IMG/VR virus record: IMGVR_UViG_3300033148_001127
Location: 1 to 25,966 of that record
DNA: 25,966 nucleotides
Reading direction: 5' to 3' (one strand)
Origin: a virus
Positions 1-25,966 of this stretch are shown one piece after another (positions within the stretch are counted from its first letter, which is position 1; each line of letters starts with the position of its first letter). The translations under genes and the position numbers were made by a program. The notes under the pieces are model-generated. The model was given only the letters and a program-made list of their open reading frames with translations, searched no databases and had not been told where the DNA came from.

Positions 1-86
1 TCTACATACTCACCATTAGGGACAAGTCTCTCATCGAGACTTTTATTCATCCTCCCTAAAACAAAATTTCTTTGTACGTTAGCCAT
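1..86 (-). CDS. Phage stabilisation protein (P22 gp10-like), N-terminal fragment
   Basis: Only the first 28 codons are in the window; the gene continues past the left edge. The visible start reads MANVQRNFVLGRMNKSLDER followed by LVPNGEYV. This N-terminus recurs at the start of a large virion protein next to the connector genes in crAss-like and marine Bacteroidota phages, where it is compared with the P22 tail accessory factor gp10 (stabilisation) family. That comparison is from memory. The start ATG lies one base from the stop codon of the upstream gene at 88, so the two are probably translated together. Its position directly after two connector-like proteins supports a tail or neck role. 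The rest of the protein cannot be judged. Confidence 0.6.
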   Translation of the reverse strand, partial: MANVQRNFVLGRMNKSLDERLVPNGEYV

Positions 87-87
87 A

Positions 88-1011
88 TTACTTCAACCAT
101 TTATCCTTACCTCTCATATTCATTAAGAGTCTGCCCGGATGTATATTACTAATTCTAATTTTTGCATTTCGTAGTAATGCACCTTTACGCTTACGTGCTC
201 TTGCAATCACATATTCTTGAACACCTAATTTAGAATTTAGTATGGCATACTCAATGTAAGCATAAACATATTCTTCAAAGAGTTTATTTACAGTTACGCT
301 TGAGTCGTTACCATTCTCCATACCATCCGAAACATATTCAAGAATACACTTTTGGTTTGCCATATCAGAGCTAAAGTTTATAACTCCTGATTTTTTGTCA
401 ATGCTGAATGTGGGATTCCTATTTGCAGTTTCAGTATTCAAACCAAAACGTGCACCTATTTGATAATCAAAATACCACTGCCCATCACAACAATATCCTT
501 CGTATCCGTTAAATGGATTATTAGCGTTTAAGTAAATAGATTTTTTACTACCTATAATTCTGTCATAATCTATATCAGAATATTGAGGACTTAAAGCATT
601 ACCATCAACATCAAATAATATTCTACAGTTATTGTCCTGCAGATAAGCACTACTCCAATTAGTTTGAATGTTCTCAGTTAATGGATACAACAATCCATCT
701 TTGTATACTGAGATTCTAACCCAATTAACATAGTCTGACGGCATAACAAATCTAAGCGTATTACACACGTCAAGTTCTAATATTTTTATTTCTTTAAACG
801 CATCGTAGTTAAGCTCTTGTATTGCTCTTTTAGCGTGGAATAAAACCTTAAATCTCTCTTCGTTATTAATAAGGTTATGGTTTCCCGCATACATCAGCAT
901 AAAGTTGTTTACGATGTCATACAAAGACACGTACTGATAAGACCCCCAATTAGCGTCTTCAGGTACTGCACCTCCGTTTTCGTAATATTGATATTGTGAT
1001 ATATAAGGCAT
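88..1011 (-). CDS. Probable head-tail connector/ring protein (307 aa)
   Basis: Soluble 307-residue protein with no signal peptide or membrane segment. The N-terminal half has a helical stretch (about 30-75, ending in RAIQELNYDAFKEI) followed by a beta-rich region with LRFVMPSDYVNWVRI at about 86-100. The C-terminal part (about 240-280) is helical and basic. The pattern 'helix, ILPxDYVNWVRIS' is one I recall from connector or tail-completion proteins placed after the capsid gene in marine Bacteroidota podoviruses, broadly analogous to P22 gp4. It starts six bases after the stop of the 319-aa gene and is followed one base later by the stabilisation protein, so the three form one unit. The virion-neck role is inferred from position and family resemblance; no catalytic motif is visible. 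Confidence 0.6.
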   Translation of the reverse strand: MPYISQYQYYENGGAVPEDANWGSYQYVSLYDIVNNFMLMYAGNHNLINNEERFKVLFHAKRAIQELNYDAFKEIKILELDVCNTLRFVMPSDYVNWVRISVYKDGLLYPLTENIQTNWSSAYLQDNNCRILFDVDGNALSPQYSDIDYDRIIGSKKSIYLNANNPFNGYEGYCCDGQWYFDYQIGARFGLNTETANRNPTFSIDKKSGVINFSSDMANQKCILEYVSDGMENGNDSSVTVNKLFEEYVYAYIEYAILNSKLGVQEYVIARARKRKGALLRNAKIRISNIHPGRLLMNMRGKDKWLK

Positions 1012-1017
1012 AGTTTA

Positions 1018-1977
1018 TTATTTTTCTTGTTGGTCTTCCATATTTTCTAATCCTTGACCAAACTGCACTGCAGCTACTTCTCGGATTGACATACCCGCAT
1101 ATTGTAATATCTTCAACACCAATGTTGGTTCATCTGATATAGACAACTCAAAGTCTTGATAATCAGGTTGTGATTGGTCAAACGATGGCTCACCACCAAT
1201 TAAGTTTACATACGTCCAATTAGGGTCACGTGGGTATCTAATGTATTGACATTGTACCGCTCCCATAGTATTAATGCTTGGCGGAAACAATGACAATGTA
1301 GGTTCCTGTTGCGTATACGCAGGGAACATTGTTGATGGTGCGGTAAGTAATGAATTGTTTAGCATAGTAATTTTACTATGTGTTACTTTCTCTGCTTCAT
1401 TTACTACACTATCATCATATATTACATATTCCTCTCCAAGATTTGGAAAGATATCCGCAGGGTTTCCATCAGCATCTACCAATACAATTTGAACAGGATT
1501 TACAGTTTCTGCGAAAGCAACTTCATTAGTTGTAACATTTACTACTATATCTCCCGGCTGAACTCCTGCTGCTACAAAATTAGTTGTACTATCTATTAGC
1601 GTTTGAAGAAATGTAACATCATTAGTCCCACTTGCCAACAGTCTTGTATACGTTAATACCTTATTAAGTAAATAATAATTATCATTTGTGGTAATAGGAC
1701 TTGGGGTAAAGAATTTATTATTTGATTGATGCAGCAAAAACTTTGTCTCTGAAAAAATATTTATTACTTCCTCATAACCTTTAGTAATATCAGCATAACC
1801 CGTACCTGATTGACGAGCATTCTCTTTATTCAATTGATAGTTATACTGATAAAAATAATCCTCAAAGATATCTAACTGTGCTTGTTTAGCAAACAAGTTA
1901 AAATCAGAGGGAGAAATGTAACCGTAATTATTTTTATTCAGTATAGACAATACCGTATTTCTAACCGAATTTATCAT
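1018..1977 (-). CDS. Probable connector/ring protein with inserted beta domain (319 aa)
   Basis: Begins MINSVRNTVLSILNKNNYGY, followed by an ISPSDFNLFAKQAQ stretch, typical in my recollection of the first connector protein after the capsid gene in crAss-like and marine Bacteroidota phages. Residues about 1-80 are helical. Residues 117-187 (from GTNDVTF to EYVIYDD) form a beta-rich block that closely matches residues 32-95 of the 155-aa protein encoded at 15396-15863, so the same domain is used in two virion proteins. The C-terminus returns to a helical, acidic segment. It has its own promoter box (1995-2002) behind a strong terminator, so it heads a separate transcription unit with the 307-aa protein and the stabilisation protein. 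Confidence 0.6.
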   Translation of the reverse strand: MINSVRNTVLSILNKNNYGYISPSDFNLFAKQAQLDIFEDYFYQYNYQLNKENARQSGTGYADITKGYEEVINIFSETKFLLHQSNNKFFTPSPITTNDNYYLLNKVLTYTRLLASGTNDVTFLQTLIDSTTNFVAAGVQPGDIVVNVTTNEVAFAETVNPVQIVLVDADGNPADIFPNLGEEYVIYDDSVVNEAEKVTHSKITMLNNSLLTAPSTMFPAYTQQEPTLSLFPPSINTMGAVQCQYIRYPRDPNWTYVNLIGGEPSFDQSQPDYQDFELSISDEPTLVLKILQYAGMSIREVAAVQFGQGLENMEDQQEK

Positions 1978-1994
1978 ATGTAAATACTTTATTA

Positions 1995-2002
1995 CAAAGA
2001 TA
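1995..2002 (-). promoter_or_regulatory. Bacteroidota-type promoter -7 box
   Basis: The minus strand reads TATCTTTG followed by TA, matching the Bacteroidota sigma-A -7 consensus TAnnTTTG. It lies 18 bases upstream of the connector gene start at 1977 and just beyond a T-rich terminator, exactly where a new transcription unit would begin. No convincing -33 TTG was assigned. Confidence 0.7.
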
Positions 2003-2005
2003 CAT

Positions 2006-2036
2006 AAAAAAAAAGAGGGGTAGTTAAACCCCTCTC
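2006..2036 (-). terminator. Intrinsic terminator after the 245-aa gene
   Basis: On the minus strand a perfect 8-bp stem AGAGGGGT / ACCCCTCT with a six-base loop is followed directly by a run of nine or more T. It sits downstream of the stop codon at 2057 and upstream of the next promoter box at 1995-2002. This is a textbook rho-independent terminator, the best in the window. Confidence 0.85.
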
Positions 2037-2056
2037 TGTTGCTTAGTGAACAACTG

Positions 2057-2794
2057 CTATAGTTGTTTTTCTAAAAACTGTAACACATCTACACCATCAT
2101 CAGTTTTGAACCAATCAGATAAATATTCTATTGGGTCTACTCCAAATGGTATAGTAGTCATTCTTTTTTTATTACCTTCAAGGTTAAAGTGAACATCTCT
2201 TTTCTTGTTTCTAAAACCTAAAATTTTATTGTCAAAGAATTGTTGTATTGTAGATTGAAGTTTTAGTGAAGGGTCTGATAGTGCTCTTAAAAAAACTTGT
2301 GGGTTTCTTTTAGCAAATACCAATACATCTCTTTTAAGTTCTGCAGTTGTAATAGTAGTTACATCCACATTAAATAAAACCCTACCTACATTTTCAAGTT
2401 GGTCAATAGATAAAGATTTAGCTTCAATTAAAGCATCAACCTCTACATTTAACTGATTTACTTCTGCTTGTGCGTCTTTACCAAAATCAACCTCTATAAA
2501 CTTCTTTCCGTTGAGAGGGTGATAGTGTAAAAACTCTTGAAGAATAGGATTGTTCTTTGGTACACGTAACATACCGTCTTCAAAAACAATAGGTTCAACA
2601 ATTGCCGTTCCATCTTGTTCATCTTCAAAACAACTCTTTTGATTTCTTGCGTATCGTAACGCTCGGTTGTAGCCTTTTTCTTCATCAAAATAAAGTAAAG
2701 GACTTCTACCTGTATTTCTTGAGGGGATAATGCACGACAAAGGTGCTCTGTTTCTTGTGAGTTTATAAACTCGGTCTTTCAATTCTAATTTCAT
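2057..2794 (-). CDS. Conserved phage protein between capsid and connector genes (245 aa)
   Basis: I recognise the type only as a gene commonly found just downstream of the major capsid gene in marine Bacteroidota phages; its function is unknown to me. The N-terminal part (about 20-100) is probably beta/alpha with RSPLLYFDEEKGYNRALRYA and a V-x-V-P-K segment. Residues about 108-175 look helical and charged. The C-terminus (about 195-245) is basic, then acidic. There is no signal peptide or membrane segment. It lies 71 bases after the capsid gene, behind the hairpin at 2815-2848, and ends in a strong terminator. A role in capsid completion or neck assembly is only positional inference. Confidence 0.6.
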   Translation of the reverse strand: MKLELKDRVYKLTRNRAPLSCIIPSRNTGRSPLLYFDEEKGYNRALRYARNQKSCFEDEQDGTAIVEPIVFEDGMLRVPKNNPILQEFLHYHPLNGKKFIEVDFGKDAQAEVNQLNVEVDALIEAKSLSIDQLENVGRVLFNVDVTTITTAELKRDVLVFAKRNPQVFLRALSDPSLKLQSTIQQFFDNKILGFRNKKRDVHFNLEGNKKRMTTIPFGVDPIEYLSDWFKTDDGVDVLQFLEKQL

Positions 2795-2814
2795 TTTAAT
2801 TAAATTTTAAATTT

Positions 2815-2848
2815 ATAAAAAAGGATAGGAGTGTCTTTGAAGACACTC
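2815..2848 (-). terminator. Hairpin with T-tract downstream of the capsid gene
   Basis: On the minus strand GGAGTGTCT, loop TCAA, AGACACTCC forms a 9-bp perfect stem, followed after TATCC by six T. It lies in the gap between capsid and 245-aa genes. It contains one copy of the six-copy GTGTCTTCAAAGACAC repeat. Because the T-run is displaced by five bases it may be an attenuator, leaving partial read-through, rather than a full stop. Confidence 0.55.
2831..2846 (-). repeat. GTGTCTTCAAAGACAC palindrome, copy 1 (intergenic)
   Basis: Exact 16-base match on the minus strand, which is the sense strand here. The inverted repeat extends to GGAGTGTCTT/AAGACACTCC. It is one of six identical copies in the window; see the copies at 9963, 21874, 23500, 24385 and 25436. 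Confidence 0.95.
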
Positions 2849-2865
2849 CCTCCCTTTATTGATTA

Positions 2866-4344
2866 TTAGTCTTCGAATAATACGAAGTTGTTTGCACCCA
2901 TAGTACATACACATCTTTCTGATAAGAAGTGAACCTCCATAGCATCTAAGCTACTTGTAGCTGCACCACCTGCAGAACCTGTAATCCACGTTTTGTAACG
3001 TCTGTCTTCAGTTTCTGAAGCACGGTAACGTACGTGTAAGTATGGTCTTTTAGCGTTCTTACCAAGTACTTGGTCATATACAGATGTAGAACCTGCAGGA
3101 ACCAATAAACCGTTGATGTGACCTGAAGACGCTCCTGTTGCGTTTCCTCCACGCATAGTTGGGTCGTTCAAGTATTTCCAATCAGTTTTGTAGAAGTCAT
3201 ATCCTCTACGGAATCCTGAGAATCCTAAGTTAAGAGCCATTTCCTCATCGTTGTCAAATAGTCCGTAAGAAGAACCACCTGCACCATAAGAGTTCTGAGC
3301 TGCTAACATATCATCAATAGCAAATCCAAATTGTCTGTCAAGGAAAAGTACGTTCTCCTCGATAGCTCCTTGAGAATCTAAACGTCCAATAATAGTATCA
3401 AAATCAGCAAGAACATTTGGAATACCACCTGTCCATAAATTACCTCTTTCTCCTACAGTATAGAAAATACCTTCAGAACCTTTGTTACCATAGTTAGGGT
3501 TAATAGCACCTGTTGCAGCACCTGAACCTGCTTCTGCAGGAACTGCCTCAACCATAGCGGTTTCAAGATAATCATCGAATCTCAAACGAGTTTCGTGCTC
3601 AGACTTCATATACCATAAGTATCCTGATGCTCCGTTTTCAGTGGTTACTTCTACCCAACCGATTTGAGCCATATCAGAACCTGATACTGCATATTTGTCT
3701 TTGATAATAATTGGTGAGTTCTCAAAGATGTAGTCATCAGACTCAAGAGAACCTTCCATTCCAACAGTTCCTTTCTTAAATTCAGAACCGTAGATAAAGA
3801 TAGTAACGTCAGCATTTCCAAGACCTGTACCTGCAGTTACAAGACCACCTGCTTCATAGAAAGCAACAGTAGCTTGAATAGGAGAAACAGTAAGGTCAAC
3901 GTCAGTAACGATACCTTTGTTCTCTCCTGAACCGTCATTTTGAATTACAACAACAGTCTGTCCTTCTCTCAAAGCGATACCACCTTGAGCAGAGAAAGGA
4001 ACTTGTCCTGTAGTAGCCGTTCCTGCCGGAGCAGCCGGGTCATTAATTTGGAAAGTAGCCTCATCAGCGTTTACAAGTGCAGCACTACCAACTTGTGTGT
4101 ACTTCACGTGTAGTCTACCTTGCTCTGCCCATTTAACTAAGTCAGAGTTTGAAGGAAGCTCCGCTCCTACTAATCTTAAGAATGAACTAATTGTTCTGTT
4201 TCCATAACGCTCAAATTCTTTTTCATAAGTATCAGGAAGATACTGATTCAAGAAATCAAAGTTTTGGATGTAGTTTGTTGCCAACGGCACCTGTTGTGCG
4301 GATGGCTGAAGGTCAAAACCGGGACCTGTAAAATTACCTGCCAT
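2866..4344 (-). CDS. Major capsid protein (492 aa)
   Basis: The 492-residue length, position directly after an acidic scaffold-like gene and after portal and TerL, and Gly/Ala-rich beta composition identify this as the major head protein, presumably HK97-fold. The N-terminus (MAGNFTGPGFDLQPSAQQVP, then LATNYIQNFDFLNQYLPDTYEKEF) and C-terminal segment (SLDAMEVHFLSERCVCTMGA) resemble capsid proteins of crAss-like and marine Bacteroidota podoviruses as I recall them. Residues about 75-195 (from NADEATFQI through GLGNADVTIFI) look like an inserted beta-barrel domain, as seen in many such capsid proteins. The gene is 21 bases from the scaffold stop, with an A/T-rich leader and no Shine-Dalgarno. 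Transcription probably comes from the 5485 promoter and is partly stopped at 2815-2848. Confidence 0.85.
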   Translation of the reverse strand: MAGNFTGPGFDLQPSAQQVPLATNYIQNFDFLNQYLPDTYEKEFERYGNRTISSFLRLVGAELPSNSDLVKWAEQGRLHVKYTQVGSAALVNADEATFQINDPAAPAGTATTGQVPFSAQGGIALREGQTVVVIQNDGSGENKGIVTDVDLTVSPIQATVAFYEAGGLVTAGTGLGNADVTIFIYGSEFKKGTVGMEGSLESDDYIFENSPIIIKDKYAVSGSDMAQIGWVEVTTENGASGYLWYMKSEHETRLRFDDYLETAMVEAVPAEAGSGAATGAINPNYGNKGSEGIFYTVGERGNLWTGGIPNVLADFDTIIGRLDSQGAIEENVLFLDRQFGFAIDDMLAAQNSYGAGGSSYGLFDNDEEMALNLGFSGFRRGYDFYKTDWKYLNDPTMRGGNATGASSGHINGLLVPAGSTSVYDQVLGKNAKRPYLHVRYRASETEDRRYKTWITGSAGGAATSSLDAMEVHFLSERCVCTMGANNFVLFED

Positions 4345-4365
4345 TTTTTTAATTTTTTAAATTGT

Positions 4366-5469
4366 TTACTTTTTATTACTTTTAATCTTTAAGCCTCTGC
4401 TACTTGGCGTAGACACAGACCTGAATTGCAACCCATCCTTACTTCTTGCCACTTGAGGTGTCTTACGTTCTGTCATTTGGACATTTTTCATTTTACGTGT
4501 AACATTCTCTGTAGCATCTGATTTGCCTTGCTCATAAAAGAACGTAGCAAATCTTTCAGGATTCATTGCGATGGCTAATGCCCTGTGATATCCCGCAGCA
4601 TCATTAATCAACCCTGTTTCTTTATCAATAAACTTTTTTACAAAAGATGATGAATCTAACTGAGTCTCTTTCATTTTGCTCGAATCACCCGGATTAAAAG
4701 TCAAAGTAGCATCTCCAATCTTGAAATCAAAACCTTTGAAATCTGAAAATACCTCGTTGGTTTTTTCAATAAACCAATCTCTTTTCCTTTTTACTTCCTC
4801 TTGGTTACTTTTAGCCGTAGCCAAGTATTGCTTATACTCGTCAATTTCTTTCTGTTGCTCTTCAGAAATTCCAACCGTGCTTGACTCAAGGGGTTGTTTG
4901 TACATTTCCTTTTGCTCGTTAAAAAACTTTTTAGCTTTAGCAATAACTTTTTTCTTTGCCAACTTAATTTTCTTAATATCTTTTTCCTCGTCAAGTTCTT
5001 CATCGTATCTGTAGTCATCCATCAGGACATCCACGTCATCCGAATCCATAGCCTCGCCTGTAGCAATAAGATATTCAGATAATAGTTGGTCTTCTTCCAT
5101 CGAAGAGAAGTCCGTGTTTAATTTCATATAATCGGACATCCCCCTTCCGGTAGATTTTTTATATTCAAAATAAGCCTTTACATCTTCAGGCAATTCTTCA
5201 TTACTTTCTTTAGTATCAAAGATTTGGTCTACAGATGTAAAATCTTTTTCGTATCTGTTTTTAATAAATGAAAGAACGTCTTCCTCTTTTAACTCAGAGG
5301 ATTTAATTTCTTCTTGAGGTTGTTGCTCAACTTCTACACTCGGTTCACTTTCAACTTTTACAGTTTCAGTTCCCTGTACTTCTTGCTCGTGCTTATCAAG
5401 CAATTCCTGTTCAATTTGTTGAGTTGATTTTTCTTCAACCGCCTCAACTGCTTTTACTTTAATTTCCAT
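4366..5469 (-). CDS. Probable capsid scaffolding protein (367 aa)
   Basis: Strongly acidic, Glu/Gln/Lys-rich protein with no signal or membrane segment. Residues about 1-60 are a Glu/Gln-rich disordered region, about 60-175 acidic helical, and about 175-235 a Lys/Glu coiled coil (KKIKLAKKKVIAKAKKFFNE, continuing to EEVKRKRDW). The C-terminus is basic (RGLKIKSNKK). An acidic, coiled-coil protein between portal and major capsid gene is the classic position and composition of a scaffold with a basic capsid-binding tail. It has its own promoter box at 5485-5492, so scaffold and capsid protein can be made in excess over terminase and portal. There is no recognisable protease domain; a maturation protease elsewhere is not excluded. 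Confidence 0.65.
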   Translation of the reverse strand: MEIKVKAVEAVEEKSTQQIEQELLDKHEQEVQGTETVKVESEPSVEVEQQPQEEIKSSELKEEDVLSFIKNRYEKDFTSVDQIFDTKESNEELPEDVKAYFEYKKSTGRGMSDYMKLNTDFSSMEEDQLLSEYLIATGEAMDSDDVDVLMDDYRYDEELDEEKDIKKIKLAKKKVIAKAKKFFNEQKEMYKQPLESSTVGISEEQQKEIDEYKQYLATAKSNQEEVKRKRDWFIEKTNEVFSDFKGFDFKIGDATLTFNPGDSSKMKETQLDSSSFVKKFIDKETGLINDAAGYHRALAIAMNPERFATFFYEQGKSDATENVTRKMKNVQMTERKTPQVARSKDGLQFRSVSTPSSRGLKIKSNKK

Positions 5470-5484
5470 TTGATTTAATTTTTA

Positions 5485-5492
5485 CAAAGTTA
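5485..5492 (-). promoter_or_regulatory. Promoter -7 box for scaffold and capsid genes
   Basis: The minus strand reads TAACTTTG followed by TAAA, matching TAnnTTTG. A TTG lies 16 bases further upstream, close to a Bacteroidota -33 element. It is 16 bases upstream of the scaffold start, in the 51-base gap after the portal stop. It would raise capsid and scaffold expression independently of the packaging genes. Confidence 0.65.
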
Positions 5493-5520
5493 ATAATAAA
5501 ATTTTGTTCAATTTATTCGG

Positions 5521-7956
5521 TTATCTTGGGGAAAACTCGGCTAAATCAAAACCATCTAAACTATCTTCATTTGATTCGAATATTTGCGGTGGCAAATTAT
5601 TCTTACGTTGATTTATTAATTTAGATTGCTGCGTATTCTGTTGGTCGATACGAGCAGCTTTAGCATCTTCTCTTTGAGTCTCTCTTTGCTGAAGTGCAGT
5701 CTCAGAAATATTTCTAAGTTGCTGATTATAATTAAACTCTTCAGCCATTAATTGACTCTTAAGCTCTGCTTCATTTTTCATCTTTTCTATTTCAAAAGCA
5801 ATCTCAGCTTGTTTCAATTGCATTTTGCCTTGAAGTTCAGCTTGTTGTTTTTGTAAAGCTAATTGAGCTGCCATCTCTTGAGACTTCAAGTTTTGTTGTG
5901 CAGTCATAGCTTGTTTCTGCATAGCCATTTTCTCTTCTCTATCCTGCTTCTGTTTTCTTTTCAGTTTAAGAAGTTGGTTTGCAAGTTTAATATTTTTTAT
6001 CTCTCTAATATCAATAGCATCTTCAAGATTAATATCCTGTTTAGATAAAGCCATCTGAATGTTTTGTTCAAGTTTAGCTTTCTCTTCTTCATCAGGTGCA
6101 ACCTCTAAGAATATACCAAAGTCATAAATGTATAAATCTGAAATCTCATTCAGAATACTTACATTGTACTTACCTATCTTATTAGCGAAGTCATCTTTGA
6201 AATCTGCGTATTCAAGAATATCTGCAACCCTATAAGTTAATGCTTCAGATAAACTTCTAAATATATAAAGACTTCCATCCAATATATGACGAGTTGCTAC
6301 GTTAGAATTTAATGCAGCAAGTTTCTGTAAACCAACTAATGAATCAGGGTCAGGCATACTACCGTCTCTTGCTTCATTAAGACCTGTTACAGTTCTAATC
6401 ATATTTAGATAATAGTTATAATTACTGATAAGCATCTGTGATTTAGATGCTCCTGAGTTAGATGTCAATTGAGTAATCGGTACTCTTGCATTATTAAAAT
6501 CTCCATCCTGAGTATAAGACCTACCAATAACAGAACCTGTTTGGAAATAAAGTCTTAATGCATCTTCAGGATTGTAAGCATTACCTGTACCTAAATCAAC
6601 TTCATTTAGTCCATCGGCATCAATGTATACACCATCAGGAACTACACGTGAAATAACTTGTTGTAATTTTAAGTGAGTCATCTGAATCAAATCAGCAAAA
6701 GGAATCATTCTTCTAACTAAAGATTCAATTACTCCTTTGTACATTCTTGGTGCTACTGCTACGTAGTTAGGTAATGCGTGTTGGCTTGTAGATTTTGGTC
6801 TTACCATATTCTTTGCAAGTTCCCACTTTAAAAGAATATTAGTTCCCATAACCATTACACCATCATACCAAACATCAATAGTCTTTTCAAACTTCTCAAA
6901 CTTTCCTTCTTCCATTACTTCAACCGGTGGGTCAAATTGGTCATCTTTTTCAATAACCTTACTACCACCTGTTGCCATTACTTTTTTCTTATAGACCATC
7001 TTTTTAGTGGTCTTGTAATTAAAGTACATTAATGTAACTGTGTCTCTATAAAAAATATCATTCTCATAGAACTGAGCAACATTATAATAATCGTACCACG
7101 ATTGACTGTACTTAGATATCTCTTCTAAATCTTCATTGGTTAATGAAGGGTCAATCTTTTTACAATCAATAATAGGAACTGTTTTAATTTCTCCCCAATA
7201 AAAACAATCTTTAAAGTGAGGGTCTTCTGTATAGCTATAGACAATATTAGCAGGGTCAACATAAGAAACTTGTACACCTGCTCCGGGTAGAAACTCGTGC
7301 TTTGCAACACCTATTCCTAAAACAGTTAAGTCGTAATCAAATTGTTTACGTAAATCTAAATAATGATTCTCTTCGAGTATAGTATTAATAGCTTCTTCTT
7401 CAGCAATCTCAATAGCAGGTTTGTAGTTTAACTGCATATATAAAGATAATTCCTCATCAGTTTGAGGAAGTTCATCAGAAGGCATAACAAATGGGTCAAC
7501 CCCACCTTTCTTTTGAATTATTTCTAACATAGGTTTAGCAGCCATCTGTCCCTCTATCATATCTTGATACTTAGAACGTTTGGCTTGTGACATAGCATCT
7601 TGTGCATATGCCTTTACTTTAAACAACCTATCTGCCATTCCGTTAACAACAATGTCAACAAACTTTGGTATAACAGGGACAGGGGTCCAATCTAAATTTA
7701 AGTAACTTAAATCTCCATCAATTGCTAATTCATTCTTATATTTGCCAATGGATTGTTCACCCCTTGCGTATAATCTTAACCTATGAAACTCTCTCCATTG
7801 GTCGTAGTATCTGCAACCATTCCCATCTTTTTTAAACCATTCATATTGTATTGCTTGACCTATTTGTAGACCAAACTCATCGGTAGCCTTTTCTGCATCC
7901 GAAACGAATTGGCTTGGGAACCCTGCAGATGTAATATTTATTTTTACATCTTTCAT
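5521..7956 (-). CDS. Portal protein (811 aa)
   Basis: Length, location between TerL and scaffold, and architecture identify the portal, the dodecameric DNA channel at one capsid vertex. Residues about 30-640 are the portal body, with aromatic-rich stretches such as WFKKDGNGCRYYDQWREFHR near 40-59 and LRLYARGEQSIGKYKNELAI just after. Residues about 660-790 form a long Gln/Lys/Glu coiled coil (KQKQDREEKMAMQKQAMTAQ and onward), followed by an acidic tail ending DLAEFSPR. A large portal with a Gln-rich C-terminal helix is typical of crAss-like and related phages in my recollection. The ATG overlaps the TerL stop by four bases (ATGA), giving translational coupling. The ATG at 7954-7956 is the only start consistent with this coupling. 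Confidence 0.85.
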   Translation of the reverse strand: MKDVKINITSAGFPSQFVSDAEKATDEFGLQIGQAIQYEWFKKDGNGCRYYDQWREFHRLRLYARGEQSIGKYKNELAIDGDLSYLNLDWTPVPVIPKFVDIVVNGMADRLFKVKAYAQDAMSQAKRSKYQDMIEGQMAAKPMLEIIQKKGGVDPFVMPSDELPQTDEELSLYMQLNYKPAIEIAEEEAINTILEENHYLDLRKQFDYDLTVLGIGVAKHEFLPGAGVQVSYVDPANIVYSYTEDPHFKDCFYWGEIKTVPIIDCKKIDPSLTNEDLEEISKYSQSWYDYYNVAQFYENDIFYRDTVTLMYFNYKTTKKMVYKKKVMATGGSKVIEKDDQFDPPVEVMEEGKFEKFEKTIDVWYDGVMVMGTNILLKWELAKNMVRPKSTSQHALPNYVAVAPRMYKGVIESLVRRMIPFADLIQMTHLKLQQVISRVVPDGVYIDADGLNEVDLGTGNAYNPEDALRLYFQTGSVIGRSYTQDGDFNNARVPITQLTSNSGASKSQMLISNYNYYLNMIRTVTGLNEARDGSMPDPDSLVGLQKLAALNSNVATRHILDGSLYIFRSLSEALTYRVADILEYADFKDDFANKIGKYNVSILNEISDLYIYDFGIFLEVAPDEEEKAKLEQNIQMALSKQDINLEDAIDIREIKNIKLANQLLKLKRKQKQDREEKMAMQKQAMTAQQNLKSQEMAAQLALQKQQAELQGKMQLKQAEIAFEIEKMKNEAELKSQLMAEEFNYNQQLRNISETALQQRETQREDAKAARIDQQNTQQSKLINQRKNNLPPQIFESNEDSLDGFDLAEFSPR

Positions 7957-10187
7957 CTAATTATCTGACTTAAGTTGCCTTTATTGCTATACCTTGCAAA
8001 GTTAATCAATATTCTTGATTCTTTTCTTTCAGGTTGGTACAAGTGTTTTTGACAAGCCATAATAGCTAATCCTGAACTAATTGACGCATCATACTTAGTT
8101 CTGTTACTTATATCAAACCTTGCCCAATCCTCAAGAGTCCTGTTAAAAGGCATTGTATTCATATCTCCTTCTTCAGTTTTTAAACCAACGTGTTTCTCTA
8201 TAAATGATTCAATAGCAGCAGCGTGAGCTTGTTTAACATCCTCACTCGAGTTGGGTATACCCCCTAACTCTCTTTCTGTTTTTGAAAGTTTAGTAAACAC
8301 TTTGTCGGGTCTATTCATACAATAACCTCTATACCCTCTGTTTTTAAAATGGTATAATAATCTTGGCTTGTTATTTTCAATTAATATTGGCATACCATAA
8401 AATACACACGCCATCAAAACATCTTCAAAAAATATTTCTGCAGTTTGTGGTCTTGCGATATACTCTAAAAAAAACTCATTACTTGGTGCTTCTTCCATAC
8501 TAAATTTAGTTAGTCCGTGTAATGCACCATTAGAGCCTTTGCCTCCTACTGTTCCTGATATGTCATATGAGTCACAACCGAAAGCTCCTATATGTTCATT
8601 TCCGGGATATCTAATCCCGTTCTTTGTTTTTATATTGTTCTGTAAATTAATGTTGGGTACCCACGTAATTAAAAACCTTCCTCTTTTGTCAGGGGAAAAT
8701 AAAACCTTCGAATCTTTTATTCCGTCCTTCCAACTAAAAGAACCACGTGTAACATATTGGTCCGTAATCATTCCGTCATTATAATCTATCTGCTGATATA
8801 TCTTTGTCAGATTAAATAATGATTGTTTGCTTTCATCTCTAAATGCGTGAGACTCTGTTCTTGGAAACTGTCTATAATATTCATTCAAAGCATCAGCATC
8901 ATTCTTTAATGATTCAACTTCATTCTCCCAATACTCAATAGCACCCATAGATATAGTTTCATTGTCTATACCTAAAACTTTTACAGTAGGTGTGTCTAAA
9001 ACAGGATTGCCATATCTATCTATGAATCCTTCCATATTCCATTCCATAGGAATAAATAGTGAATATAAACCACTTTTTGTTTGACCGTTTGAGTTACGTT
9101 TAGTAACATCTGAGTCATAATACAATTGCTTAAAATTATCCCCACCCTTTGCTAATGCATTGGATGTTGAACCCATCATACACTTACCTATAATCTTGCT
9201 ACCTAAACGTAAACAAGTTTTAGTTACACGCCAATTGTTTAATATATTATTTGGCTTTAGCCATTTTCCACTTTCATCGTGAACTAATAATAATAACTTT
9301 TCACCATCATAACTGTTGTCATCCGTATTCTTCCAATCAATAGTAGTATCTAATCCTTGTATCTCTTCATCATCAGAGTCATACATATTCTTTTTAGTAA
9401 TCTTAGATGCCGGTACACGATAAGCTAATTCTGTTTTTGGTTTATCCATACCATCCATAATCGGTTTGAAAAAGAACGGTAGCCTACTATTTATTGGTAC
9501 TACTTTATCAGTAAACATTTTCTTTGCATCCGAACCCGTCTTTGAAAGTATTCCAACTCTTGAATCTTTTGCGAGTGTACCCGTGTTCACACATTCTGAT
9601 GATGACATAAAAGAAAATCCTGAACGTCTAATCTTTAAATATATCATTCCAAAACTTCTTTTGTCAGCTTTACAAGCCTCCCAAAAAATATACAACAATC
9701 TATTAGCTTCTCTATAGTCAGGATAACCAACATCAATATTAGTCCACTGTAGATACATATAGTGAGCACCTGTTATGTAAGTGGGGATACCGTTGTTCAT
9801 AAACCAACACCCATCTTCTCTATAATCAAACTCTTGCTCAATGTAATCAACCCATCTGCTTTTAAATTCAGAAGGCATATCATTCCATTGAAATATAGAT
9901 TGAATCTTTGATAATTGTTTGGGTAACTCTCGTCTCTCCCAATACTGTTTGCTTTTATCTGAGTGTCTTTGAAGACACTCTTTAGGTGTTTTAGGTAGTG
10001 CAATCTTTAAACCTGATATCTCAATGACATCACCGATTTGTCCTGTCTTAGATATAACAACTACATCATACTTTTCATCGTAACCATAAATCCAAGACTT
10101 ATTACGATTCTTATTACTAAGTACGTTTTTAGGTACGTAATTATTTAGTACTCTATATAGTTCGCTATTTAGACCTTCTTTCTGCAA
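7953..10187 (-). CDS. terL: Terminase large subunit (744 aa)
   Basis: Packaging ATPase and nuclease that drives DNA into the prohead through the portal. Visible motifs: a Walker A-like KIRRSGFSF at 185-193 (the R-R-x-G-x-S form of crAss-type terminases rather than GKT), Walker B LLLLVHDESGKW with the DE pair at 304-305, and a Q-FPRTESHAF coupling segment at about 440-449. The RNase H-like nuclease domain starts around GAFGCDSYDISG with D539 as a likely metal ligand. HYMYLQWTNIDVGYPDYREA near 142-161 also fits crAss-like terminases from memory. The first 23 bases overlap the upstream 92-aa gene. Residues 70-76 (ECLQRHS) are encoded by one copy of the six-copy palindrome. Confidence 0.93.
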   Translation of the reverse strand: MQKEGLNSELYRVLNNYVPKNVLSNKNRNKSWIYGYDEKYDVVVISKTGQIGDVIEISGLKIALPKTPKECLQRHSDKSKQYWERRELPKQLSKIQSIFQWNDMPSEFKSRWVDYIEQEFDYREDGCWFMNNGIPTYITGAHYMYLQWTNIDVGYPDYREANRLLYIFWEACKADKRSFGMIYLKIRRSGFSFMSSSECVNTGTLAKDSRVGILSKTGSDAKKMFTDKVVPINSRLPFFFKPIMDGMDKPKTELAYRVPASKITKKNMYDSDDEEIQGLDTTIDWKNTDDNSYDGEKLLLLVHDESGKWLKPNNILNNWRVTKTCLRLGSKIIGKCMMGSTSNALAKGGDNFKQLYYDSDVTKRNSNGQTKSGLYSLFIPMEWNMEGFIDRYGNPVLDTPTVKVLGIDNETISMGAIEYWENEVESLKNDADALNEYYRQFPRTESHAFRDESKQSLFNLTKIYQQIDYNDGMITDQYVTRGSFSWKDGIKDSKVLFSPDKRGRFLITWVPNINLQNNIKTKNGIRYPGNEHIGAFGCDSYDISGTVGGKGSNGALHGLTKFSMEEAPSNEFFLEYIARPQTAEIFFEDVLMACVFYGMPILIENNKPRLLYHFKNRGYRGYCMNRPDKVFTKLSKTERELGGIPNSSEDVKQAHAAAIESFIEKHVGLKTEEGDMNTMPFNRTLEDWARFDISNRTKYDASISSGLAIMACQKHLYQPERKESRILINFARYSNKGNLSQIIR
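9963..9978 (-). repeat. GTGTCTTCAAAGACAC palindrome, copy 2 (inside terL)
   Basis: Exact 16-base match on the coding (minus) strand within codons for Cys-Leu-Gln-Arg-His of TerL. The inverted repeat extends to GAGTGTCTT/AAGACACTC, so the flanks also pair even though the site is coding. Confidence 0.95.
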
Positions 10188-10443
10188 ATCCTTGTTTAGT
10201 ATCTATTTTTGTATTAGGTGTTATTTCAGCAAGAGCCTCACGTTCTTCCTCAACACGTTTCAATATTTCAAATGCATCAAAGATTGCTAACTTCTTTGTA
10301 GCTGCTGCATTCTTTAATCTGTCTGCAGCCAAGTCATCTTCAGGGTCAGGTTTAATAATTTTTTCTTTAGCAACTTTTATTAATTGTTCTACTGCCTGAT
10401 GACCTGCTTCTATAATTTTTAATTTGATTTCTTTACTATTCAT
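10165..10443 (-). CDS. Small helical protein upstream of TerL, possible small terminase (92 aa)
   Basis: All-helical, charged 92-residue protein (EIKLKIIEAGHQAVEQLIKV then AADRLKNAAATKKLAIFDAF). It overlaps the start of terL by 23 bases and the end of the upstream gene by four, so it is co-translated with them. The place directly in front of TerL is where small terminase subunits usually lie, and a short helical DNA-recognition protein would fit, but no clear helix-turn-helix motif is visible. I recall near-identical small genes in front of TerL in marine Bacteroidota phages annotated only as hypothetical. Treat the TerS call as positional. Confidence 0.45.
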   Translation of the reverse strand: MNSKEIKLKIIEAGHQAVEQLIKVAKEKIIKPDPEDDLAADRLKNAAATKKLAIFDAFEILKRVEEEREALAEITPNTKIDTKQGFAERRSK

Positions 10444-11003
10444 AATACTAATGTAATTGAATGGTCATACATTCTATAGAGAGTTTCACCATCAACATTA
10501 AATTTATATTCTTGAAAAGGTTTGTAACAAACTGTATCTCCTATCTCAACACCCTTGCTTTTTAAATAATCATTCACGATTACAACTTCACCCATTAAAG
10601 GTTCTTTTGTGAATGGCTTGAATATATAACTATCTTTAACAGGGATGGGTTTAACAAAACAATACCTATCGTATCCATACCACTTATCATCTTTCTTGTA
10701 AGCAAAAAATTGGTCGGGGTCTAAAAAGAAAATGTTTTCTTTTAGAAAACTCTTACCGCTTCTTCTACGTCCTTTCATATCATTGTAAAATTTAAAGACG
10801 TTATGATGAACTAATAATGTATCTCCTTTCTCAATAGGACCACAATAATTAAGAGGTGTCTCAAGAACTATTGCTTCTCTATTTGAGGTAGATGCATCTT
10901 CTTCAGAGGTGCTTGTTATAAAATCAATACCTCCTATATTTTTTATGTTATCGTATCTCCTATTATTTTTAGGTTCTACAATGAATTGATAAATAGACTT
11001 CAT
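10440..11003 (-). CDS. Tandem GroES-like co-chaperonin (two barrels, 187 aa)
   Basis: Two GroES-like beta-barrels in one chain. Barrel 1 (about 1-103): YQFIVEP like GroES VIVKR, a loop with GGIDFITS at 24-31 aligning to the mobile-loop GGIVLTGS, NREAIVLETP like RGEVLAVG, and IEKGDTLLVHHNVF at 57-70 like VKVGDIVIFND. Barrel 2 (about 112-187): CFVKPI at 115-120, LMGEVVIVN at 136-144, EIGDTVCYKPF at 153-163, and DGETLYRMYDHSITLVL at the end, like GroES EEVLIMSESDILAIV. Only barrel 1 keeps a GroEL-binding-type hydrophobic loop. A normal GroES is about 95 aa, so this is twice the length; plastid Cpn20 is the known tandem precedent. Its start overlaps the upstream stop by one base, and it lies two genes before TerL. 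Confidence 0.65.
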   Translation of the reverse strand: MKSIYQFIVEPKNNRRYDNIKNIGGIDFITSTSEEDASTSNREAIVLETPLNYCGPIEKGDTLLVHHNVFKFYNDMKGRRRSGKSFLKENIFFLDPDQFFAYKKDDKWYGYDRYCFVKPIPVKDSYIFKPFTKEPLMGEVVIVNDYLKSKGVEIGDTVCYKPFQEYKFNVDGETLYRMYDHSITLVL

Positions 11004-11227
11004 TAAAAATTTATATTGTACTCAATGGATATAGGCATAGTGGATGTAAACTCTTTCCACAAGACAACCTCGTCATTCTTTTCAATCCAAATTTTTATTG
11101 AGTTAGATTCTCTATAGTGCTTTATTAAATGAATAGTGTAGTTTGAATTTAACACTTCTTGTCCAACAAGATAGTGCATAGCTCCGCCTTTGTAGTCAGG
11201 ACCTATTGAGATTTTCCTTATGTCCAT
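11003..11227 (-). CDS. Small conserved late-operon protein (74 aa)
   Basis: First gene of the packaging operon. I chose the start MDIRKISIGPDYKGGAMHYL at 11227 because a longer reading frame would run through the promoter box at 11250 and the terminator beyond it. The protein is beta-rich (TIHLIKHYRESNSIKIWIEK, ending ISIEYNINF), with no signal or membrane segment. I recall close relatives in the same position in marine Bacteroidota phages, always of unknown function. Its stop overlaps the next start by one base. Confidence 0.65.
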   Translation of the reverse strand: MDIRKISIGPDYKGGAMHYLVGQEVLNSNYTIHLIKHYRESNSIKIWIEKNDEVVLWKEFTSTMPISIEYNINF

Positions 11228-11249
11228 TTTTAGTTTATTTAATTTATAA

Positions 11250-11257
11250 CAAAGATA
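11250..11257 (-). promoter_or_regulatory. Promoter -7 box of the packaging operon
   Basis: The minus strand reads TATCTTTG followed by TTAT, matching TAnnTTTG. It lies 23 bases upstream of the 74-aa start and immediately beyond the T-run of the terminator at 11260-11288, the same terminator-then-promoter arrangement seen near 2000. Confidence 0.7.
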
Positions 11258-11259
11258 GT

Positions 11260-11288
11260 AAAAAAAAATACCCCTATAAAGGAGTATT
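11260..11288 (-). terminator. Intrinsic terminator separating the two late operons
   Basis: The minus strand carries AATACTCC, loop TTTATA, GGGGTATT (one T-G pair), followed by nine T. It closes the long accessory/lysis operon whose last gene stops at 11389. Confidence 0.8.
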
Positions 11289-11302
11289 CTTTTAATACGA
11301 GA

Positions 11303-11381
11303 GGGCAAGGGATACACCGCAAAGCACGAGGCTATTAGGATACACCACTCACGACTAACGTTAATGGATACACCCTGCCCT
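11303..11381 (-). repeat. Three GGATACACC repeats at exact 28-bp period in a near-inverted repeat
   Basis: GGATACACC occurs at 11310-11318, 11338-11346 and 11366-11374, each start 28 bases from the last, separated by two different 19-base spacers that share only a weak TAG-UCGUG-like core. The block is bounded by GGGCAAGGG (11303-11311) and CCCTGCCCT (11373-11381), which can pair with one bulged base. In RNA from the minus strand it is a 3' UTR of the 334-aa gene reading AGGGCAGGG ... CCCTTGCCCT around three GGUGUAUCC units, just before the terminator. The 9-mer is not seen elsewhere in the window. It could be a structured RNA, protein-binding iterons, or a recombination site; none is shown. 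Confidence 0.75.
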
Positions 11382-11388
11382 ATTTTTT

Positions 11389-12393
11389 TTATGCATTTCT
11401 TCTTGATATTGTACTTGAAGTTCCTACAGTCATAACAGCTTTATTTAATGGATTTGTAGTGGCAGTAATACCTCTTTGATACGATAAAGTTACAGGATTT
11501 GAAGGTTGTCCAAATATATATGGAACTGTATGGTTAGTCAATGTAAAGTTAGGATTCTCAATACCTACGACTAATCTAAAATATATTTTAAGCATTTGAG
11601 CAGCATCTCCAAAAAAGTTAAAAGGAGTTAACGTATTCCATCCCGGTGACGATTGTCTATTATCTACACCATTTCTTACTCTAAACTGTTCAGTAGGACT
11701 ATCTGCTAATCCTGTAGGATAGTTAAAGTTGGTGTACTCTGTGGTTTGTGGTGTTCCATTGGGAGTTAGATAATTAAACAAAAACTGAAGCTGATTAAAA
11801 GGAACCTCTATATGTGTTGTCTCATAAAGGTTGGGGTCAAAAAAATCTGCTACTGCACCTGTGTTTGCAACCTTTAAATCACCAATAACATTCCACTCTG
11901 TTACAATAGGATGAAATTTAACATTATAACCTTGATTATTATACATAAACGTATCTCCGTTACCCCAATTTGTATCTCCAAATCTTGCTTGTGTATAGGC
12001 TCCGTTTAAGTGTGTAGGATGAGTCCATCCACCACTTTTCCCATATGGACCTGCTATGGAGGTTCTCTTAGCTTTAGCTTGGTTTTTTGTATACATAAAA
12101 AGTCTTGCAGTTGGATTTTCTTGAAGCCATTTAATATTATCTCCTTGAAATCCTTTAATGCATAACTTACTATTAATACCCCACAAGTCATCTGTTGTAC
12201 TTTTTTTCTTTACAATGTACAATTCAGGTACAGGGATAGTATTGTTTTCAGGAAGTTTTGAATTGGTGTAATTAGCTATACCATCAACCGTAATGTTTTT
12301 GGTGGCATCCTTAACAGACCCACTTGTTTCAGAGATTATTATTTTATCATCTCCTTTTGGATTTACAATATTATAGTTAGCTATCTTACCCAT
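11389..12393 (-). CDS. Virion accessory protein with module-B N-terminus (334 aa)
   Basis: Residues 1-44 (KIANYNIVNPKGDDKIIISE, then DATKNITVDGIANY) match the N-termini of the proteins at 18222-18656 and 18657-19208 (KISNTxxYPIxTPxxDDLxI, then DATKxxT). I call this module B. The remaining about 290 residues are unrelated to those two: a beta-rich, Asn/Thr/Pro-rich region with many aromatic residues (GPYGKSGGWTHPTHLNGAYT; TPFNFFGDAAQMLKIYF), suggesting an exposed receptor-binding or fibre-like domain. The N-terminal module is probably the virion anchor. It is the last gene of the long accessory operon, starting two bases after the upstream stop and followed by the 28-bp-period repeat block. 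No enzymatic motif is visible. Confidence 0.6.
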   Translation of the reverse strand: MGKIANYNIVNPKGDDKIIISETSGSVKDATKNITVDGIANYTNSKLPENNTIPVPELYIVKKKSTTDDLWGINSKLCIKGFQGDNIKWLQENPTARLFMYTKNQAKAKRTSIAGPYGKSGGWTHPTHLNGAYTQARFGDTNWGNGDTFMYNNQGYNVKFHPIVTEWNVIGDLKVANTGAVADFFDPNLYETTHIEVPFNQLQFLFNYLTPNGTPQTTEYTNFNYPTGLADSPTEQFRVRNGVDNRQSSPGWNTLTPFNFFGDAAQMLKIYFRLVVGIENPNFTLTNHTVPYIFGQPSNPVTLSYQRGITATTNPLNKAVMTVGTSSTISRRNA

Positions 12394-12395
12394 AA

Positions 12396-12629
12396 TTATT
12401 TTTTAGTATTCTTGGAGACATCTCCTGTCTGTAAATTTATTACAGAGTCTTCTCCATATTTTTTAATTAGTTTCTGTTCCTCCTGTGAGAACTTTGCTCT
12501 AAGTACATTAACGCCCTGCATTAATCCTGACTTTTGAATCTCAAGTTCTCCGAGTTGAATTTTCATTTTCGTGAACTCTTTATTCAGGTCATTGATTGAT
12601 TCTAACTCTTCTTTAGTTAATTTTGCCAT
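12396..12629 (-). CDS. Small coiled-coil protein (77 aa)
   Basis: Lys/Glu/Leu-rich helix with heptad spacing (TKEELESINDLNKEFTKMKI, then LGELEIQKSGLMQGVNVLRA), then a short beta-like KKYGEDSVINLQTGDV tail. This family is common in Bacteroidota phages as I recall it, function unknown. It has its own promoter box at 12653-12660 and ends two bases before the 334-aa gene, which it may help express or assemble (inference). Confidence 0.6.
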   Translation of the reverse strand: MAKLTKEELESINDLNKEFTKMKIQLGELEIQKSGLMQGVNVLRAKFSQEEQKLIKKYGEDSVINLQTGDVSKNTKK

Positions 12630-12652
12630 TTGATTTAATTTTAATATTTATA

Positions 12653-12660
12653 CAAAGGTA
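12653..12660 (-). promoter_or_regulatory. Promoter -7 box for the 77-aa and 334-aa genes
   Basis: The minus strand reads TACCTTTG followed by TATA, matching TAnnTTTG, 24 bases upstream of the 77-aa start and just before the holin stop region at 12666. Confidence 0.65.
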
Positions 12661-12665
12661 ATGAT

Positions 12666-13055
12666 TTACTTTTTAATCTTTTCAAAAGACCTTCCACCAA
12701 AGTATGCTGAGATAACTGTTATTAAAACAATCTGAAGTAAATCAACCCAATTTTCTTTTACATCAAAAGAAATAAAACCTGCATCTATAAATACCATTAG
12801 CACAGTAGATACAACTAAGAATAACAAAACCAAAGGTCTTACATTTTTAGATAGCCACGAATCAGAAGTCATATCTGACTTCCATCGCTCCGTTACGTTT
12901 TGTTGCATATCTTTTTCAGCATCAATAAATATCTGTGTAAGCTCTTTTTCAAATTGAGCTTTCTCATCTTTTGTGTGAACGAACCTATCAATAAGTCCTC
13001 CTACTTTTTCTCCTACTTTATCTAAGCCAAATATTTTCTTTAGTATTTCTTTCAT
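12666..13055 (-). CDS. Holin, 3TM-type (129 aa)
   Basis: Makes the inner-membrane hole that lets endolysin reach the cell wall. The N-terminal 60 residues are charged and helical (KTKDEKAQFEKELTQIFIDA-type segment near 28-46). SDSWLSKNVRPLVLLF at 64-79 is the characteristic entry to the first membrane segment (about 73-95), and a second lies at about 103-119 (WVDLLQIVLITVISAYF), followed by a basic tail GRSFEKIKK. This matches the 3TM holin family seen in many phages and gene-transfer agents, where the amphipathic N-terminal helix is counted as the extra segment. Its start overlaps the amidase stop by four bases, so holin and endolysin are made together. Confidence 0.8.
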   Translation of the reverse strand: MKEILKKIFGLDKVGEKVGGLIDRFVHTKDEKAQFEKELTQIFIDAEKDMQQNVTERWKSDMTSDSWLSKNVRPLVLLFLVVSTVLMVFIDAGFISFDVKENWVDLLQIVLITVISAYFGGRSFEKIKK

Positions 13056-13471
13056 AAGTTCTTGTATTCTTCTGTTGCATCAAAACTTGGACAAGCCTTT
13101 GGAGCAAAATCCCTATGTCCATTTATTGTAGCATCAGGTGCTAATAGTTTTAAAAAATACAACAAATATTCTAATGATTCTTTTTGTTTATCTGTTCTTG
13201 TGTCCTTAGGAGTTTTACCATCTTTCTCTACTCCACCGATGTAACATACACCCCAAGATTTACAATTCAATCCTTTGGTGTGAGCACCGCATACATTTAT
13301 ACTTCTGCCGGTCTGAATGGTTCCATCCATAAGAACTATGAAATGGTATCCGCATCCTCGCCATCCTCGTGCCTTATGCCATTTATCTATTACGTTTACA
13401 TCAATACTGTCATCTCCTTCTCTTGTAGCTGAACAGTGTACTATAATATTTTTAACATCACTTGGATTCAT
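13052..13471 (-). CDS. Endolysin: zinc N-acetylmuramoyl-L-alanine amidase (139 aa)
   Basis: Cleaves the amide bond between MurNAc and L-Ala in peptidoglycan. It is a full-length T7-lysozyme-like amidase (Amidase_2 fold). Zinc ligands are H12 (VHCSAT), H119 (GHRDF) and C127 (KACPSF), matching T7 lysozyme H17, H122 and C130. Catalytic Y42 (GYHFIV) and K125 (PKACP) are also present. WGVCYIGGV at 73-81 is the usual core strand. No signal peptide, so export needs the holin beside it. Start and stop overlap both neighbours by four bases (ATGA). In T7 the same enzyme also inhibits RNA polymerase; no evidence for that here. Confidence 0.93.
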   Translation of the reverse strand: MNPSDVKNIIVHCSATREGDDSIDVNVIDKWHKARGWRGCGYHFIVLMDGTIQTGRSINVCGAHTKGLNCKSWGVCYIGGVEKDGKTPKDTRTDKQKESLEYLLYFLKLLAPDATINGHRDFAPKACPSFDATEEYKNL

Positions 13472-13593
13472 TTGCCTTGACCTCTATATTTTTTTTTATA
13501 TTTAGTTTGACTACGTGATGCATTCTTTGAATGAACACCGGGTCTTTTTTTTCGATTCTTTTTTTGGAATACAGGTATATGTATTTTAGCCAT
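13468..13593 (-). CDS. Tiny basic protein (41 aa)
   Basis: Translates as MAKIHIPVFQKKNRKKRPGV followed by HSKNASRSQTKYKKKYRGQGK, about 40 percent Lys plus Arg. The start overlaps the stop of the 113-aa gene by one base (TAATG) and the stop overlaps the amidase start by four (ATGA), strong evidence that it is real despite its size. I recall closely similar tiny proteins beside the lysis genes of marine Bacteroidota phages. Charge suggests nucleic-acid binding or packing in the virion; function unknown. Confidence 0.75.
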   Translation of the reverse strand: MAKIHIPVFQKKNRKKRPGVHSKNASRSQTKYKKKYRGQGK

Positions 13594-13934
13594 TACTGTA
13601 AGGAGTCAATATATATTTGTAGTTTCTCTACGGTTATAGTTGGTTCAAACATTATATTACCTTCCCACACTCTATATGGCTTACCATCTTTTTTAATAGC
13701 AATCACAGGAATCTTATCAAATGTTTTCTTTATATGATTTGGCTGCTCTTCATAGAGAGCTTCCTCTACATTGCAGTTTGTAAGTTTATGAAGTGGTAAA
13801 GAATTTTTTCTATTCCAATTACTATTTATCTGAAGAACTGTAACACTATGAACTATCTCTTCTTTTTTAACAGGCATAGGCGATATTAACATCGCTGCTA
13901 TAATTAAAAAAACAATTGAGATTAGTGACTTCAT
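13593..13934 (-). CDS. Exported thioredoxin-fold-like protein (113 aa)
   Basis: N-terminal signal peptide-like segment (MKSLISIVFLIIAAMLISPM), then a domain that reads like a thioredoxin fold: VTVLQINSNWN (first strand), a helix, and KIPVIAIKKDGKPYRVWEGN where Pro could be the cis-Pro of thioredoxins, ending with helix TVEKLQIYIDSLQ. There is no CxxC; a single Cys lies in LTNCNVEEA. A redox role is therefore doubtful, and it may be a structural or binding variant. It follows a one-TM coiled-coil gene and precedes the tiny basic gene and endolysin, so it could act in lysis or in the periplasm (inference). Confidence 0.5.
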   Translation of the reverse strand: MKSLISIVFLIIAAMLISPMPVKKEEIVHSVTVLQINSNWNRKNSLPLHKLTNCNVEEALYEEQPNHIKKTFDKIPVIAIKKDGKPYRVWEGNIMFEPTITVEKLQIYIDSLQ

Positions 13935-13936
13935 AA

Positions 13937-14230
13937 TTACTTATTTTCATACAAACGAGATTCGAGCAGTTTTAATGTTTCTTTTATTTCCTGAACATCT
14001 TCTTTCATTGCATCAACATCTTGCTGAGTTAGCATAATAGTTTTTCTTACTATCTCGTCTTTGTATTGATATTCTTGCTCTGATATAACAGGTTCAGGTT
14101 TCTCCATAGCTAATGCTATGTCTGCCTTTAAACTAAAATAAACACTCAATATGCTTACTAAAACAAACCCCAATCCTGCGGCATCTTTAATTGTTAGTTT
14201 TAACTGAGTGTCTTTCGTAATCTCGCTCAT
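13937..14230 (-). CDS. Single-membrane-span coiled-coil protein, possible spanin-like (97 aa)
   Basis: One membrane segment at about 17-33 (AAGLGFVLVSILSVYFSL), then a long charged helical tail (VRKTIMLTQQDVDAMKEDVQ, EIKETLKLLESRLYE) with heptad character. Type II topology with a periplasmic coiled coil resembles an inner-membrane spanin or an antiholin, and it lies in the lysis block, but I know no specific family. It begins in the upstream 37-aa reading frame and ends two bases before the next gene. Confidence 0.55.
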   Translation of the reverse strand: MSEITKDTQLKLTIKDAAGLGFVLVSILSVYFSLKADIALAMEKPEPVISEQEYQYKDEIVRKTIMLTQQDVDAMKEDVQEIKETLKLLESRLYENK

Positions 14231-14300
14231 CTTTAAATTCTACTATTTCATAGTTAACTTCTATATCTAATAAATAAGAATTTGTTTGTATAAATTCCAT
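14187..14300 (-). CDS. Possible tiny gene overlapping the 97-aa start (37 aa)
   Basis: Reads MEFIQTNSYLLDIEVNYEIV then EFKDERDYERHSVKTNN, an ordinary-looking composition starting right behind a promoter box (14305-14312). It overlaps the next gene by 44 bases in another frame, more than other overlaps here. Similar short starts occur in this position in related phages as I recall, sometimes longer. It could be real, a truncated gene, or a leader peptide. Confidence 0.4.
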   Translation of the reverse strand: MEFIQTNSYLLDIEVNYEIVEFKDERDYERHSVKTNN

Positions 14301-14304
14301 TGTA

Positions 14305-14312
14305 CAAATTTA
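14305..14312 (-). promoter_or_regulatory. Promoter -7 box for the lysis block
   Basis: The minus strand reads TAAATTTG followed by TACA then ATG, matching TAnnTTTG. Only four bases separate the box from the ATG at 14300, so a transcript from here would be leaderless or nearly so for the tiny gene and would have about 70 bases of leader for the 97-aa gene. Confidence 0.5.
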
Positions 14313-14344
14313 AAGAAAATAAAATAATTTATTTATTGAAAAAT

Positions 14345-15394
14345 TTAAGGAGTACAGTTGGTAAAGTTAGGCTTAGGTTGTGTCCAATTAGGTTGTAAAT
14401 TAGAAAACCCACCGCACTGTATAACATTGGCAACATTCCAACTACTTAAATTTTGATTATAAACACCCGTAGAAGGACCCCCACATTCAAACATAGCTGA
14501 CATATTAGTCACATTACTAACATTCCAAGAGCTTAAAGGTTGGTTAAATGATATTGCTCTGTTAAACATAAAAAACATATTAGTTACATTACTAACATTC
14601 CAAGAATTAAGCCATTGATTAAAATCACTTGCTGAACGAAACATATTACTCATATTTGTAACGTTACTCACATCCCAATTACTAATATTCTGATTGAATG
14701 AAGTAGCACCTCTGAACATACCACCCAAATCTGTTGCACCGGATACATCCCAACTTGATAGGTCTTGATTAAAGTTATCTGCTGCCTCAAACATTTGGTA
14801 AAAGGCAAACCCTACACCACTGCTCGTATTCCAAGAATTTAATGGAGAGTTAAAGGCATTAGCAGAAGAGAACATAAAACCAAAGTCAGTAACACTACTT
14901 ACGTCCCAAGAATCAATGTTTTGATTAAATGAAGTAGCAGAAGCGAACATAGACTGCATAGTAGTAACACTACTCACGTCCCAATTGTTTAAGGGTTGGT
15001 CGAAAGAATTTTGTCGTTGGAACATACTCCTCATATTGGTGACATTGCTCACATCCCAATTTCCTATAGGTTGATTAAATGCTCCTCCACTTGAGTCCAA
15101 TAAAAACATTTTATCCATATTGGTAACACTGCTCGTATCCCAATTTGAAATATTCCCATTAAAAGAATTTCTTCCCCTAAAGGCTTCAGACATATCAGTT
15201 ACCTGACTAACATCCCAATTTTGAATCTTACCATAAGGCACAAGGTTGTAGTCCCCATTAGGGTCTTGTGCTAATATATCTGTAATTGCTTGGTTAAAAG
15301 TTGCGTCCGTCAAAGGGGTTGGTGGAGGCGGTGGGGTTGAAGATTGATTACCCGCCTCTAATCCTATTCCTATTGCTATTGCTATAGATGCCAT
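14345..15394 (-). CDS. BspA-like leucine-rich-repeat surface protein (349 aa)
   Basis: Contains 11 tandem repeats of about 24-27 residues with the core NWDVSxVTNMxxMFxxAxSF, from about residue 60 to 335. This is the BspA/DUF285-type repeat known from surface proteins of bacteria and Mycoplasma lipoproteins, forming a curved beta-solenoid. The N-terminus is MASIAIAIGIGLEAG, then a Pro-rich linker STPPPPPTPL and a helical lead-in; I recall this hydrophobic start from other phage virion proteins, so it may be an anchor rather than a secretion signal. It lies between structural accessory genes and lysis genes, starting one base after the upstream stop. Likely role: receptor or host-surface binding on the particle (inference). 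Confidence 0.75.
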   Translation of the reverse strand: MASIAIAIGIGLEAGNQSSTPPPPPTPLTDATFNQAITDILAQDPNGDYNLVPYGKIQNWDVSQVTDMSEAFRGRNSFNGNISNWDTSSVTNMDKMFLLDSSGGAFNQPIGNWDVSNVTNMRSMFQRQNSFDQPLNNWDVSSVTTMQSMFASATSFNQNIDSWDVSSVTDFGFMFSSANAFNSPLNSWNTSSGVGFAFYQMFEAADNFNQDLSSWDVSGATDLGGMFRGATSFNQNISNWDVSNVTNMSNMFRSASDFNQWLNSWNVSNVTNMFFMFNRAISFNQPLSSWNVSNVTNMSAMFECGGPSTGVYNQNLSSWNVANVIQCGGFSNLQPNWTQPKPNFTNCTP

Positions 15395-15395
15395 A

Positions 15396-15863
15396 TTACC
15401 ATAGTGCTATAATATCTGAAGCACCGGTTCCTGTAGCTTTTACTTTACTTATCATTACAGGAATAAAGGTACCGTTTGCGACATTTGTGAACACTAAGTC
15501 ATCACCACCTACAGTCTCAACAGAAAGAGCTCCTCCTGTTCCTACATATAGTACAGGTCCCTCACTGTTATCTGTATTGTATACAGAGTATTGATTTCCA
15601 TTTACAGTAAAAATATTTGCAGACAATCTTAACGATGTGGCAGCTACCGCTTCAACTGTTGCAACCGCATTAGTAGAATTATTGTAAACAGTTGCTCCGG
15701 GTTTTACTTTTCCAATAAAACTTGCCGTTGAATCAACCAAGTGATTAGCAAGTGTAGAATCGTTAGTTCCTGAGCCAACTAAATCAGATGGAGATGGCAC
15801 TATAACATTGTCGTTAGGGATTACTGCAATCCCTCTACCTGTTTGTAATTTTTGATATGCCAT
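15396..15863 (-). CDS. Virion spike/decoration protein (155 aa)
   Basis: Beta-rich protein: MAYQKLQTGRGIAVIPNDNV, a domain at 32-95 (GTNDSTLANHLVDSTASF to QYSVYNT) shared with the connector protein at 1018-1977, and a Gly-rich C-terminal barrel (VLYVGTGGALSVETVGGDDL, FTNVANGTFIPVMI, ending ASDIIALW). I recall the C-terminal half from head spike or decoration proteins of marine phages. There is no signal peptide. It sits between the module-A protein and the BspA-like protein, ten bases after the upstream stop. A role as capsid decoration is inferred. Confidence 0.65.
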   Translation of the reverse strand: MAYQKLQTGRGIAVIPNDNVIVPSPSDLVGSGTNDSTLANHLVDSTASFIGKVKPGATVYNNSTNAVATVEAVAATSLRLSANIFTVNGNQYSVYNTDNSEGPVLYVGTGGALSVETVGGDDLVFTNVANGTFIPVMISKVKATGTGASDIIALW

Positions 15864-15873
15864 ATCTCTTGTA

Positions 15874-16464
15874 TTATGCTTTTGTTACAACAATTCCTAC
15901 TACCGCTTCAGATGTAGAAGAAGCAATACTTCCTGCTACTTCAATTCCTGCCATAGCAAACATACTACCTGCAGGGATTACTAAATTTTTATCACTTAAG
16001 TCCTCAACAAATCCCGGTGCAGTGTTGTCGTCTGCATTGGTTAATTCAGTAGTTAACGCACCTATTTGAGTCCAAGTTCCTGCTTGGTTAGGGTCTGCAT
16101 CTAAAGCTGCTGAAGTGTAAAGCTCAAATACATAATTAAAATCTCCTGACGCACCTGTAATAATCTCAGCCATCTTGAAATAGATAGACTCAATTTTTAC
16201 TGCGTAAGGAAAAATAATAGCTGAAGTCTGAGTAGTAGGTGATTGGATTCCTCCCCACTCTACAGTGTCTCCATTAAAAGGAGCAGTATTACCTGCACCT
16301 AAGTTAATAATCTTTCCGTTGTACGAAATCTGTACAAGCTCTTTAAAATCTGCGGGAAATTCATATGCATCCCTTTGTGCATTTAGTTGAGCAGAGCCTT
16401 TGTTTTCTGTATCAACAAAAGATGCTACTCCGTGAAACTTTGTTCCTGTTGGTATTGCTGCCAT
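15874..16464 (-). CDS. Virion accessory protein with module-A N-terminus (196 aa)
   Basis: Residues 1-42 (IPTGTKFHGVASFVDT, then NKGSAQLNAQRDAYEF) match the starts of the proteins at 17404-17898 and 19637-20005; I call this module A (IPxGTKFHG ... GSAQLNAxRxAY). The remaining about 150 residues are beta-rich (VEWGGIQSPTTQTSAIIFPY, ESIYFKMAEIITGASGDFNY), resembling a jelly-roll or similar exposed domain. The constant start with variable C-terminus suggests a common docking segment on the particle. A promoter-poor gap with the 54-aa gene precedes it. Exact function unknown. Confidence 0.65.
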   Translation of the reverse strand: MAAIPTGTKFHGVASFVDTENKGSAQLNAQRDAYEFPADFKELVQISYNGKIINLGAGNTAPFNGDTVEWGGIQSPTTQTSAIIFPYAVKIESIYFKMAEIITGASGDFNYVFELYTSAALDADPNQAGTWTQIGALTTELTNADDNTAPGFVEDLSDKNLVIPAGSMFAMAGIEVAGSIASSTSEAVVGIVVTKA

Positions 16465-16491
16465 TTTTTTATTTTTAAAAATTGTTATGTT

Positions 16492-16656
16492 CTATTGATA
16501 AGGGAACATTCTATTTAAGGTGTCCCTTCTTTTTCCACACCCACAGTCTCTTCCTGTGGCTTTTGATACTTTATCAACAACGCTCTTGATTCCTGTAACT
16601 CGTGTTACCTTTGCTACAGTATCTCCTAACCCTCTTGATTTAGTATTGTATTTCAT
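16492..16656 (-). CDS. Tiny Cys-containing conserved phage protein (54 aa)
   Basis: Translates from the ATG at 16656 as MKYNTKSRGLGDTVAKVTRV, TGIKSVVDKVSKATGRDCGC, GKRRDTLNRMFPYQ. I recall this GLGDTxxKxTxxTGIxxxV ... DCGCxxRxxxLNxxFPY pattern as a small protein conserved in crAss-like and marine Bacteroidota phages. The DCGCGKRR segment could bind a metal, but a single CxC is not enough to say so. The start follows a promoter box by four bases. Confidence 0.75.
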   Translation of the reverse strand: MKYNTKSRGLGDTVAKVTRVTGIKSVVDKVSKATGRDCGCGKRRDTLNRMFPYQ

Positions 16657-16660
16657 TGTA

Positions 16661-16668
16661 CAAAGATA
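16661..16668 (-). promoter_or_regulatory. Promoter -7 box immediately before the 54-aa gene
   Basis: The minus strand reads TATCTTTG followed by TACA then ATG. As at 14305, only four bases separate box and start codon, implying a leaderless mRNA for the 54-aa protein. Confidence 0.55.
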
Positions 16669-16674
16669 AATAAA

Positions 16675-16815
16675 TTATTTTTTACATTTACATAGCTTGT
16701 TAGGACACGATGCTACATTAAACATAAGTTTAGATAGGAGCCAATTCCATTTACATTGGAACTTGCACCAAACACCTTGAACCCAAAGTCCTGCTTTTAC
16801 TAATAACTTTCCCAT
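16675..16815 (-). CDS. Tiny Cys/Trp-rich protein (46 aa)
   Basis: Translates as MGKLLVKAGLWVQGVWCKFQ, CKWNWLLSKLMFNVASCPNK, LCKCKK. It has five Cys (C22, C26, C42, C48-type spacing near the end as C-P-N-K-L-C-K-C) and an amphipathic aromatic first half. Its start abuts the stop of the 73-aa gene with no gap (TAAATG). I recall close relatives in marine phages, function unknown. It may bind metal or the membrane. Confidence 0.7.
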   Translation of the reverse strand: MGKLLVKAGLWVQGVWCKFQCKWNWLLSKLMFNVASCPNKLCKCKK

Positions 16816-17037
16816 TTACTTTTTTATTAGCTTTCCGATGTGACCTTTTACAGAAGATGGGTAGCACTTTTCACTGTGCTCATACTTCATTGAATGGTCT
16901 CCACCATAAGAATGTTTGTAAATCTTTTTAGACATTGCTTTACTCTCGTCTCTTCTATCTTTCATAGATTGAGAGTGAGCACCTTTGTGCTTGTTTCCTA
17001 ATGACTCATCGAGTCTTGAGTTGTATCCTTGTTTCAT
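16816..17037 (-). CDS. Small basic His/Ser-rich protein (73 aa)
   Basis: Rich in Lys, Arg, His and Ser (DESLGNKHKGAHSQSMKDRR, SKAMSKKIYKHSYGGDHSMK), with a basic C-terminus HIGKLIKK. No membrane or signal segment and few hydrophobics, so probably extended or DNA/RNA-associated. It overlaps the 51-aa gene by four bases and abuts the 46-aa gene. It belongs to a run of small basic genes that likely go into the virion. Confidence 0.65.
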   Translation of the reverse strand: MKQGYNSRLDESLGNKHKGAHSQSMKDRRDESKAMSKKIYKHSYGGDHSMKYEHSEKCYPSSVKGHIGKLIKK

Positions 17038-17189
17038 TTTTTTAAACCTTTATATTTTTTTCTAAGTGAATCCAATTCACCTCCAAATACTTGCTTTTTC
17101 TTCTTTTTCTTTTTAGGGACAGTTGGTCCTACTGTACCAATTTTATCAATTGCAGAATTTCTGAACCCCATTGTGTAATCGTTTGCCAT
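17034..17189 (-). CDS. Tiny poly-lysine protein (51 aa)
   Basis: Translates as MANDYTMGFRNSAIDKIGTV, GPTVPKKKKKKKQVFGGELD, SLRKKYKGLKK. It contains a run of seven Lys. The stop overlaps the next start by four bases (ATGA), which supports that it is translated. Too short and simple to assign; charge suggests nucleic-acid contact. Confidence 0.7.
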   Translation of the reverse strand: MANDYTMGFRNSAIDKIGTVGPTVPKKKKKKKQVFGGELDSLRKKYKGLKK

Positions 17190-17201
17190 AACTATAATTA
17201 T

Positions 17202-17390
17202 TTATTTACTGCAGCCAAAGTTCTTGGCAAAATTTGCCATCTTAACTACATTTGGTTTATATTTATTGGTATTTTTCATTACGGTACTTGCTGCAGAACA
17301 AACGGATTTACCCGGCATATTCTTTTTTGCCCAAGCAGTAAATTTACCTGCGTTGCTTTTTTTAATTTTTATATCTCCTTTTGATTTCAT
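17202..17390 (-). CDS. Small basic protein (62 aa)
   Basis: Begins MKSKGDIKIKKSNAGKFTAW and continues AKKNMPGKSVCSAASTVMKN, ending VVKMANFAKNFGCSK. The KFTxxAKKxxMxxxxxAxxVxxNxxxYxPxxVKxANFAxN pattern is one I recall from small proteins in marine phages and some large algal viruses, usually unannotated. It lies 12 bases from the next gene and 13 from the previous. A possible minor virion or DNA-condensing protein. Confidence 0.65.
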   Translation of the reverse strand: MKSKGDIKIKKSNAGKFTAWAKKNMPGKSVCSAASTVMKNTNKYKPNVVKMANFAKNFGCSK

Positions 17391-17403
17391 TATTTTTTAG
17401 TAT

Positions 17404-17898
17404 TTAAAAAACTTTTAATTCAAAATAAATATATGCAAGATATGATGATTCATCGTAATCAACAGGTGTTCCTGACCCATCCCATACTGTAAAAATTAAT
17501 CTTGTTATAGGTTGTCCTTGCCCTGTCCAAGATACAAGTCCATCAATATATTTTTTAGTAGAACCTCCATAAGTCCTTCTGCAGTTAAACGTAAAACCGT
17601 TTGGTACAGTAATAGAGTTTGAAAAAATAAGTTGATATGTACCCGCCGCAGTTCTACTTGAGGTTATTGTTTCTCCTATAGTATTTTCAAATATAGTAAC
17701 AACGGGAGCATCAGTTCCCACTTGATACAAGTAACCATTTATTACTTCACTACTTGATGAACCTGCATTAACCGTGTCTGCAATATCTTGCATTGTATAC
17801 GCTTGTCTTCCCGCATTTAATTGTGCGGAACCTCTATCAAGAGTATCTACTGAGGCATCTAAGCCGTGAAATTTAGTCCCATTAGGTATTATAGCCAT
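17404..17898 (-). CDS. Virion accessory protein with module-A N-terminus (164 aa)
   Basis: Starts IPNGTKFHGLDASVDT then RGSAQLNAGRQAYTMQDI, the module-A signature shared with the proteins at 15874 and 19637. The C-terminal about 110 residues are beta-rich (SNSITVPNGFTFNCRRTYGG; LVSWTGQGQPITRLIFTVWD), partly echoing the protein at 19637-20005 in the order of its strands. Its own promoter box is at 17921-17928, just beyond the upstream stop. Likely an exchangeable structural or adhesion protein (inference from architecture). Confidence 0.65.
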   Translation of the reverse strand: MAIIPNGTKFHGLDASVDTLDRGSAQLNAGRQAYTMQDIADTVNAGSSSSEVINGYLYQVGTDAPVVTIFENTIGETITSSRTAAGTYQLIFSNSITVPNGFTFNCRRTYGGSTKKYIDGLVSWTGQGQPITRLIFTVWDGSGTPVDYDESSYLAYIYFELKVF

Positions 17899-17920
17899 AT
17901 CTCTTCTACTTTCTTTTTTA

Positions 17921-17928
17921 CAAAGATA
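17921..17928 (-). promoter_or_regulatory. Internal promoter -7 box before the 164-aa gene
   Basis: The minus strand reads TATCTTTG followed by TAAA, matching TAnnTTTG, beginning right after the stop codon of the 96-aa gene at 17929 and 22 bases upstream of the start at 17898. Confidence 0.65.
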
Positions 17929-18219
17929 CTAATATTTTCCTTTCCTATTTTTAGGTGAACTCTTGGTTGAGCCTCCTTTACCTGCCCATAAATTCTTACA
18001 CGCCCAATAACGTGCAGTTAGTTTTGATTTAGCAGTTCCACATTTGTGTCTTGCTCTAAATGATTTACGTGCGGCTGCACTATAGTTATGTCCATAACCT
18101 TTAGCACCAAAATGAATTAGTTTTTCCTTCCCATTCTCACAGGCTTTAACCATTCTCTTCTTTCCTGCTCTATCTGATGCAACTACTTTGTTGCACTTCA
18201 TTTTACTTTTGTCTGCCAT
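17929..18219 (-). CDS. Small basic Cys-containing protein, DUF5754-like (96 aa)
   Basis: MADKSKMKCNKVVASDRAGK, then KRMVKACENGKEKLIHFGAK, GYGHNYSAAARKSFRARHKC, a TAKSKLTARYWACKNLW segment and a Ser/Lys-rich tail. The 'K-x-C-xNGKEKLIHFGAKGYGHN(Y)S ... ARKSFRARHxC' pattern matches, from memory, a family of small virion-associated proteins in marine phages and giant viruses labelled DUF5754. Cys positions (C9, C27, C60, C73) could form a zinc site. It is 2 bases from the upstream stop, and its own stop is followed directly by a promoter box. Proposed role: DNA-associated virion component. Confidence 0.6.
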   Translation of the reverse strand: MADKSKMKCNKVVASDRAGKKRMVKACENGKEKLIHFGAKGYGHNYSAAARKSFRARHKCGTAKSKLTARYWACKNLWAGKGGSTKSSPKNRKGKY

Positions 18220-18221
18220 TG

Positions 18222-18656
18222 TTATACAGTTATAGCTCTATACATAATATAGAATGTTATTGGTGAATTACCTTGAGTCACAGTAACGCTATTGTCAGCG
18301 TCAATCTGAATATTCCCACCTTTAGGCAATAGGGTGTTGATAAATATCCCACCCGGAAAACGTCCATTTTGAACTACTCCAATATATACATCAGGTTTAG
18401 TGTCATTCAAAAACCCATTTACCAACTCACCATAACCTTGCTTGGTAGAAATGGAAAGACCTATGTTTTGATTAAAATCATATGGAGTTCCCTGAAAGTC
18501 TTTATAGTAAATTATACTTAAAGGTTCTATTATTTCATCTGCACTTTTTGTAATATTTTTAGTTGCATCGTTATCCGACTTGTCAGTTATGACAATTAAA
18601 TCATCATCCGATGGAGTGACAATGGGATACGAACCTGTGTTGCTTATCTTACTCAT
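18222..18656 (-). CDS. Virion accessory protein with module-B N-terminus, paralogue 2 (144 aa)
   Basis: Begins MSKISNTGSYPIVTPSDDDL, then NDATKNITKSADEI, the module-B start shared with 11389 and 18657. Its C-terminal segment NIQIDADNSVTVTQGNSPIT, then FYIMYRAITV, matches the end of the 183-aa neighbour (SLTVTQGDSPVTFNITYRIV), so these two are full paralogues with a divergent middle. Its start directly abuts the neighbour's stop (TAAATG). Tandem duplication is the simplest origin. Probable exposed virion protein. Confidence 0.65.
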   Translation of the reverse strand: MSKISNTGSYPIVTPSDDDLIVITDKSDNDATKNITKSADEIIEPLSIIYYKDFQGTPYDFNQNIGLSISTKQGYGELVNGFLNDTKPDVYIGVVQNGRFPGGIFINTLLPKGGNIQIDADNSVTVTQGNSPITFYIMYRAITV

Positions 18657-19208
18657 TTATGAAATATTTACTATTCTATATGTTATGTTAAATGTTACAG
18701 GTGAGTCACCTTGAGTTACTGTAAGTGAAGATAATGCTTTAATTACTAAAGGTTGATTTTTAATATTTAATGTTCCCAAAAAAGTACCCCCGCCTCCCAA
18801 AACAAAATAAGTGTCCTGAGATTCGTTCAACAAATTTCCTATATAAAAAAATGCATCATCTGTAGGAAGTAGTGCATTTCCGTATGTAAATCTAATATCC
18901 TCAAATGTTGTAGCTCCCACAAAATTATAAGGTGTTGTATTAAAATCTAAACTCATATAAAAAGAGGTAGGAACAATAACGGTATTTAATCCCTTTGCCT
19001 CTATAAGTTTAATCTCACCACCTCCATTTAAAGATAGCATCTCTTCAGGTGACACTATTATTTCTTCTGTTAGCAAACCACCGTTTGATATACCGCTTAT
19101 GGTAGTTGTTTTTGTTGCATTAAAATCAGACACATCGGTAAATATGAGCAAGTCATCTGCTACCGGAGTTGCTATCGGGTATGCATTTGTATTACTTATC
19201 TTACTCAT
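18657..19208 (-). CDS. Virion accessory protein with module-B N-terminus, paralogue 1 (183 aa)
   Basis: Begins MSKISNTNAYPIATPVADDL, then LIFTDVSDFNATKTTTISGI. The middle region (residues about 50-140, including TPYNFVGATTFEDIRFTYGN) differs from its shorter paralogue at 18222-18656 by insertions; the C-terminal strand motif TVTQGDSPVTFNI is shared. It overlaps the upstream 84-aa gene by four bases. Same inferred role as the paralogue: particle-bound, with the N-terminus as dock. Confidence 0.65.
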   Translation of the reverse strand: MSKISNTNAYPIATPVADDLLIFTDVSDFNATKTTTISGISNGGLLTEEIIVSPEEMLSLNGGGEIKLIEAKGLNTVIVPTSFYMSLDFNTTPYNFVGATTFEDIRFTYGNALLPTDDAFFYIGNLLNESQDTYFVLGGGGTFLGTLNIKNQPLVIKALSSLTVTQGDSPVTFNITYRIVNIS

Positions 19209-19459
19209 CTCTTAGTATATTTTTTAGTTACTCTACCTGCCTTAGTATTGGCGACTACTGTTTTACCTTTGGCTCCTGCACGTTTCTTTTTTCGAGCGGT
19301 CTTTGCTCTTTCAGCTTTAGTCATTGACTTAGCTTTAGCTAATGGCAAACATCTGTCAGGGTTCTTTTTATTTTTGCTTGTACCACAAGCTCCTTTAATA
19401 GAACCATCAAGTCCTATACGGACCCACTTTTCATCTCGCCATTTTTTAAGTTCACCCAT
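19205..19459 (-). CDS. Small basic virion-type protein, DUF5872-like (84 aa)
   Basis: MGELKKWRDEKWVRIGLDGS, then KGACGTSKNKKNPDRCLPLA and KAKSMTKAERAKTARKKKRA. I recall the arrangement 'W-x(3)KWVxI ... G-x-CG-x-S ... CLPLAKAxSMTKxxRA' from a family of small basic proteins of marine phages and giant viruses (DUF5872). The two Cys (in ACGTS and RCLPL) are the conserved ones. Lys/Arg-rich tail suggests DNA binding. Start overlaps the upstream stop by one base, stop overlaps the next start by four. Confidence 0.65.
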   Translation of the reverse strand: MGELKKWRDEKWVRIGLDGSIKGACGTSKNKKNPDRCLPLAKAKSMTKAERAKTARKKKRAGAKGKTVVANTKAGRVTKKYTKR

Positions 19460-19617
19460 TACTTCTTACTTTTCTTTGCGTAGTTAGGGTCTTTACAATA
19501 TTTACTCGCAGCCATATTCGCATAGGCTGAAGGATATGTGTCAAAGGTTCGCTTTGCCCAAGCAATCCCTGCTGCACATATCTTATTTCCTTTCTTCTTT
19601 GTTCTTCCTTTTGCCAT
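19459..19617 (-). CDS. Tiny basic Cys-containing protein (52 aa)
   Basis: I chose the start MAKGRTKKKGNKICAAGIAW at 19617; an earlier in-frame ATG at 19647 would overlap the upstream gene, and the MAKGR start matches the pattern of relatives. It continues AKRTFDTYPSAYANMAASKY, CKDPNYAKKSKK. The core CxxGIxxAKRxFxxYPSAYANxxASKYC is one I recall widely in marine phages and giant viruses. Probable minor virion protein; function unknown. Confidence 0.7.
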   Translation of the reverse strand: MAKGRTKKKGNKICAAGIAWAKRTFDTYPSAYANMAASKYCKDPNYAKKSKK

Positions 19618-19636
19618 TATGTTGCTTTTGCTTGTA

Positions 19637-20005
19637 TTACAATCCACTCAACGCCATCAGACCAAACTGCACATCCGTTATATGCTTTAGTAATTTCATA
19701 TTTACAAAACGAATTTTTCTATAAGGTATTTCTGTAGCACTTGGTAATATAAGTTCATATGTTCCTGCACCACCTGCCCAATCAAAATCAACTATGTTGA
19801 CCATCTCTGTAAGCGTTTTAGAACCTCCCGATGAAGCAGTAATAAACAATACAGGTGAAAGCAAATTGATTGATTCGGTACAAGATATACATACATCTTC
19901 AATAGTATATGCATCTCGCCCTGCATTCAACTGTGCTGAACCTTTATTAACTGTGCTTATTCCCGGAGCAACTCCGTGAAATTTTGTTCCTTTAGGTATA
20001 CTCAT
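19637..20005 (-). CDS. Virion accessory protein with module-A N-terminus (122 aa)
   Basis: Starts MSIPKGTKFHGVAPGISTVN, then KGSAQLNAGRDAYTIEDV, the clearest copy of module A. The remainder is short (about 80 residues), beta-rich, with GGSKTLTEMVNIVDFDWAGG and TEIPYRKIRFVNMKLLKH. It abuts the upstream 74-aa gene without gap. As with its relatives, the conserved first 42 residues are likely a docking segment. Confidence 0.65.
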   Translation of the reverse strand: MSIPKGTKFHGVAPGISTVNKGSAQLNAGRDAYTIEDVCISCTESINLLSPVLFITASSGGSKTLTEMVNIVDFDWAGGAGTYELILPSATEIPYRKIRFVNMKLLKHITDVQFGLMALSGL

Positions 20006-20230
20006 CTATGCGGGTGTTGATGGTTTTGAGCCAAGAGTTTTTAATCCTGCTATTCTTGTGTTAGAGGATGTGTTGCGTTTTTTCTTTCTGCCTAACTCCT
20101 CTTTTAACCTTTTGTTTTCAGCAGTCATCTTCTTAATAGCGTTAGCTTGTTTATTCTTGAAGGTGATTGCATCTAACTCTTCCTGCAGGGTTTTTTTCTT
20201 ATCTTCCTTATTTTTTTCTTCGTCTGCCAT
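20006..20230 (-). CDS. Small coiled-coil protein, first gene of the accessory operon (74 aa)
   Basis: Highly charged helix: MADEEKNKEDKKKTLQEELD, then ITFKNKQANAIKKMTAENKR, followed by a basic stretch (GRKKKRNTSSNTR) and a Pro/Ser tail. No known family. It starts 18 bases downstream of the minus-strand promoter box of the palindromic divergent promoter at 20238-20255, and heads a gene row that continues without clear terminators to 11389. Possibly a virion or assembly factor by association. Confidence 0.65.
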   Translation of the reverse strand: MADEEKNKEDKKKTLQEELDAITFKNKQANAIKKMTAENKRLKEELGRKKKRNTSSNTRIAGLKTLGSKPSTPA

Positions 20231-20237
20231 AATTAAT

Positions 20238-20255
20238 TAACTTTGTACAAAGTTA
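20238..20255. promoter_or_regulatory. Perfectly palindromic divergent promoter
   Basis: TAACTTTGTACAAAGTTA is an 18-base perfect palindrome that presents the Bacteroidota -7 box TAACTTTG on both strands (20238-20245 plus, 20248-20255 minus). It lies between the minus-strand accessory operon (start 20230) and the plus-strand winged-helix gene (start 20277). The two boxes overlap the same DNA face, so only one polymerase could sit at a time, giving a built-in switch. The palindrome may also bind a dimeric regulator such as the adjacent gene product. Confidence 0.65.
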
Positions 20256-20276
20256 CTAAATTAAATCAATTTTATT

Positions 20277-20711
20277 TTGAACAATGATTACCTTAAATAT
20301 TGGAGAGTTATACGTCAGTACATAAAAGTTAAATACGGACTAACTCAATCCGACCTTGATATTATATTATTCCTGAACTCTGAAGGATATTTTGATAAAG
20401 ATAAATTCAGTGAGTTTGATAGCATCCTGTCTTGGGATGAACAAAGATTTAATAAACTACTTCGTGATGGATGGATTGAAGTGTTCAGAAAAAGAAAAGG
20501 TAAGGTGAAGGGGTTGTATATGTTGTCATACAAATCAAAAAGAGTTATAACCTCTATCTATAAAAAACTAAATGGCGAAGAGTTACCTACCTCGCCATCA
20601 CAGAATCCTATGTTTCTTAAGAACGTGTCTTACTCAGACAAACAATACAGAAAAGCTATTATGAATATGAATGAGTTTATAAGACAACAACGACATCTCT
20701 CTGCTGAATAA
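20277..20711 (+). CDS. Winged-helix transcription-regulator-like protein (144 aa)
   Basis: Residues about 15-105 read as a winged helix: KYGLTQSDLDIILFLNSEGY, FDKDKFSEF, SWDEQRFNKLLRDGWIEVFR (recognition helix then wing), KRKGKVKGLYMLSYKSKRVI. This is MarR/PadR-like in layout; I recall very similar proteins next to virion accessory genes in marine Bacteroidota phages. A helical tail follows (QNPMFLKNVSYSDKQYRKAI). It is transcribed rightward from the palindromic divergent promoter and its last 35 bases overlap the 3' end of groES on the other strand, so the two transcripts would converge. It is a good candidate for controlling the late genes, by inference from position only. Confidence 0.6.
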   Translation: MNNDYLKYWRVIRQYIKVKYGLTQSDLDIILFLNSEGYFDKDKFSEFDSILSWDEQRFNKLLRDGWIEVFRKRKGKVKGLYMLSYKSKRVITSIYKKLNGEELPTSPSQNPMFLKNVSYSDKQYRKAIMNMNEFIRQQRHLSAE

Positions 20712-20934
20712 TCGTGCACGACTCTCCATCTATTACAAGAGTATACGCTTGTCTTGAATCGTAATATATCACATCACCTTCTTTAATGACTGTGACATCA
20801 GAACCCGGCAAAACTACTTTGCCTTTATGGTATCGCATATCTTTTGCGTCTTCATTAGATAATAACAATCCACTGTCTGTTGTTATCTCCTCATCAATCT
20901 TATGAATAATTAAGTTTGTTCCTATTGCTTTCAT
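20677..20934 (-). CDS. groES: Co-chaperonin GroES (85 aa)
   Basis: Lid of the GroEL folding chamber. Compact 85-residue version (bacterial GroES is about 95). MKAIGTNLIIHKIDEE is the first strand; the mobile loop runs about 16-33 with the GroEL-binding hydrophobic triplet LLL in SGLLLS (GGIVLT in E. coli); GKVVLPGSD and IKEGDVIYYDSRQAYTLVID form the barrel; IIQQRDVVVVL closes it. It lies downstream of groEL, overlapping its stop by four bases, the reverse of the bacterial groES-groEL order. Its 3' end overlaps the convergent winged-helix gene by 35 bases. Plausibly tailored to the phage GroEL. Confidence 0.88.
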   Translation of the reverse strand: MKAIGTNLIIHKIDEEITTDSGLLLSNEDAKDMRYHKGKVVLPGSDVTVIKEGDVIYYDSRQAYTLVIDGESCTIIQQRDVVVVL

Positions 20935-22541
20935 TCTTTTGTTTCATAACTACGTGCCATAGTGACAATAGCGTTGGTTGATAAAATAGTTACTGCAACT
21001 GATACTGCATTCTGTAGAGCTTGTCTTGTTACTTTCACAGGGTCAATAACTCCAAGTGTCATTAAGTAACCGTACTTGTCTTTCTTTACATCATATCCCC
21101 ACATAGAACCTTTGCAGTCACTGTAAATTTCTTCAGCATCTAACCCTGCATTATCCAATATCTGATACAATGGTGCTTTAAGTGCGTTAGCCAAAATTGC
21201 GTAAGCAATTTTTTTCGCAGAATTTTTTTCAGCATTCTGTTTCATTTCATATGTCTTGTGCATATTGAATAGAGTCAATCCTCCACCGGGTAGTATTCCT
21301 TCCTCAAGTGCAGAGCGTACCGCACATACCGCATCATCAACTCGGTCATACAACTCTTTCTGCTCGAGGTCCGTGTTTCCACCTACATACACAACACCAA
21401 TTCCACCTGACAATGAAGCTATTCTTTGATTGATGAACTCTTTGTCCTCTTTACGTTTCGCATTTTTATGAGCATCCTGCAATTGAGATACTCGCTCCAA
21501 CACCTCTTCACTTGATTCTTGCTCATCTTTAACGATGACCGTTGAGTCACGACTAACTATCACCTTAGCACAGTGACCCAAATCGTTGAATGAAATCAAA
21601 CTCAAATCATCGCCTGTCTTCTCACTGAAGTATGTGGCACCCACGCTTATTGCAATATCTTGCATCAGCTCGTGCTGACGATATCCGAAGTCGGGTGGAT
21701 TGATAGTACATATCTTCAGTCCATTCTTAATTACGTTAGCTGCCAATGTATTTGTTACATTGGTTGAGGTTGGTGCTATAATTAATAGCTTCTTACCCTC
21801 TTGTATGATTGGTTTTAGAATATTCTCAATCTGTAGTATGTTATTTATCTCGGTATCACATACAAGTACATAAGTGTCTTCAAAGACACATTCGTCACGT
21901 TTTTGGTCGTTGATGAATAATGTGGATGCGTATCCTCTTTTTATCTTAATACCTTTGGTGGTCTCATAGTATGTGGATGAGGTCTTACTTTTCTCAACTG
22001 TCACTACACCATCTTTACCTACACTTTCGTAGACCTCCGCTATGATGCCGCCAATATGTGCGTCATTGTTCGCTGAGATAATGGCAACGTCACGCATTCT
22101 CTTTTCGTCTAACTTCTTGCCTTTAACTTTTAACTGCTTTGCTATCTCTTTCGTCTCACTAACTAAATGTCGCAGGACTTCTGTTCGGTTGACACTGTCA
22201 TCCATAATCTCTGTACCGGCATTGACCAATGCCTCCGCTAAAACAATAGCCGTAGTTGTTCCGTCACCTGCTGATGATGCAGTACGGTCTGCTGCCTCCT
22301 TCATCATACGAACCGCAAGGTTCTCTACAGGGTCCATAAGTGAAATTGATTTAGCTACTGTTACACCATCCTTAGTCACGGTGATTCCGTGTAGATGTTC
22401 AGGTGACTCAATGAGTACCGTGTTACCTCGTGGTCCAAGAGTTGACTTGACCGCATTGGCGATTTTGTTTATACCACTAATTAGTTTGTTACGACCTTCA
22501 TCAGAAAAGTGAAGTTCTTTTGGCGTGAATCCATTTTGCAT
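20931..22541 (-). CDS. groEL: Chaperonin GroEL (536 aa)
   Basis: ATP-driven folding ring, near full length (E. coli 548 aa). Conserved ATP-site residues are visible: D58 in TKDGVTVA, D93 in AGDGTTTA, the catalytic D403 in RVDDAVCAVR, and GGG at 419-421; GVIDPVKVTRQALQNAVSVA near the end is the usual equatorial motif. The C-terminal GGM tail is missing (ends ARSYETKE), which changes the chamber floor. Composition is close to the plus-strand genes rather than to the AT-rich structural genes, suggesting different codon preference or later acquisition (by eye). Its promoter box is at 22567-22574. Codons around 219-223 carry one copy of the six-copy palindrome. Probable clients are capsid and other phage proteins (inference). 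Confidence 0.95.
   Translation of the reverse strand: MQNGFTPKELHFSDEGRNKLISGINKIANAVKSTLGPRGNTVLIESPEHLHGITVTKDGVTVAKSISLMDPVENLAVRMMKEAADRTASSAGDGTTTAIVLAEALVNAGTEIMDDSVNRTEVLRHLVSETKEIAKQLKVKGKKLDEKRMRDVAIISANNDAHIGGIIAEVYESVGKDGVVTVEKSKTSSTYYETTKGIKIKRGYASTLFINDQKRDECVFEDTYVLVCDTEINNILQIENILKPIIQEGKKLLIIAPTSTNVTNTLAANVIKNGLKICTINPPDFGYRQHELMQDIAISVGATYFSEKTGDDLSLISFNDLGHCAKVIVSRDSTVIVKDEQESSEEVLERVSQLQDAHKNAKRKEDKEFINQRIASLSGGIGVVYVGGNTDLEQKELYDRVDDAVCAVRSALEEGILPGGGLTLFNMHKTYEMKQNAEKNSAKKIAYAILANALKAPLYQILDNAGLDAEEIYSDCKGSMWGYDVKKDKYGYLMTLGVIDPVKVTRQALQNAVSVAVTILSTNAIVTMARSYETKE
21874..21889 (+). repeat. GTGTCTTCAAAGACAC palindrome, copy 3 (inside groEL)
   Basis: Exact 16-base match on the plus strand, which is antisense to groEL; the coding strand reads the reverse complement through codons for Cys-Val-Phe-Glu-Asp-Thr. 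So unlike copies 1, 2, 5 and 6 it is not in sense orientation, and it encodes a different peptide from the terL copy. Confidence 0.95.
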
Positions 22542-22566
22542 ATTATATTTGATTTAATTACTTTAG

Positions 22567-22574
22567 CAAAGGTA
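22567..22574 (-). promoter_or_regulatory. Promoter -7 box for groEL-groES
   Basis: The minus strand reads TACCTTTG followed by CTAA, matching TAnnTTTG, 26 bases upstream of the groEL ATG. The surrounding TTACCTTTG-CTAAAGTAA is a near palindrome, like the divergent promoter at 20238, and may also serve the plus-strand gene at 22591. Confidence 0.65.
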
Positions 22575-22590
22575 AAAAATTTTTTTTAAT

Positions 22591-22737
22591 ATGAACGATT
22601 GGCAACTCACAATACAGTTCCATTTCCCGCACGATAGATTAGCACTTGGTTGGGAAGTAATGCACCCCGATAAAGAACATAACTACTACACATTCAGAGT
22701 GTATTTGTTTATAGCAACACTCACACTTGACATTTAA
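22591..22737 (+). CDS. Tiny conserved phage protein (48 aa)
   Basis: Translates as MNDWQLTIQFHFPHDRLALG, WEVMHPDKEHNYYTFRVYLF, IATLTLDI. I recall this MNDWQLTIQFHFPHDRLALGW start from small plus-oriented genes in crAss-like and marine Bacteroidota phages, function unknown. The C-terminal end is hydrophobic (FRVYLFIATLTLDI) and may touch a membrane or another protein. It is divergent to groEL, sharing a 49-base A/T-rich gap. Confidence 0.7.
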   Translation: MNDWQLTIQFHFPHDRLALGWEVMHPDKEHNYYTFRVYLFIATLTLDI

Positions 22738-22934
22738 TGTCGACTTTTGTGCTCCCTATACTACTACTACTACCTCCTTATTAATACTGTAACTCTTATA
22801 TACGAGGCTCTAAACTTAACATTTCAACATATTTTAATCTAACTAACTGATTATCAATAGATTAACTAATTTAAAGTCAACATAAAGTTAACATAAGGTC
22901 AACATAATTAAATAATAGTCAGCATAATATGGGT
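22738..22934. other. A/T-rich non-coding gap with iteron cluster
   Basis: No convincing reading frame. Holds a short ACT trinucleotide run near 22758-22773, a TTAACATTTCAACAT stretch near 22814-22829, a variable AT-rich stretch, and then the GTCAACATAA iterons (separate entry). It lies between the tiny plus gene at 22591 and the terminator at 22935. Candidate replication or control region. Confidence 0.6.
22876..22927 (+). repeat. Four GTCAACATAA-type iterons
   Basis: GTCAACATAA at 22876-22885, GTTAACATAA at 22887-22896, GTCAACATAA at 22898-22907, GTCAGCATAA at 22918-22927. The first three follow an 11-bp period (about one helical turn) and the fourth is 20 bp on. Two looser TTAACAT/TCAACAT elements lie about 60 bases upstream. 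Repeats at one-turn spacing on one face of AT-rich non-coding DNA are typical of initiator or repressor binding arrays. Confidence 0.75.
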
Positions 22935-22963
22935 ATAAAAAAAGGGAACCGAGAGGCTCCCTT
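22935..22963 (-). terminator. Intrinsic terminator after the 67-aa gene
   Basis: On the minus strand AAGGGAGCC, loop TCTC, GGTTCCCTT (one G-T pair) forms a 9-bp stem followed by seven T. It lies downstream of the stop at 23004 and faces the iterons, so it insulates them from leftward transcription. Confidence 0.85.
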
Positions 22964-23003
22964 CTTCAATCAAACATCAAACACTATAAATTAATAGACA
23001 CAC

Positions 23004-23207
23004 TTATAGTTTCTTAAAGAGGTCAATGTTAGCATTGGCTAATTCATTTCCCTCAGCAATCATTCGAACCTTCTTAGCTCTCTTGATTGAGTTCTTCATA
23101 TTGATGAGTTTAGTCAAACCCATCTCAGGCTCAGGTGCGTTATTGATTAAACGACCATCCTTCATATCGTATCCCATCATTGACGGTGGTATATTAAAAT
23201 GCTTCAT
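23004..23207 (-). CDS. Small phage protein (67 aa)
   Basis: MKHFNIPPSMMGYDMKDGRL, INNAPEPEMGLTKLINMKNS, then a basic helix IKRAKKVRMIAEGNELANAN. No known family, but its own promoter box (23224-23231), 16-base leader and strong terminator (22935-22963) make it a monocistronic unit in the control region. This isolation suggests separate, perhaps high, expression. Role unknown. Confidence 0.65.
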   Translation of the reverse strand: MKHFNIPPSMMGYDMKDGRLINNAPEPEMGLTKLINMKNSIKRAKKVRMIAEGNELANANIDLFKKL

Positions 23208-23223
23208 AATAAATATCTTTCTA

Positions 23224-23231
23224 CAAAGATA
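23224..23231 (-). promoter_or_regulatory. Promoter -7 box for the 67-aa gene
   Basis: The minus strand reads TATCTTTG followed by TAGA, matching TAnnTTTG, 16 bases upstream of the ATG at 23207. Confidence 0.65.
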
Positions 23232-23499
23232 GTAAATTTTTATTAGATATATGGGGGTTGAAGGTCCCCCCCCACCCTACGCCACCGACCCACGTCCGGA
23301 AACCGATTTTTTTTTGCAGGGGGGGTTGTCGTTTTTATTCTTGCGGTTCTGATTTTTTTGCCTTTTTTTTTAGCTATTCCGCACCACCTATGCACCCCCT
23401 ATGCACCACACCCATACCGCATCACGTTGCACGTTCCCCGTACCCCGATAACCTTCCCCCGTCACACCTTCCCCCGTACCCGTTACACCCAAAGACAAA

Positions 23500-23515
23500 G
23501 TGTCTTCAAAGACAC
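23500..23515 (+). repeat. GTGTCTTCAAAGACAC palindrome, copy 4 (control region)
   Basis: Exact match on the plus strand, at the boundary between the C-rich tract and the A-rich leader of the rightward operon. Not next to a stop codon, so terminator function alone does not explain this copy. Confidence 0.95.
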
Positions 23516-23657
23516 AGACATACAGAGATATGCTTTAACCACACCCCAACGTAAATTACCCCTAAACAAATCACACTGAACAAAAGCCACGTAACTTGTT
23601 GATTTACAGAGTAAAAAAAAGAAATGAACATAAAATGAAAAAAAATAAAACAAAACC

Positions 23658-23687
23658 TTTGGAAATCCATTATTTAGACGTATATTG
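23658..23687 (+). promoter_or_regulatory. Candidate promoter of the rightward operon
   Basis: TTTG at 23658-23661, 19 bases, then TATATTG at 23681-23687, close to the Bacteroidota TTTG-n-TAnnTTTG layout but with an imperfect -7 box. A roughly 55-base A-rich leader follows before the ATG at 23749. The imperfect box suggests weaker or regulated use, or recognition by a different sigma factor. Confidence 0.4.
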
Positions 23688-23748
23688 CACACTGAATGAA
23701 CGAGGAATAGTCCTCAATTAAACGTAAACAATTAAAAATCAGTAAGTT

Positions 23749-24381
23749 ATGACACATTTAATGCAAATCGAGGCAGACTTTTTAGCATCTGCCGAAGTAC
23801 GAGAAAGTTTAAACTTTCAATCAATTTTCAATCTTCAATCTGAAGTATCAGATGCGAAGAAGAGCAAGTTCGAGAAGTCGCTCAAGTTAGCGAAGTTAGT
23901 TCACCAATCGTTCAATTGGTTTGACAAAGAAGAGACCAAAGTTCTTATGGAAGAGAACGGAGTCGAATGGAGTTCAAAAGAGATGTTCATCAACAGAGTA
24001 TTTGGGTGGCAAAAGTCGTTCGGATACAAGATGAACAAAGTCGGTAAGTTAGCGACAGAGAATGCTCAAGTAGTGACGAAGTTCAAGAGAAAGTGTACTG
24101 CTCTTGAGAACAATGGCGAAGATGCCAAGAGAACAATCGAAGAGTTATTGAAGTTCGCTAATGCCGAAGAGAATGGTGAAGAGACATCAGTAGCAAGAGA
24201 GAAAACCTTTGCAACATTCAGCATCGCAAAGAATGGTCTCAATGGCGATAGCGGTTACTCTGTAAGGTTGACCGAAAGCGGTGTGAAAGTTAGCGGTGCA
24301 GTCGAAGACGAGAACATCCAAAGCAAAATTGACGTTTTGTTTATTTCGTTATTTAATCAGTTAGAACAAATCAATTCATAA
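23749..24381 (+). CDS. Unknown charged helical protein (210 aa)
   Basis: I do not recognise the family. Residues about 1-110 are mostly helical and Lys/Glu-rich (SDAKKSKFEKSLKLAKLVHQ; KMNKVGKLATENAQVVTKFK), about 110-145 acidic, and about 150-195 beta-like (FATFSIAKNGLNGDSGYSVR; LTESGVKVSGAVEDENIQSK) before a helical end FISLFNQLEQINS. No signal, membrane or catalytic motif. First gene of the rightward operon, followed three bases after the stop by a copy of the palindrome. Base use is visibly higher in G/C third positions than the leftward genes. Confidence 0.65.
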   Translation: MTHLMQIEADFLASAEVRESLNFQSIFNLQSEVSDAKKSKFEKSLKLAKLVHQSFNWFDKEETKVLMEENGVEWSSKEMFINRVFGWQKSFGYKMNKVGKLATENAQVVTKFKRKCTALENNGEDAKRTIEELLKFANAEENGEETSVAREKTFATFSIAKNGLNGDSGYSVRLTESGVKVSGAVEDENIQSKIDVLFISLFNQLEQINS

Positions 24382-24384
24382 TCA

Positions 24385-24400
24385 GTGTCTTCAAAGACAC
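24385..24400 (+). repeat. GTGTCTTCAAAGACAC palindrome, copy 5 (before the amidoligase-like gene)
   Basis: Exact match on the plus (sense) strand starting three bases after the stop of the 210-aa gene; the hairpin extends to AGTGTCT/AGACACT with loop TCAA. No T-run follows, so it is not a normal intrinsic terminator; it may act as a transcript 3' end or RNA-processing element. Confidence 0.95.
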
Positions 24401-24419
24401 TACAAAAACGTAGCACAAA

Positions 24420-25421
24420 ATGAGAAATTTATCAAACATCGGAGTAGAGTTCACTAACACCAACGACTATGGTCGTGGCGAAGTTCAATCCTACCACTGC
24501 AAACCAAGTCCAATCTTCCGCACCAAAGCACAACAGATGGACATCAATGGTCTCAAATCAGAAGACCGAAGAAACATCATCATAGATGGTGACGAGTTCG
24601 AGAGCAAGTTCACAATCGGTTTCGAAATCGAGAAGACACGTCTTCACAGAGGAAGTGTCCAAGAATACCCACTATTCTGTGGGTTTGAGACCGATAGTTC
24701 TTGCGGTTATGAAGCGGTGACACACGTTCTACCATTGGTATCGAAGTCAATGTGGCGTACGAAAGTTTTCAATATGTTCGCTGAAGCGAAGTACATCATC
24801 GAGGACAGATATTCACCGAGTGACTATTCTTGTGGTGGTCACATCACAATCGGTGTCAATGGGATGAGCGGTGTTGAGTTGATGAACAGAGTACGTGAGA
24901 ATAGCGGTATCATCTTTTCTATATTCCGTAAGCGACTTATGAACAGATATTGCAATGGTAACGTGATTATGAGTGAAGATAGCACAAGTTTCGGTGAGAA
25001 GTACGTTGTTGCAAAGCCGAATAGCAATTCACTTGAGTTCCGTATTCCAAGCAGAGTTACATCAGTGAAGCAGTTGATGAGAAGATACGAGTTGATGTAC
25101 GTTCTTCTTGACTTTTCAATCAACACACCGAATGCACGTAAATCAGTTCTGTACAATCGTTTGAAGCCAATCGTAGCATCAATGTACGAGCGTGATATGG
25201 ACAAGGTCAACAAGATTATGGAGTTGGCAAAACACTTTGACAAGTTCCTTAAAACCAAGAAAGTTGACCAAAACACTTGCGGTTGGCTCGAGGGTTGGTG
25301 GTCACGTAGCCGATGCAGAATGGGTAGCAAGAGAAGTTTATACAAGCGTAACTACAGACCATTGCTATCACAAGCACACTATGTGAATGAGTTTATGTCC
25401 AAGTGGCAAGGGTTAGTGTGA
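24420..25421 (+). CDS. Amidoligase-like (GCS/glutamine-synthetase-fold) enzyme (333 aa)
   Basis: Motifs fit the Amidoligase_2 COOH-NH2 ligase family: GFEIEK at 67-72 (paired Glu E69, E71), a D92-SSCGYE98 segment where E98 should be a metal ligand, CGGHITIG at 138-145 (H141), and SLEFRIPSR at 204-212 (E206, R208), which are the usual metal/ATP and substrate residues. The C-terminal 120 residues are helical and basic (SRSRCRMGSKRSLYKRNYRP). Such enzymes join an amine to a carboxylate using ATP; substrates in phages are unknown. It lies between palindrome copies 5 and 6, and the hammerhead ribozyme is 37 bases after its stop. A family match is a judgement from motifs only. Confidence 0.6.
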   Translation: MRNLSNIGVEFTNTNDYGRGEVQSYHCKPSPIFRTKAQQMDINGLKSEDRRNIIIDGDEFESKFTIGFEIEKTRLHRGSVQEYPLFCGFETDSSCGYEAVTHVLPLVSKSMWRTKVFNMFAEAKYIIEDRYSPSDYSCGGHITIGVNGMSGVELMNRVRENSGIIFSIFRKRLMNRYCNGNVIMSEDSTSFGEKYVVAKPNSNSLEFRIPSRVTSVKQLMRRYELMYVLLDFSINTPNARKSVLYNRLKPIVASMYERDMDKVNKIMELAKHFDKFLKTKKVDQNTCGWLEGWWSRSRCRMGSKRSLYKRNYRPLLSQAHYVNEFMSKWQGLV

Positions 25422-25435
25422 GTACTAATGGGGTA

Positions 25436-25451
25436 GTGTCTTCAAAGACAC
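25436..25451 (+). repeat. GTGTCTTCAAAGACAC palindrome, copy 6 (upstream of the ribozyme)
   Basis: Exact match on the plus strand. Flanks extend the stem to GGGG-TAGTGTCT / AGACACTA-(T)-CCCC with one bulge or wobble. It ends six bases before the hammerhead ribozyme, so the two form one compact RNA structure after the amidoligase-like gene. Confidence 0.95.
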
Positions 25452-25457
25452 TATCCC

Positions 25458-25506
25458 CTGTCCACAGGTGAGTGCCTGTGCTGATGAGTCCAAAAGGACG
25501 AAACAG
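25458..25506 (+). ncRNA. Type III hammerhead ribozyme (self-cleaving RNA)
   Basis: All core positions are present. Stem III: CTGT (25458-25461) pairs ACAG (25503-25506), including the U16.1-A15.1 pair. Cleavage site: the C at 25462 (position 17), with the cut between 25462 and 25463. Stem I: CACAGG (25463-25468), loop TGAGTG, CCTGTG (25475-25480). Core CTGATGA at 25481-25487. Stem II: GTCC (25488-25491), AAAA, GGAC (25496-25499). GAA at 25500-25502 then A15.1. Closed stems I and II with open stem III make it type III. Stem III is short (4 bp). It lies between the amidoligase-like gene and the 101-aa gene (start at 25528), in the sense direction, so it should cut the shared transcript between them. 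Confidence 0.92.
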
Positions 25507-25527
25507 AAACCTTAAAATAATAATGAA

Positions 25528-25833
25528 ATGGAATTAATTTTAAACAACATCGACATCAAATCGAAATTTGTAAATGACAAAAACGTTGAGGAAATCCTCA
25601 TCACTACTGACGCTGAAGCGTTCAGTACCCTAACCAATCACGAAGACTTTGAATGGAACAAGGTGGTTGAGTTCGGTATGAAACGAATTGTAGTATCACC
25701 TTTCTACTCAGAGTTCGAGTTGGTTGACTATGACAAGGTAACCGCAGTGTGCATCCGTTACAACAATGGGTTGTACGAAGACACAGAGTTGGTTGTAAAC
25801 CACAAAGAAGAATTACTAAACATCTTAAACTAA
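25528..25833 (+). CDS. Unknown small protein downstream of the ribozyme (101 aa)
   Basis: Acidic alpha/beta protein: MELILNNIDIKSKFVNDKNV, then ILITTDAEAFSTLTNHEDFE, WNKVVEFGMKRIVVSPFYSE, and a C-terminal strand-helix LVVNHKEELLNILN. I recognise no family. The ATG is 21 bases after the end of the hammerhead ribozyme, so after cleavage its mRNA would begin with a 5'-hydroxyl and the folded stem I-core-stem II leader. That leader may change mRNA lifetime or translation. No Shine-Dalgarno; the leader is A-rich. Confidence 0.65.
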   Translation: MELILNNIDIKSKFVNDKNVEEILITTDAEAFSTLTNHEDFEWNKVVEFGMKRIVVSPFYSEFELVDYDKVTAVCIRYNNGLYEDTELVVNHKEELLNILN

Positions 25834-25860
25834 TTTAATAACACATAAAATCAAACACAA

Positions 25861-25966
25861 TGAGAAATTTATTTAACACAATCGAGAAATCAATCACATC
25901 ACTAATCGCAATCGGAGTACTATCTATGGTATTACGTTTATTCATTCACATCGCTATGTCACACGA
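25861..25966 (+). CDS. Small membrane protein, partial at right edge
   Basis: Visible part reads MRNLFNTIEKSITSLIAIGV, LSMVLRLFIHIAMSH and continues past the window. Residues about 12-33 (ITSLIAIGVLSMVLRLFIHI) form one hydrophobic segment with a following His/Ser region, so a small membrane protein. Its first codons and leader (CACAATGAGAAATTTAT) nearly repeat those of the amidoligase-like gene at 24420. Start is 27 bases after the previous stop. Confidence 0.55.

Follow-up and report, generated by a model that had tools for sequence, protein, structure and literature searches.

Hammerhead ribozymes that occur in clusters in phage and prophage genomes have already been reported (Perreault et al. 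2011, PMC3088659). Among the results presented there, three hammerhead arrays underwent self-cleavage during transcription in vitro, and division of long phage RNAs was suggested as a role (PMC3088659). The theta ribozymes of gut phages are also self-cleaving ribozymes of tailed phages, and are discussed, in the relevant part of that study, together with tRNA 3′-end processing (PMC10879173). The role of prokaryotic hammerheads in general was described as an open question in a passage of a 2017 review (PMC6155905).

The locus considered here lies in a 25,966-base viral record, the whole of which was analyzed and is referred to as the window. It resembles the clustered phage hammerheads in that hammerheads flank phage genes; in the latter, however, the flanked genes are not constant, whereas here one gene keeps the ribozyme (78 of 92 junctions), and the section of that paper on phage hammerheads mentions neither an upstream hairpin nor a tRNA-like replacement (PMC3088659). 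Theta ribozymes, as characterized in the part of that work concerned, are HDV-like, unlike the hammerhead described here, which occupies an mRNA junction that in some relatives holds a tRNA-like element instead (PMC10879173). With the Rfam family RF00008 the ribozyme shares the core CUGAUGA...GAA, the U-A pair at 16.1/15.1, C17, closed stems I and II, and an open stem III, but it differs in scoring below the gathering score, in its 4-nt stem II loop, in the hairpin flush with its 5′ side, and in pair 10.1-11.1, which is often unpaired in relatives. Organelle transcripts are punctuated by tRNA structures that show where the RNA is cut between genes; the elements reported herein, in contrast, are without an anticodon arm, alternate with ribozymes, and belong to phage DNA. 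The best matches of an open-access literature search contained no hairpin-hammerhead composite, no such palindrome as that described below, and no anticodon-less phage tRNA. The ribozyme alone is a further example of the reported class, and the hairpin-hammerhead composite is a variant not matched in that literature.

Genomic context of the ribozyme

The window encodes a large terminase (744 aa) with 77% identity to that of MW202828, a podovirus record from Manatee Spring, and 46% identity to that of Flavobacterium phage elemoA, with Cellulophaga and Tenacibaculum phages being more distant. Judging from these relatives, the window probably derives from a phage of Bacteroidota. A GroEL-like chaperonin is also encoded, and a 349-aa protein (14345-15394) contains four DUF285 stretches (Pfam E 4.6e-117).

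The gene upstream of the ribozyme (24420-25421, +) encodes a 333-aa protein that the initial annotation had termed amidoligase-like. This protein had no Pfam match, and neither amidoligases nor glutamine synthetases were represented among the Pfam matches of 33 members of its family (E 0.1). Its predicted structure (pLDDT 90.8), on the other hand, was nearest to glutamine synthetases and carboxylate-amine ligases. Specifically, Foldseek matched glutamine synthetases, GmaS, Dop, and YbdK, albeit with TM of only 0.2-0.34, and the best match was GmaS (E 2.4e-4, prob 0.99, TM 0.3). In VIA-align (Z 8.1-9.1), all 50 matches shown were glutamine synthetases, GmaS, or YbdK-type ligases, for example the glutamine synthetase 4bax (Z 9.1, 170 residues, rmsd 3.7). 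The label is thus reasonable at the level of the predicted fold, and we retain it in that sense.

The downstream gene (25528-25833, +) encodes a 101-aa protein with no assigned function and no PHROG or Pfam match. Among the loci examined it was present only in the window (L002), in the near twin G002 (L126, 97%), and in L063 (54%). A terminator-like site was not seen on the + strand from 23600 to 25966. A Bacteroidota promoter consensus had three matches in the window, which is within chance, so that the two genes are only presumably co-transcribed.

A type III hammerhead and its conservation

Positions 25458-25506 (+) comprise a complete type III hammerhead that lies between the two genes, both on the + strand, and is in the sense orientation, as the initial annotation had it. 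The 5′ strand of stem III (CUGU, 25458-25461) and C17 (25462) are followed by stem I, in which CACAGG (25463-25468) pairs with CCUGUG (25475-25480) around the loop UGAGUG. Next are the catalytic core CUGAUGA (25481-25487), stem II, formed by GUCC (25488-25491) and GGAC (25496-25499) with the loop AAAA, and finally the GAA core (25500-25502) with the 3′ strand of stem III (ACAG, 25503-25506). These assignments came from the sequence together with the RF00008 alignment or, for stem I, covariation. All conserved core positions (CUGANGA, GAA, H17, U16.1-A15.1) and all three stems are present, with stem III open and stems I and II closed. The expected cut, derived from C17, falls at 25462/25463, the same position that had been given initially.

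In a 501-base cmscan search, which is the covariance scan recommended in the initial annotation, RF00008 (Hammerhead_3) aligned over its full length at 40.5 bits (E 2e-7), a score below the 48.5-bit gathering score of the family. The default Rfam scan of the whole window returned no family at its gathering score, nor was a hammerhead reported at gathering thresholds in seven loci, six of which have a descriptor hammerhead; this threshold is too strict here. Our type III descriptor, which requires at least 6, 4, and 3 pairs in stems I, II, and III, had no matches on either strand of 200 randomised copies of the window. In the thermodynamic fold, the hairpin and stems I and II were formed, but stem III was not, the CUG of the core pairing with CAG instead. 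Folding programs leave the tertiary contacts within hammerheads out of account, and covariation is therefore better evidence than this fold.

An exact match to a 30-base piece of the ribozyme was found in three other viral contigs, two of which have a different downstream gene. A broader search, with a pattern that fixes letters of loop I and the core, nothing in stem I, and two of the stem III 3′ letters, matched 109 viral stretches. The 72 distinct viral 49-mers that fit this pattern in the loci examined, the window's own included, were used for covariation. Stem I was paired in 432/432 cells; each of its outer four pairs showed every Watson-Crick type, and each of its inner two showed two or three. 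Pairing of stem III was seen in 287/288 cells, two of its 3′ letters being fixed by the pattern. Over the 12 pairs counted, 97.0% of cells were paired, versus 66.2% when columns were re-dealt and 31-43% when partners were slid. A comparison of relatives for compensatory changes had been proposed in the initial annotation, and the identification of 25458-25506 as a type III hammerhead is well supported.

The exception was the first pair of stem II (10.1-11.1), which was unpaired in 24 of the 72 sequences (22 U.U and 2 A.A, e.g., G006:57326 and G002:29531), and in 15 of 66 in the set from the junction after the amidoligase-like gene. Position 17 was A or U rather than C in 22/24 sequences with this mismatch versus 9/48 of the rest, while in the junction set the link between the mismatch and a non-C at position 17 was weaker (10/15 versus 11/51). 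We suggest that the combination may mark a slower-cutting variant class. Loop I, which would take part in a tertiary contact with loop II, was conserved among the 66 distinct junction cores, which had not been chosen by loop (UGAGUG in 24, UGUGUG in 10, UGUGUA in 10, and UGAGUA in 5). The same hammerhead sub-family was also found in 13 bacterial genome contigs (L390-L402), most of them labelled as Patescibacteria groups, and others as Polynucleobacter and Aliivibrio.

The junction downstream of the amidoligase-like gene

Junctions were chosen in viral contigs by similarity to the amidoligase-like protein alone, the query alignments themselves coming mostly from hammerhead-selected loci. The best-scoring 80 of 240 and the best-scoring 80 of 233 relatives, after duplicates by sequence context had been dropped, provided 92 distinct 3′ junctions, which are related and not independent; three more loci were too short. 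A type III hammerhead followed the gene in 78 of the 92 distinct junctions of these best-scoring relatives, and according to our script the other 14 comprised eight with a T-arm element and six with neither. In control windows, the type III descriptor had 0/1654 matches antisense and 0/318 sense, and the T-arm had 6/1654 and 9/318, respectively, some of the latter being the same kind of element located farther upstream (L427 at 147 and 907). Among the junction hammerheads, that of L440 was matched by Rfam.

The six junctions with neither element were varied. That of L420 has a hammerhead with the core CUGAUGU, the only one of the 92 in which a core base was lost while the gene was kept, a situation that the initial annotation had named as evidence against its reading. 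The L536 junction has a palindrome-like hairpin only, and those of L441 and L552 had no recognised element. The L433 and L479 junctions share another hairpin element, AGAAACGG-N6-GAUUUGGUGGUAGAAAC. A hairpin followed by GGUGGUAGAAAC was observed near 2487 in L433 and near 2469 in L479 (+), as well as near 11157 in L137 (-), and is possibly one more cutting element.

The ORFs that follow the gene were diverse, with 40 families among 77 ORFs in the best 80 of 240 loci and 21 members in the largest, although the count is approximate, since a small number of ORFs were assigned starts that lie within the ribozyme core. Because the downstream ORFs vary while the hammerhead stays, the ribozyme belongs with the preceding gene.

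On the upstream side of the amidoligase-like gene, a hammerhead was located at a distance of up to 300 nt in 11 of 91 loci, and neither element was present in 75 of 91. Various arrangements were seen: in G002 a type III hammerhead is followed by a type I hammerhead about 600 nt away, in G003 a mini-tRNA-like element precedes the gene and a hammerhead follows it, and in L439, L446, and L469 T-arm elements are on both sides. Hammerheads on both sides of a gene, as in the 11 loci, or in succession, as in G002, would also suit a scenario in which paired hammerheads release segments that are then joined into circular RNAs, as in retrozymes. We consider this highly improbable, given the 75 loci with neither element upstream and given that an RtcB ligase was found in only one of 16 records searched, phi38:1, which itself has no descriptor hammerhead; it is possible, though, that a ligase would come from the host instead of the phage. 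The RtcB-type RNA ligase of phi38:1 (NC_021796), a Cellulophaga phage, is encoded at 19247-20650.

A hairpin flush with stem III

Directly 5′ of the ribozyme, the fold of 25422-25515 contains a 12-bp hairpin (25430-25457, +) that is flush with stem III. The initial annotation had mentioned this hairpin in passing and had counted six bases from it to the cut; since the hairpin ends at 25457, the tail is 5 nt. Our comparisons indicate that the hairpin is a conserved part of the element. For these we assembled type III hammerheads, most of them retrieved with hammerhead patterns, that differed in sequence context, and required at least 5, 4, and 3 bp in stems I, II, and III. This reduced 141 to 134, the excluded ones having stems that were too short or an upstream sequence of under 45 nt. 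A strong hairpin was defined as one of at most -8 kcal/mol that ends within 6 nt of stem III. Such a hairpin was present 5′ of stem III in 112 of the 134. The control rates were 11% in shuffled sequence (five shuffles averaged per hammerhead), 2% on the downstream side, 14% at a greater distance upstream, and 8% in front of type I hammerheads. It was found in 83/94 of the sub-family with the UGWGUG loop and in 29/40 other type III hammerheads. In the set unfiltered for pairing, the corresponding values were 64/72 versus 19% of single shuffles and 1/72 downstream. At the junction after the amidoligase-like gene, 67 of the 78 hammerheads have a strong flush hairpin and 11 do not, and among hammerheads of bacterial genome contigs only 3/14 have a strong one (at most -8).

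The position of the hairpin is precise. In 67/93 and 23/34 of the cases with a hairpin, no base separates the best hairpin from stem III, and for strong hairpins of the unfiltered set the gap to stem III was 0 or 1 in 55/64. Moreover, a stem III of at least 7 bp was more common among hammerheads without a strong hairpin (5/22) than among those with one (2/112; Fisher p 0.0013). Both observations fit an explanation in which the hairpin serves the ribozyme and not the mRNA, forming a coaxial stack with its short, open stem III that aids the folding of a ribozyme that cuts for whatever purpose. We regard this as a serious possibility, though not the probable one, because hairpins of the same palindrome also adjoin the 5′ side of certain mini-tRNA-like elements, and these lack a stem III. 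The latter finding argues for a role of the hairpin in guarding a 3′ end, whereas the more frequent occurrence of a long stem III where a strong hairpin is missing argues for stacking, and the two may operate together. In addition, G002, G005, and G006 have a type I hammerhead elsewhere of which stem III is the same hairpin, and a cut at these sites would likewise leave an upstream product that ends right behind the hairpin.

Mini-tRNA-like elements in place of the hammerhead

Most of the T-arm elements fit one architecture. The element in L416 (2607-2651) reads AGAGCGG-UUUGGAAAUUUA-GAGGGG(UUCGAGU)CCCCUC-CCGCUCU, and that in L430 (2604-2648) differs from it in the acceptor stem, where both partners of a base pair are changed (AGAGCGU/ACGCUCU); others were present in L539, L514, L535, and L541, among further loci. 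A descriptor of this mini-tRNA found 43 stacks over all loci examined, versus one in a single randomised copy. Twelve of the 43 were within true tRNAs, and 29 distinct elements remained, each with an acceptor plus T-arm stack of 11-13 bp, as the descriptor requires, and the T-loop UUCGANY. YGG, which is not a requirement of the descriptor, was present in the linker of 26/29, and in 22 of these 26 it was enclosed by at least 2 bp, versus an expected 5.2 when the linkers were shuffled (maximum over 1000 shuffles, 13). With linkers of only 8-18 nt, the elements have no tRNA anticodon arm. Seven of the eight T-arm junctions fit the descriptor, the exception being L469, with its 30-nt linker.

The T-loop and the stacked acceptor and T-arm are those of tRNA, and ARAGORN found no tRNA in the 79 junction loci scanned, nor did Rfam give a tRNA match in 13 loci scanned. 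Such a combination might be taken to indicate decayed tRNA genes that are no counterpart of the hammerhead. We think this distinctly unlikely in view of what has been retained, namely the 11-13 bp stack (descriptor-required) in 29 distinct elements, YGG and the pairs that surround it, neither of which was required, and the paired acceptor-stem change between L416 and L430, and in view of the 43-to-1 excess over randomised sequence, even with the 12 tRNAs included in the 43. The elements instead look like tRNAs reduced to an acceptor stem, a mini D-arm, and a T-arm, and perhaps represent a new RNA family.

Their connection to the hairpin was variable. A palindrome of the kind described below was located within 45 nt 5′ of only 13/29 elements, and in L416, L430, G003, and G010 the palindrome hairpin was within 2 nt or so of the 5′ end. 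The tRNA-like elements of L427 and L446 share bases with the stop codon of the upstream gene, such that a cut at their 5′ end would harm the upstream message.

A dispersed 16-bp palindrome

The core of the hairpin upstream of the ribozyme is GTGTCTTCAAAGACAC (25436-25451, +), a 16-bp palindrome that is dispersed across the window in six exact copies. Two more of these are on the + strand at 24385-24400, just upstream of the amidoligase-like gene, and at 23500-23515. A fourth + strand copy, at 21874-21889, is inside the chaperonin gene and antisense to it, while the - strand copies are inside the terminase gene (9963-9978) and in a hairpin between genes that has a T run after it (2831-2846). 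Allowing up to 3 mismatches on both strands, the window had 12 matches versus a chance mean of 0.40. The 16-mer was not found in the open-access literature searched.

When as many as 2 mismatches were allowed, the palindrome was repeated in 11 of 13 related records. In 14 records (the window and G001-G013, with G010 covered to base 60,000 of 60,484), the 16-mer and its close variants had 4-16 copies in 12, in either orientation and also within genes. In a separate count of perfect 7-bp arms around a 2-base centre, the arm GTGTCTT was present in 5-16 copies in 11 of the 14 records, and certain genomes have their own versions, with GTGTCCT seven times in G007 and GTGTCGT 14 times in MW202828 (43745-55154). 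No palindrome family of at least 4 copies was found in G008, G012, elemoA, phi38:1, phi13:2, or Gundel_1. In the terminase gene, 16/16 columns of the site were invariant in the nine non-window records that carry it, records that had been picked for having the site by a search pattern that left some of the 16 positions open; the mean 16-base window had 2.9 invariant columns, and 4.6% of third positions were invariant. MW202828, G012, and elemoA, which lack the site, have other codons and residues there. A gene-content comparison for a protein restricted to palindrome-bearing genomes gave no clear DNA-binding candidate.

These patterns point to a sequence-specific site, probably in DNA, that forms the hairpin core at some hammerheads. 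The stoperators of cluster A mycobacteriophages are likewise present in many dispersed copies of a short site across the phage genome; the site here differs in being a 16-bp palindrome, in occurring also within genes and in either orientation, and in its use as the core of a hairpin. The copy numbers, the genome-specific versions, and the invariance of the terminase site could mean that hairpin and palindrome are mainly a DNA element, such as an operator, partition, or packaging site, that the hammerhead adjoins by accident of descent. That is unlikely in our judgment, for many type III hammerheads have an unrelated hairpin in this place: the palindrome was in the hairpin of only 25/94 sub-family hammerheads and 34/78 of those at the amidoligase-gene junction, and G005, G008, G011, and G012 retain the hairpin with another sequence. 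A role of the palindrome as a DNA site and a role as an RNA hairpin can hold together.

A putative cutting site in phage transcripts

The reading that we prefer is that the type III hammerhead with its flush 5′ hairpin probably serves in cis as a place where polycistronic phage RNA is cut. The processing of polycistronic RNA that the initial annotation had envisaged thereby stood, by comparison only, on a position kept in 78 of 92 junctions, a varying ORF after it, and the T-arm element in eight. That the hammerhead is mostly kept, with a T-arm element instead in some relatives, suggests that both divide long phage RNA into separate mRNAs. In this mechanism, the ribozyme would fold during transcription and cut after C17 (25462). 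The amidoligase-like mRNA would keep the hairpin, a 5-nt tail, and a 2′,3′-cyclic phosphate, a short, blocked 3′ end that 3′ exonucleases would engage poorly, and the hairpin would guard this new end after the cut. The downstream mRNA would begin with a 5′-OH and the folded stems I and II. At the same junction of related phages, the mini-tRNA-like elements would be cut by RNase P, RNase Z, or both. From these arrangements we infer that the RNA is cut in the cell, which enzymes would act, and any gain in mRNA stability.

Several of the observations above count against the cutting site. The Rfam score is below the gathering score, and stem III is absent from the thermodynamic fold. A strong hairpin is missing from 11/78 junction hammerheads and was found in only 3/14 on bacterial contigs, and the palindrome is near only 13/29 mini-tRNA-like elements. 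The stop-codon overlap in L427 and L446, and the longer 30-nt linker of L469, likewise do not favor it.

The presence of a hammerhead in 78/92 and of a T-arm element in 8/92 at one and the same junction points to one shared job, RNA cutting between genes, and at this junction the idea of a shared job is testable. Extending it, we tentatively propose that a large group of Bacteroidota phages may use RNA punctuation with interchangeable marks, namely type III and type I hammerheads and anticodon-less mini-tRNAs, often behind a palindrome hairpin. The mini-tRNAs, composed of an acceptor, a mini D-arm with a YGG loop, and a T-arm, would form a class without a name in the RNA tools applied. Such marks would cut polycistronic RNA and leave a hairpin near the mRNA 3′ end, and transcription would not be stopped. 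We rate this wider proposal as plausible, somewhat short of probable. If true, it would provide a function for prokaryotic hammerheads and would mean that a ribozyme and a substrate of RNase P/Z are mutually replaceable.

A cultured system for these elements may exist, since elemoA (NC_055852), an isolated Flavobacterium phage, has two descriptor hammerheads elsewhere in its genome, a type I and a type III, on the - strand at 17341 and 19112, which are absent from its listed features. Finally, rows of type I descriptor hammerheads were observed in L109, L047, and L110, with eight, seven, and five within about 5.5, 4, and 1.6 kb, respectively.
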